The translations under genes and the position numbers were made by a program. From Streptomyces agglomeratus (GTDB lineage Bacteria > Actinomycetota > Actinomycetes > Streptomycetales > Streptomycetaceae): DNA of 64,000 nucleotides. The stretch spans positions 62,001 through 126,000 of the forward strand of contig NZ_MEHJ01000001.1 of the NCBI RefSeq assembly GCF_001746415.1. The letters run 5' to 3'. Of the stretch, positions 1 to 64,000 are shown one piece after another (positions within the stretch are counted from its first letter, which is position 1; every line of letters begins with the position of its first letter). The notes beneath the pieces were generated by a model. The model was not told the DNA's origin, searched no databases, and saw nothing but the letters and a program-made list of their open reading frames with translations.

Positions 1-718
1 ACGCGCCGTTCAGGGTGCCGGGGCCGCCCGTCAGGGCGATGTACGGGCCGTCCGGTTGGACGTGTACGGACGTGGCCTTGAGCCCGAGCGGGTATTCCTT
101 CCGCGCGCCCGGCTCCGGTCCGAGACCGCCGTCGCCCATCCCGAGCCGGCCGGTGGGGACGGAGCGGCCGAACACGGTGAGCCCGTCGACGGCGAGGGTG
201 CCCCTTCCGTCCGCGAGTACGGGACGCAGCGTCAGCTGCCCGGCGCCGCCCGGGCCAACGGCGGCCACGATGGTTCCCTTCGCCGGGTCGGTGGTGACCG
301 CGGCCACCTGCACGGACGGTGCGGCGGTCCGGATCGCGGCGGCGATCGACTGGGTGGAGGCGGTCACCGGGGCGGAGGCGCTGCCGACGGTGGCCCGTTC
401 GCCGAGGCGGACGTCGTCGAGCCGTGCGCGGACGCGAACCTGGGGGAGCGGTCCGAGGCGGGCGTCGCTGCTGCTGATGTCGAGTCGGGGGATGCCCTCG
501 TGCGCCAGGTCCCACAGGGCCCAGTCGCCGGCGACGCTGACCGCCAGGCTGCTGCCGAGAGCGGGTGCCGCCTTCGCGATGCGGTTCTGGATCACGGTGC
601 GGGCCGTGAACTCGGCCGCGCCCGTGGCGGCGACGGCCAGCAGGAGCACGGCGGTGGTGACCGTGAGGACGAGGTGGCGGCGCACGGCCGCCCGGGTCTT
701 CGCGAGGCGCTGCTTCAT
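1..718 (-). CDS. DUF2993/LmeA-like exported protein (3' end outside window)
   Basis: An open frame on the minus strand runs from ATG at 718 to the window edge without a stop (239 codons). It begins MKQRLAKTRAAVRRHLVLTV followed by a hydrophobic run (VLLLAVAATGAA), which fits a signal peptide or N-terminal anchor with a basic n-region. The following pattern, with the phrase SDARLGPLPQVRVRARLDDV and a repeat-like alternation of short hydrophobic strands and Pro/Gly turns, is what I know from the DUF2993 (LmeA-type phospholipid-binding) family of actinobacterial envelope proteins. Those proteins are usually 230 to 270 residues long, so little should be missing. Family call is by eye; the signal segment is directly visible. 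Confidence 0.7.
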   Translation of the reverse strand, partial: MKQRLAKTRAAVRRHLVLTVTTAVLLLAVAATGAAEFTARTVIQNRIAKAAPALGSSLAVSVAGDWALWDLAHEGIPRLDISSSDARLGPLPQVRVRARLDDVRLGERATVGSASAPVTASTQSIAAAIRTAAPSVQVAAVTTDPAKGTIVAAVGPGGAGQLTLRPVLADGRGTLAVDGLTVFGRSVPTGRLGMGDGGLGPEPGARKEYPLGLKATSVHVQPDGPYIALTGGPGTLNGA

Positions 719-837
719 CGCCGGTCTCCTCGGGCGGGCGCAAGGGCAGGGGCGGGCACGAGCCCCCTTCCCGCGCGGCGGACGCGGGGTCTCGCCGGGC
801 GGGGGCCGGCCGCGTGGATCGGTCCACGCGGCCGGGG

Positions 838-1365
838 TCAGTGAGATCGGACCAGCAGTCCGCTCTGGTTTGGGATGCGCTTGAGTGCGTCCCATTCCCC
901 TGCGAGCGTCCACGGCCAGGGAATGAGCCGGGCGCAGAGGTAGACGGTGTGGGGGATGGTGCTGGCTTGGACCCGATTGAGGAGCCGCTTCTCCCACACC
1001 GACCAGGCGGGCGCGTCCATGCCCAGCTCTGCGGCCAGGTCGGCAGAGTGCCACCCCGCGGCGAGGCCGCTGACCGTCCAGAGCATGGGGTCGTCGAGGC
1101 TGACCTCTGTGCGGCGTGGGAGCGGCGGGGGAATTTCCTGATGGACCACTGCCCGGTAGACGAGTTCGGGCCATCGCTTCGTACGAGCTCGCATCTTGGT
1201 CTTGACGCTCTGCGCGTAGTGCTCCATGTCGCGCCGCTCGTAGCCCCATTTCCTGTGGCGCCTGCTGTCACCGAGGGCGTAGCTCGTAAGGAAGGCTTTC
1301 TCGACCGGGGTCAACGGGTGTATCGCGGGCGCGTAGTGAGGCGGCGCCGGTAAGGGTGCGAACAC
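838..1365 (-). CDS. LuxR-like helix-turn-helix regulator, hypothetical
   Basis: 175 codons from ATG 1365. The N-terminal part (about residues 17 to 60, LTPVEKAFLTSYALGDSRRH) resembles the first helices of a LuxR/GerE-type helix-turn-helix, and a second helical segment (residues 95 to 145, with AAGWHSADLAAELGMD) looks like a second DNA-binding or tetratricopeptide-like helix pair. No receiver or ligand domain is visible, so it would be a stand-alone DNA-binding protein. It follows two small genes in the same direction (1311-1499, 1496-1921) and probably forms an operon with them. Function unknown. Confidence 0.65.
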   Translation of the reverse strand: MFAPLPAPPHYAPAIHPLTPVEKAFLTSYALGDSRRHRKWGYERRDMEHYAQSVKTKMRARTKRWPELVYRAVVHQEIPPPLPRRTEVSLDDPMLWTVSGLAAGWHSADLAAELGMDAPAWSVWEKRLLNRVQASTIPHTVYLCARLIPWPWTLAGEWDALKRIPNQSGLLVRSH

Positions 1366-1499
1366 GGGGCTACTCCCAGGAATGGGTGGCGAACAGTACG
1401 GGCGGCCTCCACGAGGGGCATAGCCCGTTCCACGGCCAACAGGCGAGCCATCAGCGGCTCACTCCGGGGCCGGAGCTGGAGGGAGAACGGCAGCTTCAC
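1311..1499 (-). CDS. small basic hypothetical protein
   Basis: 62 codons. Its ATG at 1499 overlaps the TGA of the upstream gene in an ATGA arrangement, which suggests translational coupling. Its last third overlaps the first codons of the downstream regulator. The product is Arg-rich without recognisable domains. The overlap with the next gene means that one of the two starts may be wrong. Confidence 0.35.
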   Translation of the reverse strand: MKLPFSLQLRPRSEPLMARLLAVERAMPLVEAARTVRHPFLGVAPCSHPYRRRLTTRPRYTR

Positions 1500-1921
1500 G
1501 GCCAGCCTCGCTCTCCGGCGGGCGCCTCGCGGGCCGTGGCTCTGGCGGCCAGGAGCTCGTGGATGCGCCGCTCTGCGTCCACGCTCACCGCGGTGAGGGC
1601 TTGGACCAGGCGGGCGAGGTTATGCGCACGCAGCGCGCCTCCCTGTGACCGAGCCGTGGCCTGGAGGCGGCGGCTCGCCTCTTCCAGCGTGACGGCAGCA
1701 GGCCGGCGAACGTCGTCACCTCGCGGCAGGGCGCGGATGTGGGCGTCGAGGTCACGACCGAGGGACACGGCGTGCTGGGCCAACTGCTTGAGCGCTGCCT
1801 CAACAGTCTCGGGGGGCGGCTCTCGCCTGTCGCGGCTGCTGAGGTCCCAGCCCAGCACTGAGTCCATCAGCGCCATGATCTCCACTTTGTCCACTGGGTG
1901 CTGCTTGTAGCCGTATCTCAA
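1496..1921 (-). CDS. DUF6415-like small helical protein
   Basis: 141 codons starting at ATG 1921. The product is almost entirely helical (residues 30 to 130: repeated Leu/Ala heptads, LKQLAQHAVSLGRDLDAHIR). It resembles the small Streptomyces proteins grouped as DUF6415, often placed next to LuxR-like regulators, as here. No catalytic motif is seen. It is the first gene of a three-gene minus-strand group. The family name is recalled, not searched. Confidence 0.5.
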   Translation of the reverse strand: MRYGYKQHPVDKVEIMALMDSVLGWDLSSRDRREPPPETVEAALKQLAQHAVSLGRDLDAHIRALPRGDDVRRPAAVTLEEASRRLQATARSQGGALRAHNLARLVQALTAVSVDAERRIHELLAARATAREAPAGERGWP

Positions 1922-1991
1922 TCGAACATGGAACGTGTGGGTCGAACAGGTTTCCCGCCGGGGTGATCTTCCCGTTGTGCGCGCATGAAGG

Positions 1992-2049
1992 CAGGGCCTC
2001 TCGGTAGCTCGGGGATGCGAATCTAACCGAGCAGTGCCGGGAGGCCCTG
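1992..2049 (+). promoter_or_regulatory. hairpin directly before IS5 transposase start
   Basis: Inverted repeat CAGGGCCTCTCGGTAGCTCGG-like left arm (1992-2012) and CCGAGC...GAGGCCCTG right arm (2027-2049). The last base of the right arm is followed at once by the GTG start codon at 2050. In RNA this would fold the initiation region into a stem. Similar arrangements precede three other transposases in the window. Confidence 0.6.
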
Positions 2050-2970
2050 GTGTCGTTGTTGTACGCGTCCGAACCCGTTCAGTTCAACTCGGCTGCTCCA
2101 TCGTGTGACTGCCTCGCGCATGTGTACGGCAACGCGGCCGACCATCCGGACCGGGAACGCCGGTATCCCTCGGACATGTCGGATGCGGAATGGGCGGCCA
2201 TCCGGCCTTTGGTGCCGGTGCCGGCCTGGCTTCAGGGACGGGGCGGGCAGCCCGAGGGCTACTGCCATCGGCAGATGTTGGACGCGATCCGTTACCTGGT
2301 CGCGGGCGGGATCTCCTGGCGGGCGATGCCCGTGGACTTCCCTGATTGGGGCCGGGTCTACGCGTTCTTCCGCCGCTGGCGCGAGCACGGGCTGACCACA
2401 GAGTTCCACGACCGGATGCGCGGACGGGTGCGTGAGCAGGAGGGCCGTGAGGCGGAGCCGACGGCCGGGATCATCGATGCGCAGTCGGTGAAGGCAGCGG
2501 CCTCGGTGCCGTCCGTCTCGCGCGGATGGGACGGCGGGAAGAAGGTGGGCGGCCGCAAGCGGCACATCGTGACCGACTGCCTCGGTCTGCTCCTGGTCGT
2601 CGCGGTCACCGCCGCGAACATCGGTGACCGGGATGCCGCGGTGGGTCTGCTGCAGCGGCTACGCCGCCTGCACCGCGACATCTGCCTGGTCTGGGCCGAC
2701 GGCGGTTACACCGGCGGCCTGGTCGACTGGTGCCGGCAGAAACTCGCGCTCACCCTGGAGGTCGTCAAGCGCACCGACGATACGGCGGGGTTCGTGGTGC
2801 TGCCGAGGCGTTGGGTGGTAGAGCGCACGTTCGCGTGGTTGATGCATTCGCGCCGACTGGCCCGGGACTACGAGACGTTGCCAGCCAGCAGCGAGGCGAT
2901 GATCCGGTGGTCGATGGTCACGCGGATGGGCCGGCGTCTGGCGCGGACACGGGCCGCCGGCCGGCTCTGA
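2050..2970 (+). CDS. IS5-family transposase
   Basis: 306 codons from GTG 2050. DDE catalytic residues can be placed at D143 (IIDAQSVKAA), D217 (VWADGGYTGG) and E258 (WVVERTFAWL), the spacing and YREK-like neighbourhood expected of IS5-family enzymes. The N-terminal third contains the usual DUF4096-like block (MSDAEWAAIRPLVP, GISWRAMPVDFPDW). Reading frame is intact, so the enzyme may be active. Its 3' end overlaps by 53 bp the end of a convergent coiled-coil/winged-helix gene, which suggests the element landed in that gene's 3' end. I could not find a clear right-hand terminal inverted repeat. Confidence 0.9.
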   Translation: MSLLYASEPVQFNSAAPSCDCLAHVYGNAADHPDRERRYPSDMSDAEWAAIRPLVPVPAWLQGRGGQPEGYCHRQMLDAIRYLVAGGISWRAMPVDFPDWGRVYAFFRRWREHGLTTEFHDRMRGRVREQEGREAEPTAGIIDAQSVKAAASVPSVSRGWDGGKKVGGRKRHIVTDCLGLLLVVAVTAANIGDRDAAVGLLQRLRRLHRDICLVWADGGYTGGLVDWCRQKLALTLEVVKRTDDTAGFVVLPRRWVVERTFAWLMHSRRLARDYETLPASSEAMIRWSMVTRMGRRLARTRAAGRL

Positions 2971-3445
2971 ACATCCCCGACGTCTCCTGCATGAGCCACC
3001 CGCGCTCCACCAGGCGCCTGGCCTTCGAGCGCACCCCCTCGACCTTCGCCGGCGTCGTCTCCAAGCCCAGCCCCACCGTGATCTCCCTGGCCTTCAGCGG
3101 TCCTTGGCCCGCCGACTGCCGCTCCTCCAGCACGCCCAGGATCCGCTGGTAGTCCGGCGCCAGCACCGTCACGGGCAGTCCTTCGCGCCAGGGTGGCACG
3201 ATCGAGCCCGGCACCGGCGCGGGCGCGGTTTCCCGCTCCGCCTCAACCTCGGTCACTGCGGTGGTCCCGGCAACCGAGGCTGCCAGGGCCTCGACCAGCT
3301 CTTCCCGCGCGATCACCCGCCGGTCCAGCTCGATCTCGGCGGCCTCCAACACCCCAGCCAAACGGGCGACTTCCTCCCGCAGCCCTTCCACCCGCACCCG
3401 GGCCGCTGTCTCCCGCTCCTCCAGCACTCCCAGCACCGACGCCAT
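2918..3445 (-). CDS. coiled-coil plus winged-helix protein, C-terminus altered by IS5
   Basis: 175 codons from ATG 3445 (MASVLGVLEERETAARVRVE). Residues 1 to 55 form an amphipathic coiled coil (Leu/Val/Ala heptads with Glu and Arg), then an acidic linker (AEVEAERETAPAPVPG), then a helix-turn-helix-like segment (LGVLEERQSAGQGPLKAREI, VEGVRSKARRLVERGWL). The expected short wing ends at ETSGMF, after which the sequence is IS5 DNA read backwards, so the natural C-terminus was probably replaced. It has the same layout as the proteins at 29594 and 21846. A longer upstream frame exists to 3670 but lacks a ribosome binding site and is repeat DNA of the neighbouring element. Confidence 0.6.
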   Translation of the reverse strand: MASVLGVLEERETAARVRVEGLREEVARLAGVLEAAEIELDRRVIAREELVEALAASVAGTTAVTEVEAERETAPAPVPGSIVPPWREGLPVTVLAPDYQRILGVLEERQSAGQGPLKAREITVGLGLETTPAKVEGVRSKARRLVERGWLMQETSGMFRAGRRPVSAPDAGPSA

Positions 3446-3640
3446 CGCGCACCCCTCACTCACAGAGCGGAAACAAGACGCCGGATGTCTCCCTCCTTCA
3501 GAGCTAGACCATTCCTGACCAGCACAAATCAAGCGATCATGTTCGGTTGAGATACGGCTTCTTAGCTTGGCGTTTATGGTCTGCCGTCGAACACGGCCTC
3601 GAACTTGCTGATGGGTTTGCCTGAGTTCCGGACGTAAGAG

Positions 3641-3697
3641 CGGCCTTCGCCTGATCCTGTGCTCCGTCACAGAGGCATGGGATCAACACGAAGGCCG
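3641..3697 (+). promoter_or_regulatory. extended hairpin before transposase start
   Basis: CGGCCTTCG (3641-3649) pairs with CGAAGGCCG (3689-3697). Inside it TGATCC pairs with GGATCA and TGTG with CACA, giving a long interrupted stem. The ATG of the transposase follows 5 nt later at 3703. Confidence 0.55.
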
Positions 3698-3702
3698 TAG
3701 AT

Positions 3703-5139
3703 ATGAGTGTGCTGCAACACGGCGTCCCGCGGGATGCGTTTGCCGAACTGTCATGCTTCCGGACGGAGCTCTATGCCTGTCTGACCGGGCGGCGCGATGC
3801 GCTGTTCGAGCTGAGTGATGCCCTGCTGTGCGCGGATGGTCCGGTGAGGACGTTGGTCGAGCTGTCGTTGGAGCCTGAGCACCGGCGTGGGCATGGCGCC
3901 TTGTACGGCGGCCTGAACTGCGGGGATCTGGATGTGGCACGCCTGCGCAGGACGCTGGCAGGGCTGCCGCTTCCCCGCACGGCGTCGGGGCGGCTGGTCC
4001 TGGCGGTCGATGTGAGCAACTGGTTGCGGCCGGACGCGAATACCAGCCCGGACCGGATGTTCTGCCACACATACGGGCGAGGCAGAGGCTCGGCCCAGAT
4101 GATCCCCGGTTGGCCCTACTCCTTCGTTGCCGCTGTGGAGCCGGGCCGGACCTCGTGGACGGCCGTGTTGGACGTGCTCCGGCTGCGGCCCTGGGACGAC
4201 GCGATCGCCGTCACCGCCGGCCAGGTCCGAGAGGTGTTCCAGCGGTTGTATGTGGCAGGCCAGTGGCAGATCGGCGACCCGCCCGTCCTCGTCGTCTTTG
4301 ATGCCGGCTACGACGTGACCCGCCTGGCCTTCCTGCTCGCGGACCTGCCCGTGGAGTTACTGGGCCGGATGCGTTCGGACCGAGTCCTGTACTTTCCGCC
4401 TACGCCCCAGCCGGCGGGCAAGCGCGGGCGTAAACCCAAGCACGGGGCAGAGTTCACCTTCGAGTACCCGGCCACCCTGCCGGTCCCGTCCATCACCACG
4501 GTGACCGACACCACTCACTACGGGCAGGCCGTCGCCACGGCGTGGGACCGCCTGCATCCACTGCTGACCCGGCGCTCGGCCTGGGCCGACCATCCCGGAG
4601 AGTTGCCGATCATCGAAGGCACCGTCATCCGTCTGCGGGTCGACCACCTTCGCGGCGACCGCCACCCCCGGCCGATCTGGCTGTGGTGGTCGGCCACCGA
4701 TGCCACCGCCGGGGACGTGGACCGGCTCTGGCAGGCGTTCCTGCGCAGATTCGACCTGGAACACACCTTCAGGATGTTCAAGCAGACGCTGGGCTGGACG
4801 GCTCCCAAACTCCGCGAGCCGGCCGCCGCTGACCGTTGGACCTGGCTGGTCATCGCCGCCCACACCCAACTCCGCCTGGCCCGGCCCCTTGCCGAGGACC
4901 TTCGCAGACCCTGGGAGCGGCCCGCACGCCAAGGACGTCTCACCCCTGCACGGGTCCGCCGAGGATTTCGCCGCCTCCACGGCAAGGCCCCTCAACCGGC
5001 CGGTGCACCGAAACCCAGCACCGCAGGCCCAGGCCGACCAATCGGCACGAAGAACAAGCACCGTGCACGCGAACGCACCGTCGGGAAACAGGGCCAACCG
5101 GACCTCACGACAACCATCACAAGCAGCAGAGCTGGATAA
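3703..5139 (+). CDS. DDE transposase (IS4/IS701-like)
   Basis: 478 codons. Two Asp-bearing strands (LVLAVDVSNWLRPDA near residue 105 and VLVVFDAGYDVTRLA near residue 200) and a C-terminal Glu motif (FDLEHTFRMFKQTLGW near 350) form the catalytic triad. A Pro/Lys-rich tail after residue 430 (RPIGTKNKHRARERT) is probably DNA-binding. The protein shares about two thirds of its residues by eye with the copy at 6527-7843, which lacks this tail. Intact, so potentially active. The exact IS family name is uncertain; the short inverted repeats and domain order fit IS4 or IS701 relatives. Confidence 0.85.
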   Translation: MSVLQHGVPRDAFAELSCFRTELYACLTGRRDALFELSDALLCADGPVRTLVELSLEPEHRRGHGALYGGLNCGDLDVARLRRTLAGLPLPRTASGRLVLAVDVSNWLRPDANTSPDRMFCHTYGRGRGSAQMIPGWPYSFVAAVEPGRTSWTAVLDVLRLRPWDDAIAVTAGQVREVFQRLYVAGQWQIGDPPVLVVFDAGYDVTRLAFLLADLPVELLGRMRSDRVLYFPPTPQPAGKRGRKPKHGAEFTFEYPATLPVPSITTVTDTTHYGQAVATAWDRLHPLLTRRSAWADHPGELPIIEGTVIRLRVDHLRGDRHPRPIWLWWSATDATAGDVDRLWQAFLRRFDLEHTFRMFKQTLGWTAPKLREPAAADRWTWLVIAAHTQLRLARPLAEDLRRPWERPARQGRLTPARVRRGFRRLHGKAPQPAGAPKPSTAGPGRPIGTKNKHRARERTVGKQGQPDLTTTITSSRAG

Positions 5140-5172
5140 ACGTCAAGCTTAGGCTGCGTCCTATATACGGCT

Positions 5173-5451
5173 CGGTCGTTTCCTACGCGTACGAGCTACA
5201 CCATGGGGTGGGCTCGCTCCGGGGGTGTTCGCCTGCAGTCGGTCGTTCCCTACGCGTACGGGCTGCACGAGGCCTCCGTCTCTCTCCCCCGTCGAAACCT
5301 GCTTCGGTCGTTCCCTACACGTACGGGCTGCACTTGGCGGACGGACAGGTCGCGGATGTGCCACGGTCGTTCCCTACGCATACGGGCTGCACCAGGGACC
5401 GCCGCCTTGGCGGGGTAGCGGCCGGTCGTTCCCTACGCGTACGGGCTGCAC
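5173..5451 (-). CRISPR. orphan five-repeat CRISPR-like array (type I-E-like repeats)
   Basis: Five 29-nt repeats at 5173-5201, 5240-5268, 5305-5333, 5364-5392 and 5423-5451. Plus-strand core is GGTCGTTCCCTACGCGTACG followed by GGCTGCAC, always preceded by C. Repeats 2 and 5 are identical, 3 and 4 differ by one base and repeat 1 by three. Spacers are 38, 36, 30 and 30 nt and are unlike each other. Read on the minus strand the repeat starts GTGCAGCC, has a partly palindromic centre (TACGCGTA), and ends ACGACCG, in line with 28-29 nt type I-E repeats such as that of E. coli, which also ends in CCG. The degenerate repeat at the low-coordinate end fits a trailer, so a leader would lie above 5452, where TnpB DNA starts. 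No cas gene is visible in the window. Confidence 0.75.
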
Positions 5452-5472
5452 TCGATGATGCCCCGTGCAGCG

Positions 5473-6560
5473 TTAGAACAGGTTTGCCTGTTCTTGGCGC
5501 GGGTTGGGGAACGTCGGTGGATTACTCCGCCGAGGTGACACCGTGCCGGGTGGTCCGGTGCCTTCCCGTTTCGCTGTCTCCTGCTTCCGGCCCCGAGGGG
5601 CCGGAAGTCTGAAGGGGACTCCACGGGCGTTTTGCGTCTCCCCCCTACCGGGGGCGACGGGTGGAACAGGGTCTGCGACCACGGCGTGCCGTTCGATGTT
5701 CCGGGCGGCGTTCAGGTCCCGGTCCATGGAGAGGCCGCAGGTGGCGCAGTGGAACACCCGGTCGGCGAGCGTCTGGCTTGTGTCTTGCCAGCCGCAGTGC
5801 GAGCAGGTCTTGCTGGAGGGCCACCAGCGGTCCAGGACCGCGAGCTGGGAGCCGTCCAAGAAGTCTTATAAGCGAGCTGGCGGCGCAGCTCGCCGGGGGC
5901 GGAGTCGAGGATCGCCCGGTTGAGGCCGGCTTTCTGCCGCACCCGTTGGCCTGGGGCGGCGACGGTGCCGCGGGCCGAGCGGGTCATGCCCGCCACGTGC
6001 AGGTCTTCGACAGCGACCGTGGCGAAACTGGTCGCCAGTCGTTTCGTCAGCGCATGCAGGGCAGTGTCACGGCGCAACGCGACCTCGTGATGCAGCCTCG
6101 CGACGCGCCGCTTGGCCTTCTCCCGACGAGCGGATCCCCTTTGGGTACGCGCCAACGCACGGTGCGCCTTCACCAGGCGGCAGCCGGCGGAACGCAGGGG
6201 GGCGGGGTTGGAGATGAGGATGCTGTCCGGATCATCTTCGGTCAGGGGCTGGGAGAGTCCGGCGAGGACCTTGACCCCGAGGTCGACGCCGACCGTGCCG
6301 CGTCGTTGCTGCGCGCGCGAGGGGCCAGCGGGAACGTGCGAGGTGACCTTGCACAGTACGGAGGCGTACCAGCGGTGCCCGGCACGAGAGACGGTCACCG
6401 ACTGCACGACGGCTTCCCCGCGGTCGATGCGACGCTGCAGGCGTTTGGCGGACTCGTGGAGGCGGACCTCTCCGAAGGCGGGAAGGCGCAGGCGCCGGTA
6501 GCCAGCCAGCCGGATCCGGGGCCTCTTCACGTCGTGGTGGAGACGGCCGCGGTCGCACGG
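5473..6560 (-). pseudogene. tnpB: TnpB (RNA-guided nuclease of IS200/IS605), truncated and frameshifted
   Basis: The minus-strand reading from about 6555 shows the conserved middle and end of TnpB: the substrate-domain phrase HESAKRLQRRIDRG, RuvC strand 1 with Asp (TVGVDLGVKVLAGL), the Glu strand (TVAVEDLHVAGMTRS), then, after a frame change near 5860, the zinc ribbon (TCSHCGWQDTSQTLADRVFH, CATCG) and the last RuvC Asp (MDRDLNAARNIERH). The first 120 or so residues are missing: the sequence joins directly to the truncated end of IS copy 2. Two lesions (N-terminal loss, frameshift) make it non-functional as read. Its 3' end runs to a hairpin that abuts the CRISPR array. Confidence 0.8.
5476..5493 (-). 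repeat. TnpB-element terminal hairpin
   Basis: GAACAGGTTTGCCTGTTC, a perfect 7-bp stem with a 4-nt loop, spans the last codons (NLF) just before the stop of the TnpB frame. IS200/IS605-type right ends carry such a subterminal hairpin, and in these elements the 3' part of the gene plus this hairpin forms the scaffold of the omega RNA. Confidence 0.55.
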
Positions 6561-7843
6561 ACGTTGCGAAACCCCCGCCTGACCCGGGCGGGGGTGAGGC
6601 GACGGGGTTCGGTTCGTCGTTCCCAGGGCCGTCGGAGGTCTTCGGTGAGGGGCCGGGCGAGACAAAGCTGGGTATGTGCGGCGATGATCAGCCAGGTCCA
6701 CAGATCGGCGGTGTCGGCGCGGCGGATCTTCGGTGCGGTCCATCCGAGGGTCTGTTTCATCAGTCGGAAGGTGTGTTCCAGGTCGAAGCGGCGGAGGAAG
6801 GCCTGCCACCACCGGTCCACGTCCGCCGACGTGGCCGAGGTTGCGGAGCACCACAGCCAGACCGGTTTCGGTTCGCGGTCGCCCGGCAGGCGCTCGACCG
6901 TCAGGCGCATCAATGTGCCGTGCAGGACGGGTAGTTCGTCGTCCGCGTGCTCCAGCCAGGGGCCGCGGTGGGTGAGTCGGGGATGCATACGGTTCCAGGC
7001 CGTCGTCTCTGCCTTGCCGTAGCGGGTGGTGTCCGTGGCGGTGGTGACGTCGGGCTGGTGCCAGGTGTCGGGCTTGGCGAAGGTGAGGATGCCGCCGTGT
7101 CGGCGGGGCCGGCCGCCCTTCGGTCCGGAGCGGGCGGGGCCCGGGTCGCGGAGCATGACGCGGTCCGAGCGCAGTCGTCCGAGCAGCACGACCGGCAAGT
7201 CCCGCAGGGAGTGGGAGAGGTAGGTGACGTCGTAGCCGGCGTCCATCACGATCAGGATCTCGGGGTCGCCCGGCTTCCAGTGTCCCGCGTGGGCCAGGCG
7301 TTCCACGACCTCGCGGAGCTGGGCGGCGGTGACGAGTGTCGCATCGTCCGTGGGTCCGAGCCGCAGGGCGTCCAGGAGCCGGCACCAGGAGGTGCGGCCT
7401 GTTTCCAGAGCGGCGACGAAGGAGTACGGCCAGCCTGGGACGAACTGGTCCTTGCCGCGGTCGCCGCGTGCGTAGACGTGGCAGAACAGCCGGCCGTCGC
7501 TGGTGGGAGCGTCGGGGCGGAGCCAGTTGCTCACGTCCACGGCCAGTACGATCCGCCCGTCGGTCGTCTTCGGCAGCGGTAGGCCGGCCAGAGTGCGTCG
7601 CAGACGCGTCGGTTCAATCCGGCCGCGGTCCAGCCCCGAATACAAGGCGCCGTGTCCACGCCGGTGCTCGGCCGTCAGCGACAGCTCGACCAGGGTGTTC
7701 ACCGGCCCTTCCGCGCACAGCACCGCGTCGGTCAGCTCGAAGAGCGCGTCAGCCCGGGCATACAGGCAGTCGTAGAACTCGACACGAAAGCGGGACAACA
7801 CATCCAACGCCTCGCGTCCGGACACCTCGGCAGACAGACTCAT
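6527..7843 (-). CDS. DDE transposase (IS4/IS701-like), C-terminally truncated copy
   Basis: ATG 7843, 438 codons. Close relative of the transposase at 3703: it keeps both Asp motifs (IVLAVDVSNWLRPDAP, ILIVMDAGYDVTYL) and the Glu motif (FDLEHTFRLMKQTLGW). Homology to copy 1 stops after LTPARVRRGF near 6570; the last 14 residues (NVRATAAVSTTT) come from TnpB-side DNA, so about 45 residues of the basic tail and the left inverted repeat are lost. The DDE core is complete, but with one end missing the element cannot transpose by itself. A second start (MWM) two codons upstream is possible. Confidence 0.8.
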   Translation of the reverse strand: MSLSAEVSGREALDVLSRFRVEFYDCLYARADALFELTDAVLCAEGPVNTLVELSLTAEHRRGHGALYSGLDRGRIEPTRLRRTLAGLPLPKTTDGRIVLAVDVSNWLRPDAPTSDGRLFCHVYARGDRGKDQFVPGWPYSFVAALETGRTSWCRLLDALRLGPTDDATLVTAAQLREVVERLAHAGHWKPGDPEILIVMDAGYDVTYLSHSLRDLPVVLLGRLRSDRVMLRDPGPARSGPKGGRPRRHGGILTFAKPDTWHQPDVTTATDTTRYGKAETTAWNRMHPRLTHRGPWLEHADDELPVLHGTLMRLTVERLPGDREPKPVWLWCSATSATSADVDRWWQAFLRRFDLEHTFRLMKQTLGWTAPKIRRADTADLWTWLIIAAHTQLCLARPLTEDLRRPWERRTEPRRLTPARVRRGFRNVRATAAVSTTT

Positions 7844-7973
7844 CCACAACGGCCGTTCTCTGGTGCTTCATGACTCGACATCTCGAAGCGTGGAGAACGG
7901 CCGCCTCCGCCGTCCCCGGAAACACCGCAGATCAGCAGGTCGGGTGACGAGCGAGGATAAACGCCAAGCTCAG
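6566..7973 (-). mobile_element. IS4/IS701-like element, copy 2 (left end deleted)
   Basis: The right terminal repeat ATAAACGCCAAGCTCAG at 7957-7973 matches copy 1's ATAAACGTCAAGCTTAG in 15 of 17 positions. The opposite end is replaced by the TnpB remnant near 6566. The element stops 7 bp from the stop codon of the propeller gene. Confidence 0.65.
7850..7903 (-). promoter_or_regulatory. hairpin before transposase start (copy 2)
   Basis: CGGCCGTTCTC (7850-7860) and GAGAACGGCCG (7893-7903) are perfect 11-bp arms 32 nt apart. In the transcript the 3' arm ends 6 nt before the ATG at 7843. Position matches the hairpin of copy 1 although the arm sequences differ. Confidence 0.55.
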
Positions 7974-7979
7974 CTAAGC

Positions 7980-8831
7980 TTAGTCGCTAGCGACGAGGAT
8001 GGAGAATACGCGGTCGGGGCGACCAATGGACGACCAGGAGTCCCCGGACCCGTTGTACCGAAATACACTCCCGTCGCCACCCACGCGATACACCGTATCG
8101 TCTGCGACCGCACAGGATCCGGTCTGCTCGCCGATGCGATCCCAGTTGCCTGGTGTCCCTCGATACCGGAAGACGCCACTCGCATCAAGAGCTGTGGCGA
8201 ATAGGCCGAAGCCTCCGCCAAAAAGTCTGGCCACACCACCAGGAGGGCCGCCAATGTCGTCCCAGGAAGTTCCGGTGCCCTTGTACTTAAACACCTTGGT
8301 GCCGAGGGGATGCGATCGATAGATCGTATCCGCGATTGCGTACGAATTCCCCCCTGGCCCGATGTTTTCCCAGTCGTCAGGATTTCCGGTGTAGAGGAAT
8401 GTGTCACCCTGAAGATCGGGCATCTGTGCCACTACGCCAACGGAACCTGCTACAGCCAGGGACGCAGAGCCGCCGACCTTACTCCAGAGTGGTGTGGAAT
8501 CCTCGAAGCCATCAAACTGGAGTACCTGACTACCGTCTGGAGTTGTCTTGTAGACCGTTTCATGGGAGACGGCGTATGTCGCACCACGCTCGCCCATAGA
8601 GAACCAGTCAAAGGGGGTGCCGCTGTAGCCGAGCACCTGGCCCGTTTCGCCGCCAGTGCCTCCAACAACAATTCCCCATCCTCCGCCAACAGTCTCGCCG
8701 ACGGTGACCGCTCCTCTGATCTGAGTCCAGGAAGTTCCGGTGCCGTCGTACCGATGCACCCCGTTGATACGGTCCTGTACGTCGATAGTTACCGCGTTAA
8801 CAGTGAGGGCCACGGATCTCTCCGTTCTCAC
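7980..8831 (-). CDS. seven-repeat beta-propeller protein (tectonin/tachylectin-like)
   Basis: 283 codons. The whole chain is seven repeats of about 38 to 45 residues, each ending in a variant of Y-x-G-x(3)-W-x-x-I-G: HRYDGTGTSWTQIRG, GYSGTPFDWFSMG, QFDGFEDSTPLWSKVG, LYTGNPDDWENIG, KYKGTGTSWDDIGG, RYRGTPGNWDRIG, RYNGSGDSWSSIG. This pattern is known from tectonin and tachylectin-2 type lectin propellers. No signal peptide is apparent; the N-terminus (MRTERSVALTVNAVTIDVQD) goes straight into blade 1. Base composition is visibly less GC-rich than the neighbours, suggesting transfer. The stop (7980-7982) lies 7 bp from the end of IS copy 2, so the true 3' end may be disturbed. Ligand unknown. Confidence 0.7.
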   Translation of the reverse strand: MRTERSVALTVNAVTIDVQDRINGVHRYDGTGTSWTQIRGAVTVGETVGGGWGIVVGGTGGETGQVLGYSGTPFDWFSMGERGATYAVSHETVYKTTPDGSQVLQFDGFEDSTPLWSKVGGSASLAVAGSVGVVAQMPDLQGDTFLYTGNPDDWENIGPGGNSYAIADTIYRSHPLGTKVFKYKGTGTSWDDIGGPPGGVARLFGGGFGLFATALDASGVFRYRGTPGNWDRIGEQTGSCAVADDTVYRVGGDGSVFRYNGSGDSWSSIGRPDRVFSILVASD

Positions 8832-8989
8832 AGGACGCCCGTCGGACCGAGCATCACGCTAATGACAGCGTCACTCTCATGGACTTGATCAGCAACTCGG
8901 ACGGGAGGGGTTTCCCTTACGACTCGTGCACGGTTGGCAGTGGTGTGCCTGTCGTGTGATCGTTGATCATGGCCGGTGCAGTGGGGACT

Positions 8990-9190
8990 CGGGTACGTGC
9001 AGCAATTATTGGGAGCCAATGGATCACGGGGATGACGCCCGAAATGATTGCTGAACTGGTCGCGGAGGTCGGCCCGTTGTGGCATGAACGGCATCAGGTT
9101 GCCCTCACGTCACGCCCGCGACGCCGGGCCGTGGGCGCGGCGCAAAGCACAAGCTGGTCTTCGTCGATCGGCTGCTGGACACGCTCGTTC
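8990..9190 (+). pseudogene. 5' fragment of an IS5-type transposase
   Basis: The plus-strand reading WITGMTPEMIAELVAEVG, PLWHERHQ, RPRRRAVG followed after a one-base shift by KHKLVFVDRLLDTLV is the standard N-terminus of a common Streptomyces IS5-like transposase. Homology ends near 9190, where a different gene remnant starts. Everything encoding the catalytic core is missing. Confidence 0.65.
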
Positions 9191-9753
9191 AGCACGCTGA
9201 TGATAGGCGCGGAACGCATCGCCCAGCTCGATGAGTTCCACGCGCAGCACGTCGGGCTGAAGGTCGTGAGGCACGATCCGCTGCGCGATCTTCCCCCACT
9301 GCTTCGCCCGCCGCGGCGTTCGGCCCCGTCCGGGGCGAGGCGGAGTGGCGGTACAGCTGTGTCCAGCACCCGGCAGTTGGGGGTGGCGGCCGCGCAGCGC
9401 GCGCACATCTCCGCGATTCGCCACAGTCGCCCGGCACGGTCCGCGTACACCGCCAGGACCACCGGGCCCCCGCACCGCACCTGCCCGGTCACCGGCCGCG
9501 TTTCGGCACGCCTGCCGGGGAGGGTGCCGAGGTCGGGGGTGTGCCACGCGCAGTCGGCGGTGCGGCAGCCACACCACGCCCCGGGGCGAGGTCCGCCGCC
9601 CGTACGGATGTGGGCCAGGTGCATGTTGCCGTGTCCGACCGCTGCCTTGCGCCCCGCAGCGGCGCTCGGCAAGCGCTGATCGGCGCAGGCCGGGCGGGAA
9701 CAGGAGAGCCGGACCGTGCCGGCGGAGGGACGGCCGTAGGGGTCCAGGCGCAC
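9183..9753 (-). pseudogene. Cys-rich actinobacterial hypothetical protein, frameshifted
   Basis: From ATG 9753 the frame gives MRLDPYGRPSAGTVRLSCSR, then CGCRTADCAWHTPDL and MCARCAAATPNCRVLDTA, a Cys/His-rich pattern (at least eight Cys in 130 residues) consistent with two zinc-binding modules. Near 9310 the reading shifts to another frame that carries the conserved-looking tail WGKIAQRIVPHDLQPDVL, RVELIELGDAFRAYHQRAE. The tail then runs into the transposase fragment at about 9190. I know this type of protein from Streptomyces plasmid-like regions, but no function is established. Broken by at least one frameshift and a 3' truncation. Confidence 0.55.
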
Positions 9754-9905
9754 CGCCTCGGAGCGGCGGTGCTGCCGGGCCAGACGCGGAACGGAGGGTG
9801 AAGGCGCCGGTCAGGTGGCCCCGTGGGGCGCGCGGTCTTGTGGGGCAAGACCGCGACCTTTACGACTGTGCCAGGGACACTTCCGAAAGGGCTGGAGGCG
9901 GGGGC

Positions 9906-10562
9906 ATGCAAGACGCGCTCTACGGGCTGCTTGGTGGGTTGGGCGGAGCAGCCATCGCGGCCGGTGCCGCGTACTGGGGTCCGGTGAAGGCCCAGAAGGA
10001 AGCCCTGCGGGAAGCCGAACGGCAGCGCGAACTGGCGCAGGCGCAGGCTGAAGCCGTCAGGGCCGATGAGCGGCGTATGGCCCGGCTGGCACGCGTCGCT
10101 CTCATCCGCCGACGGATCGGTGACTGGATGCACCTGCTCATGTTCAACCTGGACTCAGGGCCACGGCGGGTAGATGCCGAATCCTTCGCGACGGCTGCTC
10201 TGGCGGCCAGGAACGCGGTGAGCGAGGCGATCTATGACGGGGTGAGTGAGGGTTTCCTCATCGTGGCCACCGAGGCAAGCCAGCGTGGCTTCCAAGAGAG
10301 TCAGATCAGAATCGAAGAGGAGGAGCAGACCGCGATCCTGGACGCGCTGGATCTGTTCACCAGGCGCATCGCCACCCTGATCTCGTTGTCCGACGACGAC
10401 CCGCGGCGGCCTGACGCAGTCCAGGCGGCAAGCCGGGCCGGCAACGCGGCGATGAAGGTCAGGGCGGAACTCTCCGCCCAACTCATCAGCCCCCTCCTGG
10501 ACGTCGACAACCTCGACGTCATCGACACCAGGCTCAACCCCGTGAACCCCGCCGGCAGTTAG
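9906..10562 (+). CDS. membrane-anchored coiled-coil protein, hypothetical
   Basis: 218 residues from ATG 9906 with GGAGGCGGGGGC just upstream. One hydrophobic segment (residues 5 to 25, LYGLLGGLGGAAIAAGAAYW) is followed by a strongly charged helix rich in Ala, Glu, Gln and Arg (about residues 28 to 60) and then a helical domain. The layout is a single-pass membrane anchor with a cytosolic coiled coil. No known family recognised. The stop codon TAG is part of the TTAG duplicated by the IS701-type element that begins at 10563, so the gene itself was not broken. Confidence 0.75.
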   Translation: MQDALYGLLGGLGGAAIAAGAAYWGPVKAQKEALREAERQRELAQAQAEAVRADERRMARLARVALIRRRIGDWMHLLMFNLDSGPRRVDAESFATAALAARNAVSEAIYDGVSEGFLIVATEASQRGFQESQIRIEEEEQTAILDALDLFTRRIATLISLSDDDPRRPDAVQAASRAGNAAMKVRAELSAQLISPLLDVDNLDVIDTRLNPVNPAGS

Positions 10563-11036
10563 TACTCCAGCTGTAGATCGTGATCTTGCTGGTGGGGTCG
10601 GTGCAGGCACGGCTGCGGCCACCGTTGATCATCGTGAGTTGTGTGGACAAACGAAGAGACGGTGGCCGCAGGTCACAGCATAGATCCCGCTCGCTGGCGG
10701 ACGAGCTTCGAGGCCCTGATGGGGCGGATCGCCGGACGGTTCGCGCGGGTCGAACCCCGGCGTCGGACAGGTCGGTTGGTACTCGGGTTGCTCGCGGACC
10801 TGCCGCGCAAGAATTGCTGGACGATCGCCGAATGGGCCGGGGAAGCGACCCCGCACGGCATGTAGCACCTGCTGTGCCGGGCCGCCTGGGACGCCGAGGC
10901 GGTGCGCGACGACGTCCGCGACTACATCGTCGAGCACCTGCAAGACGAGGCTGCGGTGCTGGTGGTCGACGAGACCGGCGACGTGAAGAAGGGCACCCAC
11001 ACCGTCGGCGTCCAGCGCCAGTACACCGGCACCGCC

Positions 11037-12775
11037 GGGGCCCGTATTTCAATAACTGTCAGCGACGGGTTTCCGCGGGAGTTGTTCGGGCGTGTAGCTG
11101 TTCCAATGTGCGGGCGGGCGATCCGGGTATCGGCGTGACGAGGATCCGGTGCAGGTCCAGGAGCCGTTTTGCGTCCTGGTACTGGATGGACAGGTTGGTG
11201 CGGTTGACGCCCAGTAGTTGGGCCAGGAACGTCATGGTCATCGCTCTGCGGCGGCGGAGGATGGCTGCCAGGAGCCGGTGGGTGTGGTCCACGCTGCTGG
11301 TCTGTGGGTGGCGGTAGCTGCGCGGGCGGTGGAAGCGTCGCTGGAATGCTGCCTCGGCCAAGGCGTCCCAGAAAGGCTCCGAGACCGCCACCAAGTACTC
11401 GAAGGCGGTTCGTGACATGCCGGTCAGGGCCGGATCGGTGAGCATCGCGGTCAGGGCCGGGTCGGTCCGGTGTGTCGTTGCCGACGCGTCTGGCGGTCGC
11501 GGTGGCACGGGAGACAGTGTGTAGTTCCAGTCACCGTGGAAGGTGTTGGGTGTGATCGGAAGGGCGTGGAACTCGGCGGGTGTGATGCTGATGCCGAGGC
11601 CGTAGCTGCCTGTGTCCAGTTCGGCCTCGATGGTCAGGCCGGTCTTGGTTGTTGTGGCGGCGATGGTCTCGAGGACGACCTGGTAGCTGGTCAGCGGCCG
11701 CCCCCGCCAGTTCGCGGTGATGTGACAGAACATCCGGTGCTCTATCTTGTTCCACTTCGAAGTCCCCGGCGGTAGGTGACAGACCGTGATCTCCAGTCCG
11801 CTCTCTCGTGCGAAGGTGGCAAGGTTGCTTTTCCAGGTCCAGCGGCGGGGGTCGTTGGAGCCGCCGGAGTCGGCGGTGATCAGGAGCCTGCCGGCATTCG
11901 GGTGGTCCGCCCGTCCGCGGTGCTGCCACCAGCGTCGGATGGACTCCACCGCGAACTGGGCGGTGTCGTGGTCGGTACCGACGTTGACCCATCCGCTGTT
12001 GTTGGCAATGTCGTAGATCCCGTAGGGGATCGCCATGGGCTGGTCGTTGGTGGTGAACGTGTGGCAGTCCACCTTGATCGCGTTCTTGCCCGGCCGCCAG
12101 GTGCGACCGGGCCGGTCACGGTTGCCGAGCCATTCCTTGGCCTTGGTGTCGACGCTGATCACCGGCTGGGCATCGTTGAGGAACGCGGCAGCGGTGGCAT
12201 TCAGGTGGGAGAACTGGGCATCGCGGTCCGGATGGCTGATGCCCTCTGTTGTCTTCGCGGTTCCCTGCAGACTGTAGCCCAGGGTGTGCAGCAGGTGTCC
12301 GACGGTTGAAGCGCTGACCGGATGGCCCTGTGTGGTGAGGGTCGAGGCCAGGGCCCGTAACGACAGCGTGGTCCACCGCAACGGGGAGACGGGGTCGCCT
12401 CGGGTGTGCGGCTCGATCAGCGACTCCAGCGCGGGCAGCAGACCAGGGTCGGCATCTGTCAGCCGCTTGCGGCCCGCACCTGGAGCCCGGACCCGCAGGG
12501 TCGGTGAGGAGCGACCGGCCAACTCGGCCATGCCTCGCGCGATGGTTGCAGTGCTGGTGCCGGAGGCGGCGGCGACCCGGACGATCCCGCCGCGGCCAGG
12601 GCCGTCGCCTCACTGGCCAGGTACAACCGACGGCGGCGCTCATCGAAGTGCGGCAGGATCTGATCGAACTTGGCTCGCAGAGCACGAGCGGCAACGCGGC
12701 CTGACAGACACGGGGTCATATCTCAGACTCCCACCAACACCCCTCTGCCGAGCACTTATTGAAATACGGGTCCCC
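11037..12775 (-). mobile_element. ISAzo13-like element nested in the IS701 transposase
   Basis: Perfect 15-bp inverted repeats CCCGTATTTCAATAA at 11041-11055 and TTATTGAAATACGGG at 12756-12770; with a flanking GGGG/CCCC the ends extend to about 11037 and 12775. Removing 11037-12775 joins ACCGCC to GGGCGGATC and restores the expected transposase reading GTAGRIEN, so the insertion was precise. Confidence 0.75.
11059..12719 (-). pseudogene. ISAzo13-family transposase, frameshifted near N-terminus
   Basis: From ATG 12719 the frame reads MTPCLSGRVAARALRAKFDQ, ILPHFDERRRRLYLASEATA, then loses phase at about 12600 in a GGCCGCGGCGGG run (one G short of the expected GRGGIVRV). The rest is open to 11059: MAELAGRSSPTLRVRAPGAG, RKRLTDADPGLL, with catalytic Asp motifs (VISVDTKAKEWLGN, LLITADSGGSNDPRRW) and a Glu in WNKIEHRMFCHITANW. 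Length and motif order fit ISAzo13. A single missing base separates it from an intact gene. Confidence 0.75.
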
Positions 12776-13725
12776 GGGCGGATCGAGAACTCCCAGGTCG
12801 CCGTCTACCTCGTCTACGCCGGCGCCCGCGGACACGCCGCGGTGGACCGCGAGCTCTACATCCCACGTTTCTGGACGCCGGGCACCGGGCCGGCTGGGTC
12901 GCCGGGGACGAGGTCTACGGCGGCAACCCGAAGCTGCGGGCAGCTCTGGAGGCGCGCGGCGTCGGTTACGTGCTGGCCGTAGCCTGCTCCGCCGAAGTCA
13001 TCACCGATGCCGGGAAGCTCCGCGCCAACGTCCTGGCGAAGAAGCTGCCGAAGCGGGCCTGGCAGCAGCTGTCCGCAGGCGCCGGCGCGAAGGGCTACCG
13101 CGCTACGACTGGGCCGTCATCGACCTCGCCGAGGAGCGGCCCGCCCGCCATCAGCTGCTGATCCGCCGCAACCGCAGCACCGGCGAACTCGCCTACTACC
13201 GCTGCTACTCGCCCGGACCTGTGTCGCTGACCTGCCTGGTCAAGGTCGCTGGATCACGGTGGAAGGTGGAGGAGACGTTCCAGACCGAGAAGGGCCTGGC
13301 CGGCCTCGACGAGCACCAGGTCCGCCGCTATCCGTCCTGGGTTCGCTGGGTCACCCTGGCCATGCTCGCGCATGCCTTCCTCGCCGTCCTCCGCGCTGAC
13401 GAACACGTCAACGCTTCCGAACCTGAAGACCTGATCCCGCTGTCCTGCAACGAGATCCAGCGCCTGTTCCTCACGCTGATCGTCCAGCCCGTCCACGCCA
13501 CGGCCCACCGACTGTCCTGGTCCGACTGGCGACGCCGCCATCAAGCCCGCGCACGGGCCTGCCACTACCGACGACAAGCAGCCACCATATGAAGATCACG
13601 ATCTTGCTCGTCGGAGTCTCCGGAGACGAGGAAGGCCGCGTGCGAAATAGACGAGACGGCGTGGGCGTTGCGACGACGGTTGCCCTGTCAAGAGCCTGCG
13701 TTCCGACAGAGGAGGCGATCGCACG

Positions 13726-14208
13726 ATGATCCCCGGGTGGGACCACGGCTTCACGGATCAAGGAGTCTCGCTGATGGTCGGTGTGAGTATGGAGACTGCG
13801 GAACAGACAGAGCAGCGGCTACGCCGTGTGATCGCTCAGGCTGACCTCGTCGTGCACGACGGCGTCTGGTGTTTTGAAGAGTCTCCGGCCGACCAGCCGC
13901 CGGCGCTCTCCGCCGAGACGCTGGCAGTCGTTCGGGACCGGGAGAGCTAGAGCCGCCTGGTTCCGCTCACCCAGGAGGGCGACGACGTCGAACGCTTCGG
14001 AATCTTCTCCTTCCACTTCGCCGATCATGTGGACAACAGCGGTTTCGTCGGCTGGCTGGCCACCCACCTCAAGGTTGAGCTGGGGACCGGCGTATTTGTT
14101 GTCTGTGGCAGCAACCGCGCCCGCGGCGGCATCTATGACTACTGGGGGTGTCCCATCGACTTGCTGGATCAGGCCATCGCGGTCGTCAGGACACTCCGAG
14201 ACAGCTGA
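13726..14208 (+). pseudogene. cargo gene of the IS701 element, one in-frame TAG
   Basis: ATG 13726 (or ATG 13786 region for MVGVSMETAEQTEQRLRRVI) to TGA 14206 is one frame of 160 codons interrupted only by TAG at 13948. After the stop the product continues in phase: VPLTQEGDDVERFGIFSFHF, GFVGWLATHLKVELGTGVFV, VCGSNRARGGIYDYWGCPID. Third-position GC stays high across the stop, so decay is recent, or the stop is a sequence error. The sequence resembles small uncharacterised actinobacterial proteins (I recall DUF6196; unverified). It lies between the transposase and the right end of the element, so it moves with it. Function unknown. Confidence 0.6.
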
Positions 14209-14254
14209 TCTGCAAGCATCCGGCGATCCATCCACAAACGGTGAAGACCACGAT

Positions 14255-14578
14255 CTACAGCTGGAGTATTAGGCGCAGTATGTCTGCAGCGAGCTCGACG
14301 GAACGCTCCTCGGCGGTATCGGGGGAGACCAGAGTCGCAACCGTAAATAGCCGCGGCGGCAATTTGACACAGCCAGCCCATATTGGCGTCGGAGAACACC
14401 GCGCCGGTGACATCCATTTGCCGTCGATGATGACGCCTGTGAGGGCGAGATCGCAGCCTTGCCGGGGCCAGCGGCGGCACGAGGGGGGGGAGCGTGTAGT
14501 CACGGTCATGAGATCAGCCAGACCGTCGCGGTGGCGTAGCCGGCCATGAAGGAAGACCGGGTCGCTCACAGGCCGCAT
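14255..14578 (-). pseudogene. hypothetical gene truncated by the IS701 element
   Basis: 107 codons from ATG 14578. The C-terminal half (LFTVATLVSPDTAEERSVEL, AADILRL) looks like genuine protein and then reads into the inverted repeat of the IS, which supplies ILQL and the stop. The N-terminal half (MRPVSDPVFLHGRLRHRDGL) is less convincing, and another frame over 14300-14400 also looks protein-like, so a frameshift is possible. No family recognised. Confidence 0.4.
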
Positions 14579-14693
14579 CCCCTTCCACGGTCCAGATCAC
14601 TTTCGCGCAACCTAACGCCCAACTCCACTTTGACCAGCCAAAGGTCCGCGAGTTCCCCATCAGGGAGGTGTATGAATCCGCGAACCCGTCGGA

Positions 14694-15342
14694 TTCCGCC
14701 TTCGATCTGCTGCGATTGGCGGGCATGCACACGACTCGGTGGCCCTACCGGCGGCGCCGGGAGGCGTTGGAGAAGCTGTTCGTCGAGCATCGGCTCGCCG
14801 CGCCGTGGGCGCTGTGTCCGTCGACCACCGACGAGGGCACCGTCCGCGAGTGGCTGACCCACTGGACAGCGGCCGGCGTGGAGGGCGTCGTCTACAAGAG
14901 GCTGGAGGGCGTCTACGAGCCGTCCGTGCGCGGGTGGCGCAAGTACAAGGTCCGCGAGACCGAGGACGCCGTCGTCGGGGCGTTCACCGGCTCCCCGGCC
15001 GCGCCCCGCACGCTGCTGCTCGGCCGGTACGACACCGGCGGGCGCCTGCGCTACGTCGGCCGCAGCACCACCCTGCCCCAGGCCGCGGGCCGGGCCGTCG
15101 CCCGCCTGCTCACCCCGGCCGCAGACGGGCACCCGTGGGAGGGCTGGACGTTCTCCGCAGGGTGGGGCACCCGCGAGAGCCTGCACGTCACCCTCGTGCG
15201 GCCTGAGTTGGTTGTGGAGGTCGGGGTCGACGTCGCCCGCGACAGCGCCGGGCGCTGGCGGCACCCCGCCCGCTGGCACCGGCCCCGCCCAGACCTTTCC
15301 CCGGCCGACATCCCCCGCTTCACGCCCGGGCCGACGGGCTGA
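14694..15342 (+). pseudogene. ATP-dependent DNA ligase, C-terminal half only
   Basis: From about 14694 the reading FDLLRLAGMHTTRWPYRRRR, then APWALCPSTTDEGTVREWLT, AAGVEGVVYKRLEGVYEPSV and RGWRKYKVRETEDAVVGAFT contains nucleotidyl-transferase motifs IIIa, IV (EGVVYK) and V (KYKVR), then the OB-fold domain. Motif I (KxDG with the adenylated Lys) and the first 130 or so residues are absent, and the preceding 100 bp do not read as ligase. A start at ATG 14668 would give a 224-residue protein that cannot be adenylated. It lies 570 bp from a Ku gene, as in bacterial end-joining clusters (LigC/LigD-type). Confidence 0.7.
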
Positions 15343-15559
15343 CCACCTGCGCCTCGCCGGACCGCCACCGTCGCGGACCGAAGGTGGCGGGGGACGTCGT
15401 ACGGCCGCCCACGGCCTGCCACCAACCGGCGTCCACCGGCGAGCGGCCTTCCACGCCTCGCACGGCAGGGAGGTGCTGTGGGCCGGCTGGGGAGCTATCG
15501 GCTTCGATCGTCGAGGTCACCGCCGCACTGCGCGGCAGGGCACGGCGCCCCCACGGTCG

Positions 15560-15766
15560 TCAGACAGCGTCGTTGAACCCCGCCAGGTCCGTCCCCGCAC
15601 AGCTGGCATTCTCATCGCCGTCCAGCTGGGGGCTGAGAGCGAGCATGTCGAGAAGGAGTGCGAGGTCGGATGCGTCTCTGGCACGGCCTGCCAGAGCAAG
15701 CCGCGCCCGCCGGCGCTGCGCCCTCCGCCCCGCTCCCCCGCTGTGATGGTCTTCGGCCTTGTCCAT
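15560..15766 (-). CDS. small Ala/Arg-rich hypothetical protein
   Basis: 68 codons from ATG 15766. Basic N-terminus (GRRAQRRRARLALAGRARDA) followed by the helix ASDLALLLDMLALSPQLDGD. I recall similar short proteins in Streptomyces where this helical stretch is conserved. Function unknown. It ends in the gap between the ligase fragment and Ku and is transcribed away from Ku. Confidence 0.5.
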   Translation of the reverse strand: MDKAEDHHSGGAGRRAQRRRARLALAGRARDASDLALLLDMLALSPQLDGDENASCAGTDLAGFNDAV

Positions 15767-15910
15767 GACCGTCGATCCCACCACGACTGCGACGTAAGCG
15801 CGCGCCGACCACCGGGTCGCAGCTCCCTGAGGTCGGGAGTCGCACAGTTTTACTGAGCCGCACACACCTGTCCGTTTTAGGCTGGATTTCCCATCCTGCT
15901 GGAGGTCGTC

Positions 15911-16815
15911 ATGCCACGCCCCGTCTGGAGCGGCGCCATCTCGTTTGGGCTGGTCACGATCCCGATCAAGGTCCTGCCGGCCACCGAGAACCACAACATC
16001 GCCTTCCACCCGTACCACCAGGCCGACATGGGCCGGATCCGCTACCAGAAGGCGTGCGAGCTCGACGGGCAGGTGCTCGATCAGAGCGAGATCGGCCGGG
16101 GCTACGAGGTCACGAAGGACACCATCGTCGAGGTCACCGATGAGGATCTCGACAAGATGCCGCTGCCGACGGCGAAGGCGATCGACGTGGTGGCGTTCGT
16201 GCCGGCCGACAGCATCGACCCGCTGCGCATCGGTGACAGCTACTACCTGGCCGCCGACGGACAGGTCGCCACCAAGCCCTACACACTGCTGCGCCAGGCG
16301 CTGGAGCGCTCCGGGAAGGTGGCGGTGGCCAAGTTCGCGTGGCACAACCGCGAGCGCCTGGGCCTGCTGCGGATCAAGGGCGACACGATCGTCCTGCACT
16401 CCATGCGCTGGCCCGACGAGACCCGCTCCCCGCCTCCCTCACCCCCAGGGAAGTGAAGGTCGACGACTCGGAGATCGACGCGGCCATCGACCTCATGGAA
16501 GCAATGACCACCGACGACATCACCGGTTTTCGCGATCATTACCGCGAAGCGCTGGAGAACCTGCTCGCGGAGAAGTCCAAGGGCCAGCAACCCGTCGGCG
16601 CTGAGCAGCCGGCGGCCGCGGCTCCCGTCGTGGACCTGATGGCGGCGCTGCGCCAGTCCGTGGAATCGGCCCGCGAGTCGCGCGGCGAAAGCCGGAGCGA
16701 GGAGGCGACCGTCCACGACATGCCCCAGCGCGGCACGAAGAAGCCCGCCGCCCAGAAGAAGACGGCAAGGAACCCGGCGAAGAAGACCGGTGGCCGCAGG
16801 CCGAGGTCGGCGTAG
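15911..16815 (+). pseudogene. ku: Ku DNA end-binding protein, one-base frameshift
   Basis: From ATG 15911: MPRPVWSGAISFGLVTIPIK, then ENHNIAFHPYHQADMGRIRY and DGQVATKPYTLLRQALERSG, the bacterial Ku fold that binds double-strand ends and recruits ligase for non-homologous end joining. Near 16428-16431 (TCCCC) the phase is lost by one missing C; the second frame resumes as SLTPREVKVDDSEIDAAIDL, MEAMTTDDITGFRDHYREAL and ends with a Lys/Pro-rich tail (KKPAAQKKTARNPAKKTGGR), the usual C-terminal extension. Apart from this indel all parts are present (about 300 residues). Ribosome binding site GGAGG at 15901. Confidence 0.85.
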
Positions 16816-17057
16816 CCGGGCACCCGGTGGCGGCGCGCACGGGCACGGGGTGATGCTGGGCGCACGCCCGGCCCGGTGCAGCCCAGGCAGGCCGCAGGGC
16901 GTCGGGCTCTCATTGGGGTGGGGCCGGGCGGCTGCCTCGTTCGGTGCACGCTGTGGCCGTGTCCAGGCGCGCGGCGGCCGGTGGCAGGGCAGCCTGGGGA
17001 GCGGAGTCCGCCCGGGCGTCCTTCGCACGTCGACCGGGCGGACCGCTTTGCGTTGGT

Positions 17058-17743
17058 CTACAGGGTGCGCAGGACGGCGACCACCTTTCCCAGGATGACG
17101 GCATCGTCGCCCGGGATCGGCTCGTAGGCCGGGTTGTGGGGCATCAGCCACACGCGGCCGTTCTCGCGGCGCAGGCGCTTGACGGTCGCCTCGCCGTCCA
17201 GCAGGGCGGCCACATGTCGCCGTGGTCCGCTGAATCGGCCTGCCTGACGGTGACCAAGTCACCGTCGCAGATCGCCGCGTCGATCATGCTGTCCCCGACC
17301 ACTTTCAACGCGAACAGGCGGCCCGCGCCGACCAATCGCCGCGGCAGGGTCAGAACGTCCTCCACGGTTTCCTCGGCGAGGATCGGGGCGCCGGCCGCGA
17401 TCCGGCCGACCAGGGGGACGTCGGCCATGGCCGGTGCCGACGAGGTGGTTGGTTGGGGGAAGTCGTCGGTCCAGCGAGTACGGACGCGGTAGGCGCACGG
17501 CCGGTTCGGGTCGCGATACAGGACCCCTTTGCGTTCCAGGGCCATGAGCTGGTGTGCGACGGAGGAGGTGCTGCTGAGCTTGACGGCGGCGCCGATCTCC
17601 CGCATCGAGGGCGGATCCCCCTGCCGGGCGACTTCCCGCTCGATGAACCGGATGATCGCGACCTGCCGGGGCGTGAGGCCGTCGGCGTCGACGTGGACGC
17701 CGGGCGGCCGACCAGGCCGACCTGCGGTTTCGGCAGCGTGCAT
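17058..17743 (-). pseudogene. lexA: LexA-type repressor, one-base frameshift
   Basis: ATG 17743 follows AAGGGGGGAGCACC. Residues 1 to 75 form the winged helix ([40 protein letters not shown]); the autocleavage Ala-Gly lies in [19 protein letters not shown] and the catalytic Ser in [15 protein letters not shown]. At about 17213 (CATGTGGCC, one G short) the phase changes; the second frame reads [20 protein letters not shown] with the catalytic Lys, then [18 protein letters not shown] and TAG at 17058. As read, the product loses the Lys and dimer interface. This is likely a paralogue rather than the housekeeping gene. A possible SOS box lies upstream. Confidence 0.8.
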
Positions 17744-17805
17744 GTGGTGCTCCCCCCTTGCGGGATCTTGCTTGGGGGGACAGTAACCCGCCAACCACGA
17801 CAAAG

Positions 17806-17819
17806 GGAACACTGTTTCG
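17806..17819 (-). promoter_or_regulatory. possible SOS box upstream of lexA
   Basis: GGAACACTGTTTCG (plus strand), or CGAAACAGTGTTCC on the minus strand, matches the actinobacterial LexA box CGAACN4GTTCG in 8 of 10 fixed positions. It lies 63 bp before the start codon, where autoregulation would be expected. Confidence 0.4.
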
Positions 17820-17966
17820 AAAACCTGAGGCGGCGCTGCATCGGACGGTCGAGGCGTGGCCTGCTATCCGCCGGGCTGGGCGCGGTTGAGTGCACTGACC
17901 TCGTCTGCCGTGCGTGCCCGGTCGCGGGCCCTGCGAGCGTCGCAGGGCCCGCCTCGATCGCGGTGG

Positions 17967-18677
17967 CTACCGGGCGTCGATCGCGTCGAGGTAGTCGTCT
18001 TCGTTCGTCTGGGGAAGCTTGCTGACGCTGTCGGTCAGGGCTGTGATCGCTTCGCCGAGGGTGACGGAGCCGAGGTCGACGACGAAGACGCCGTCGCGGT
18101 AGTGCCTGAAGCCGATCTTCTCCCACACCTTGGCGAGGGTGGCGATGGCGAGCGGGCGGGTCTCCTGGTCGTCCGGGTCGCTGGGGCCACCGTTGATCGG
18201 CGCTGGGAAGCAGGCGGTGCCCCGGCAGTCGGGGCTGAGCCTGTCGATCGCGCGTGCGGTGAGCAGTGCACCGAGGCCGAAGCCCTGCCAGGGCTTTTCC
18301 AGCCGGGCGTGGGTGAGGATCAGCATGCTGGAGTAGATCGGCTCGGTGAACTCGTCGAGGTCGTCCCTGAAATGGCCGGTGGAGGGGTCGAGGAGAGTCT
18401 CGGCCATCATGCCGAGGTCGCCGTCGTGCCCGTCCAGGACGCCGCACATGTCGCGGGTCCGGAAGGGATCGATGCGCACGAACTGGAAGTCACCGACGTG
18501 CTCGAGTGCCCCGCGGCCTTCGTGGTCGTAGATGTCAGCGGTGACGTTCCAGAAGCTGGGGCCGTCGTCCGGAGTGCTGTACCAGTCCTCGTGGTGGGTG
18601 TAGGTGAGCCGCATCATGTTCAGCGGTGCCGGCATCGTGCGGACGCCGGGTCCGGCACCGGTTTCGGTCGAGGTCAC
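17967..18677 (-). CDS. GNAT-like acetyltransferase
   Basis: 236 residues from GTG 18677, chosen because GGAG lies 7 nt upstream. The segment SMLILTHARLEKPWQGFGLG followed by ALLTARAIDRLSPDCRGTAC resembles the acetyl-CoA pyrophosphate loop and following helix of the GNAT fold, and the end (VWEKIGFRHYRDGVFVVDLG) is the typical last beta strands. The first 90 residues (FWNVTADIYDHEGRGALEHV) form a distinct N-terminal part. Substrate unknown. Monocistronic: neighbours are lexA (same strand, 220 bp away) and a divergent hypothetical gene. Confidence 0.6.
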   Translation of the reverse strand: MTSTETGAGPGVRTMPAPLNMMRLTYTHHEDWYSTPDDGPSFWNVTADIYDHEGRGALEHVGDFQFVRIDPFRTRDMCGVLDGHDGDLGMMAETLLDPSTGHFRDDLDEFTEPIYSSMLILTHARLEKPWQGFGLGALLTARAIDRLSPDCRGTACFPAPINGGPSDPDDQETRPLAIATLAKVWEKIGFRHYRDGVFVVDLGSVTLGEAITALTDSVSKLPQTNEDDYLDAIDAR

Positions 18678-19089
18678 AGGGAACTCCAGCGGTGTGGCGA
18701 TGATCGTGGTGCGGGCAGCGTCTGCGGGAAGGTCGGCGTGCCCGTGTCGACAGCCTGCCGTTCCCGGCGGGCCAGTGCGTCCAGTTGTGCCGGATTCCCC
18801 CGACCGGTGAGAACCAGCGGCCGGGTGCCGGTCATCGGTACAGCAGTCACACAGTCCGACGCATCCCCTACAAGGTTCGGCGAAGTCCTGCCGGGCGGGC
18901 CCTGCTCGCTGACGGGCCGCCATCTGCCAGGGCATCCGCGGGTGCGTGTCGGAGTCGGCCAGACGCGGCTCGGATTCATACACGAGATTCTGCTCTGGAT
19001 CAGCCAGTCCGGTGCGGCTGCTGCCCTGTCACACTGGCCTCGTGTGCGTCGCGGCGGGTGGCGTCGAGGGGGGAAGGAACTGACGCGGG
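18678..19089. other. no gene recognised
   Basis: About 410 bp between two divergent genes. Open frames exist on both strands but with inconsistent codon use; I see no terminator, repeat or RNA gene. Confidence 0.4.
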
Positions 19090-19389
19090 ATGCCCCGATG
19101 GATAGTGCTGGCCGTACCTGTTGCCGGTGTTGCTGAGACGGATCGTGAGACGCGGACCGTTACGGAATTCGAGGGCAGCGCAGAAGAGGCGGAGATGGCT
19201 CTCGTGCGGGCGGTGGACACCTTCGAGGACCGCTTGTGGAAGGTGCGCCGCCGAGAGATTTTCAAGTGCTCCGATCGGTCGTACTTCATCCGTATCCAGG
19301 GGCGTCTTACTACGTGCGGCTTCCTCATCCAGCTTGCTGAGCTGGTCCACGACTCCGACGCCAAGCCGGTGGTCCAACCGTTCGTCTGA
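19090..19389 (+). CDS. small hypothetical protein
   Basis: 99 codons from ATG 19090 with GGAAGG upstream. Mixed alpha/beta sequence (VTEFEGSAEEAEMALVRAVD, SYFIRIQGRLTTCGFLIQLA) with the repeated pattern of exposed Glu/Asp and buried Val/Leu of a small soluble domain. No family recognised. Confidence 0.55.
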   Translation: MPRWIVLAVPVAGVAETDRETRTVTEFEGSAEEAEMALVRAVDTFEDRLWKVRRREIFKCSDRSYFIRIQGRLTTCGFLIQLAELVHDSDAKPVVQPFV

Positions 19390-19522
19390 AGGCCGCCACC
19401 ATAGAGATGGTCTGGAGCCCGCTCGCGCGGGACCAGCGGGTGCACGCGCCGACGGCCACATGCCCATATGGGCCTTCCTGTTGCGAGCTTCGGTCCCTTT
19501 CAGCCCCTTTCCTGATACCCGT

Positions 19523-19615
19523 CCCGGCTCTGAGCTGCAGGTTCTACAGTGAGGCTCCGGTCAGGGACTGAAGGCTTCAGTCCCTGACCGCCTGCCCGCT
19601 CGCCTCAGAGCCGGG
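19523..19615. repeat. nested inverted repeats (93 bp cruciform-capable)
   Basis: Outer arms CCCGGCTCTGAG (19523-19534) and CTCAGAGCCGGG (19604-19615) are perfect. Between them GGTCAGGGACTGAAG (19559-19573) and CTTCAGTCCCTGACC (19575-19589) form a perfect 15-bp stem with a single-base loop. The inner hairpin has no trailing T run. It may be a bidirectional terminator or a protein-binding cruciform. Confidence 0.6.
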
Positions 19616-19764
19616 GCTTCGGGCCGCAGGCGCGCCCGCTGTGCCGGAGCGCGAATTCCTCTGGTGGGCTGCTGACACGCCCGTTCGGCCGGGCGCAGCG
19701 CGCTGTGCCCTGCTTGTCGTCGTACGGTCTGGCGGAAGGCCGCCTTTCAGACAGGACGGGCGGC

Positions 19765-19805
19765 TGCGGCCCTACGTTTTCATTCGCACGTGGCGTAGGG
19801 CCGCA
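19765..19805. repeat. hairpin
   Basis: TGCGGCCCTACG (19765-19776) and CGTAGGGCCGCA (19794-19805), perfect 12-bp arms with a 17-nt T-rich loop. Lies in non-coding DNA; role unknown. Confidence 0.5.
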
Positions 19806-19890
19806 CACCATAGCAAGGGCGGGGCGCCGCATCCCCGCGTCCCTCCGATTCCCCGGGCAGACCGTCGTGCGCCGCTTCGGCAACGCGAAC

Positions 19891-19918
19891 AGGCCCTCGA
19901 AGCGGGCTTCGAGGGCCT
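19891..19918. terminator. hairpin, possible terminator
   Basis: AGGCCCTCGAAGC and GCTTCGAGGGCCT are perfect 13-bp arms with a 2-nt loop. Third strong hairpin within 400 bp. The 19390-20160 interval otherwise holds no convincing gene, only a short reading (TFEELGSHSRGQLGYLTATS near 19950) that may be a gene fragment. Confidence 0.45.
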
Positions 19919-20160
19919 GCTGAATCTCGCTTGTCCATGTACGGTGCACCTTCGAGGAGTTGGGCAGCCACAGCCGCGGCCAGCTCGGCTACCTCACCGC
20001 CACGTCCCGAGTGCTCGACACCCCGGGCTGACTCGCCGCCCGGCCCTCGCCACAGGGCCGTTCACCCCGCCTCCGCCACGGGGCCGTCCACCCCGTGCGC
20101 CAACGGCGCCCGCAGCGGCCTGCCGCACCCCCGCCCAGGCGGTAGCCCTCATCTGCCGGG

Positions 20161-21471
20161 CTACGGCCGCGCTTCCGCCGCTGCCCCCGCGTCCGCATCG
20201 GCCGACTCCGTGGCACCCGCCGCCGGTTCAGGTCGCCTGCGCGAGGCGCGCAGGGTCAGCGCGGCGGCGGCGACCATGCCCACCACCGCGATGCCCGCAC
20301 CGGACAGGCGCAGCGTCCCGACCGCGCCGAGGCTGGCCACCAGCGGTCCGCCGAGCGCGGTGCCCAGGGGCACCGACAGCACCCGGACGGCGGAGCTCGC
20401 CGCGAGGGCCTGCGGCAGCAGCGCGCTGGGCGCCGAGCGCTGGAAGAGGGTGGTCGACAGCGACGAATACGGCGGCCAGAGCAGCCCGGCCATCCCGAAG
20501 CAGACGACCGACACGGCCGTTGGGGCACCCAGGCCCAGGGGGAGCATCAGCACGCCGAAGCCGATGACGATGCCGACCGTCGTGGGCCACAATCGCCACC
20601 GGCTGAGGAAGCCGGTGAGCACCGAACCCAACACCGCGCCGATGCCGAAGGCCGTGTAGAACGCTGCCAGCACACCGGCCGAGGCGCCCAGGTCGTCCGA
20701 CACGTGCAGCGGGAGCGCCACGTACACCGGGCCGAAGAGGAAGAAGAACACGAAGCTCAGGGCGAGGAGGCCGGACAGCGCGGGGATGCGCCGGATCACC
20801 GCGAAACCAGCCGTCCGCGAGGCCGTGTCGTCCTCGGGCTCCGGGACCGCGTCCTTGGGGACGGCGACGAGGAAGGTGACCGCAAGGACGAGGAACGTCG
20901 TCGCGTCCACGGCCAGCACCGTCGCCGGGCCCCCGAACACGATCAGCAGCGTGGCCAGCGGCGGCCCCACCACCGTGGCGATCGACCCCACACCGGACAG
21001 CACGGCGTTGCCCACCAGGTGATCGCGTTCCGGCAGCACTCTGGCGATCAGCGTGTAGACACCCGCCTGCCCCCAGGCATGCAGCACGGAGGAGACCGCG
21101 AGCAGCGCAACGTACCCCTCGATGCCGAGCGCGCCGAAGGCATGCAGCACCGGGATGGCCCCCAGCGCGCCCGCCCGCAACACCGCGTCCCAGCCAGCCA
21201 GTTGGGTGGGACGGCGGTGGCGCAGGAAGCGGCCGAGCAGCAGCGCGCCCACCGCCCCGGAGAGGGTGTAGGCGGCCGCCGCCAGCGCCACCCAGACGCC
21301 GCGCTCCGCGACCGGCGCCAGCTCAATCGCCAGCCAGCTCACCGCCACCACGGCCATGCCGTCACCCAGCGAGGAGACGGCGAACCCCGGGAGGACCCGC
21401 CGCAGCGTCGTGTGACTGATCACCGGCCAGTACGGCGAAGAGCGCATCACACGGCTCAGGTCCGGACCCAC
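20161..21471 (-). CDS. MFS transporter
   Basis: 436 codons from GTG 21471, which has GGAGG six bases upstream. About 12 hydrophobic helices; the loop after helix 2 reads LLLGRFLRHRRPTQLAGWDA, matching MFS motif A in degenerate form, and the family resembles enterobactin-exporter-like or macrolide-efflux MFS proteins (VISHTTLRRVLPGFAVSSLG, DGMAVVAVSWLAIELAP). Probably an inner-membrane drug or metabolite exporter; substrate unknown. The acidic/Ala-rich tail (SADADAGAAAEARP) is typical for Streptomyces. No obvious partner genes. Confidence 0.8.
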   Translation of the reverse strand: MGPDLSRVMRSSPYWPVISHTTLRRVLPGFAVSSLGDGMAVVAVSWLAIELAPVAERGVWVALAAAAYTLSGAVGALLLGRFLRHRRPTQLAGWDAVLRAGALGAIPVLHAFGALGIEGYVALLAVSSVLHAWGQAGVYTLIARVLPERDHLVGNAVLSGVGSIATVVGPPLATLLIVFGGPATVLAVDATTFLVLAVTFLVAVPKDAVPEPEDDTASRTAGFAVIRRIPALSGLLALSFVFFFLFGPVYVALPLHVSDDLGASAGVLAAFYTAFGIGAVLGSVLTGFLSRWRLWPTTVGIVIGFGVLMLPLGLGAPTAVSVVCFGMAGLLWPPYSSLSTTLFQRSAPSALLPQALAASSAVRVLSVPLGTALGGPLVASLGAVGTLRLSGAGIAVVGMVAAAALTLRASRRRPEPAAGATESADADAGAAAEARP

Positions 21472-21621
21472 GGGCTACCTCCACACGTCAACGGAACTGA
21501 CCCCACGACCCTTTCCCAGGGAACGGCAGGCGAGGTGGGTCTTCTCTTTCGGCATAAACGTCGTGCCCGGCGCGAACGGGCCCCGAAGTCCTAGCTCAGA
21601 CACCAGCCACAAAGTAGGTGG

Positions 21622-21709
21622 TCAGGACTTCGCGGCGGCGGTCTTCTTCGGCTGGCGGGGCACGGTCTTGGTCTTGTCGAGGTACCCGTACACCGTCGAT
21701 CGCGGCACC
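21622..21709 (-). pseudogene. C-terminal fragment of a resolvase-like HTH protein
   Basis: The minus strand reads VPRSTVYGYLDKTKTVPRQP then KKTAAAKS and stop. This is the recognition helix and basic tail seen at the end of Streptomyces recombinase or replication-associated HTH proteins. Upstream sequence does not continue the family, so only about 30 codons survive. Confidence 0.4.
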
Positions 21710-21845
21710 ACGGCTCGCACGCGGTGATTTCGGTTTTGAAGCCATGCACCCGCAGGGGTGCAGATCGCGGCGCAAGGCATCTACAGCCCCTCAGGGGTAG
21801 GTAGCATCCGGCGGCAACAATCAACTACGAGGAGAGCCGATCGCT

Positions 21846-22505
21846 ATGACTGAGAACAACACGCCCATTCAGAGCAGGTATGCGGAGCAGTATGCCGCCG
21901 ATCTGAAGGCGAACCGTGAGGAGCAGGCGGAGCTGCGTGGGCGTTTGAAGCAACTGCAGAGCGATGAGAAGTGGCTGGTGGTGCAGTTGCAGAACGCACC
22001 CGTGGCCGAGGAGACTGGTGCACCGGCCGAGGCTGAAGCACCGCAGGTTGTGCCGCGGCCGCGACAGGAGTCTGCGCCGGCGGCTGCCGCTCCTTCCGGC
22101 GCCAAGAAGAGGGTGGCGCGGACCAAGGCGTCGGCCAAGAGGGCGGTCGCGCCGAAGAAGAAGGCGTCTGTCACCGAGGCGCCGGCGAAGAAGGCCGCCA
22201 GGTCAGTCACCGAGGCCCCGAAGAGTGTCGAGCCGCCGCTGCACGAGGTTGTTCTGGGCGTTCTGCGTGCTCAGACCGGGCATCCGCACCTGGCCCGCGA
22301 GGTCCACACCGAACTCGCGGACAAGCACGGCCGGTCGACCTCTATCCAGGTGGTGCGCAACAGCCTGGAAAGCCTCGTCAAGAAGGGAAGCATCGAGAAG
22401 GAGAACAAGCAGAACTCGGTGATGTACACCGCGCCCGCCGCCGTCGAGTCGGTGCCCGAGTCGGCCGCCGAGAAGGCGAGCGAGAAGGTCCCGGCGGACG
22501 CCTAG
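21846..22505 (+). CDS. coiled-coil plus winged-helix DNA-binding protein
   Basis: 219 codons, ATG 21846 after GAGGAGAGCCGATCGCT. Residues 10 to 50 form a coiled coil (RYAEQYAADLKANREEQAEL, GRLKQLQSDEKWLVVQLQNA). Residues 75 to 120 are Lys/Ala/Pro-rich and histone-H1-like (KKRVARTKASAKRAVAPKKK). Residues 125 to 190 form a winged helix (LHEVVLGVLRAQTGHPHLAR, SIQVVRNSLESLVKKGSIEK). The last 25 residues are acidic. It could be a nucleoid-associated or BlaI-like regulator. It shares its coiled-coil/linker/wing order with the proteins at 2918 and 29594, but it is not next to an IS. Confidence 0.7.
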   Translation: MTENNTPIQSRYAEQYAADLKANREEQAELRGRLKQLQSDEKWLVVQLQNAPVAEETGAPAEAEAPQVVPRPRQESAPAAAAPSGAKKRVARTKASAKRAVAPKKKASVTEAPAKKAARSVTEAPKSVEPPLHEVVLGVLRAQTGHPHLAREVHTELADKHGRSTSIQVVRNSLESLVKKGSIEKENKQNSVMYTAPAAVESVPESAAEKASEKVPADA

Positions 22506-22876
22506 CCACTACCGCGACGACCGCTGCTGAGCGTCCTGAGCGACGATGACGCCTGGGCAGCAGCACGGTGACGGCCTCAAGTTGCCCCTCTCCCCGCCCC
22601 CGCCCGCACGGTCAGAGACGCAGGCGGCGGGTTGCGGGCCAGACGGCGACGCCTCCAGGTGGTGCTGCCCGCGTCGCCGGTGTGGGCGAGCTGCGCAGAG
22701 GGGGCGCGGGCAGCAGGTGGGCCGGGCCCCGACGCGGCGACGCCCGCCCGGTGTGCATCTGGCGAGAGGGCCTGGGCGGGCGCGCGCCGTGGTCGGTGAG
22801 CTGCCCAGTGGCGAGGCCGGTGTGCGCCGTGCGCGGAGCGCGTTGGTCCCAGCTGCGGCGCCGGGCGAGCAGCTGG
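22506..22876. other. no gene recognised
   Basis: 370 bp of very GC-rich DNA between convergent genes. Frames are open on both strands but carry no recognisable product; no strong terminator seen. Confidence 0.4.
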
Positions 22877-23242
22877 TCAGTTCATGTACACGCACTGGTA
22901 GGCGTAGGCCTTGGAGACCCAGGCGGTGGTGCCGGCCCGCATGCCGGTCTTCGACCTGGCGGACAGCTTGATCTTGACCCAGGACCGGGTGCTCGAGACG
23001 CGCGTCCCGTAGTCGAAGCGGTACAGCAGCCCGATCGACCTGTAGCTGGTGCCGGGGCCGGTGCGGAAGTTGACCCCGTTGCCCATCACGGTCCAGGTGG
23101 GGCAGGAGTTGGCCGCCTGAACCTGGGTGGAAGGGTTTGCGTGGGCGGCGGGGGCGGCCGCCATGGTGCCTGCGGCGCCCATCGCGACGGTCGCCACGGC
23201 GATGCCCGCACGCTGGATGATCTTGTTCTTGAGGTTGATCAC
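22877..23242 (-). CDS. secreted SH3-domain protein
   Basis: 121 residues from GTG 23242, preceded by CAGGAGAC. A signal peptide is clear: basic NLKNKIIQRAG, a hydrophobic core (IAVATVAMGAAGTMAA) and the cleavage-like AHA. The mature part has four Cys-free and two Cys positions and the bacterial SH3b signature NGVNFRTGPGTSYRSIGLLY, then WVKIKLSARSKTGMRAGTTA, WVSKAYAYQCVYMN. Such small proteins bind the cell wall or other secreted proteins in Streptomyces. Probably monocistronic; the next minus-strand gene begins 1.5 kb upstream. Confidence 0.8.
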   Translation of the reverse strand: MINLKNKIIQRAGIAVATVAMGAAGTMAAAPAAHANPSTQVQAANSCPTWTVMGNGVNFRTGPGTSYRSIGLLYRFDYGTRVSSTRSWVKIKLSARSKTGMRAGTTAWVSKAYAYQCVYMN

Positions 23243-23501
23243 GAAGTCTCCTGAGGAAAGGATGCGGTGGCCGGAGGGGCCTGCGGACGGGCGACACCGA
23301 CGGCGCGCGCGGCAACACCGGGGCGGGGGAACGCTCCAGCGGTTAGCCGCGGGCCGGCGGCTGTGCACGAGAGCCTGCGGGCGAACAGGGCCCTCGGACG
23401 GGGATGCGGTCTCCCGGTGCCAGGGCCCGGCACCGCAATCCCGGTCGCTGTTCCGGCAGATGGGAACCGTGCGACGGGCGCCACGTGGAAGCCGGTGTGG
23501 C

Positions 23502-24783
23502 TCACGCGGTTGCGGCTACCGGTGCGGGCGTGGTGGTGCGGGTGCTGAAGAGCAGCGCGCACAGGGCGGCGGCGAGCAGGGGGAGGGCGAAGTGGCCGCC
23601 GAGTGGTCCGGCCAGGGCGGTGCCCGCCGCGAGTCCCAGGCGCATGGCGCTGGAGAGCCAGCCGATGGCTTCGGTGGTGGTTCCCGACGGTGCCTGTGAG
23701 GTGAGGGTCAGGCTCGCCACGGTGAGCACGGGGACGAACAGGGCGCCGGGCAGGACGGCCAGGGCGAGGATCACCAGCGGCGGGGCGGGCGCGAGGAGCG
23801 GCAGCCAGCAGGTTGCGTACCCGGCGGCCAGCAGTATGAGGTGACGGGGTCCGGGTGCGGTGGAGGGCTGGTAGCGGGCGAACAGGATGCCGCCGAGGAG
23901 CCCGGCCGCGGAGAAGACCGCGGGCAGGGCGCCCGCCAGCCAGGCGGCGTGGTGGTGGTCGGACGCGGCGATCCCCGCAACGTCGAGGGCGCCGACGGTG
24001 GCGCCGAAGAAGACCAGGGCGGCCAGCAGAGGTCGCATTGCCGGGGGGGCGCAGTGCGCCGAGCCGGTCGCGGTGGCGCGGTACGGCTCGCCAGGTGCGC
24101 GTGGGCCGGGCGGTGGCGAAGGCTATGGATCCGGCCAGGGTGGCGGCGGCCGCCAAGGCGAGAGCTGCGGCCGGGGACAGCCAGCCGGCCATCGCGATGG
24201 CGAGCGCGGGCCCGGTGACGTAGACGATCTCCTGAGTGGAGGAGTCCAGGGTGTAGGCGGTGCGTACGTGGGCGGCGTCGGGCAGCAGGGTTGGCCACAG
24301 GGAGCGCAGGCCGCCTTCCAGTGGCGGGCATCCGGCTCCGGCCAGTGCGACGCACAGGGCTGCGAACGGCAGGTTGGAGGTGCCCGTGAGGGCCAGGGCG
24401 CTCAGCGCCGCCGCGGCAACCCCGGCTCCCAGGTGGCAGGGCAGCGGCAGACCGCGCAGGTCTGCCAGCCGCCCGAGCAGGGGCAGTCCGAGTGCGGGGG
24501 CGATGCCGTAGAGGGCGGCCAGCAGGCTGGCAGTGGCGAGGGAGTGGCCGTCTTCTTGTGCCGCCAGGATCAGGGCGACGGGCATCATTCCCAGTGGCAG
24601 GCGGCCCGCTACCGAGGCGATCAGCAGGCGGCTGCAATATCGGTGGTGCAGCACGGCGCGGAAGGACGGTGGTGTGCGGGGGGCCGGTGGCCCGGCGGCC
24701 GGCCCCAGGGGTGCGGGTGGCTGCGGCGCGGGGTCCGGGGCCAGGGTGGTGCTGGGTACGTCACGGACCTGCGCGTAGGCCAT
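23502..24783 (-). pseudogene. MFS transporter, frameshifted in a C7 run
   Basis: From ATG 24783: MAYAQVRDVPSTTLAPDPAP, then helices beginning RLLIASVAGRLPLGMMPVAL and the motif-A-like LLGRLADLRGLPLPCHLGAG. At about 24045 a run of seven C shifts the phase by one; with six C the reading continues LGALRPPAMRPLLAALVFFG, ATVGALDVAGIAASDHHHAA to the stop at 23502. Together about 427 residues and 12 hydrophobic helices, the normal size. A homopolymer miscall would also explain it. Substrate unknown. Confidence 0.75.
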
Positions 24784-25177
24784 CGCCTGCCTGCCTTTTC
24801 AAGAAAGGGGGGATCGGGGTGCCTGGAAGGAGGGAGCCGTCCGCACGTCGGATACCCGTGCGGACGGCGTGCGCCGTAGGGACGGCGGCAGCGGCTCGGG
24901 GGGACGGACCGCTGTGGCGAGAAGCCCAGCAGGGCCTGCAGCGGGCTTCAATGCCGCTTCCCCGCCAGCGGTCGGCTGCGGCCGCTTCGTGTCAGCACCT
25001 GGCGCGGCAAGCTGTACTGCCGGTCCGCCTCTTGAAGCCTGGTCGCAGGGCGTACGCGGCAGGGCGCGGTGATGGGTGGTGGACGGCGCCCGGTCGGCAG
25101 GGCATGACCCGCCGCTGGCGCCCTTCACGCAACGCGACACGTGAAGAGGGGATGGTGCAGCTGGGAGATGGTGGTGC
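24784..25177. other. no gene recognised
   Basis: About 390 bp between two minus-strand genes. The 5' region of the MFS gene has CTTTTCAAGAAAGGGGGG at 24796, a strong purine-rich tract that could include its ribosome binding site complement. Nothing else seen. Confidence 0.35.
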
Positions 25178-26743
25178 TCAGTGCCCAGGTCGCCGGTGCA
25201 CTCCGGGAGCGGTGGAACCGGCGGCCAGCGCCTGGGTGTACGCCTCGTCGTGGGCGGTGGGGGCCACCGGTTCGCGACCGGCGGGGCGGGCCAGGGCCTC
25301 CTGCAGCCGGGCGCGGATGTGCTCCTCGTCGAGGGGCACACCGGCGACCGTGTACCCGAGTGCGTCGCGGGCCGTGGTCAGCAGGTCGGTCTCCGCGCCG
25401 GTGGTGGCACGCCGGTGGGCGGGCACCGGCTGCTGGAGCTGGTAGCTGATCAGCCCGTCCAGTACCTGAGCCGCGCGGCCGAGGGTGCCGAAGGCCTCGA
25501 TGACACGGCGCTGGGTCTGCGCGGCCGCGACCGGGGCGAGCTCCTCGGGCAGGTCACGGGGGGCCGGGGCGGGGTAGGCCAGGCGTCCGAGCGCATCGTG
25601 CATGAGGTGCAGTTGCCCCTCGCGCGCGGCCAGGTAAGAGGTCTCGGCGTGCAGCAGGTCAGGGTCGGCGAAGTAGTCGGCGCTGTTCTCGGCCGTGGTC
25701 GCTGCGCGCTGCGCGGCCAGGGCCTCGACGGCGTCCTGTGCGGTGGCCGAGTTCCTCCGCCAGGCGGCGGCCGGGCCGCTGGTCTTAAGGGAGCGGGCCG
25801 GGATCGGGAAGGCGTCCAGGAGTTGCTGCGCTTCGCGTTCGCGTCCCGAGTGCGCGGCGGCGGTGTAGGCGCGGACGGTCTCGCGGGCCTGGTTCAGGTG
25901 CGCGGTGCGCTGTGCGTCGAGTGCGGGGACGGTGACGCCCAGCAGGTAGCCGTCGGTCCGCCGGTCGCGCAGGTGGTCGGTGATGTCCGGTTCCAGGACG
26001 GCCCGCAGCTGCTGGGCGTGCGCGTCGCGCAGGGCGATCTGGTCGAGCAGCCAGTCGGCCATCCCCGTGAGCGCCGGGACGTCTGCGGCCAGTGATTCCA
26101 CGGCGTGCCAGTCCTCGATCAGCTCGGCACGGGGGCGGTAGGGGCGCTCCAGCCGGTCGAGGAGGTCGGCCGTCCTCAGCCCGGTGCTGGCTACCAACTC
26201 TGCGGTGGCCTCGTCCTTTTCACCGGCGCTCTCAAGGCTCTGGGTGAGCACGGAGGGCGGCGGGTAGCTGGTGAAGGCGCGCATGTGACAGGTCCAGGCG
26301 GCGGCCGCGGCGATCCATCCGAGCTCGAGGCCCTGCGGCGCCTCGGCGTTGCGCCGGTAGAGCCAGCTGGCCAGCAGGTCGGTGAGACGGGCTTCGTCGC
26401 TGTCCGGGTCGTGCATCAGGTGGGCGGCCAGCTCGCCGGGGGTGTGCTCGCGCAGACCGCCGAGCTCGGCGGTGATGATGGCCAGTTGCCGCCTTCCGTT
26501 GTCCAGTTGGAGCCATCGCCGCAGCGTCTCCTGCCGGCCGTGGGTGACCTCCTGCACCGTGATGCGTGTGAGGTCGGCGCCGGTGCGGGCGATCCCGGTC
26601 TCTCCCACCCGGGGTGCCTCGGTCTCGGACCAGCCGGTCGGCTCGCTCCCCGCGGCCACCCACGCAAGGGCGTACGCGTCCTCTCCCCGCTCGGTCAGCC
26701 AGATACGAAAGTCGTCGGGCAGGGGGGTGTGCTGTTCGCTCAT
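25178..26743 (-). CDS. large hypothetical cytoplasmic protein
   Basis: 521 residues from ATG 26743 (MSEQHTPLPDDFRIWLTERG), with AGAAGG 8 nt upstream. No signal peptide or membrane span. The protein is predominantly helical and acidic, with a first domain of about 140 residues (EDAYALAWVAAGSEPTGWSE, RWLQLDNGRRQLAIITAELG) and a long helical remainder rich in Ala, Leu, Arg and Asp. I recognise no domain. Long Streptomyces-specific helical proteins of this sort are common on plasmids and chromosome arms. Single gene, divergent from the small membrane protein at 27081. Confidence 0.65.
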   Translation of the reverse strand: MSEQHTPLPDDFRIWLTERGEDAYALAWVAAGSEPTGWSETEAPRVGETGIARTGADLTRITVQEVTHGRQETLRRWLQLDNGRRQLAIITAELGGLREHTPGELAAHLMHDPDSDEARLTDLLASWLYRRNAEAPQGLELGWIAAAAAWTCHMRAFTSYPPPSVLTQSLESAGEKDEATAELVASTGLRTADLLDRLERPYRPRAELIEDWHAVESLAADVPALTGMADWLLDQIALRDAHAQQLRAVLEPDITDHLRDRRTDGYLLGVTVPALDAQRTAHLNQARETVRAYTAAAHSGREREAQQLLDAFPIPARSLKTSGPAAAWRRNSATAQDAVEALAAQRAATTAENSADYFADPDLLHAETSYLAAREGQLHLMHDALGRLAYPAPAPRDLPEELAPVAAAQTQRRVIEAFGTLGRAAQVLDGLISYQLQQPVPAHRRATTGAETDLLTTARDALGYTVAGVPLDEEHIRARLQEALARPAGREPVAPTAHDEAYTQALAAGSTAPGVHRRPGH

Positions 26744-27050
26744 CGAGGGGACCTTCTGCTCGGCGGTGGGGCGCCGCGCGGCCCGAGGACGGCGGCTGGC
26801 GGCAGCTTGCCCCGCCTGTGCGGCCGCACAGCGGCGCGCGATCACGCGTCCCGCCCTGCGGGAACGAGCAACGCACCCTCGTGATGGGCGTCCCGCCTGG
26901 CGGGAGCGCCCAGCAGGAGCAGACAGCCGGACGTGATCGTGTCCTGGGGCGCGCCGGGCTGTGGCGGACGCCCCCGACCAGCGGTCCGTCCCGCACCCCC
27001 GCGCCCCAACCGCGTGCGCCCTTCCTCGAGTTGGTACGCTCACCCTACGA
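26744..27050. other. intergenic region, weak hairpin only
   Basis: About 310 bp between divergent genes. GCGTCCCGCCTGGCGGGAGC near 26888 can form a short stem. The palindromic operator at 27051 closes the interval. Confidence 0.4.
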
Positions 27051-27066
27051 TTTGAACGCGTTCAAA
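27051..27066. promoter_or_regulatory. 16-bp perfect palindromic operator
   Basis: TTTGAACGCGTTCAAA is a perfect palindrome 15 bp upstream of the ATG at 27081. A near-identical site (TTTGAACGCACTCAAA) lies before the gene at 28749. The form fits a dimeric repressor such as a TetR-type protein, and a position this close to the start would block transcription or initiation. Confidence 0.6.
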
Positions 27067-27080
27067 CAGGGAGTCAGGTT

Positions 27081-27365
27081 ATGCCTCAGCCGACCACGCC
27101 CGGCCCAGCCGACACACCCGCAGTCGCGTTGGGCCCCACCGCCGTCGTCCTCGGGGTATTCGCCGTCGTCGGCCTGTGGACGCCCGCGTTCATGTTCGCC
27201 GTCATCGCCGGTATCGCCGGGCCGCTCGCCGTCATCGCCGGCGTGGCCGGTATCCACTACGCGTACCAAGGCACCGGCCGCCTGTGGACCGCCATCACCG
27301 GAACGATCCTCGGCGCGGCTGGATTCGGCAGCAGCATCACCGTCGTGGGCATGTTCAGCGTCTAG
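27081..27365 (+). CDS. small membrane protein
   Basis: 94 codons, ATG 27081, with AGGGAGTCAGG upstream. After a Pro/Thr-rich N-terminus there are two or three hydrophobic spans (VALGPTAVVLGVFAVVGLWT, FMFAVIAGIAGPLAVIAGVA, ITGTILGAAGFGSSITVVGM). It resembles DUF4190-like small membrane proteins of actinobacteria. Likely controlled by the palindrome at 27051. Confidence 0.7.
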   Translation: MPQPTTPGPADTPAVALGPTAVVLGVFAVVGLWTPAFMFAVIAGIAGPLAVIAGVAGIHYAYQGTGRLWTAITGTILGAAGFGSSITVVGMFSV

Positions 27366-27430
27366 CGGCGGTTGGGCCGGAGCGCTGCGTGGAGTTGAGC
27401 CGCCGACCTGAGATTTACCGGATCGGGCCC

Positions 27431-28045
27431 TCAGGTCAGCGCCCCTGCGCCGCGCCGCGGCTGGTGCGCTGCGCGGCCGGGGCGACGGCTTGTGGGCTCC
27501 CCAACGGGCGCAGCGGAGGGCGAGGAGAAGAAGCCGCCGGGCACACCGGATTGCGCGGGCACCGCAATCTTCTTGGCGGCCTCTGCGGGGGCCGGGGCCC
27601 GCGTGCGTGCGGCGCGGGCGAGGATTGTGGCGTTCGAAATCAGCGGTGCGCAGCTTTCGCAGACCTCTTCGAGCGTCCACACGCGGCCGACGGTCGGGTC
27701 GTGGCGCAGGATGAGTACGACGGTGCCGGCGCAATGGACGCGGGTGTGTTCGTGGGTGGCACAGCGCTGGGCGCGGCAGTGGCAGGCGGCGTTCGGGCGG
27801 ACGGTGGCGGCCTTGGCGTGGGCGGCCACGTGCTGGGCGGCGAAGGCGCGCAGCACGGCGAGGTTCCTGGAGCGGGGCGGCATCCGGCACGCGGCGGTGC
27901 CGCAGGTGACGGTTGCCGAACGGTCGGCGTGCCCGGTGAGACGGATGGTCCAGGCCCGTCCGGGGGTGCGCTCGGTGGAGGATTCGCTGTAGGCGGTGGT
28001 CACGGGGTCGGTCCGTTCGCTCGTGCCGGGGTGGTGTCGGTCCAC
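27431..28045 (-). CDS. Cys/His-rich hypothetical protein
   Basis: Up to 204 codons from ATG 28045; a GTG at 28003 (TTAYSESSTERTPG) is an alternative, as no good ribosome binding site marks either. A Cys/His-rich centre (VTCGTAACRMPP, AFAAQHVAAHAKAATVRPNA, ACHCRAQRCATHEHTRVHCA, VCESCAPLI) has at least nine Cys and several His and is probably a zinc-binding module. The last 60 residues are Ala/Pro/Arg-rich linker. I recall similar short Streptomyces proteins without known role. Confidence 0.55.
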   Translation of the reverse strand: MDRHHPGTSERTDPVTTAYSESSTERTPGRAWTIRLTGHADRSATVTCGTAACRMPPRSRNLAVLRAFAAQHVAAHAKAATVRPNAACHCRAQRCATHEHTRVHCAGTVVLILRHDPTVGRVWTLEEVCESCAPLISNATILARAARTRAPAPAEAAKKIAVPAQSGVPGGFFSSPSAAPVGEPTSRRPGRAAHQPRRGAGALT

Positions 28046-28260
28046 TATGAGTTACCCGCTTGCCGGTTGGGCAGCACATTTTTCTGGCCGCAGGGCGCGT
28101 TCCCGAGCGGTGAGTCGGCAACGTGCGGTGGTCTCCCGCCCGACGGCAGACCTCGTCTGTTCTCGGCGGTCATGCCGTCGGCCGCCAGGGCGGCCATGAC
28201 GCGGGCCAGCCGTTCGGCCTCCGCCGTGGGTTTGCGCCCGGTCCCGTTCCGGCGACCCTG

Positions 28261-28749
28261 TCACCCGACTGCGGGCGGCTTCACGAGTCGAGAGCCGTGA
28301 TCTGGTGTCGGGCGGAGATAGTCGTCCATGGGGCAGCCGACATCCGCGTCATCGGTCGGACAGAGCACAGGGTCGTCTTCGTCACCGAACAGGTAGGCGG
28401 TCACCTCGCACTCACCGGCGGAGAAGGTCAGCGACAGCACGGTGCCACGTGTAACGGTCTCATCAGGGGTGATCAACGGGCTGCCCTCGGTGGGGAACGC
28501 CCAGCGGCCGGATGACAGGGCCGAAGGGTTCTCGCAGCCCGATGAGACGGCCAACTCGTCGAAGTCCTCGGCGGTAAAGGCGTGGTCCTCGTGGAAGGTC
28601 AGGGATGTTCCCCCCTCGCTGATCCACCGCCCCGCAACCTGATCCGCTGAAACCTCTGCGGCATGGATCACCGCAGCCAAGCCACAGGACACCGTCAGTG
28701 TCCCCACAGCCCCCACGATGACGATTGGGCGCCACAACTGTCGGCCCAT
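28261..28749 (-). CDS. secreted lipoprotein-like hypothetical protein
   Basis: 162 residues from ATG 28749, preceded by GGGAGGGG. The N-terminus (MGRQLWRPIVIVGAVGTLTV) ends in SCGLAAV, a possible lipobox Cys, though the -3/-1 pattern is not ideal. The mature domain (DQVAGRWISEGGTSLTFHED, HAFTAEDFDELAVSSGCENP) is beta-rich with conserved-looking Cys and resembles Streptomyces proteins with a lipocalin-like small domain (VAGRWxxxxGxSLTF). The palindrome at 28811 lies 62 bp upstream. Confidence 0.65.
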   Translation of the reverse strand: MGRQLWRPIVIVGAVGTLTVSCGLAAVIHAAEVSADQVAGRWISEGGTSLTFHEDHAFTAEDFDELAVSSGCENPSALSSGRWAFPTEGSPLITPDETVTRGTVLSLTFSAGECEVTAYLFGDEDDPVLCPTDDADVGCPMDDYLRPTPDHGSRLVKPPAVG

Positions 28750-28810
28750 GCCAACCCCTCCCCCGGGCAACTGCCCTCATGCCGTCCTGGCGGGCCGGAC
28801 CTCCACCATA

Positions 28811-28826
28811 TTTGAACGCACTCAAA
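28811..28826. promoter_or_regulatory. second copy of the palindromic operator
   Basis: TTTGAACGCACTCAAA differs from the perfect palindrome at 27051 at two positions in one half. Located 62 bp before the start of the minus-strand gene 28261-28749. From here to 29117 (about 290 bp) I see no further feature. Confidence 0.5.
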
Positions 28827-29117
28827 AATCGTTCAGTGGTGGCTGTCACGCGCTGGCGCACTACAGCATGCTGGCGGTTGCGGCCGGCGGGGGCGGGCTC
28901 AGTCGCGGCGACAGCGAGGCACAACGGCGCCCGCCCGGCGCCACGTGGTGATCCAGACGTACCGGCCTCGGTGCGCCCCGGCTGCCCGGGCCGTCGACTT
29001 GAGGTCGGTGCGCCCTGCGGTGGCCTGAGCAGCCGCCCGCCGCCAGCACAGAGCGAATTGCGTGCGAGGGCGCTCATGCGGAACCTCGTCACAACCGGTC
29101 GTCGACCAGCCGTCGAA

Positions 29118-29580
29118 TCATTCCAGGAAGGTCGCCCATGCCGTCAGCGCGGCGAAGTCGTCGAGGGCAAGGCCGCATCGGGGGTCGACTCGGTGGAGTA
29201 GGGCAGGGCCGTCGTGGTGCTCCTTGACCCAGGTGCGGTCCGCCTGGGTGATGTCGTCGTCGATCCAGGCGAAGGCCCGGCCTTTCGCCCACGTGACGAT
29301 CTCAGGCGTCTTCCAGAACAGGCCACCGCCAGGCACGGGGCGCGGTGAGGACCAGGCGATGAAGGGCAGCTCGGGCAGTCCCAGGACCGGTGCGACGTAG
29401 GCGTTGGCCTCTTCTTCCCACGTTGTTGCCCACACCAGGTCGAAGGGAAGCGCGTCCAGGGCCGGGCCGTGATCCGGGTTGAGCCACACCCGCAGCGGCT
29501 TCATCCGCTTGTCCGGCAGCCCCCACTGAGTCAGCCGGCGCCGCTCGGCGGCTTCCCAGCGAGGTGTAAGAAGCCGGTGC
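29118..29580 (-). pseudogene. HAD-like phosphatase domain (RNA-repair associated), 5' end lost
   Basis: The minus-strand frame from 29580 reads RLLTPRWEAAERRRLTQWGL, PDKRMKPLRVWLNPDHG, then FDLVWATTWEEEANAYVAPV, LPFIAWSSP, and FAWIDDDITQADRTWVKEHH. The pairs WATTWE and AWIDDD are the second and third motifs of the HAD domain found in Swiss-army-knife RNA repair systems. The first motif (DVDGVLNP) and about 20 N-terminal residues are missing because the IS5 element (29581-30950) abuts. An internal start at ATG 29504 gives 128 codons. Without the nucleophile Asp it should be inactive. Confidence 0.6.
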
Positions 29581-29593
29581 GTCTCAGAGGTCG

Positions 29594-29992
29594 TTAAGTC
29601 CGTTTCTGGTAATGGCCTCGTCCGGGTTGGGTGAGGAAGCCTTGGCGGGTGAGGCGGCCGAGGCGGCTGCGGGTGATGTTGACGGATGCCTCGTCGGTGG
29701 GCATGCCGAGGAGTTCGTGCAGCTCGCGAGCTCGGAACACCTGGTCGGGGTGCTGGTTGAACGCGTTCACGATGTCCTGGTAGGCGGTGTTCGCCTCGGG
29801 TGGATCGGGTTCGGCTCCTGCTGGTGCGGCCTCCGTGATGACTTTTCGAGTGGTGGCCAGATCCGTGAGTCGCGCTTCGCTCTCGGCCAGGGCAGCGGTG
29901 AGGTGCTCGATCTGGCCGCGTAGTTCTGCGGCCCGGGTGGTGGCCTCGTCCTGCTGGGTTTGAAGGTAGGCCAGGAGCTCGGAGACGTTCAC
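29594..29992 (-). CDS. coiled-coil plus winged-helix accessory protein of IS5
   Basis: 132 residues from GTG 29992; this GTG shares two bases with the transposase stop (GTGA), so the two genes are translationally coupled. Residues 1 to 50 form a coiled coil (SELLAYLQTQQDEATTRAAE, LRGQIEHLTAALAESEARLT), followed by a short Pro-rich linker and a winged helix (AYQDIVNAFNQHPDQVFRAR, ELHELLGMPTDEASVNITRS, RLGRLTRQGFLTQPGRGHYQ). The stop lies at the very end of the element. It may regulate transposition or bind the ends; this is inference. Same architecture as 2918-3445. Confidence 0.7.
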   Translation of the reverse strand: MNVSELLAYLQTQQDEATTRAAELRGQIEHLTAALAESEARLTDLATTRKVITEAAPAGAEPDPPEANTAYQDIVNAFNQHPDQVFRARELHELLGMPTDEASVNITRSRLGRLTRQGFLTQPGRGHYQKRT

Positions 29993-30843
29993 GCGGCCAG
30001 CCCGAGAATGTCGCGCCAGGCCGGAGCGGGGGTGGTGAGGCGGCGGGCCATGTTCGCGGTGGAGGCCCAGTAGACGCGTGAGGCGGAGGTGTCGGGCCGG
30101 TGGTCGTACTCCCGGGTCAGACGCCGGTGCAGCATCAACGTGCCGTTCGTCTGCTCGACCACCCACCGCTTCGGCTGCGGGACAAACCCTTTGCCCTGGT
30201 CAGCAGGGTTGCGGCGGACGACCTCGACGTCGATGTCCAGCAGGACGCCGTGGATGATGACTTCGTCCTTGAAGCCCTGGTCCACCAGCGCTTTCTCCAG
30301 GCGCATCCCGCACCGCTCGGCGGCCTGGTCGAGCAGGGCGGTGCCGGCGGCGTTGTCGTGCGCGGAGGCGGCCAGGACGACGACGCCGATGATCAGCCCC
30401 AGAACGTCGACGGCCAGTCCCCGCTTGCGCCCCGACACCTTCTTGTTCGCGTCCAGCCCCGTCGTGGTCTTCGGGACACCCGCCGCGGCGCGGACGGACT
30501 GCGTGTCGATGATCACGAGGGACGGGTCCTCTAATCGGCGGGCCTTCTCCCGCACCTGGCAGCGCAGGAGTTCCTGGATCCGCTGGTCCAGCCCGTCCTC
30601 ACGCCACAGGCCGAAGTAGTAAAACACCGCCGACCAGGCCGGGAAGTCATGAGGCAAAAGGCGCCACTGACAGCCCGTCCGGTTCTGATAGAAGATCGCG
30701 TTCACGACCTCCCGGAGGTCGCAGGACCCGGGATCTCCGGTCGCCGACCGCGCCACCCTGTCCTGCTTCCAGGCCGTGATCATCGGCTCGATCAACGCCC
30801 ACTGCTCGTCTGATAAGTCGCTGAGGTACGGCTCTCTCTTCAC
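29989..30843 (-). CDS. IS5-family transposase
   Basis: 284 codons from ATG 30843. Catalytic residues D113 (VIIDTQSVRAA), D188 (ALVDQGFKDE) and E230 (RWVVEQTNGTLMLHRR) are present, with the DUF4096-like N-terminus (LSDEQWALIEPMI, GCQWRLLPHDFPAW). Frame is intact. First gene of a two-gene element. Confidence 0.9.
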   Translation of the reverse strand: MKREPYLSDLSDEQWALIEPMITAWKQDRVARSATGDPGSCDLREVVNAIFYQNRTGCQWRLLPHDFPAWSAVFYYFGLWREDGLDQRIQELLRCQVREKARRLEDPSLVIIDTQSVRAAAGVPKTTTGLDANKKVSGRKRGLAVDVLGLIIGVVVLAASAHDNAAGTALLDQAAERCGMRLEKALVDQGFKDEVIIHGVLLDIDVEVVRRNPADQGKGFVPQPKRWVVEQTNGTLMLHRRLTREYDHRPDTSASRVYWASTANMARRLTTPAPAWRDILGLAA

Positions 30844-30951
30844 GCTCGCATCTCAACATGGACATGCTCACCAGGCGGCCGGGACGGCGATCAGTACCAC
30901 GATCGAGCGATCACGAACCGAGGAAGACCGGACTTAACGCCCACTGAGACC

Positions 30952-31224
30952 ATGCCGAAGGAGTGGTGCTTTGGCCCGGTCAAGGTCACGGGGGCGCCGT
31001 GCGAACTGCACACACCTGAGCGCGCCGCAGACCTCGGGCGCTGTACCTGGGTAGGCTCAGGCACAGCGCGGATTTGCCGCAGTAGGCCCGCCCCGGGCGG
31101 CGACCGTTGTGAGGGGCATGCCGCGTTCTGCCGAGCGGTCAAGGTCGACGGTGCAGTCTGCAACCGGCACAGCTGCAGCGTCCCCAAGCATCGGCAGGCG
31201 GGGGCTTCTGTAGTGCGACCTTGA
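30952..31224 (+). CDS. small Cys-rich protein, doubtful
   Basis: 90 codons, ATG two bases outside the IS5 right end. Two similar units (CFGPVKVTGAPCELHT and CRAVKVDGAVCNRHSC) flank RCTWVGSGTARIC and GGDRCEGHAAFC, giving about ten Cys/His in zinc-ribbon-like spacing. The duplication suggests real coding sequence, but the start could be an artefact of the IS insertion. Confidence 0.35.
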   Translation: MPKEWCFGPVKVTGAPCELHTPERAADLGRCTWVGSGTARICRSRPAPGGDRCEGHAAFCRAVKVDGAVCNRHSCSVPKHRQAGASVVRP

Positions 31225-31725
31225 CCCGGGCGCGGCGCTTGCCGCCGCCTTTCCAGCGGATCTGTGCGACCGCATCCCCCAGCCACGCCAGCGTCTTGTC
31301 CCGGGCGATGTCCTGGCACAGCTCCAGCACCAGGCGGGTCTCGTAGTCACCCAGCGCCCACGCGATGTGTGCCGTCGGCGGGGGCCGGAACACCAGGTGC
31401 ATGCTCGATCGGCCTGCCCAGCACAGTCGCCCGCCGGGCCTGCGCCGGGCTCTTGCCCTGCGCAGGCCCGGAGCTCGCGCTCGATCCGGTCGGCGTCCGG
31501 GTGCCGGCCCCCCCCCAGGAGCAGTTCGGCCTGCCGCTCGGTCACCACCTCCCCGTCTTTGAGACCGACCGCAGCCAGTCCCCTGCCCATCCACACGCCG
31601 GGCGGGACACCAGCTTCGTCCTGGGCGGCGCGCAGCGGCTTGCCCACAGCGCGGTGGCCATCGCCGACCATCACGCCGCGGAAGAGGTAGCGGCACCCGT
31701 TCCCCGGGCGAACCGGCGACATGCT
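31205..31725 (-). pseudogene. MobF-type relaxase (TraA/TrwC-like) remnant
   Basis: The minus strand from about 31725 reads SPVRPGNGCRYLFRGVMVGD, GVWMGRGLAAVGLKDGEVVT, ERQAELLLGGGRHPDADRIE, resembling the first 110 residues of actinobacterial conjugative relaxases. After a phase change near 31460 it reads LVFRPPPTAHIAWALGDYET, RLVLELCQDIARDKTLAWLG, corresponding to a later segment of the relaxase domain. The His-triad region and helicase domain are missing. It marks the former presence of a conjugative element. Confidence 0.5.
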
Positions 31726-31891
31726 GATCATCGCCCCATGGAACCCCGGCGCTGAGCTGCGAAAAAGCGCGATCTGGGGTCTTTCCCCCCGGGACTGCTG
31801 CGCAGCACTCCGCCTCGCCAGGGTTTCGCAGTCCGGCGGGGCGGTAGAGGCGGCGAGCCGCTGCGGCCCGGGAGCCGTTTTGACCAGTACA

Positions 31892-32170
31892 GCGTGGTGC
31901 GGGAACGAGGGCTTGGATGGACGGCCCCGCACCACGCCGGCCTGCTGGCGCCACACCACAGGCACCTGCTCGCCAGCCTGCCCCACCCCAGCGGCCCTGC
32001 CCCGACCGAAACGGCGCCGCCCACCACACTTCACCCGACTGGACCGTGACCCAAGACACCCGCGATGTCGAGCCGGTCGGAGCGTGCACATCCGCGGATT
32101 TCGGACCGCACGCTTCGGGGGCCCCAACGGACCGGGGGTCCCACCCCCAGCCGTCCCGCCCCAGAGCCAT
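31892..32170. repeat. dispersed non-coding repeat, copy A
   Basis: Begins with the hairpin GCGTGGTGC (31892-31900) / GCACCACGC (31929-31937), continues with CCGAAACGGC (32006-32015), CCCACCACACTTCACCC and CCGTGACCCA, and ends in CGCTTCGGGGGCCCC near 32120. The same blocks in the same order occur at 51328-51600, and the distal blocks at 50821-50960. No frame is conserved between copies, so it is repeated as DNA or RNA. Confidence 0.55.
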
Positions 32171-32291
32171 CCGACCACGGTCCCCCGCGACACTCCCCAG
32201 AAGAGCCAAGATCACGACGCTCGCAGGCAGGACCTCCCCGGGCAGAGCGTGACCGTGACGCCCTGGTGGTCGTTGTTCCGCCGATGCGTGG

Positions 32292-32427
32292 GTGCATATC
32301 CGTCTCTTACGGACCCGTGGGGGGACCCTGCCACCCCTCAGGGCCCCCCACCCCCATACCAGCCCGGCAGCACGTGCGCTTCTCCCACCCTCTGTCCAGC
32401 CGGGCTCATTGAGAGCAGCATGAAGGT
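32292..32427 (+). repeat. leader repeat upstream of a DNA-binding-like gene, copy 1
   Basis: GCATATCCG, a GGCCCTG/CAGGGCC-type hairpin region, CCGGCAGC, TGCTTCTC, CTGTCC and GCCGGGCTC blocks align with 56563-56698. Both copies end just before a GTG start followed by TCCTCGG...GAGCAG. This looks like a conserved promoter/terminator leader of one gene family. Confidence 0.5.
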
Positions 32428-33266
32428 GTGGGTTCCTCGGGTGAGCAGGGTCAGGGTGCGGGGCTGGAGCCGGTGGGCCGGTTGGACGCGGAACGGCTGA
32501 CCGAGCAGCTGCGTGCGGCGATCGGTGAGGCACGGCGGGCGGCTGTGGTGCTGGCCCAGCGGGTGCGGGACCCGCACCGGGCGCGGGTGTGGGTGGCGCT
32601 GGGGCACAGCGGGTGGGGTGAGTACGCGCAGGTGGAGCTGGGCATCAGCAGGGCGCAGGCGTACCGGCTGATCGACATCGCGGAATCCTCCGAAGGACTG
32701 AGCCGGGCGACCGGTGCCGCCGGCGTCCTGACCGAGGTGTCACCCGCGGGTGACACCGACCCTGCCGGGCTGGTGGATCTGGGGCTGTCGCAGCGGGCGC
32801 TGCGCGAGATCCACGGCCGGCTCGACGAACTCACCACCCTCGTCACCGAACGGCTCACCGCGGCCGCCCAGGCCGGACACGTCGAATGGCCCGAAGTGCG
32901 CGCCATCGTGGGCCAGGCCGTCGACGAGCTCCGCCGCGAACCGCTGGCCACCCCCGGCGCCGACGACACAGCTGGCGACACCCTTGAGGATGACGGCGGC
33001 GCTCTGGAGCGGGCACTGGCTGACACCGAGCGGCATCCCGCTGACGCGAACGCGGTACGGCGCCTGGTCGACGAGAGGACCGCCGGCGGCCGGCTGGGAC
33101 AGAGCGCCCTCGAACTCGCCCCGCCCTACCTCTCCGAACAAGAAGCCGTCGACACCGTCTCGCCCGGTTCGCCAACGACATCGGCAGCGACACCGAGACC
33201 ATCCTCGCCGTACGCCGCTACGCGCTCACCGGCGACCGCCAGGCCCTCGAAGGCACCTGGCTCTAA
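32428..33266 (+). pseudogene. plasmid-type hypothetical DNA-binding-like protein, frameshifted at 3' end
   Basis: From GTG 32428: GSSGEQGQGAGLEPVGRLDA, then a helical region (LTEQLRAAIGEARRAAVVLA, RVRDPHRARVWVALGHSGWG, EYAQVELGISRAQAYRLIDI) that contains a helix-turn-helix-like pair (ISRAQAYRLIDIA), and a helical C-terminal half. The frame slips near 33160 (GTCTCGCC, one base short); the other phase continues ARFANDIGSDTETILAVRRY, ALTGDRQALEGTWL to TAA at 33266. Without repair the protein would gain an unrelated 45-residue tail ending at 33315. Such proteins are common near Streptomyces conjugative genes. A truncated paralogue starts at 56699. Confidence 0.6.
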
Positions 33267-33346
33267 CCGGACACGCGGCACGCGGCTGCGGGCAGCCGGT
33301 CAATCCTCGGTCTGAAGGAAGACCGCCAGAACGCGCGGGTGGGTCA

Positions 33347-33613
33347 TCACCTGGCGCGCTCCGTGCGGCGCTCGGCAAGAGCGGTACGCGCCTGGTGCTC
33401 GTCGAGGAAGAGGCCGAAGTCCTCCCGGGCCACACGCTGGACATCCTCAACGGTCGCAGCCCGGCCGCCCGGACTGCGGGTGTGGGCGAGCTCGGCGGCG
33501 CCCAGGGCGAGCAACTCCTCGCGGTCATGGGGCGGGTGCCGGTCGGTTGTGCAGGCGGCAAGTACCCGCTGCCACAGTCCACTCACCGGTCCCCACCTCC
33601 TGACCCGGCCCAA
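33347..33613 (-). CDS. small hypothetical protein
   Basis: 88 codons from ATG 33613 (GRVRRWGPVSGLWQRVLAAC). Residues 30 to 85 form helices (HDREELLALGAAELAHTRSP, TVEDVQRVAREDFGLFLDEH). I recall similar short genes convergent to the preceding family in Streptomyces mobile regions. Function unknown. Region 33614-33981 after it holds nothing I can identify. Confidence 0.5.
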   Translation of the reverse strand: MGRVRRWGPVSGLWQRVLAACTTDRHPPHDREELLALGAAELAHTRSPGGRAATVEDVQRVAREDFGLFLDEHQARTALAERRTERAR

Positions 33614-34010
33614 CGGGGCCTGTGATTGCCTGTTCAGCGGCGCCAGCGCTCTCGTCCTCGCCGACGGCGGGCCTCAGCCCGTTCGGCCCCCGCTCACCAG
33701 GCCACCGGGCCCCCACTGCCGCCGGCCCTTTTGCGACGGGTCTCCTGCCAGATCACTTCGCTTCACCCTCCAGCCCACGGCAGGAGACGACCCAGCCCCG
33801 CCCGTTCTTGGAGTGTTCTACAGCCCACCGGCCCACTGCAGGAGAAGGCGCGCAATGCCTCGATCGCGCAGCTGGGCAAGACGCAACGCCGTCGCATGCC
33901 AGCCCGCGCAGGGAGGGGCCTGCCCCGTGCACCTCCCATGTCCGTGAATCACCAGGCTCTGCGGGGTGAGGGGCCCTGCGCTTCTCGGACAGTGGTGTTG
34001 AGGGTTCTCC

Positions 34011-34892
34011 TTATGCCGCTGCCTGCAACTCCTCGTACTCGGCGTGGACTTCTGCGGGCGTCTTGTAGCCGAGTCCGGAGTGGAGGCGTTTTCGATTGTA
34101 GAACATCTCGATGTAGCGGACGATCGCCCGGTGGGCATGTGCGCGTGTTGGGAACGTAGTTCGGTGCACGAGTTCGTTTTTGAGGGCGCCGAAAAATGAC
34201 TCAGCCATCGCATTATCCCAACAGACACCGGTGCGGCCGACCGACGCTCGCAGGCCCAACGAGCGGAGCTTGCAACGAAGTTCCCGAGACGTGTATTGGC
34301 TGCCGCGATCGGAATGAAATATGCAGCCTTCGGCGAGGTCGATGTTCCGGGCCGCCATATCGAGTGCATCCGATATGAGGGAGGTCTTCATGTGGTCGGC
34401 CATCGCCCAGCCGACCACAGCTTTGGTGTGGCAGTCGATGACGGTCGCGAGATAAAGGAACCCGGCCCAGGTGTGAACGTAGGTGATATCGCTGACCAGT
34501 TTGCGCCCGGGGGCGTCAGCGGTGAAGTCACGGGCCAGCAGGTCGGGCGTGGCCGGCGCCGCATCATCAGCGATCGTGGTCGCCCGCCAGGGCCGCGGCT
34601 GGCATGGCACCAGGCCGAGCTCGCGCATCAGCGCGCGGACCAGTTCTACTCCGGCCTGCACGTTCATCCGCTGGAGCACGGCGTGGACACGCCGGTAGCC
34701 ATAGGTCTCCTGCGAGTCGGAGAAGACCTGGAGGATGACGGCCCTCAGTTCCGCACGGCGCTTCGCGGTGGCCGACAACGGCCTCGATCTCCAGTGATAG
34801 AAACCAGACGTGGATACTCCCGCCCAGGTGCACATCTGCTGCACGGGAAAGTTTTGGGCCTCACCGTCGATGAACTCGTACTTCTCCGTCAC
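34011..34892 (-). CDS. IS3-family transposase OrfB (integrase core)
   Basis: 293 codons. HTH-like start (MCTWAGVSTSGFYHWRSRPL, TYGYRRVHAVLQRMN) followed by the rve integrase core with D in LVSDITYVHTWAGFLYLATV, D in CIFHSDRGSQYTSRELRCKL and E in CWDNAMAESFFGALKNELVH, the DDE triad with 35-residue spacing. The initiation codon overlaps the stop of OrfA (34889-34892), so the full-length enzyme may come from a programmed -1 frameshift as in other IS3 elements. Intact. Confidence 0.9.
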   Translation of the reverse strand: MTEKYEFIDGEAQNFPVQQMCTWAGVSTSGFYHWRSRPLSATAKRRAELRAVILQVFSDSQETYGYRRVHAVLQRMNVQAGVELVRALMRELGLVPCQPRPWRATTIADDAAPATPDLLARDFTADAPGRKLVSDITYVHTWAGFLYLATVIDCHTKAVVGWAMADHMKTSLISDALDMAARNIDLAEGCIFHSDRGSQYTSRELRCKLRSLGLRASVGRTGVCWDNAMAESFFGALKNELVHRTTFPTRAHAHRAIVRYIEMFYNRKRLHSGLGYKTPAEVHAEYEELQAAA

Positions 34893-35179
34893 CGGTACTC
34901 CTGGGCGAAGAAGGCCGCCGCTTTTCCCAGGAACTCGGTCTTCATGCGGAGTTCCCGGTTCTCGCGTTCCAGCTCGCGCAAGCGGGCGCGCTCGCTGATG
35001 TTCAGGGGAGGCTCCTCCCCGGCATGCTCTTGCCGGTACCGGCTGACCCAGGTGCCCAGCGTTCCCTCGTTCACTTGTATCTCTCGGGCGACCTCGGCGA
35101 TCGGGCGGGACTCCACGACCACCATCTTGACCGCCTCGTCCCGAAACTCAGGACTGAACTTCCTACGCTTCTGTGCCAC
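34889..35179 (-). CDS. IS3-family transposase OrfA (HTH)
   Basis: 96 codons from ATG 35179. Helix-turn-helix (FSPEFRDEAVKMVVVESRPI, AEVAREIQVNEGTLGTWVSR) and a C-terminal leucine zipper-like helix (RARLRELERENRELRMKTEF) are the normal parts of InsE/OrfA. Precedes and overlaps OrfB. Confidence 0.9.
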   Translation of the reverse strand: MAQKRRKFSPEFRDEAVKMVVVESRPIAEVAREIQVNEGTLGTWVSRYRQEHAGEEPPLNISERARLRELERENRELRMKTEFLGKAAAFFAQEYR

Positions 35180-35350
35180 GTGCTCTCTCCGCCGTTCTGG
35201 ACTTCGATCCTATGGGGACAGCTGTCCGAGAACTTCGGGGCGCCTCACGTTTTCCGTCCTCGTACCGAGGTACCCGGCGAGTACCCTCCCGACGAGATCA
35301 CACAGCCAGCCACCGATGCGGGTGGCCGCCCCGCCCCGTGGGGGCCACTC

Positions 35351-35569
35351 CTACGCTCGAATTTCGAGGACCTGGCCATGCCAGCACACTGTCACCTGGC
35401 GGCCGGCGGACACAGGAAACAAGTGCACGACGAGGGGCTGCTGGCCGTGCCTAGCGGGATCCGAGCGCCTCTCGTGCCACCGCCGATCCGAACGTGCTCG
35501 CCACTGAACTCCTCCTCTAGGTTCCAGGTCCGCTCCATCGTCCACCCGCGCCGCTGCGGTGGTGCGCAC
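35351..35569 (-). CDS. short hypothetical protein, doubtful
   Basis: 72 codons from GTG 35569, 5 bp after the stop of the upstream gene. RWHERRSDPARHGQQPLVVH and LFPVSAGRQVTVCWHGQVLE look protein-like. No family recognised and no clear ribosome binding site. Confidence 0.3.
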   Translation of the reverse strand: MRTTAAARVDDGADLEPRGGVQWRARSDRRWHERRSDPARHGQQPLVVHLFPVSAGRQVTVCWHGQVLEIRA

Positions 35570-35573
35570 ACCG

Positions 35574-36124
35574 TCAGCGGAATGCAAACTCACCCCTTCC
35601 CTGGCAGACCTCGCGCAGCGCGAGCGCGAGGTCATCGGCCGGGAGCAGGGGCGGTGCGCTGCCACGCGGAGCACTGATCCAGTGCGACGCCGCCGTGCCG
35701 TGCTCGGTACACGGCAGGAGCAGTTGTTGGTCCCGGGAGAGCACGCGCATACCCGGCACCTGTGCGGTGTGGCCTGTGTCTGCGGGCACCATGACGTACA
35801 GCCGGTCTCTGATGTGGTCGGCAAGCACCGGGTAGCCGCGGCGTACGTCGGCGCCCATCCGATCCAGGGCGGCAAGGCCGAGGCCGATGGGCGTGATGAC
35901 CAGCGCGTCCCAGGTGTCACCGCACCGCGACCACCGGGTCGAGTCGCTTCCCTTGGCCCACAGAGCGCGCGTACGGGCATCGACCGCCCTTTTCGCGGCC
36001 CATGTCGTACCGACTGATCTGGCGGCCTCTTCCGGCACGGTGAACTCCCTGCGATCGCCCGTCGTTTCCCATATAACAACGTGCGCGCGATCGGGTGGAC
36101 TCAGTCCAAGATCCGACCGGATTC
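35574..36124 (-). CDS. conserved-looking hypothetical protein, 5' end uncertain
   Basis: The convincing part begins near SPPDRAHVVIWETTGDRREF (about 36110) and runs through VPEEAARSVGTTWAAKRAVD, STRWSRCGDTWDALVITPIG, GYPVLADHIRDRLYVMVPAD and MRVLSRDQQLLLPCTEHGTA to TGA 35574. The tail phrases VLADHIRDRLYVMVP and LLPCTEHGTAASHWISAPRG are familiar from Streptomyces hypothetical proteins with a bifunctional primase/polymerase-like N-terminal neighbour, but no function is known. The frame is open far upstream into IS110 DNA, so the natural start may be lost. Confidence 0.5.
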
Positions 36125-36298
36125 CTCCATAAGGGCAGGGAGCAACGACCAGCCACGAACTCCAGGCTGGCTGTATGGTGCGTGGGGATCTGACGAATGC
36201 GGGTGGGACCGGCGGCGCCTTGTGGGCGGAGAGGAAGCCCCTATGTTTCGTCAAGCTGCAGAAGGGAGCTGACTCGCGGCCAGGGGCTGGATGTGCCG

Positions 36299-37326
36299 TT
36301 AGAGCTCGCGTGCGACGTACCGCTTCAGACAACGGATGATCTCGCGCTTGGACATGCCCTCGGCGGTGCGTCGCTCCAGATACTTCTGGGTGCGTTCGTC
36401 CCAGCGTATGCGGGTCATTACGACGCGGTAGAGGGCGGCGTTGGCTTGGCGGTTGCCGCCACGGTTCAAGCGTCGGCGTTGCGTCTTGCCGGAGGACTGC
36501 TCGACCGGGCTGACACCGCACAGCGCGGCGAACGATGCCTCGTCGGAGAGCCGGTCAGGGTTGTCACCTGCGGCGATGAGGAGGACCGCGGCGCTGTCGG
36601 GCCCGACACCGACCAGGTCCAGCATCTGGGGCCGACAAGCGCGGACGGCCCTGTTGGTGCGGCGGGTGAGCTCTTTGACCTCGTCGGACAGGTGCTGGAC
36701 TCTGCGGGCGAGCAGGCGCATCGTGAAGACGGCCTCGCCGCGGTCATCGACGTCGAGGGCCGCGCAGGTGGCGACCAGCGCCGGATTGCTCAGGCCCGTG
36801 AGTAGTTCACGCAGATCCGGATCGATGGACATGAGGACGGCCTTGAGCTGGTTCAGTGCCTGGGTCCGGGCCTTGACTGCCGATTCCTTGGCCAGCCGCA
36901 GAACGCGCATGTCCTCCGCGGGCCGTCCGCGCTCTTCGGCACGGTGGTGGCCCGTCCGGACAGCACCGCGCGGGCGGCCGCGTCCGCGTCGATGGCGTCT
37001 GTCTTGCCGCGCTTGCGCCGGGTGGCTCGGTCGGGCTGGTTGACCTCGACGACGTCGATGTTTTCCCTGCGCAGGGCCCGGGTCAGCGCGGTCCCGAAGG
37101 ATCCTGTGCACTCGACGCCCGCCCGGTGCAGGACGCCGAATGACCGCCCCCAGGCCAGCAGTTGCCGATAGCCAATGGCGGTGGCGTGGAACTCCTGGTG
37201 GGCGAGCGAGGCGCCCAGGGTGGTGATGACGGCGGCGACGTGGATGTCCTTGTGGGTGTCCACCCCGAGGATCACCTCCTCCGCCGGCCCCGGGACCCGC
37301 TGCGCGGGCAGCGTCGGCTGGGGCAT
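36299..37326 (-). pseudogene. IS110-family recombinase, one-base frameshift
   Basis: From ATG 37326 (MPQPTLPAQRVPGPAEEVIL) the RuvC-like N-terminal domain reads GVDTHKDIHVAAVITTLGAS, AGVECTGSFGTALTRALRRE, KRGKTDAIDADAAARAVLSG. Near 36930 (GGCCCGCGGAGG, one G short) the phase changes; the other frame gives AEDMRVLRLAKESAVKARTQ, ALNQLKAVLMSIDPDLRELL, then the transposase_20 domain with the Ser motif (SFAALCGVSPVEQSSGKTQR, RRLNRGGNRQANAALYRVVM). All domains are present apart from the indel. The 5' non-coding side faces a second IS110 (37881). Confidence 0.8.
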
Positions 37327-37880
37327 GCTGGTGACGGTCACAAGGCTCCTTGGACTGGGTCTGGTGGCTGACACCGGTCCGGTGGGCGGTCAGAACTGTG
37401 ACGGTGCTTTGTGCAGCAAAGCCCCTAATCCGTAGTGAAGGTGGTTCCAGAGGGCCGCATTTGGGCTCTGGACTGCCTGGTGACGGACGCCTGCAAGGCC
37501 CCGGGCCCCTGAGGCCTCCCGATAGAGCGGCGCTGTCACGGTGGTGGGTTTCACGGGGCATGCGGACGCCGGGCAGACGTCTGGGAATCTCCCCGGCCGT
37601 AAGGCCTCACGAGAGAGCGGCGCGGTTTCCGGCGTCTCCACGTCCCGTGAAACCCACCACCGCATGTCGTTCGTTGTCGTCGTGGCGCGAGCCCGCCGCA
37701 GGGCGACCTCCTGTCCACCTCCGCGAGCCGCGAGCTCTGGCGCAGGCAGAGGCCCCTGGGGTGCGCTGGTGTCCGCGAACGGCTACCGAGATGGCGGACC
37801 GATCGAGTCCTGGGATTAGGACGCCGCGTGACCCGCATGAGCTCATGACCTGGGAAAACAACTCGATGATGGGAGAACGT
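37327..37880. ncRNA. shared 5' non-coding region of two divergent IS110 elements, candidate bridge RNA
   Basis: IS110 recombinases are guided by a bridge RNA transcribed from the element's non-coding end next to the gene. This 554-bp interval lies between two divergent IS110 genes and is rich in structure. A perfect 19-bp inverted repeat, CGGTGGTGGGTTTCACGGG (37539-37557) and CCCGTGAAACCCACCACCG (37644-37662), encloses 86 nt. A direct repeat, GGCCTCcCGAtAGAGCGGCGC at 37513 and GGCCTCaCGAgAGAGCGGCGC at 37603, is offset by 90 bp. No protein frame is convincing. RNA boundaries and guide loops cannot be set by eye. Confidence 0.4.
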
Positions 37881-39122
37881 GTGACTGTGTTCTGCGGAAT
37901 CGACTGGGCAGAGAGGCATCACGACATCGCGCTGGTCGACGAGTCCGGCGAGCTATTGGCCAAGCGGCGGATCAGCGATGACGCTGCGGGCTACCGGATG
38001 CTGCTGGAGCTCCTGGCCGAGCATGGTGACAGCCCCGAGTCGCCAATACCGGTGGCCATCGAGACCAGTCGAGGCCTGCTCGTGGCAGCCCTTCGGACCG
38101 GCAGCCGCAAGGTCTTCTCGATCAACCCGCTCGCCGCCTCCCGCTATCGCGACCGCCACGGTGTGTCCCGCAAGAAGTCCGACCCGGGCGACGCCCTCGT
38201 GCTGGCGAACATCCTCCGCACCGACATGGCCGTGCACCGGCCGCTGCCTGCGGACTCCGAGCAAGCTCAGGCCATCGCCGTGCTGGCCCGGGCTCAGCAG
38301 GACGCCGTCTGGAATCGCCAGCAGATCGGCAACCAGATCCGCTCCCTGCTGCGCGAGTACTACCCCGCCGCTTTGGATGCCTTCCTGGCCAAGCAGGGCG
38401 GGCTGGCCCGCGAGGAGGCGCGCGTCATCCTCGCCAAGGCACCCACGCCGGCGGAGGGCTCGCGGCTGTCTCTGAGCCAGTTGCGCTCCGCCCTCAGGCG
38501 CGCCGGCCGCGTCCGCGGCGTTGAGGAGGAGGCTGACCGCCTGCGCGGTGTCCTGCGGGCCGAGTATGCTCGCCAACCCGCGGTTGTCGAGAACGCCTTC
38601 GGCAGGCAACTCCTCGCTCTGCTGAAGCAGTTCGAGGCAGCCTGCCAAGCCAGTGACGACCTCGCAGAAGCAGTGGATGCCCACTTTCGCGCGCATCCCG
38701 ACGCCGAGATACTCCTGAGCTTCCCGGGCCTCGGCGTCCAGCTCGCGGCACGTGTTCTCGCCGAGACCGGCGACGACCGCAACCGCTTCGCCGACGCCCG
38801 CGGCCTGAAGGCATACGCCGGCTCCGCACCAATCACCCGCGCCTCCGGCAAGAAGCACTACGTCGGGCGCCGCATGGTCAAGAACAACCGACTCCACCAC
38901 GCCGGCTACCTATGGGCCTTCTCCTCCCTGCGCTCATCGCCTGGAGCACAGGCCCACTACCGCCACCGGCGCGACCTCGGCGACTGGCACGCACAAGCTC
39001 AGCGGCACCTGTTCAACCGCCTGCTCGGACAGCTGTTCCACTGCCTCCAGAAGCGCGTTCTCTTCGACGAAGAACGTGCCTTCGCTCCGCCGTCGCGCTC
39101 ATCATTGGCAGCTGCTGCTTGA
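37881..39122 (+). CDS. IS110-family serine/RuvC recombinase
   Basis: 413 residues from GTG 37881 (TVFCGIDWAERHHDIALVDE), with GGGAG five bases upstream. RuvC-like DEDD part: Asp in CGIDWAERHH, Glu in IPVAIETSRGLLVAALRTGS, Asp in KKSDPGDALVLANILRTD. The C-terminal transposase_20 domain with the catalytic Ser lies in LSFPGLGVQLAARVLAETGD, GLKAYAGSAPITRASGKKHY. Length and order match active IS110/IS117-like elements. Frame intact, so mobility is plausible; its guide RNA would come from the upstream non-coding region. Confidence 0.9.
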   Translation: MTVFCGIDWAERHHDIALVDESGELLAKRRISDDAAGYRMLLELLAEHGDSPESPIPVAIETSRGLLVAALRTGSRKVFSINPLAASRYRDRHGVSRKKSDPGDALVLANILRTDMAVHRPLPADSEQAQAIAVLARAQQDAVWNRQQIGNQIRSLLREYYPAALDAFLAKQGGLAREEARVILAKAPTPAEGSRLSLSQLRSALRRAGRVRGVEEEADRLRGVLRAEYARQPAVVENAFGRQLLALLKQFEAACQASDDLAEAVDAHFRAHPDAEILLSFPGLGVQLAARVLAETGDDRNRFADARGLKAYAGSAPITRASGKKHYVGRRMVKNNRLHHAGYLWAFSSLRSSPGAQAHYRHRRDLGDWHAQAQRHLFNRLLGQLFHCLQKRVLFDEERAFAPPSRSSLAAAA

Positions 39123-39279
39123 CTTCTTCGGATCCGGAGATGTCTATCGGGACACGTTCACCGGGCCGGCGGCAGTACGCACCGCAGGAGGCCGGTGGCC
39201 GACAGTTCCACTCCAAGGCAGCTGTGGCCAGTTGTCGCACGGGTCAGGCTCCGGCCCCCCTGCGGCACACCATGATCCT

Positions 39280-39461
39280 CACAGTTGTCCCAGATCACGT
39301 GGACCGCCAGACCGGGATCGGTCTGGCGGTCGATCTCGTCGAGGAAGTCCACGGCCCGGTGTGGACGGCTTCGTGATCACCTTGCCGGTCGGGGTGTTCA
39401 GGGCGGCGGACAGGTCGACGGTGCCGTGCCGGACGTAGTCGAAGCTCCGCCGCTCAGGCAC
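39280..39461 (-). pseudogene. IS630-family transposase fragment
   Basis: Minus strand: RRSFDYVRHGTVDLSAALNT, PTGKVITK, then in another phase DFLDEIDRQTDPGLAVHVIW DN split by a frame change near 39345. These are the central strands of IS630 transposases (second catalytic Asp in VIWDN). Only about 60 codons remain. It starts within the last codons of kdpD, whose extreme C-terminus may therefore be altered. Confidence 0.6.
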
Positions 39462-41997
39462 TCTCGGGCGCCGGGAGGTCCGGGCGCACCGGTGCGTGGC
39501 CAGCCGCCGAGGACAGGCTGAGCACCATGGTGAAGCCGCCTCCGGGGGTGTCTTCGGCGTTCAGTGTGGCGCCCATGGCTTGGGCGAAGCCGCGGGCGAC
39601 TGCGAGGCCGAGGCCCACTCCTGCGCCGCGTGGGGCGTCGCCGTAGCGCTGGAAGGGGGCGAAGATGTGGTCCTTGGCGTCGTCGGGGACACCGGGGCCC
39701 CGGTCTATGACACGGACCTCGACGCGGTCGGCGATCGCGCTGGCCGATACCAGGACCGGTTCGCCGTCGGGGCTGTACTTGACGGCGTTCTCGACGATGT
39801 TGGCGACGGCTCGTTCCAGCAGGCCGGCGTCGACGGTCACCATGGCAAGGTCTTCTGGAATGTCGAGGATGACGCTGTCCTCGGGTACGCCTCCGAGTGC
39901 CATCGGTACGACCTCGTCGAGGTCGATCTCGCGGATGATCGGCTTGACGGTGCCGGTCTGGAGGCGGGACATGTCGAGGAGGTTGCCGACGAGGTGGTCC
40001 AGGCGGTCCGCGCCTTCCTCGATGCCGGCCAGCAGCTCTGCTTGGTCTTCGGGCGACCACTCCACGTCGTCGGAGCGCAGGGAGGTGACGGACGCCTTGA
40101 TGGCGGCCAGTGGGGTGCGCAGGTCGTGGCTGACGGCGGCGAGCAGGGCGGTGCGGATGCGGTTGCCCTCGGCGAGATCGCGTGCCTGATCGGCCTGGTG
40201 CTGGAGGCGCTGGCGGTCGAGTACGACGGCGGCCTGGGCGGCGAAGGCGCCGAGCACCCGGCGGTCCTCGGCAGGCAGGACCCGGCCGGAGAGGGCGAGG
40301 GCCATGTAGTCGCCGACCGGCATGTCCACGTCCGCGTCTTCCGGGCGGCCGACCGGGTTACGGCCGACGCTTGCGGCGCAGGTCCACGGCTCGATGTCGC
40401 TTTCGCGCTCGAGCAGGGCCACCGATTCCATGGCGAAGGTCTCGCGGACGCGTTCGAGCAGGGCATCGAGCGTCGTCTCGCCGCGCAGCACGCTGCCGGC
40501 CAGGAAGGACAGGATCTCCGACTCGGCGCGCAGCCTGGCTGCCTGGTGGGTGCGGCGGGCGGCCAGGTCGACCACGGAGGCCACCGCGACCGCGACGCCG
40601 AAGAAGATCAGCAGGGCGACGATGTTCTTCGGATCGGCGATCGTGATCCGGTGCAGGGGCGGGGTGAAGAACCAGTTCAGCAGCAGCGATCCGAAGGCCG
40701 CCGACGCCAGGGCGGGGAGCAGCCCGCCGAGCATGGCCGCAGCTACGGTCAGCGACAGGAACAGCAGTACGTCGTTGGCGAGGCCGAGGTGGACGTTGAT
40801 GTGCGTCAGGAGGAGGGTGAGCAGGGCAGGGCCGGCGATTCCGGTCAGCCATCCCCAGATGACGCGGGCGCGGCCGAGGCGGGAAGCGCGGGATGCGGGC
40901 AGTGCGCGGCCCTTGGCGGCTTCTTCGTGGGTGACGATGTGGACATCGAGGTCGGGTCCGGATTCCCGCGCGACGGTGGCGCTGACACCGGGGCCGAGCA
41001 AGTATTGCCAGGTTGGGCGGCGGCTGACGCCCATCACGATCTGGGTGGCGTTGACCCCCCGTGCGAAGTCCAGCAGTGCGGACGGTATGTCGTCGCCTAT
41101 AACGTGGTGGAAGGTGCCACCCAGGTCTTCGACCAGAGTGCGCTGGACTGCGAGCTCCTTGGGCGAGGCGCCGGTGAGGCCGTCGCTACGCGCTATGTAG
41201 ACGGCAAGCACCTCACCGCCCGCCCCCTTCTGCGCGAGCCGGGCGGCGCGGCGGATGAGCGTACGGCCTTCGGGCCCGCCGGTCAGGCCGACGACGATGC
41301 GCTCGCGCGAGCCCCAGATCTTCTTGACACGGTGCTCGGTGCGGTACTCCTGGAGGTATGCGTCGACCCGGTCGGCGGTCCACAGGAGGGCGAGTTCGCG
41401 CAGCGCTGTGAGGTTGCCGGGCCGGAAGTAGTTGGAGAGGGCCGCGTCGACCTTGTCCGGCTTGTAGATGTTGCCGTGCGCCATGCGGCGGCGCAGGGCC
41501 TGCGGGGACATGTCGACCAGCTCGATCTGGTCGGCGCGGCGTACGACTTCGTCCGGGACGGTTTCCTTCTGCCGTACGCCCGTGATGGACTCGACGACGT
41601 CGCCGAGGGATTCCAGGTGTTGGATGTTGACGGCCGAGATGACGTGGATCCCGGCGGCGAGCAGTTCCTCCACGTCTTGCCAGCGCTTGGCGTTGCGTGA
41701 ACCGGGGACGTTGGTGTGGGCGAGCTCGTCGACGATGGCGACGGCCGGGCGGCGTTCCAGGACCGCGTCCACGTCCATCTCGGTGAACACGGTGCCTCGG
41801 TAGGCCAGCTCCTTGCGCTTCACCTGTTCGAGGCCGTGCAGCATCACCTCGGTACGCGCCCGGCCGTGGCACTCCACGAAAGCCACCACACAGTCGGTGC
41901 CGCGCTCGACGCGGCGGTGTGCCTCGGAAAGCATCGCGTACGTCTTGCCGACGCCCGGTGCCGCGCCGAGGTAGATCCGGAGCTTGCCGCGTCCCAT
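39454..41997 (-). CDS. kdpD: KdpD, osmosensitive K+ channel sensor histidine kinase
   Basis: 847 residues from ATG 41997. Order: N-terminal KdpD domain with Walker A (GAAPGVGKT, residues 11-19) and Walker-B-like VAIVDELAHTNVPGSRNAKR; USP domain (RIVVGLTGGPEGRTLIRRAA); four closely spaced membrane spans (GPALLTLLLTHINVHLGLAN, LLFLSLTVAAAMLGGLLPAL); GAF-like region; HisKA with H624 (AAVSHDLRTPLAAIKASVTS); HATPase_c with N box (VANIVENAVKYSPDG) and G boxes (DRGPGVPDDA, GAGVGLGLAVARG). It normally phosphorylates KdpE when K+ is scarce. Starts 54 bp after the kdpE remnant and is the last gene of the operon. All motifs intact; its partner is not. Confidence 0.95.
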   Translation of the reverse strand: MGRGKLRIYLGAAPGVGKTYAMLSEAHRRVERGTDCVVAFVECHGRARTEVMLHGLEQVKRKELAYRGTVFTEMDVDAVLERRPAVAIVDELAHTNVPGSRNAKRWQDVEELLAAGIHVISAVNIQHLESLGDVVESITGVRQKETVPDEVVRRADQIELVDMSPQALRRRMAHGNIYKPDKVDAALSNYFRPGNLTALRELALLWTADRVDAYLQEYRTEHRVKKIWGSRERIVVGLTGGPEGRTLIRRAARLAQKGAGGEVLAVYIARSDGLTGASPKELAVQRTLVEDLGGTFHHVIGDDIPSALLDFARGVNATQIVMGVSRRPTWQYLLGPGVSATVARESGPDLDVHIVTHEEAAKGRALPASRASRLGRARVIWGWLTGIAGPALLTLLLTHINVHLGLANDVLLFLSLTVAAAMLGGLLPALASAAFGSLLLNWFFTPPLHRITIADPKNIVALLIFFGVAVAVASVVDLAARRTHQAARLRAESEILSFLAGSVLRGETTLDALLERVRETFAMESVALLERESDIEPWTCAASVGRNPVGRPEDADVDMPVGDYMALALSGRVLPAEDRRVLGAFAAQAAVVLDRQRLQHQADQARDLAEGNRIRTALLAAVSHDLRTPLAAIKASVTSLRSDDVEWSPEDQAELLAGIEEGADRLDHLVGNLLDMSRLQTGTVKPIIREIDLDEVVPMALGGVPEDSVILDIPEDLAMVTVDAGLLERAVANIVENAVKYSPDGEPVLVSASAIADRVEVRVIDRGPGVPDDAKDHIFAPFQRYGDAPRGAGVGLGLAVARGFAQAMGATLNAEDTPGGGFTMVLSLSSAAGHAPVRPDLPAPESA

Positions 41998-42050
41998 GGT
42001 TCCGAATGTTCCGATCTTCGCTGGTCGAGGTGTTGCCGTGCCGAACTCGG

Positions 42051-42451
42051 TCACTTTTCGAAGCGGTACCCCATGCCCGGCACGGTGATGAGGTGTCGGG
42101 GGTGCGAGGGGTCTGCTTCGAGTTTGCGCCTGAGCTGGGCCATGTAGACGCGCAGATATAGTCATCGGCACCGGCGTCGAGCGCCTCGACCTTTTCGTCG
42201 GAGGTCCGGCGGGCGGACACGACCAGTATCGGCACTCGGGACCAGCCACGGAGGCCCCTGATCACGTCGATGCCGTCCATGTCCGGCAGCCCGAGATCCA
42301 GCAGAACGACGTCAGGCGGAGCCGCGGCGGCGAGACGCAGGGCTGTGGCCCCGTCCGGCGCGGCGTCCGTTTCGTACTGGCGTGCCTTGAGGTTGATGAC
42401 GAGCGCCCGTACGAGCTGTGGCTCGTCCTCGACCACCAGCACCCGGGTCAT
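42051..42451 (-). pseudogene. kdpE: KdpE response regulator with internal deletion
   Basis: ATG 42451 starts a normal receiver domain: MTRVLVVEDEPQLVRALVIN with acidic E8/D9, phospho-acceptor D52 (VVLLDLGLPDMDG) and the switch region VPILVVSARRTSDEKVEALD, AGADDY. Directly after GADDY (junction near 42156) the sequence jumps to the end of the OmpR-type DNA-binding domain, YMAQLRRKLEADPSHPRHLI, TVPGMGYRFEK, in another phase. About 80 to 90 residues, that is most of the winged helix including the recognition helix, are deleted, and the frame is lost. As read the product would end without a DNA-binding domain. Confidence 0.85.
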
Positions 42452-42540
42452 CGGCGTGCCGCCTTTCTTGCTGTGCGGTGAAGGACCGTGCGGTCCCGGT
42501 CAGCGGGCCGGTGACCCGCTGACCGGGACGCGATCCGCGG

Positions 42541-43206
42541 TCACTTCTCGGTGAGTTCCTTGAGGGCGATGTTGAGCTTGAGGACGTTGACGCGAGGTTC
42601 GCCCATGAAGCCCAGGATTCGCCCGTCGGTGTGGTCGGCGACCAGCTTCTGCACCTGCTTGACGTCGAGGTGGTTCTTCTGCGCGACGCGGTGGGCCTGG
42701 AGGTCGGCGTACTGCGGGGAGATGTGCGGGTCGAGGCCCGAGGCCGAGGAGGTGACGGCTTCGGCCGGCACATCGGAGGGCCGAACCTTGTGGTCGGCCG
42801 TGGAGTTGTCCTTGACGACGGCTGCCTTGGCGTCCTTGACCCACTGGATGAGTTCCTCGTTGTCACCGGAGCGGTTGGTGGCGCCGGAGAGGATCAGCTT
42901 GTACTGGGTATTGACGCTGTTGGCGCCGAGGCCGTTGGACGGGCGCGGCTGGAACCACTTGAGATCGGGCGACGGTGTCTCCTCGCCCGGCTTCGACGGC
43001 AGGTTGTAGGTCTGCCCGATGAGTTCCGAGCCGACGACCTTGCCGTCCGCGGATATCTCCGAGCCGTTGGCCTTGTCGTTGAAGAGGCCCTGGGCGATTC
43101 CAGTCACCGCGAGCGGGTAGATCACGCCGCACACCAGGGTCAGTACGAGGAGAGCGCGCAGCCCCGCCCCGATCAGCCGGGCCGTGTTTCCGACAGATTT
43201 GTTCAT
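42541..43206 (-). CDS. kdpC: KdpC, K+-transporting ATPase subunit C
   Basis: 221 residues from ATG 43206. One N-terminal membrane span (ARLIGAGLRALLVLTLVCGV, IYPLAVTGIAQGLF) and a periplasmic-side domain with the conserved blocks GSELIGQTYNLP, KWFQPRPSN, DPHISPQYADLQAHRVA and GFMGEPRVNVLKLNIALKEL. KdpC stabilises the KdpFABC complex and influences ATP binding. Separated from kdpB by 6 bp; 90 bp before kdpE. Confidence 0.95.
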   Translation of the reverse strand: MNKSVGNTARLIGAGLRALLVLTLVCGVIYPLAVTGIAQGLFNDKANGSEISADGKVVGSELIGQTYNLPSKPGEETPSPDLKWFQPRPSNGLGANSVNTQYKLILSGATNRSGDNEELIQWVKDAKAAVVKDNSTADHKVRPSDVPAEAVTSSASGLDPHISPQYADLQAHRVAQKNHLDVKQVQKLVADHTDGRILGFMGEPRVNVLKLNIALKELTEK

Positions 43207-43212
43207 GGCAGG

Positions 43213-45369
43213 TCAGCCGATTCCGGGGATGGAGGAGATGAGCAGGTCAATGATCTTGATGCCGATGAACGGTGCGACGAGCCCGCCGAGCCCGTAGATC
43301 CCGAGGTTGCGCCGCAGCATCTTGTCGGCGCTCATCGGCCGGTAGCGCACGCCCTTCAGGGCCAGCGGCACCAGCGCGATGATGATCAGCGCGTTGAAGA
43401 CGACGGCCGAGAGGATGGCGGACTCGGGAGAGGCCAGGCCCATGATGTTGAGCTTGTCCAGGCCGGGGTAGGCGACGGCGAACATCGCGGGGATGATCGC
43501 GAAGTACTTCGCCACGTCATTGGCGATCGAGAACGTCGTCAGCGCGCCGCGCGTGATCAGGAGCTGCTTGCCGATCTCGACGATCTCGATCAGCTTGGTC
43601 GGGTTGGAGTCGAGGTCCACCATGTTCCCGGCCTCCTTGGCGGCCGAGGTCCCGGTGTTCATCGCCACGCCGACGTCCGCCTGCGCGAGCGCGGGCGCGT
43701 CGTTCGTACCGTCACCCGTCATCGCGACCAGCTTGCCGCCCGCCTGCTCGCGCTTGATCAGCGCCATCTTGTCCTCGGGCGTGGCCTCCGCGAGGAAGTC
43801 GTCGACGCCCGCCTCCTCAGCGATCGCCTTCGCGGTCAGCGGGTTGTCACCCGTGATCATGACCGTCCTGATGCCCATCCGGCGCAGTTCGTCGAACCGC
43901 TCCCGCATGCCCTCCTTCACCACGTCCTTGAGGTGGATCACGCCCAGGACTCGGGCTCCCTTGTCATCCTCGACGGCGGCCAGCAGCGGCGTACCGCCCG
44001 CCTGGGAGATCGCATCCGTGAGGGTCTGCGCGTCCTCGGCGACCGTGCCGCCGCGCTCCGTCACCCAGGCGATAACCGAGCCGGTGGCGCCTTTGCGGAC
44101 CTTGCGTGCCTCAAGGTTCTCGGAGAGGTCAACGCCCGACATCCGTGTCTGGGCGGTGAAGGCCACCCACTCGGCGTGCGCCAGCTCGCCCTGGTGCCGC
44201 TCGCGCAGCCCGTACTTCTCCTTCGCCAGTACGACGATGGAACGCCCCTCGGGCGTCTCGTCAGCCAGCGAGGAGAGCTGGGCGGCGTCCGCCAGCTCGG
44301 CCTCCGTGGTGCCCTTGACCGGGACGAACTCGGCGGCCTGCCGGTTGCCGAGGGTGATCGTGCCGGTCTTGTCGAGCAGCAGCGTCGACACATCGCCCGC
44401 GGCCTCGACCGCGCGGCCGGACATCGCCAGCACGTTGCGCTGTACCAGCCGGTCCATGCCCGCGATGCCGATGGCGGAGAGCAGCGCTCCGATCGTGGTC
44501 GGGATCAGGCAGACCAGCAGGGCGATCAGCACGATCATCGACTGCTTGGCGCCCGCGTAGATCGCGAACGGCTGGAGGGTGACGACGGCGAGCAGGAAGA
44601 CGATGGTCAGCGAGGCGAGCAGGATGTTCAACGCGATCTCGTTGGGCGTCTTCTGCCGGGCCGCGCCCTCGACCAGGCCGATCATCCGGTCGATGAAGGT
44701 CTCGCCCGGCTTCGTTGTGATCTTGATGACGATGCGGTCGGACAGCACCTTCGTACCGCCCGTGACGGCGCTTCGGTCGCCACCGGACTCACGGATCACC
44801 GGAGCCGATTCACCGGTGATCGCGGACTCGTCGACCGACGCCACGCCCTCGACGACGTCTCCGTCGCCCGGGATGATGTCCCCGGCCTCGCAGACCACCA
44901 GGTCCCCGATGCGCAGCTCGGTGCCCGGCACCTGCTCCTCGCTCTTGCCGTCCTTCGCCAGACGCCGCGCGACGGTGTCGGTCTTGGCCTTGCGCAGGGT
45001 GTCGGCCTGCGCCTTGCCACGCCCCTCGGCCACCGCCTCCGCCAGGTTGGCGAAGATCGTGGTCAGCCACAGCCAGGCGGTAATCGCCCAGCCGAACCAG
45101 TCGCCGGGGTCCTTCAACGCCAGCACAGTGGTGAGCACCGAGCCGATCTCGACCACGAACATCACTGGGGACTTGACCATCACCCGCGGGTCGAGCTTGC
45201 GGACGGCGTCCGGGAACGACTTGACCAACTGCTTGGGGTCGAAAAGACCCCCGCCCGCGCGTCCTGGCTCGGTCTTGTGGCCGGTCGGCACATCGGAGTG
45301 CGGAGCCAGGGTCGAAGTGGCGGTGGGCATGGAGCCGGGCTCCTCGTGCTTCTTGATGTCGGTGGTCAT
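43213..45369 (-). CDS. kdpB: KdpB, K+-transporting P-type ATPase subunit B
   Basis: 718 residues; ATG 45369 overlaps the kdpA stop (ATGA). Actuator TGES at 185-188, phosphorylation site D333 in [20 protein letters not shown], nucleotide-domain and hinge motifs [20 protein letters not shown] and [20 protein letters not shown], and seven or more membrane helices. The 40-residue N-terminal extension rich in Pro, Glu and Thr is usual for Streptomyces. It hydrolyses ATP to drive K+ transport through KdpA. The same frame stays open upstream through kdpA, but that is a high-GC antisense-phase effect, not coding. Confidence 0.97.
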
Positions 45370-47030
45370 GACGCCAGCCCCTCGGCGAGCGGACCCAGCG
45401 CCAGGGCTGGGAAGTAGGTCAGACCGGTAATGATCAGGATCGTGCCGATCAGCAGCCCGGTGAAGAGCGGCTTCTCGGTACGGAGGGTGCCTGCGGTGGC
45501 CGGGACGGGCGTCTGCTGGGCGAGGGAACCGGCCAGGGCCAGTACGAACACCATCGGCAGGAACCGGCCCAGCAGCATCGCCAGGCTGATGGTGGTGTTG
45601 AACCACTGGGTGTCGGCGTTGAGGCCCGCGAAGGCGCTGCCGTTGTTGTTGGCGCCCGAGGTGTAGGCGTACAGAACCTCGGAGAATCCGTGCGCACCCG
45701 AATTGGTCATCGCGTGGCCCGGGGTGTCCAGAGCCATCGCCGCCGCGGTGAAGCAGAGCACCAGCGCGGGGGTGACCAGGATGTAGCAGGCGGCGAACTT
45801 GATCTCGCGGGTGGAGATCTTCTTGCCGAGGTACTCCGGTGTACGGCCGACCATCAGCCCCGCGATGAACACCGCGATGATCGCCATCACCAGCATCCCG
45901 TACAGGCCGGAGCCGACACCGCCGGGGGCGATCTCGCCCAGCATCATGCCGAGCATGGTGATGCCGCCGCCCAGGCCGGTGAAGGAGGAGTGGAACGAGT
46001 CCACCGCGCCCGTCGACGTGAGCGTGGTCGACACCGCGAAGATCGACGAGGCGCCGATCCCGAACCGGGTCTCCTTGCCCTCCATCGCCCCGCCGGCCAC
46101 CTCGAACGCCGGGCCGTGACCGCCGAACTCGGCCGCCCACATGAGCAGCACGAAGCCGACCCAGATGGTGGCCATCGTGGCGAGGATCACGTACCCCTGC
46201 CTGACGCTGCCGACCATGCGGCCGAAGGTGCGCGTCAGTGAGAACGGGATCAGCAGGATCAGGAAGATCTCGAAGAGGTTGGTGAAGGCGTTGGGGTTCT
46301 CGAAGGGGTGCGCGGAGTTGGCGTTGAAGTAGCCGCCGCCGTTGGTGCCCAGCTCCTTGATGACCTCCTGGGAGGCCACCGCACCGGCGTTCCACTGCTG
46401 CGTACCACCCATGAACTGGCCGACCTCGTGGATGCCCGCGAAGTTCTGGATGGCGCCGCATGCGACCAGCACGAGCGCGCCGACGACGGAGATCGGCAGC
46501 AGGATACGGACGACACCCCGGACCAGGTCGGCCCAGAAGTTGCCCAGCTCGCCGGTGCGAGAACGGGCGAAGCCCCGTACAAGAGCGACCGCGACCGCCA
46601 TGCCGACTGCGGCCGAGACGAAGTTCTGCACCGCTAGGCCGCCGGTCTGTACGACGTGACCCATGGTCTGCTCGCCGTAGTACGACTGCCAGTTGGTGTT
46701 CGACACGAACGAGGCGGCCGTGTTGAACGCCTGGTCCGGATCGATCGAAGCGAAACCGAGCGAGCCGGGCAGCGATCCCTGGAGCCGCTGGAGGCCGTAC
46801 AGGAAGAGAACGCTCACCGCGGAGAAGGCGAGGACGCCGCGCAGGTAAGCGGGCCAGCGCATCTCCACCGTGGGGTTGGCGCCGACGGCCTTGTAGATCC
46901 ACTTCTCCACGCGCAGATGCTTCGTGGATCCGTAGACCTTGGCCATGTAGTCGCCGAGCGGGCGGTATGCCAGTGCCAGGGCAGCTATCAGCGCCAGCAG
47001 CTGGAGTACACCAGCGAGGAAGGGGCTCAT
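45366..47030 (-). CDS. kdpA: KdpA, K+-transporting ATPase subunit A
   Basis: 554 residues from ATG 47030 ([20 protein letters not shown]). Ten or so membrane helices and the four pore-loop signatures of the SKT superfamily: [80 protein letters not shown]. KdpA forms the selectivity filter. It begins 9 bp after kdpF and overlaps kdpB by 4 bp. Confidence 0.97.
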
Positions 47031-47038
47031 ATCCGTGC

Positions 47039-47128
47039 TCAGAACCTCTCCGGGTACACAAGGGCGAGGATCAGATAGCCCAGCAGGGAGACGGCCACGA
47101 TCAGGCCGACGATGTTCTCGGCAGTCAC
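47039..47128 (-). CDS. kdpF: KdpF, small membrane subunit
   Basis: 29 residues from GTG 47128: [20 protein letters not shown] then ALVYPERF. A single hydrophobic helix followed by the YPERF ending typical of KdpF, which packs against KdpA in the complex. Too short for routine gene calling. The GTG overlaps the stop of the microprotein gene upstream (GTGA). Confidence 0.9.
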
Positions 47129-47208
47129 AGCTTCGCCACCCCCTTGGCAATAAAAGCCACCAGCGCGAACACCGCGACCGTGGTGACGACGAAGGCCAGA
47201 TCGGCCAT
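47125..47208 (-). CDS. 27-residue membrane microprotein at the head of the kdp operon
   Basis: ATG 47208 with AGGAG eight bases upstream encodes [20 protein letters not shown] then AKGVAKL. One membrane helix with a short positive C-terminus. Its TGA overlaps the GTG of kdpF, so it is coupled to the operon and may be its first gene. I recall similar short readings before kdpF in other Streptomyces, but not an assigned role. It could be an extra small subunit or a leader that sets kdpF translation. Confidence 0.7.
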
Positions 47209-47278
47209 CGCGAGCTCCTGAATTGAGGTTCGGTTGAAACGGACCTCACGAGGAAAGCGCGGTTCTGAGCGGGCACGA

Positions 47279-47333
47279 CCACCCTTGACGGGTCCCTTAC
47301 GGCCATAGGCGCCACCTTGACGAACTTCTTACG
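47279..47333 (-). promoter_or_regulatory. direct repeats upstream of kdp, candidate operator
   Basis: ACCCTTGACGGGTCCCTTACG (from 47281) and CACCTTGACGAACTTCTTACG (from 47313) are related 21-23 bp units with conserved CTTGACG and TTACG, offset by 32 bp (about three helical turns). They lie 70 to 125 bp before the first start codon. Tandem direct repeats are the usual binding pattern of OmpR-type regulators such as KdpE. From 47334 to 47561 nothing else is seen. Confidence 0.45.
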
Positions 47334-47561
47334 CCCACCCGCCCGGCCAGCAGGAAGCCGGCGTCGGCGGACGCCGGGGTCCGCACATGAAGTGCCCTGA
47401 GTCACTGTTGTCGGGCCGATCGCGCTGCGCCGGCTATCGGCTCGTTTCGATCCTGGGCGGCGTAGGCTGCGCCCCATGACCGACCACCGCCGGTGGGCAA
47501 CGAAGACTGCTCCTCGACTGTCAGCAACGGAAGGCGTAGCGCCTTGTCCAGGGGTCCTCGC

Positions 47562-47729
47562 ATGACTGCCACTCCGGACCGCGGTATGCGGCGCATTGTC
47601 GTCGGCCTCGCGCTGTCCGCCGTGGCCCTGGCCGTTGCCGGTGGGCTCGCGGACTGGCTGTGGCTGATGGGGATCGGCGCCTGGGCCCTGATCGCCGCGT
47701 TCCTGATCGAACTGATCTACAGGCCGTGA
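47562..47729 (+). CDS. small membrane protein
   Basis: 55 residues from ATG 47562, preceded by AGGGG. Two short hydrophobic stretches ([40 protein letters not shown]). The phrase [19 protein letters not shown] is reminiscent of DUF2892-like small membrane proteins. Divergent from kdp by 350 bp. Confidence 0.6.
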
Positions 47730-47965
47730 GCAGCCTGTTCTGATAAGAGTTCCTCGCGCGCCTGTGTCAGGGGAAGGCCGTCAAGGAGCCGCTCACGCGG
47801 CGACAGTTCCGCGTCAATGGCCGTCGAGTGGACACCTTGCGGTTCTACCGTCGGGCTCATGAGACACATCAGGGCCAGGCGCGCCCGCTCTCCTGCATCA
47901 GCGGTGCGAGACAGCGGCTGGCCGCGAATGCACGGTTCGCCTGCGCCGTGACGCCCCTTGGGCTA

Positions 47966-48441
47966 ATGCCTCTGACGGACGCCAGCGCAGGCAGGGTCAC
48001 GCTGTTGCGTGCCGCGCTGTGGTCCGCACTCGCCGTGCTGCTGTTCGTGGTGCTTGTTCCTGCTCAGGTGTCGGCGGGCCCGGGCTGGATGGCGTGCCTG
48101 GGTCTGCTGCGCGAGCGAAGCGTGCGCACGGACCGTCTGGTGTCGGCCCGCTGGTGCGACGGCGGCCGGCAACCGGTCCCTCGAGGCCCGGCCGGGCCGC
48201 TTCGAGGGCGATCCGCACGTCCTCGTCGCCATTGGGCCGCTGCGGCGGCTGCTCGACGAGGACGTGCCCGCCTGCCACACCCGCGGGCTGTTGCTGTGCG
48301 GTGCGAGCGGAATGCGTCAGCTGTGCGCGTATCGACCGTGGGACGGCCCAAGCCGTCTTCAAGGTGTCCCATCTGAACCAGCGCACCGCCCGTCAGCCAC
48401 CGACATGGATGCCGGGGCGCCGGGTGGGGTCGGGTTCGTGA
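47966..48441 (+). pseudogene. small membrane-anchored hypothetical protein, two frameshifts
   Basis: From ATG 47966: MPLTDASAGRVTLLRAALWS, ALAVLLFVVLVPAQVSAGPG, LLRERSVRTDRLVSARWCDG. The phase then changes near 48160 to SLEARPGRFEGDPHVLVAIG, PLRRLLDEDVPACHTRGLLL, and again near 48325 to ARIDRGTAQAVFKVSHL. Put together this is the common Streptomyces protein with one membrane span and a short C-terminal domain. The 3' end overlaps the convergent APC gene. Confidence 0.5.
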
Positions 48442-50383
48442 CTGCGGATGATTTCGCGGGTGACCGGAGCGGTGTCGCCGCGGCCGATCAGGAAGTAGCG
48501 GAACATGTGCATCAGCGGGCTGCCCTCGGCCCAGGCGAAGTAGCAGTGCGGCTGGACACCGGTGGCGTCGCGCAGGGCCAGCAGAACCGCGGCGATGGCG
48601 TTCGGCGCGGCCGGGGCCTCGGCGCGCAGAATCCGGTAGCCGTCCACTTCGACGCCGTGGACGGTGAGGGTTTCGCTGAAGTCGGAGGGGTCGACGACGT
48701 CGATCTCCAGGAACAGGACGTCCGCGCGGCCGGGTACCGGGTTGGTGCCGCGCTGTTCGCGCTCCTTGTCGGAGTACTCCGCCAGATCGCCGGCCTGGCG
48801 GCGGTTGGCGATGATGTTGATCGAGTTGTCGTGGGCGAGCGTGTCGGTGATGAACCGGCGCGCGGCCTCGTCGAAGACGAGGCGGTCGGCGCGCAGTTCG
48901 GTGGTACGCGACACCCGGGACACCAGCGACACGGCGATGATGCCGGCGATGAACATGCCCGAGATGGTGATGCCGTCGGGCTTGTCGACGATGTTGTACA
49001 CCAAGGCGTAGAGCAGGATCACGGTGAGCAGGGCGAAGCCTGTGGCGGTCGCGCGTCGGCGGCGGCGTACCGAGGACACGGTGACGGCGAAGGCGCCGGA
49101 GACCATCATGGCCAAAATGCCGGTGGCGTACGCGCCGGCCTGGGCGTCGACGTCGGCGTCGAACGCGATGGTGATGACGACGCACAGCGCGGTGTAGACG
49201 ATCACCACGGGGCGTACCGCGCGTCCCCACTCGGGGCCATGCCGTAGTCGGGCAGGTACCTGGGCACGATGTTGACCAGGCCGGCCATCGCGGATGCGCC
49301 GGCGAACCACAGAATCAAGATGGTGCTGATGTCGTAGACGGTGCCGAACGCCTCACCAACGTGCTCGTGAGCCAGCCAGGCCAGGGCGCGGCCGTTGGCC
49401 GTACCCCCCTCCTCGAACTCCTTCTCTGGAATGAGGACGGTGGTGACGAAGCTGGCGGACAACAGGTAGACGCTCATGATCAGCGCGGCGGTGGTCAGCA
49501 GCCTGCGGGCGTTGCGGATCCGCGAGCGCAGCCGCTGCCCGGCATCGGCACCCTTGGCGGCCACGAGCGGCATCATGCTCACGCCGGTCTCGAAGCCGGA
49601 CAGGCCAAGCACCAGCAGCGGAAACGCCAGCAGCGCCGGCCGCATGAGGTCCCCCAGGCCGCCGCCCTCGTCGCCCAGCGCGTCCGTCCACGCCGACCAC
49701 GCCCCCGGCGTGGTGAACACATCCACCAGACCCACACCGATGACCACCGCGTTCAGGGCCAGGAAGACCGCGACCAGCGGGATGGCCACAATGACCGCTT
49801 CACTGAACCCCAGCAGGAACACCCCTCCGAGCACCAGCAGCAACGCCACCGTCAGGGCGACCTCGTGACCGTGCAGCGCCTCGGGAAAAAAGGGGTTCTC
49901 CACCACGTGCACGGAGGCGTCCGCCGTGGACAGGGTGATCGTGATGATCCACGACGTGGCCACGAACCCGAGCAGGACCAGCACGAACAGCTTGCCCCGC
50001 CAAAACGGCAGCAGGTCCTCCAGCATCGCCACCGACCCGGCTCCGTGGGGGCTCTCCTTCGCCACCCGCCGGTACATCGGCAGCATTCCCAGCAAGGTCA
50101 GCGCCACGATCAGCAGTGTCGCCAGGGGCGAGACCGCCCCGGCGGCGAGTGCGGCGATCGCCGGTACGTAGGCCAGGCTGGAGAAGTAGTCCACACCGGT
50201 CAGGCACATCACCTTCCACCAGGCGTGCGGCTCGGCATGCCCCTCGCCCGCGGCCGGACCGACCGGCTGCACCTGGTGGCGCAGCAACCACCGCGCCACG
50301 CCGCCGGACGGCTGAGCCCGCAGAGCAGGACTGTCCACCACCTCCGGCATCCCCGTCTGATCCGCATCGCTCATATCCCCCAT
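48393..50383 (-). pseudogene. APC-superfamily transporter, one-base frameshift
   Basis: From ATG 50383: after 50 residues the membrane part starts [20 protein letters not shown], with about 11 helices and the motif-like [20 protein letters not shown]. At about 49235 (GGCCCCGAGTGGGG, one G short) the reading changes phase; the second frame reads [20 protein letters not shown], then a cytosolic C-terminal domain ([40 protein letters not shown]). About 660 residues in total. It lies between kdp and kimA. Substrate unknown, amino acid or cation; association with K+ genes is suggestive only. Confidence 0.75.
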
Positions 50384-50820
50384 CACCCTTCCGACCTCTC
50401 CAGCGCACCTGCACAACGCCCACCAGCTAAGGACTCGCGACGATCATCGAGTATGAGCCTGCCCCCGACGCGGCCCCGCACCGGACAGGCCCGCTGAAGT
50501 ACCCGCGCTGACCCTGTGCCCCGGGCACTGCCTGCCACCCCGGTCACCGGTACCCGCACCTCAACAACCCACGTAGAACGGCGCAACGCACCCGCGGAAG
50601 GCCCCGCCTACCGGCCTGCACGCCTCCGCGCCCGGAAGACACCGCAAGGGTCCTGAAAGGTCCCGGCCTAAAAAACCTTTACGCATCCCTAACGCCTGAG
50701 ACGACCGCATCGCGCGGTGGCGGCGCAGCAGGCAGGAGCCGCCACGACCGGCCACTGCAGCGGCCTCCGGCGGGTGTCAGGCGAGCACGCGCAATTCGCG
50801 ACCGCGCGTCGGTGCCAGCC
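50384..50820. other. no gene recognised
   Basis: About 440 bp upstream of the APC gene. Contains AAAAAACCTTTACGCATCCC near 50669, an AT-rich patch suitable for a promoter. No protein-like reading. Confidence 0.4.
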
Positions 50821-50960
50821 GTTTCACCCCGCCGAATCCGTGACCCACAACTGATCGGCACAGTTGAGCCGGGCGACGCGGGCGAACCAACCGGTTCGGG
50901 CTGCTCGCTTCGGGGGCCCCGACAACCGCGCCTGGCCCGGGGCCCCACCCGTACCCATTG
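50821..50960. repeat. dispersed non-coding repeat, copy B (distal half)
   Basis: Shares with copy C the blocks CCGTGACCCA, CACAGTTGAGCCGGGCGACG (identical 22 nt from 50859) and GGGCCCCGACAACCGCGCCT (identical 20 nt from 50914). The proximal hairpin of copies A and C is absent. The remaining DNA to 51327 shows nothing recognisable. Confidence 0.55.
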
Positions 50961-51327
50961 GTTCCGGTGTTCGGCGAATTCCCCCGGTCGCACACGCGGC
51001 ACGGCCGTCACACCTCCCGGAGCGGGCGTCGATGGGACTGGACGGCGCATCACAGGGCGCTCCTGGGGCAGCGTCGCTGCGCGAGGGCCCTACGGGCGCC
51101 ACCCATGACCCACCACCCGGCCCACGCCCGCGTAAACGTCCGGCACCCCCAATCCCCCTGCCGGCCTACGCCGATTCGCCCCATTGGACGCCACGCCTTC
51201 TCATGGAAGCAGCATGCGGACAAGGCCCCGCAGGGCCGCCGGCGCAGAAAGGCACACCGATGCGGACAGCCTTCGCACCCCCACCCTCATCCGGATGTGG
51301 GGTAGTCCAGACGTACCGGCCGGTACA

Positions 51328-51600
51328 GCGTGGTGCAGGGACGGGGGGAGGGATGGCCCCGCACCACGCTGCTCTGCCGGGTGCCCCCGAGGGCGCCTGC
51401 CCGACAGCATCCCCCGAACCCCGAAAGGTCCCCCCACCGAAACGGCAGTACCCACCACACTTCACCCAGCCGGGCCCGTGACCCACGATTCACCACCACA
51501 GTTGAGCCGGGCGACGCGCGCAACCCCTGGGATTCCATTGCTCGCGTTCCGCGGGCCCCGACAACCGCGCCTCGGCTCGGCGCCCCCACCCACCCCAGCC
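51328..51600. repeat. dispersed non-coding repeat, copy C (full)
   Basis: GCGTGGTGC (51328-51336) / GCACCACGC (51361-51369) hairpin, CCGAAACGGC (51437), CCCACCACACTTCACCC, CCCGTGACCCA (51476), CACAGTTGAGCCGGGCGACG (51497) and GGGCCCCGACAACCGCGCCT (51553). Ends about 175 bp before the kimA start. Confidence 0.55.
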
Positions 51601-51776
51601 CCATCGGGCCCAAGCGACGGGGCGGCGTGTACAAACCGCCAGAGCTTCGGTGCTTCAGCGCCGCAGGAAGAGCATCGGGGTGCTCCTGGTGACACAGAAG
51701 TCGGGGGGATCCGCCACGCTCGCATGCGCTGGCGCCTTCGCCGGATTTCGCACTGCTGCTGAGCACACTGAGCCAT

Positions 51777-54038
51777 ATGAACAAGGCGCGCTCCAAGGAC
51801 CGTGGCGATGAGGGTGAGCCGGATTCTGGCGTTTCTCGTCCTTCCGATGTGCTGCCTGGGCTGGACCGGGAACAACTTCGGGTGCTGCGCCAGGTCGGCC
51901 GGCAGTGGGGTCGGGTATCCCCACTCCTCGGGGTAGCACACCGGGCGCTTCCTGTTGACCCCGACTTGGGGGCGTTTCCCCCGGCGGCGGACATTCGCCC
52001 TACCCGGTTCGGCCAGCTTGTGCACATCACCCCGCTGGGCGGACATGCATCGGCCCAGGCGGCCGACGTCGCTGGAGAGATCCCTGGGTCGCGGATGGGC
52101 CGCATCGCCCGTCGCGCCCGTCGGGCGATGCTCGGAGCGCCTTTGAAGAGCACCGCCGTCGCGCGTGAGAGCATGCGCAAGCTGGTGGCGCTGCCAGTGC
52201 TCTCGGCTGATGCTCTGTCGTCGGTGGCCTACGGCCCCGAAGCGATGCTGGGCGTACTCGTGCTCGCGGGCACTGCTGGGCTGGCGTATTGCCTGCCGAT
52301 CGCTGCCGCCATTGCGTTTCTGATGCTGGCGGTGGGGGTGTCGTACCGGCAGACGATCCGCGCCTATCCCCATGGCGGCGGCTCGTACATCGTCGCCGGT
52401 GACAACCTGGGCCTTCTGCCGGGGCTGACGGCGGCGGGGGGCCTGCTGATCGACTACGTCCTGACCGTCGCGGTCTCGATCGCCTCCGGGATCGCCGCGA
52501 TCACCTCCGCTGTCCCCTCACTGGCGCCAGCTGCGGTCCCCATGGGCCTGGCCATGATCGCTTTGCTGCTCGTCGGGAACCTACGCGGGATCCGACAGGC
52601 CGGGGCGCTGTTCGCCGCACCTACCTACGCCTTCATCCTCGCGATGTTCGCTTTGATCATCAGCAGCCTGGCGGACGCCACGGAGCGCGGATTCCAGCCG
52701 GCCCCCACCCCACACCTGAACGCAGCCGAGGGCCTCGGAGTCCTGCTCGTCATGCGCGCCTTCGCCTCCGGCTCTACGGCCATGACCGGCATCGAGGCCA
52801 TCTCCAATGCTGTACCGGTCTTCCGGCCCGCTCGATGGCGCAACGCGCGCACCACCCTCACCTGGATGATCGGCCTGCTCATCGCCCTGTTTGCGGGTGT
52901 CGTCGCCATCGTTCACCTCAGCGGCGTCATTCCCAGCAGCAGCGAGACCGTACTGTCGCAACTCGCCCACCTGACCTTCGGTTCGGGCGCGATGTACGTG
53001 TTCGTCCAGGCGGCAACGGCGGCGGTCCTGCTCCTTGCGGCGAACACCGCCTACAACGATTTCCCGCGCGTGCTGTTCCTCCTCGCCCGCGACGACCACG
53101 CCCCTCACATCTTCCTCAGACAGGGCGATCGCCTGGCTTTCAGCAACGGCATCGCCCTGCTGTCGGCGGCTGCCGCCCTCGTCTACGTCGTATTCGACGG
53201 CAACACCAATTCGCTGATCCCGCTGTACGCCGTCGGCGTCTTCCTCGCCTTCAGTCTGTCGCAGGCCGGCATGGTGGTGCACTGGCGCCGCGTCCGCACC
53301 CCGCACTGGCGCAAGAGCCTCGCCTTCAACGCCACCGGGGCAGTGCTCTCCACCCTCGTCCTGATCACCGCCGCCATCACCAAGTTCACCGCCGGTGCCT
53401 GGGTCGCCCTCGTGGCCATCGGCCTGTTCTTCCTCCTGGCCACCCGCATCCGTCACCACTACCAAACGGTCGGCACAGCGCTCCGGCTGCACCCTGACAC
53501 AGTCGAAGCGCCCGACCGTACCCTCGCGCCGGCTCCTGCACCTCCACTGACTCCACCACACCCCACGGCCCAGCCCGAAGCCAGACGGACCGACCGCGAC
53601 GCAGAGGAAGCAGAAGAGGAGGAAACACCCCAGGCCATCCATCACCTGTCGGTCGTCGCCCTCGCCTCCCTCGACCTCGCCGGCCTGCGCGCCCTCGCCT
53701 ACGCAGCCTCACTCCAGCAGCCCACGCTCGCCCTCCACATCAGCCCCAGCGAGGAGGAAGCCCAGCGCTTCCGCGACTACTGGACCACCTGGGGCGACCA
53801 CGTGCCGCTGCACGTCGTCCTCTCCCCCTACCGCGCGATCACCGCGCCACTGATCCACTACATCGAGGCACTCCACCGCCAACGCCCCGACCTCACCATC
53901 ACCGTGATCCTCCCCGAGATCGTCACCCAGCACCTGCGCCACCGGCTCCTGCACAGCAAGGACGCCACCCGCCTCAGACACGCCCTGCGACCACTACCCA
54001 AGATCGTCATCACGAGCGTCCCCTTCCACGTCCCATAA
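51777..54038 (+). CDS. kimA: KimA-type K+/H+ symporter (APC superfamily)
   Basis: 753 codons if ATG 51777 is used. The transporter core starts near residue 118 (GAPLKSTAVARESMRKLVAL, PVLSADALSSVAYGPEAMLG), with GGGSYIVAGDNLGLLPGLTA, MTGIEAISNAVPVFRP, RVLFLLARDDHAPHIFLRQG and PLYAVGVFLAFSLSQAGMVV, strikingly like Bacillus subtilis KimA (formerly YdaO), a high-affinity K+ importer controlled by c-di-AMP. About 12 membrane helices are followed by a cytosolic domain (VVALASLDLAGLRALAYAAS, LHVVLSPYRAITAPLIHYIE). The first 105 residues are extra relative to KimA; a start at ATG 52095 (MGRIARRARRAMLGAPLKST) would give the usual length, so the extension is uncertain. I saw no ydaO-type riboswitch upstream. 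Confidence 0.85.
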   Translation: MNKARSKDRGDEGEPDSGVSRPSDVLPGLDREQLRVLRQVGRQWGRVSPLLGVAHRALPVDPDLGAFPPAADIRPTRFGQLVHITPLGGHASAQAADVAGEIPGSRMGRIARRARRAMLGAPLKSTAVARESMRKLVALPVLSADALSSVAYGPEAMLGVLVLAGTAGLAYCLPIAAAIAFLMLAVGVSYRQTIRAYPHGGGSYIVAGDNLGLLPGLTAAGGLLIDYVLTVAVSIASGIAAITSAVPSLAPAAVPMGLAMIALLLVGNLRGIRQAGALFAAPTYAFILAMFALIISSLADATERGFQPAPTPHLNAAEGLGVLLVMRAFASGSTAMTGIEAISNAVPVFRPARWRNARTTLTWMIGLLIALFAGVVAIVHLSGVIPSSSETVLSQLAHLTFGSGAMYVFVQAATAAVLLLAANTAYNDFPRVLFLLARDDHAPHIFLRQGDRLAFSNGIALLSAAAALVYVVFDGNTNSLIPLYAVGVFLAFSLSQAGMVVHWRRVRTPHWRKSLAFNATGAVLSTLVLITAAITKFTAGAWVALVAIGLFFLLATRIRHHYQTVGTALRLHPDTVEAPDRTLAPAPAPPLTPPHPTAQPEARRTDRDAEEAEEEETPQAIHHLSVVALASLDLAGLRALAYAASLQQPTLALHISPSEEEAQRFRDYWTTWGDHVPLHVVLSPYRAITAPLIHYIEALHRQRPDLTITVILPEIVTQHLRHRLLHSKDATRLRHALRPLPKIVITSVPFHVP

Positions 54039-54461
54039 GAAGGGGCCTGCCCAGCGGAGCAAGACTGACGATCACCGCCAAGCACCCGATGACGACGGCC
54101 CGCTGCTATGACGGGCAGCTGGCCGTCCGGCGCGCGGACTCGGCAGTGCCGTCATTTCTCTTCGACATTCACGAGCCAACTGATTGGCAACTGACTCCGG
54201 AACCAATCGACAATCGCTGTCCCTGAGATGTACGAAGCCACGTGGGAGTCCCCGCACCGTCGTGCCAGGGCGCACACAGGTTTTGGAGGACTGTGAAATG
54301 ACTGTTCGACCTGGGGTCTGGCTGTCGGACTAGAAGAACCGACGCGACCGCCTGAACGGCAGCAAACAGCGGAAGGCCCGGAGATCCTCTCGCCACGGGA
54401 TGAGTCGCGCATCGAGATCGCGCGACGGGCCTGCTTTCTCAGCCATGACGCCCTGGCCCTC
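54039..54461. other. no gene recognised
   Basis: 420 bp after kimA. The reading EEPTRPPERQQTAEGPEILS just before 54462 may be an upstream extension of the next gene without a start codon. Confidence 0.35.
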
Positions 54462-55168
54462 ATGCCGACAGCGTCCAAGACTTCGCCCGGTGACTTCCTG
54501 AGCGGAGCGCTGGAGTTGCGCAGGAAGCTCGACCGGCTGATCGATGCTGCCGTGATCGCGGAGCGGGAGTGCGGAAGCACCTGGGAGCAAATCGCCCAGG
54601 CCGCGCAGATGACCCGGCAGTCGGCCCACGAGAAGTGAGCCCCCCAAGTACGGGCCTGGGCGGCCACCGGTCGTCAAGTCCGACCGGCGCATCGACTGAG
54701 CGCTCCATGGACACTGCGCGCTGGCTCGACAGCCGATACAAGCGAATGTGGGCCGATGAGCCGCATGCTGTCACTGCAGGACTTGATGCCACCCGTCACC
54801 CCGGCACCGACGCCTATGAAGCCGCGCAAAGGAAGCGGGGCACAAGCCTGCACGCCAGGCTCCTGGAGCTGCGAGAGCAAGCCAAGGCGCTCGATGCCCA
54901 GTACCACGGGCTCAAGGACGCCGAAGACGAAGACGGTCTCCTCCGCCTGGCAGGCGTGCTCACCGCCACCGCCGCCAATCACGACGCCCGAGCCGCCGTC
55001 TACGACCAGCTCGTCACCGCCGAGCCCTCCCTGTCCGACGAACACCGCGGCGAGGCCGAGCATCACGCTGAGGACGGGCAGGTTCTCCGCCCCGCCCGGC
55101 GCTGCCTGCTGCCAGCCGTCCGAGTGCAACTGCTTGATAGGCGCCAGAGGCTCGCTCTCGTGTCGTAA
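54462..55168 (+). pseudogene. small helical regulator-like gene, premature stop and frameshift
   Basis: ATG 54462: PTASKTSPGDFLSGALELRR, KLDRLIDAAVIAERECGSTW, EQIAQAAQMTRQSAHEK, then TGA at 54636 where TGG (Trp) is expected, followed in phase by APQVRAWAATGR. After a further shift near 54660 the second frame reads STERSMDTARWLDSRYKRMW, ADEPHAVTAGLDATRHPGTD, then a long helix (LHARLLELREQAKALDAQYH). The first part contains a helix-turn-helix-like EQIAQAAQMTRQSAHEKW. Common small Streptomyces protein of unknown role, here broken twice. Confidence 0.55.
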
Positions 55169-55188
55169 GCTCTCGAGAGGCCTCATGG

Positions 55189-56424
55189 CTATAGGCGGAT
55201 GACGATGAGGGCGATGTCGTCGTCGGTGCCCTCTGCGACGAGGCGGTCCAGCAGCGCGTCGGCCAGCTGGTCGGGGGCGAGGGTGCTGACCTGGGCCAGG
55301 GCTGTGGTCAAGCGTGCCAGGCTGGCGTCGATATCCTCGTCACGGCGCTCGATGAGGCCGTCGGTATACATCACAAGGGTGTCCCCACGGGTGTAGGCGA
55401 GGCCGGCCTGGGGGCGGGGGACATGGTGGGGGCGGGCGCCGAGCGGCGGATCGGTCGCCTGGTCCAGCAGTTCAAAGGTCCCGTCAGGGTGGAGCAGGAC
55501 GGGAGGTGGGTGTCCGGCGCTGCTGTAGATGATCAGTCTGCTGCGGGTGTCGATGAGGACCTTCACCGCGGTTGCGGCCGTCGCGCCGTCCAGGGAGCGG
55601 GCGTACAGCCCGAGGACCTCCAGGGCCTGGGCGGGACTGGGAGTGGCACGGATGACCGCGCTCAGGGCGCTGCGGAGCATGCCCATGACGGCCGCGGCGT
55701 GCAGGCCGTGGCCGACAACGTCTCCGACCGCCGCGGCGTAGCGGTCGGGTGGCAGGTCGACGACGTCGTACCAGTCGCCGCACACGTTCAGTGATGCGGT
55801 CGCCGGCAGGTAGCGCACGGCGATGTTGTCGGTGTGGTGCTCCAGGTCGGGGGCGGAGAGCATGGCTTCCTGCAGGGCGACGGCGACCTGGCGTTCACGG
55901 GCGTGGGCCTCACGGAGTTCCAGGTTCAGGCGGTTCAGCTCGCCGGCCCGCGCGTACAGCTCGGCTGCCATCCCCTTCTCCCGCTCGGTGAACTCCTCGG
56001 TGAGCTGGCGTGCCAGGCGTGAGTGGACGAAGGCGGTGACGTCCTCGGCCCGTTGGACGATCCACCTCACCTTGCCGTCAGGCCCGAGAATCGGGGTGTG
56101 GATCTCGGACCACCATCGCTCCTCGAACCCGCCTGGCTGGTCGAGGGCGGGGATGTCGTACCGCTGCAGCACCAAGGTGTCCGATTGCCCAGTGTCCAGC
56201 ACCCGGCGCAGTGACGCCTTCAGGTCCTGTTGTGTGTCATCGAGGGTGCCGGGATTTGCAGGCAGGGCGTCGAAGAAATACTTCCCGATCAGCTGGTCTC
56301 TGGACCGGCCGGTGGTCTGCAGGTATGCCGTGTTGGCGTAGCGGATCACCAGGTCCGTGTCCAGCATGAGGTACGGGCTTGGTGTGGCGTCGAAGAACGC
56401 CGTGAAATCAATGTCGACTGTCAT
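55189..56424 (-). CDS. PAS-PP2C phosphatase (RsbU/SpoIIE type)
   Basis: 411 residues from ATG 56424, with GGAGAGC upstream. Residues 5 to 130: PAS domain (FFDATPSPYLMLDTDLVIRY, ANTAYLQTTGRSRDQLIGKY) with a PAC tail (WIVQRAEDVTAF). Residues 135 to 185: coiled coil (LTEEFTEREKGMAAELYARA). Residues 190 to 411: PP2C/SpoIIE domain with the metal-binding Asp in NVCGDWYDVVDLPPDRYAAA and VGDVVGHGLHAAAVMGMLRS, and in LVMYTDGLIERRDEDIDASL and GTDDDIALIVIRL. Such proteins dephosphorylate anti-sigma antagonist proteins in stress signalling. No partner genes adjacent. Confidence 0.9.
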   Translation of the reverse strand: MTVDIDFTAFFDATPSPYLMLDTDLVIRYANTAYLQTTGRSRDQLIGKYFFDALPANPGTLDDTQQDLKASLRRVLDTGQSDTLVLQRYDIPALDQPGGFEERWWSEIHTPILGPDGKVRWIVQRAEDVTAFVHSRLARQLTEEFTEREKGMAAELYARAGELNRLNLELREAHARERQVAVALQEAMLSAPDLEHHTDNIAVRYLPATASLNVCGDWYDVVDLPPDRYAAAVGDVVGHGLHAAAVMGMLRSALSAVIRATPSPAQALEVLGLYARSLDGATAATAVKVLIDTRSRLIIYSSAGHPPPVLLHPDGTFELLDQATDPPLGARPHHVPRPQAGLAYTRGDTLVMYTDGLIERRDEDIDASLARLTTALAQVSTLAPDQLADALLDRLVAEGTDDDIALIVIRL

Positions 56425-56562
56425 CACACGCTCTCCGTGACCTGTGAGCGCGACCGCCTGCACCTCCAATCTACGCACGATCCAGCCGCCGGGCTCAGGA
56501 GACGACCAAGACGTCAGCACAGGCCATAGCTACTACCGCGGGTTCTTGAAGCTTGCCCCCCA

Positions 56563-56803
56563 GGCATATCCGCCCCCGCAGACCCGCGTCGTGAGGGCCC
56601 TGCCCACCCCAGGGCCCTCACCCTCCTACCGGCCGGCAGCGCATGTGCTTCTCGCGCCCCCTGTCCGCCCGGGCTCCCGGGGGGAGCGCCATGAGGGTGT
56701 GACTTCCTCGGACGAGCAGAGTCAGGGGGCGGGACCACATCCGGCCGCCCACCTTGACGGCGCGGGCATGCACCCGGCGACGCGGGATCGACCAGGGGGC
56801 TGA
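56563..56803 (+). repeat. leader repeat, copy 2, with truncated paralogue of the 32428 gene
   Basis: GCATATCCGCC at 56563, a perfect 10-bp hairpin TGAGGGCCCT (56592-56601) / AGGGCCCTCA (56611-56620), CCGGCAGC, TGTGCTTCTC and CGCCCGGGCTC align with 32292-32427. A GTG at 56699 starts TSSDEQSQGAGPHPAAHLDG, which matches the first 12 residues of the 32428 product, and stops at 56803 after 34 codons. Confidence 0.5.
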
Positions 56804-57168
56804 TCGCCTTGTGTCTGAGCGCGCCTGCCGACCCTAGAAAATCGAACAAGAGTAGCATTCCTTGCAGTCAGTCACCGGCCCCGAGTAGTCGAAGGCTCGT
56901 TACACGTAGTCAGCGGCGCTCACGATGCGACTGAACAGGTCCCGCCAGTCCGCTGCGGGCAGTACCCGGGCGGCCCGGCACAGGTCGACTGGGTAGCCGA
57001 CGGCCAGGGACGCGGCGATCTCCAGTGCGGCGAGGTGCGGCCCCATGGCACCGGACTCCAGGTCGCCATCGTCGAGGGCGTCCGGTGAGCCGAGGAGGGC
57101 TAGGTGTTCTGCCCCGGGAGGTTGTGGACGGGTGAGCCATGTCTCGGCTGAGGGATCTTGAAATGGGT

Positions 57169-57223
57169 GAGGGCCTTCCGGTTCGGTGTGGATTGCGACG
57201 TCTACACCTACAGAAAGGCCCTC
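57169..57223 (+). promoter_or_regulatory. hairpin directly before IS481 transposase start
   Basis: GAGGGCCTT (57169-57177) and AAGGCCCTC (57215-57223) are perfect 9-bp arms; the GTG start codon follows at 57224. Same placement as in the IS5 element at 2050. Confidence 0.6.
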
Positions 57224-58177
57224 GTGCCCCACCGTAATGCACCCCTGACCGAGACCGGACGGCTGCGTCTTGCCCGTTGCGTGGTCGAGGACGGCTGGCC
57301 CCTGCGCCGGGCCGCCGAACGCTTCCAGGTCTCACCGACCACGGCCCAGCGCTGGGCCGACCGCTACCGCACACACGGCGAGGCCGGCATGAGGGATCTG
57401 TCCTCCCGCCCGCACACGAGCCCGCGCCGCACCCCGACCCGCACCGAACGGCGGATCATCAAGGTCCGCATCCTGCGCCGCTGGGGACCGGCCCGCATCG
57501 CAGGCCTGCTGCACCTGGTGCCCTCGACCGTGCACCGCGTCCTGACCCGCTACGGCCTGGCCCGCCTCACCCACCTGGACCGGGCCACCGGCCGCGTCAT
57601 ACGCCGCTACGAACGCGAGCGGCCCGGCGAACTGGTCCACGTCGACATCAAGAAACTCGGCAACATCCCCAACGGCGGCGGCCACAAGGTTCTCGGCAGA
57701 CAAGAAGGCCGCAGCAAACGGCGCGGGGCCGGCTACAGCTATATCCACACGGCCGTCGACGACCACTCCCGCCTGGCCTACAGCGAGATCCTCACCGACG
57801 AGAGGAAGGAGACCGCCACAGCCTTCTGGACCCGTGCCCACGCGTTCTTCACCCAAGCCGGAATCACCGTGGAGCGGGTCCTGACCGACAACGGCTCCTG
57901 CTACCGCTCACGAGACTGGCGCAACGTCCTCGCCGAGGCCGGGATCACCCACAAGCGCACCCGCCCCTACCGGCCCCAGACGAACGGCAAGGTCGAACGC
58001 CTGAACCGGACCCTGCTCGACGAATGGGCCTACGCCCGCCCCTACCGCTCCGAGCAGGAACGACGCGACGTCTTCCCCGAGTGGCTGCACACCTACAATC
58101 ACCACCGCGGACACACCGCGCTGAAGGGCCAACCCCCCGCCAGCCGCGTCCCCAACCTCACAGGGCAATACAGCTAG
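57224..58177 (+). CDS. IS481-family transposase
   Basis: 317 residues from GTG 57224 (PHRNAPLTETGRLRLARCVV). HTH region (AAERFQVSPTTAQRWADRYR), a second winged-helix part (RILRRWGPARIAGLLHLVPS), then the rve core with Asp in LVHVDIKKLGNIPNGGGHKV, Asp in VLTDNGSCYRSRDWRNVLAE and Glu in YRPQTNGKVERLNRTLLDEW. Intact. The 6-bp flanking duplication indicates a recent insertion. Confidence 0.92.
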   Translation: MPHRNAPLTETGRLRLARCVVEDGWPLRRAAERFQVSPTTAQRWADRYRTHGEAGMRDLSSRPHTSPRRTPTRTERRIIKVRILRRWGPARIAGLLHLVPSTVHRVLTRYGLARLTHLDRATGRVIRRYERERPGELVHVDIKKLGNIPNGGGHKVLGRQEGRSKRRGAGYSYIHTAVDDHSRLAYSEILTDERKETATAFWTRAHAFFTQAGITVERVLTDNGSCYRSRDWRNVLAEAGITHKRTRPYRPQTNGKVERLNRTLLDEWAYARPYRSEQERRDVFPEWLHTYNHHRGHTALKGQPPASRVPNLTGQYS

Positions 58178-58499
58178 GACCCGGTCCCAGTTGACTGATG
58201 CTGAGTCCTCGGTGCGGACCGGGGAGGCGGGCACGCTGTACCGGCCGTTGACGAGCTGCCACACCTGGGGGTCGACCGGCTGCTCGATGCTGCCGCTGAG
58301 GGCAGGGTCGTGAACAAACCGACGGAGCCAGTACCCGTCCCGGTAAAAGCCGAGTACGACTGTCGCTCGCCGCATCTGGAGATTTCCGACGCTGGCCGTG
58401 AGCCACCGCGCAAGCCGCACGCCCTCGGGCACGGCACGTCGCGGGGCAGGGAGATCATCAGTGTCCACTTCGAAGTCCATGCAGCCACCTTGGCGGCGC

Positions 58500-58690
58500 T
58501 ACGGGCCTAAGACACCAACACGCGCCACAGAGTTACCCGAAGAGGCTCCCGCAAGCGCGGCAAGACCATCGGCGGCGCGGGCGTCACGGACGACGCCATG
58601 CTCTCCATGGCCCTCCACTTGCGCGACCAGGAGATGAACCTGCGCGACATCGCCACCCGGCTCGTCATCACCACCGGCGCGAAAAAATGC
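58500..58690 (+). pseudogene. recombinase C-terminal fragment
   Basis: GKTIGGAGVTDDAMLSMALH, LRDQEMNLRDIATRLVITTG AKK resembles the DNA-binding tail of serine-recombinase family proteins. Nothing upstream continues it, and the end after GAKK is also abnormal. Confidence 0.45.
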
Positions 58691-58809
58691 TCCGCCCGGC
58701 CGGAGCCCTGGGAACCGGGCCCCGGCGGTCGGACAGATCAAAGCAAGGACAGCCCAGCAGGACGTCAGTCAGTGATTGGGTCACGACCACCGGGGACCCG
58801 GATATCACT

Positions 58810-59296
58810 ATGACTGTCGGTGATGATGCCGAGCCGCCGCACATGCGCGTACTCGTCTTCGTCCTTCCACTGCCAGCCGGTCAGGTCGGGGTCGACGACC
58901 AGGTCCACGGTCAGGTCGAAGGTGTCGAACCCCTCCGTCGTACGGCAGGTGGGACGCTCGAAGTTCACGTACCAGTTCCGCAGTCCGGCGCTCGTGTAGA
59001 AGGCGTTGACGCTGAACCACTCCGTCGGCGGCTTCCACAGCAGCAGCTCGATCTCCTGCCACACCGCGGCCGCGAGCTCCCACACACCGGTCGCCATCGC
59101 GTCGAACGCCTCCGTGCGCACCGACCGGTCGCCGTCGGTACGGGCCTTGACGTACAGAGCGCGCGCCCGGCGGGCAAGCGGCCACCAGGGCCTCGCTGGT
59201 GTCGGCGACGACGCGCAGCGCGTGCTCGCTCCACACCCGGCCGGAGCGGTGCACGTCGCGCCGTACGACCGTCTCGCCTGCCTTGAAGCTCTCCAT
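58810..59296 (-). pseudogene. DUF402-family protein, frameshifted and 3' truncated
   Basis: From ATG 59296: MESFKAGETVVRRDVHRSGR, VWSEHALRVVADTSEALVAA, CPPGAR, then a phase change near 59170 in a CGCGCGC run, and ALYVKARTDGDRSVRTEAFD, FSVNAFYTSAGLRNWYVNFE, TFDLTVDLVVDPDLTGWQWK, DEDEYAHVRRLGIITD. The Tyr/Asp-rich end (WKDEDEYAHVRRLGI) is the DUF402 signature, known from nucleoside di/triphosphate phosphatases. The last helix is missing beyond about 58810. Confidence 0.65.
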
Positions 59297-59580
59297 CAGG
59301 CCCTCCTCCGCGACGGCCCGCCCGGGACGTCTGGCGGGGTGGGCACCACCTCAGCGCAGCCTGGCCGGGCTGGGCAAGCCGCCGTTCGGGGCGGCTTGCC
59401 CAGGCTCCCCTTGGGCTTGCCCAGCAGCCGCGGCAGGCCGTACAGCCAGCCCGCCGCCACGTTCAGCGCGGTGCCGGCAGCGCTGCCAGAGGCCGGCGGT
59501 TCTCACCCTGGCCGGCAACCCGCCACACCGGCCGCTCGGGCCCGTGCGGGGTCAGCAGGGGCAGTGTCGTCGTCGCCACG

Positions 59581-59718
59581 GTGAGCCGCCAGTTCGGCCA
59601 CCCCGGCGGCATCTACCACGTCGCCGGATCCGCAACACTCAACTCCTCCTCGGTGACCGCCAACACCCCCACCAACTGCACCGGCAGCCCCTCACCCGTC
59701 CCCGGCTGCATCGGGTAG
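59581..59718 (+). pseudogene. C-terminal fragment of a repeat-rich secreted protein
   Basis: HPGGIYHVAGSATLNSSSVT, ANTPTNC, then GSPSPVPGCIG and stop. This matches the end of Streptomyces right-handed parallel beta-helix proteins (GGIYN...VTLNSSSVTGNTPDNC...PGC). Only about 45 codons remain. 59297-59580 before it is not recognisable. Confidence 0.4.
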
Positions 59719-60215
59719 CGCGCCCCCGACCCAGAGCTGTTCAGAGAGGGGCCCCTCACATGCTCGGTGGGGCCCGCTCCATGCGCCCTGTATGGCAGCC
59801 CGCGTGCTGCTGACCGGTCGTGCGGTCCAGGCCGAACCGGTCGACGCTCTCGCGTAGGGACTCGCCCGCGTCGAGCCAGGCGGTGGGACGTGGACTTCGC
59901 GCGGGGTGTCGATCAGGTCGGGGAAGCGTCCCTCGCGGTGGGCCTGGGCAGATGCCGGTACATCGAGGGTGTGTGCGGCAGCGCCTCCAGGCTGCCGGAC
60001 CGCCCGAGCGCAGAATGCGCCCACGGTCGCTGAAGGCACCACCGAAGCAAGCCCGTACACGAGAACAGCACACGGGTAGAAACTGGACGATCGCCCCCCC
60101 CCTCGCTCGCTGGCTGGTAACCTGCTGGTCTCGATCCGCAACCCTTGACTCTGCTCACCCCTGATGGCAAACGTCGCCCAGGATCAGGGTCGGGTGCAAG
60201 ATCTCCGCTCACGCG
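59719..60215. other. no intact gene
   Basis: The minus strand shows short protein-like pieces in different phases (FPDLIDTPREVHVPP, WLDAGESLRESVDRFGLDRT near 59820-59930) that may be a decayed gene. No start, no family. Confidence 0.3.
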
Positions 60216-61190
60216 TTGAAGGGTCTTGTCGTGGACTGGTTCGAGCAGCTTGAAGAGACTCCAGCAACCGAAGGGCTTTGCCTGCTGACCGTCGTCAGCC
60301 CGCGCAAGGGCGAAGGCAGCAGCCCCACCGGGATCATCGGACGACACGTGGCACGACAGCTGCTTGGGGCGGGCAGGCAGGTACGGGTGGTGGCCGAGCC
60401 GAGCCAGTGCGATGGCTGGCCCGAAACCGTTGAAGTGGTGGAAGGGTCCATCACCCAGCCGCTTGAGTGTGCCCAGGCCTTCAATGACGTCGGCGCAGTA
60501 TTCCTCGCCGGCGCCCATCCGTCGACGGTGCAGGAGACCCTCTCTCTGGCGCGAAACGCCGGCGCGGGAAGGGTTGTCGTGCTGTCGTCCCACGGGCCGG
60601 AGTACGAGGAGGCCTATCCGCCGGAGACCTGGTTCTGGCTCGCGATCGAGAAGGCGGCGGAGCGTTCGGGCCTCGTCTGGACCCACCTCCGCCCATCGGC
60701 CGTGATGGGGGCTCTCGTCGAGGGCACCTATCCGGCGACGGGGGCGGACTGGCCCGACACCATCCGGGCCAATGCGGTGGTACGGGAAGCCTTCCTCGAT
60801 CAGGGCAAGTACCCCTTCATCCATGAAGAGGACCTCGCCGCCGTAGCAGTCGCCGCCCTGCTCAGCCATGAGCACGCCGGCACGATCATCGAGGGGGTAG
60901 GGCTGCCCCTGAGCACGCGTTCACGGATAGAGAGCATCGCCGCCGCTCTTGGCCACGACATCGACACCGTCGACCTGCAACCCGATGAGAGCCGGGCCGT
61001 CTGGCAGCGCCTCGGCTGGCCCGACAGCGCCATCGACGTGACCCTGTACGCGCTGAAGGAGTACGGCACCCGATACACCGAGCTCGTGCAGTGGACACTC
61101 GACCAGCGGCCGACCGTGAAGAGCATCATCGGTCGGCCATTGCGCACGTACGACGAATGGGTGAGCGAGAACATCGACGTTTTTCGGTGA
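60216..61190 (+). CDS. NmrA/SDR-like NAD(P)-binding protein
   Basis: About 324 codons from TTG 60216 or GTG 60231. The Rossmann start is unusual: LLTVVSPRKGEGSSPTGIIG, RHVARQLLGAGRQVRVVAEP, where the glycine-rich loop is SPTGIIG after a short insertion. Then VEVVEGSITQPLECAQAFND, VGAVFLAGAHPSTVQETLSL, AGRVVVLSSHGPEYEEAYPP, TWFWLAIEKAAERSGLVWTH, LRPSAVMG and YPFIHEEDLAAVAVAALLSH follow the atypical SDR (NmrA/azoreductase-like) fold. Probably an NADPH-dependent reductase or sensor. The stop codon lies inside an 8-bp tandem repeat. Confidence 0.75.
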   Translation: MKGLVVDWFEQLEETPATEGLCLLTVVSPRKGEGSSPTGIIGRHVARQLLGAGRQVRVVAEPSQCDGWPETVEVVEGSITQPLECAQAFNDVGAVFLAGAHPSTVQETLSLARNAGAGRVVVLSSHGPEYEEAYPPETWFWLAIEKAAERSGLVWTHLRPSAVMGALVEGTYPATGADWPDTIRANAVVREAFLDQGKYPFIHEEDLAAVAVAALLSHEHAGTIIEGVGLPLSTRSRIESIAAALGHDIDTVDLQPDESRAVWQRLGWPDSAIDVTLYALKEYGTRYTELVQWTLDQRPTVKSIIGRPLRTYDEWVSENIDVFR

Positions 61191-61225
61191 CCCGTTGACC
61201 CGGTGACCCGGTGACCCGGTGACCC
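61186..61225. repeat. 8-bp tandem repeat, five units
   Basis: GGTGACCC repeated five times (second unit GTTGACCC), overlapping the TGA at 61188-61190 that ends the NmrA-like gene. Each unit contains TGA, but in changing phase because 8 is not a multiple of 3. Confidence 0.7.
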
Positions 61226-61293
61226 AGTGGAGTGCCAACCAAGCAGACGGTCCCTGACTTCGAGGCTTCGCCGGGCCCTCGGCCCGGTCCCGA

Positions 61294-61490
61294 GGCGGTC
61301 TGACCAGCAAGGTCCACCTCGCCTGCGACGCTTTGGGCCGCCCGCTCGCAACAGCGTCATGGGTGGAACCAACGACTGCACCCAATTCACCGCGGTGATG
61401 GAGGCAATCCGGATGTCTGGCATCGGACCGGGACGGCCTCGGGTCCGCCCCGCTCATGTCCTCGGTGACAAGGGATACAACTCGAAGGCG
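61294..61490 (+). pseudogene. IS5-type transposase fragment
   Basis: GGLTSKVHLACDALGRPLA then, after a disturbance, GTNDCTQFTAVMEAIRMSGI, RVRPAHVLGDKGYNSKA with the second catalytic Asp. Central part of an IS5/IS427-like enzyme; both ends missing. It stops at the edge of the palindrome. Confidence 0.65.
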
Positions 61491-61552
61491 TCGACGGGTT
61501 GGCGTGCTCGGCCGACATTGGAGTCGGCCGAGCACGCCAACCCGTCGACGCC
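61487..61552. repeat. 30-bp perfect inverted repeat
   Basis: Arms 61487-61516 and 61523-61552 are exact reverse complements (GGCGTCGACGGGTTGGCGTG at the outer left), with the 6-nt loop ATTGGA. It contains CTCGGCCGAC/GTCGGCCGAG next to the loop. Far longer than a terminator stem. Confidence 0.8.
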
Positions 61553-61732
61553 GCCGGCCGCCTCCGCCCTTTCCGGGGCCTTCCGGAGCATCCGCTTGAC
61601 GGTGCCGCCTGCCGCCCGTCGGACACCGCCCAGGCAGTGGGGGCGCTCTTGATCACGCACCCGGTCGGCCGGCCGCGTCTGTCGCAAGCCTCGTGTCGGA
61701 CCCGCCAGCGCCCCCTGCCCTGCTGCGCCAGG

Positions 61733-62050
61733 ATGATCCGCAACTTCGGGCGCAACCTCCTGCTGCAGCGCCGTGTTCACCACTTCAGCCGCGTCGTCGT
61801 ACCGACCTTTGAGCTCCAGAACGCCAATGGAGGCGTCTACGAGGAAGCGGACCTCATCGAAGAGTGGTGCCTCGACCGAGAGCTGGACGGACTGAAGCCC
61901 CTCGATGCCGCAACCGAAGCCATGTCCTGGCTGCGCGGGGAAGAGGACGGGGTCCGTCGGCAGGCCCTCCTCAAGGACTCTCAGCGTCGAAGCACCGTAC
62001 GCCGCCAGGCGAGAGCCCACGTGCGTGAGCTGAGCAGGAACACCGGCTGA
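61733..62050 (+). CDS. small hypothetical protein
   Basis: 105 codons from ATG 61733 (IRNFGRNLLLQRRVHHFSRV); the frame is open from the palindrome, so an earlier start is possible. Later sequence (GGVYEEADLIEEWCLDRELD, GLKPLDAATEAMSWLRGEED, RRSTVRRQARAHVRELSRNT) has normal GC-rich third positions. The antisense frame is also open but reads less well. No family recognised. 62051-62390 after it holds nothing recognisable. Confidence 0.45.
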   Translation: MIRNFGRNLLLQRRVHHFSRVVVPTFELQNANGGVYEEADLIEEWCLDRELDGLKPLDAATEAMSWLRGEEDGVRRQALLKDSQRRSTVRRQARAHVRELSRNTG

Positions 62051-62390
62051 CACGCTGCGAGCCACGACCTAAACTGTGCTGGCCAGCAAACAATCCGCAC
62101 TGCACACTCTGGGGCCAGCAGCACGGCTGTCCACATCACACAAACCCCCCCCCCGGCGGGGATCTTCGAGTTCCAGGGAACAGAAATGCCCCATCCCGGC
62201 AACCGCGGACCTGGTCGCTGACGATCATCAGGTGCGGCACCCCGTCTCGGTCGCCGCCGAGGGCGAGACGGCGTGGGAGTGAGAAGGGTGGCTTACGCTG
62301 GCTGACCCTGCCGGCGTGATGCCGGTGGGCCACCGGCGTGGGGATGAGAGCACTTCAGCGCGCTGGACTGGTGGAGGGCGCGAACGCGGG

Positions 62391-62858
62391 ATGGGACAGG
62401 TGGTCGACTTGAGCGGGTCTGAGGGGGGCGCCGCCGAGGCGGCGGACGGGCTTGTTCGGCTGTGGGAATCCGTAGACCGTCGAGTCGCCCCCGCTGTTCC
62501 GCCCGCTCAGTTCCGTGTGCTGAGGGTGGTGGGCGCCGCCGGTGTCGTCACGTCCACGAAGATCGCCGAGGCGACCGGCGCAATGCCGTCGTCGATCAGC
62601 CGGCTGATCGGCCGGCTGCAGGGCGCCGGCCTGCTGGTGAAAGAGGAGAACAGCAGCAACCGACGGGAAACCCTGATCAGGCTGTCCGCTGACGGGCAGG
62701 AACTGTTGCGCCAGGTGCAGGAGCAGCGCGTGGATGAGCTTCGCCGCTTGTTGAAACCGCTGGGGCTCCGCGGCCGGCAGGCTCTCCTGCAGGGCATGAC
62801 CGCGTTGGATCAGTCGCCCCTCTGGGAGGGCACAGGCGGGCCGGCCTCAGGTGGATAG
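62391..62858 (+). CDS. MarR-family transcriptional regulator
   Basis: 155 residues from ATG 62391, with GGAGGGCG upstream. Winged helix: PAQFRVLRVVGAAGVVTSTK, IAEATGAMPSSISRLIGRLQ (recognition helix), GAGLLVKEENSSNRRETLIR (wing) LSADGQELL, then the dimerisation helix VQEQRVDELRRLLKPLGLRG. Convergent with the second MarR gene. Ligand and targets unknown. Confidence 0.85.
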   Translation: MGQVVDLSGSEGGAAEAADGLVRLWESVDRRVAPAVPPAQFRVLRVVGAAGVVTSTKIAEATGAMPSSISRLIGRLQGAGLLVKEENSSNRRETLIRLSADGQELLRQVQEQRVDELRRLLKPLGLRGRQALLQGMTALDQSPLWEGTGGPASGG

Positions 62859-63019
62859 CGCAGCGGATGAATACCTGACTGCCACGCCGATCGTTAAGAT
62901 TTGACAATCGTTGCTCCGGGGCCAGAATGGCATCCGGAAACCGGGGCAGAAGGTCTGCGTCCTCGTGTGCAGGTAGGCGTGTCGCCTTCGGAACGGGGAG
63001 CGGGATGGTTGCGACAGCC

Positions 63020-63496
63020 TCAGGCCCCGCGTGCTGTGCCCGCGGGCGGGGGAGCCTCAGAGGCGGTGACGGCGGCCACAGCGGACAGACCGTCCAGCAG
63101 TGCGGCGCGGTCGCGGCTGGGCAGGGATTCGATGATCGGCATCAGGACTTCGCGGCGCTCACTTCGCAGCCGCTCCAGGTAGGCGCGTCCCGGGTCGGTG
63201 AGCTGCACCTGGACCTCCCGCCCGTTGTGCGGGTTTGCGGCGCGTTCGAGGAAGCCGACTGCCTCTATGCGGTCGCAGAGCTGGCTGGTGGCCGCAGAGG
63301 TGATCGACAGTGTCTGCGCGAGAGTGCGTAGGTTCGTGCCGTCGTGGTCTTCGAGCGTGTACAGCACGCGCAGCTGCGAGGGCGACAAGGGCGCAATGCT
63401 CACATCGGACGCGTTCGCCCACCGCTCCTCCATCAGGTCAAGAGCGCGGCTGGCAGCCTCGGCGACGTGGGTGGGCAAAGCGCGGGAGTGCGTCAC
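63020..63496 (-). CDS. MarR-family transcriptional regulator
   Basis: 158 codons from ATG 63496. SPSQLRVLYTLEDHDGTNLR, TLAQTLSITSAATSQLCDRI (HTH), EAVGFLERAANPHNGREVQV (wing), QLTDPGRAYLERLRSERREV. Divergent from the partial signalling gene at 63642, which it may regulate; the 145-bp spacer contains no obvious palindrome. Confidence 0.85.
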   Translation of the reverse strand: MTHSRALPTHVAEAASRALDLMEERWANASDVSIAPLSPSQLRVLYTLEDHDGTNLRTLAQTLSITSAATSQLCDRIEAVGFLERAANPHNGREVQVQLTDPGRAYLERLRSERREVLMPIIESLPSRDRAALLDGLSAVAAVTASEAPPPAGTARGA

Positions 63497-63641
63497 CCGC
63501 CCACTGTGTCATCCCGCAGCCGACCTGTCTGCCACGGGCCGCCCCGACGTCTACGACCTGATGAAGTCGTTTTTCGCGTTTCTATGCGTGCTTCTCCCAT
63601 CCGCACCGGGCGGCTGGCGATCTGTGAAGGCGGTCCACCGA

Positions 63642-64000
63642 ATGAAGACTCTTCTTACGCTGGAGCGGGCTCTGCAAAGCGCGGCTCCGCACCAGTTGCT
63701 GGACACGTTGCGTGACCTGCTGGCTCGGCACTGGGGTGCGGATCCGGTGGAGCTGCTGCTGGCGGACTACGGGATGACCGTGCTGCAGCCTGTGTCGATC
63801 CCGCCCTACACGGGGAAGCCGATCTCCGCGTTCACCGGGGAGCTGGGGCGCCTGTTCGGCTCGCAGGAGACCACTGTCCGAGAAGTCGCGCCGGGGCGGG
63901 TGGAGGCGCTGGTGCCGGTGACGGTGCGCGGTGACCGGTTGGGCGTCCTGCGCGTGACGCTGCCCGCCGAGGCGTGCGATGTGGATGAGCTGGAGGTGAT
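63642..64000 (+). CDS. signalling protein N-terminus, probably PP2C/RsbU-like (partial)
   Basis: ATG 63642 opens a frame to the window end: KTLLTLERALQSAAPHQLLD, TLRDLLARHWGADPVELLLA, DYGMTVLQPVSIPPYTGKPI, VREVAPGRVEALVPVTVRGD, RLGVLRVTLPAEACDVDELE. A helical start followed by a GAF-like domain resembles the N-terminal region of Streptomyces SpoIIE/RsbU-type phosphatases. The catalytic part would lie outside the window, so the call is provisional. Confidence 0.6.
   Translation, partial: MKTLLTLERALQSAAPHQLLDTLRDLLARHWGADPVELLLADYGMTVLQPVSIPPYTGKPISAFTGELGRLFGSQETTVREVAPGRVEALVPVTVRGDRLGVLRVTLPAEACDVDELEV

Follow-up and report, generated by a model that had tools for sequence, protein, structure and literature searches.

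A short CRISPR array on the minus strand of a 64,000-nucleotide stretch of Streptomyces agglomeratus DNA (the window; bases 62001-126000 of the 8.33-Mb contig C1, so that the array lies ~67 kb from the start of the contig) belongs, judged from its sequence, almost certainly to a decayed type V-N (formerly V-U4; Cas12n/C2c9) CRISPR locus. The copy in the window reads as a relic, that is, its effector gene is truncated and frameshifted, its spacers are irregular in length, and its last repeat has decayed; it is the relic of a known, rare kind of system that had been misread as type I-E. In its working form, such a locus would encode a single TnpB-like nuclease of ~510-520 aa, the 3′ end of whose gene would double as the source of a tracrRNA; directly after the gene it would carry an array in which 29-nt repeats are separated by 32-nt spacers. 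Base pairing of the tracrRNA anti-repeat with the 3′ halves of the repeats would give, presumably after processing, a guide; this guide would direct Cas12n to DNA beside an AAN PAM, where the nuclease would be expected to cleave.

An earlier note on this DNA had described five 29-nt repeats, spacers of 38, 36, 30 and 30 nt (repeat starts separated by 67, 65, 59 and 59 nt from the low coordinate), a palindromic centre and a minus-strand end of ACGACCG, and we reproduced all of these. On the minus strand the repeat is GTGCAGCCCGTACGCGTAGGGAACGACCG, which contains the palindromic TACGCGTA; in 100 dinucleotide shuffles of the window, the maximum number of repeat matches was 0. From high to low coordinate, the repeats have 0, 1, 1, 0 and 3 mismatches to the consensus, so the worst lies at the far trailer end and the description of a degenerate array running from high to low coordinate stands. 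Within three mismatches the repeat occurs at only these five sites in the 9.13-Mb genome, that is, the further arrays with the same repeat for which the note had proposed a search are absent from this genome at that threshold; it also occurs in two of 392 congeneric genomes, the window's own being one of the two, and not hundreds of times singly, as the note had considered would speak against an array. An exact-pattern search of the genome-contig collection for the repeat gave 0 matches, and an Rfam search of positions 4800-6000 gave three, every one under the gathering score of its family, which we regard as chance. The phages and plasmids to which the note had looked for the origin of the spacers gave nothing: the four have no credible target in the phage collection, the plasmid collection or the 392 congeneric genomes. 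Their lengths of 30, 30, 36 and 38 nt, compared with mostly 32 nt in intact relatives, fit drift in a disused array.

Table 1. Features of the locus (positions of the window).
Feature	Position	Strand	Basis
DDE_5 transposase gene at the trailer end of the array	3703..5139	+	domain match
Array, five 29-nt repeats (plus-strand starts 5173, 5240, 5305, 5364, 5423)	5173..5451	-	
Repeat 5, trailer end, 3 mismatches	5173..5201	-	repeat scan
Spacer 4, 38 nt	5202..5239	-	array parsing
Repeat 4, no mismatch	5240..5268	-	repeat scan
Spacer 3, 36 nt (intact relatives usually 32 nt)	5269..5304	-	array parsing
Repeat 3, 1 mismatch	5305..5333	-	repeat scan
Spacer 2, 30 nt	5334..5363	-	no credible external match
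Repeat 2, 1 mismatch	5364..5392	-	repeat scan
Spacer 1, 30 nt	5393..5422	-	no credible external match
Repeat 1, effector-proximal, GTGCAGCCCGTACGCGTAGGGAACGACCG, no mismatch	5423..5451	-	repeat scan
tracrRNA-like region overlapping the effector 3′ end and running into repeat 1; conserved fold	5452..5643	-	alignment, fold
Anti-repeat CGTTCCC, pairing with GGGAACG of repeat 1 (5427-5433)	5507..5513	-	covariation
cas12n pseudogene, C-terminal part, residues 391-518 of the 518-aa sister, zinc ribbon; different frame	5473..5853	-	protein alignment
cas12n pseudogene, middle part, residues 154-392 of the 518-aa sister; frame of ORF 5712-7385	5847..6563	-	protein alignment
DDE_5 transposase gene abutting the broken 5′ side of cas12n	6527..7849	-	domain match

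The effector survives as two pieces (Table 1); residues 391-518 of the sister align at 5476-5853, and the stop codon of this C-terminal piece ends 21 nt ahead of repeat 1. Approximately the first 153 residues are missing and transposase gene sequence occupies their place; because these residues are lost and the rest lies in two frames, the window holds no intact effector of roughly 400-700 aa and cannot encode a complete Cas12n. The pattern of breaks is similar when the effector of another Streptomyces genome (G010) is the reference. The two flanking DDE_5 transposase genes are 64% identical to each other, and the one beyond the trailer repeat ends 33 bases from it. The earlier note was correct that the array sits between transposase genes, but the TnpB remnant, which it had treated as a separate element, is part of the CRISPR locus. 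Likewise, no working cas operon lies beside the array, but the statement that the window holds no cas genes does not hold, since PADLOC identifies the remnant as one of cas12n.

The PADLOC model Cas12u4 matches the window ORF with E=1.1e-100 (residues 278-511) and four intact relatives (509-518 aa) with E=7e-179 to 5e-200; a second model, PDLC01700, labelled Cas12f, scores slightly above it. In NCBIfam the best model for the relatives is IS607_TnpB (303.5-349.8 bits, just below the 350-bit cut-off), and no Cas12n model is among the results of that search. The genes of the relatives are open over 509-518 aa, and the three RuvC motif segments can be recognised in their sequences by eye. A review of AcCas12n names Actinomadura craniellae as the source species of this V-N effector (PMC11641405). 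A scan of species genomes found a locus in A. craniellae; the window pieces are 73% (over 247 aa) and 55% (over 123 aa) identical to its effector, which in turn is 68% identical to an intact sister on the NBC_00708 plasmid. With this sister as query, the best matches in the whole genome of the window are the window pieces themselves (70% and 75%). A second Cas12n-like gene (C1:8307724-8309535, ~15 kb from the opposite end of the contig) consists of three pieces 46-63% identical, has an internal stop and looks broken; no window-type repeat is found within nine mismatches in the 3 kb around it. The remaining similar genes in the genome are TnpB-like matches (30-42% identical).

The junction between gene and array is not peculiar to the window. 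The 269-nt segment reaching from the end of TnpB to repeat 1 has matches in 26 of the 392 congeneric genomes; we scanned 30 loci from this search for the repeat and aligned the 14 strongest distinct ones. In three genomes (G010, G126 and G344), the region is directly followed by a regular array of related 29-nt repeats, with 13, 5 and 6 copies, respectively, and in G166 by two repeats, at both chromosome ends. This G166 relic (L012, L014 and L039) is therefore probably in terminal inverted repeats. One repeat-like element each is left in G151, G040, G349, G175 (two loci) and a second G010 locus; in G151 (L019/L048), just a few bases beyond the lone V-N repeat, stands one I-E-like repeat that is inverted relative to it.

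In the plasmid collection, 72 records have some match to the region. We examined 12 of the 13 best (L081-L092), the 13th apparently corresponding to the G019 locus. Nine of the 12 (L081-L085 and L088-L091) carry four or more repeats in an array behind the gene; L086, L087 and L092 lack one. Among the intact arrays, that of L081 is closest to the array in the window, its repeat being GTGCAGCCCGTACGCGTGGGGGACGACCG. In the plasmid records the effectors are annotated as ‘transposase’ or ‘RNA-guided endonuclease TnpB family protein’, and the gene in L082 is shortened. On two plasmids, L087 (downstream of 5231) and L092 (downstream of 4231), an open Cas12n-like gene and tracr region are accompanied by one degenerate repeat-like element; these are possibly effectors that have lost their arrays. 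Many of the intact sister loci sit on linear plasmids. The scan of species genomes gave 26 loci in Streptomyces, Kitasatospora, Nonomuraea, Streptosporangium, Nocardiopsis, Embleya and Actinomadura (four of which may coincide with loci of the 392-genome set); repeats at a ~61-nt period are present in 13 of the 23 that were checked. Because the TnpB-like gene, the tracrRNA in its 3′ end and the array occur together in many loci, we consider them one unit, with the array directly after the effector gene, as in V-N, both in the window and in the relatives. The recurrence of the same junction in related loci also removes the proposal that the joining of TnpB DNA at 5452-5493 cost the array its leader.

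The 3′ part of the effector gene appears to encode a tracrRNA with an anti-repeat, as read from sequence, fold and covariation. We aligned 11 of the 14 strong loci from GGGGAGACGC through the end of repeat 1 (alignment A1); the other three (G019, G218 and G096) were omitted, their repeat or 3′ end being lost. In this alignment the anti-repeat/repeat helix is paired in 94.8% of 77 cells, compared with 83.8% in shuffles (0 of 500 as high), and four of its seven pairs have changes on both sides; none of the 500 shuffles equals the alignment in the paired fraction, in how many cells are doubly changed, or in covariation score. Of the five measures of covariation, two do not rise above the shuffles: the count of pairs with both partners changed (136/500) and that of further pair types (500/500). 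Sliding the partner of the helix lowers the pairing to 42-55%, and RNAalifold recovers the same helix when run unconstrained. The UUC/GAA of the window is a compensated variant of the UCC/GGA in G166. A simpler candidate, an anti-repeat directly upstream of repeat 1 (GCTGCAC in the window), was rejected; it is not common to all loci, and CGTTCCC, farther upstream, pairs consistently.

These results bear directly on the reading of the earlier note, in which an orphan type I-E array had its leader destroyed by the insertion of an unrelated TnpB element. The length and form of the repeat are indeed I-E-like, and a Cascade-like operon is present on another contig of the same genome. However, covariation with TnpB DNA would not be expected of an orphan I-E array, the anti-repeat lies within the 3′ end of the TnpB-like gene, and the junction of TnpB and array recurs across species and genera with differing spacers; we judge this reading very improbable, and effector homology together with the covariation of tracrRNA and repeat assigns the locus almost certainly to V-N/Cas12n. 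The full I-E set (cas3-cas8e-cas11-cas7-cas5-cas6e-cas1-cas2 with array) is absent from the window locus. The note had proposed a search of the genome for I-E genes, and some of these are present: the only Cas7e (PF09344) match is on contig C2 (741 kb; L007, 7273-13340), in an operon of fused cas8e-cas11 (639 aa), cas7e, cas5e and cas6e that is followed by three or four degenerate repeats of different sequence. No cas1, cas2 or cas3 is recognised beside this operon, and Cas1 (PF01867) has no match anywhere in the genome. As a partner for the array, this Cascade was rejected: its own repeats differ, and the 20 kb examined there hold no copy of the window repeat, even when nine mismatches are allowed. 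The same Cascade variant is found in G019 (L080, 4742-11255), where a 638-aa ORF (ResIII, weakly SNF2) lies just before the cas8e-cas11 fusion; the corresponding ORF in the genome of the window looks like the C-terminal half of this ORF, which is perhaps a helicase replacing Cas3.

The spacers of intact relatives suggest toward which elements these loci are directed. We collected 73 spacers, leaving out the duplicate arrays L083 and L091, and sent 68 (the five L082 spacers were set aside) to the phage collection, the plasmid collection and the 392 congeneric genomes; plasmid matches were read at one best place per record in 40 of 41 records, so other targets may exist. Among these best places, at least 16 distinct spacers match phages or plasmids over their full length outside their own arrays. 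Apart from L084 spacer 2, they give 15 protospacers, 14 on Streptomyces plasmids and one on phage ZL12; six of the 14 target plasmids are circular, with lengths of 88-100 kb, and the matches in pSAM1 and in the listed records H52 and H63 lie in or close to annotated phage genes. The 5′ flank is AAG at 11 of the 15 protospacers, whereas the background frequency of this triplet in the DNA concerned is 0.0086 (P about 3e-20); the others are two GAA, one GAG (ZL12) and one with AAG one base farther out. Thus, in the relatives AA occupies positions -3 and -2 in 11 of 15 cases, and in 11 of those 11 position -1 is G; the window spacers, having no target, do not contribute. The count excludes the target L099 (inside an array) and partial matches of L090 spacer 1; second sites of counted spacers have AAG (L115 and L119) or ATG (L138) or are themselves an array (L114). 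Five further spacers have targets in the 392 genomes (16 of 30 loci were read, with matches of more than three mismatches excluded, e.g., L090 spacer 6 with flank ACA and four mismatches); three are flanked by AAG, one by AAA and one by CGG, which brings AAG to 14 of 20. The target of L085 spacer 3 resembles a terminator hairpin. In the three loci that were read, the target of L085 spacer 6 (NZ_CP108083.1) has two or three mismatches to the spacer and is preceded by GAAG; this stretch is present in dozens of Streptomyces genomes and is possibly a chromosomal gene. Arrays turn over, as judged from L085 and L089, which have their end repeat and downstream DNA in common but no spacer.

With these data we can weigh whether the locus is a CRISPR array at all or a repeated set of IS607-type TnpB element ends, that is, several omega-RNA ends in series. 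The effector is close to IS607 TnpB, and the first repeat stands where the omega RNA of a TnpB element would be expected to end; but the arrays of relatives reach 17 near-identical 29-nt repeats with regular, unique spacers of mostly 32 nt, and these spacers match plasmids and a phage, mostly beside AAG. We regard repeated element ends as scarcely credible. A decayed V-N locus might, alternatively, still yield guide RNAs that serve another effector in trans, or a small regulatory RNA: the fold of the tracr region and the anti-repeat are intact in the window copy, and several genomes keep the tracr region and one repeat beside a broken effector. Such a residual function seems unlikely, since the spacer lengths have drifted, one repeat has three changes, the only other close Cas12n relative in the genome (the second gene on C1) also looks broken, and the RNA could have survived just as well because decay is slow.

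The resemblance of the window repeat to I-E repeats (29 nt, a stem, and a final CCG) is real and probably meaningful. We propose, as a reading with somewhat better than even support, that Streptomyces Cas12n (V-N) arrays are loaded not by enzymes of their own locus but by Cas1-Cas2 from type I-E systems encoded elsewhere, on the chromosome or on plasmids. On this reading, the effector, itself derived from TnpB, would have evolved a repeat acceptable to the I-E integrase and an AAN PAM that contains the I-E AAG; Cas12n plasmids would thereby borrow the writing of memory, aimed mainly at rival plasmids and phage-plasmids, as a class 2 counterpart of IV-A3, and the window would hold the remains of one such locus. 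We favour loading in trans because cas1 and cas2 are not adjacent, most of the targets are flanked by AAG, the arrays have an I-E-like geometry, and arrays of I-E or I-E-like type contain two of the same spacers. Specifically, cas1 and cas2 are absent from 11 annotated plasmid neighbourhoods (L081-L092 minus the unannotated L086; 4-5 kb per side, in a PLSDB gene table that is incomplete), and in G010 and G344 the Cas1 matches are on another contig or 7.4 Mb distant. L084 spacer 2 is also a spacer of an array with I-E-like repeats on the NBC_00826 plasmid (32 nt identical, same ends). L090 spacer 9 recurs with a one-base offset in an array of G224 (48 seed copies) that has a Cas7e match ~5 kb away, and the I-E version would begin exactly after AAG at its plasmid protospacer. 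The consensus V-N repeats of the relatives all terminate in G; in type I-E, PAMs include AAG and the last repeat base is then derived from the PAM (PMC8482600). The fixed G at the targets looks like a signature of acquisition because the PAM reported for AcCas12n is AAN (PMC11641405).

The I-E control for this PAM is small and mixed. G010 has both systems, and one of its I-E spacers has a perfect target with AAG. When 67 of 70 chosen spacers (from 112 in two I-E arrays) were sent to the 392 genomes, three targets within three mismatches were obtained; their flanks are GCC (in a stretch that recurs at nine loci), CAA and CGC, and none is AAG. In plasmids, the same spacers matched five records, and the two examined hold the perfect target after AAG and a four-mismatch target with AAG one base farther out; the spacer with the perfect plasmid target has an additional AAG site with five mismatches. 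Used as a query in its entirety, an I-E array matched mostly I-E-like repeats in the plasmid collection and nothing in the phage collection. The plasmid records matching a Streptomyces I-E array number 170 (154 from Streptomyces; at least 40 pieces in 127), so I-E-like arrays seem very common on such plasmids. Across genomes, Cas7e is found in 8 of the 12 with strong V-N matches and in 143 of the 380 others (Fisher p=0.067), a co-occurrence that is suggestive only; G126 has a regular V-N array and no Cas1 or Cas7e match in its genome.

The apparently orphan I-E array is thus reinterpreted as what is left of a Cas12n locus. It also shows that a TnpB gene lying beside an array can be the CRISPR system proper, which, given the public plasmid labels, is a trap for annotation. 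The PAM, the geometry and the shared spacers in the relatives point to ordinary type I-E acquisition in trans as a testable answer to where Cas12n spacers come from; if true, it would also explain the unusual AA-type PAM of Cas12n. In the titles and opening lines of abstracts that our literature search covered, we found no statement of I-E-loaded V-N arrays, and an earlier one is possible in Chen 2023, Altae-Tran 2023 or Tordoff 2025. In published work, the missing acquisition module is noted (PMC7889808), type IV and V-M systems on plasmids are discussed (PMC11656645), and V-N is named only in passing (PMC12669027).

Among known systems, AcCas12n is like the loci described here in effector sequence, the size of the relatives' effectors, the location of the tracrRNA inside the Cas12n mRNA, the lack of adjacent adaptation genes seen and the 5′ AA-type PAM of the relatives (PMC11641405); it differs in that the window copy is truncated and frameshifted with irregular spacers, and in that the AA-type PAMs of the Streptomyces relatives have G as third base (11/11), compared with AAN. 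Streptomyces I-E arrays share with the V-N arrays 28-29-nt repeats with a stem, a 60-61-nt period, AAG at one clear I-E target and two V-N spacers that are also found in I-E or I-E-like arrays; however, the V-N locus has no Cascade or Cas3, and its repeat pairs with a tracrRNA. In TnpB elements, the omega RNA overlaps the 3′ end of the gene. IS607 and IS200-605 TnpB belong to the same protein family as the effector (NCBIfam NF038280 and NF040570), but a repeat array with spacers from mobile elements replaces the single guide of TnpB. Finally, plasmid type IV-A3 systems, which according to Benz 2024 reportedly acquire spacers in trans, differ in having a class 1 multi-subunit effector of unrelated proteins, whereas they resemble the V-N relatives in being plasmid-borne, in lacking adaptation genes, in carrying anti-plasmid spacers and, if our proposal for the V-N relatives is correct, in being loaded in trans.
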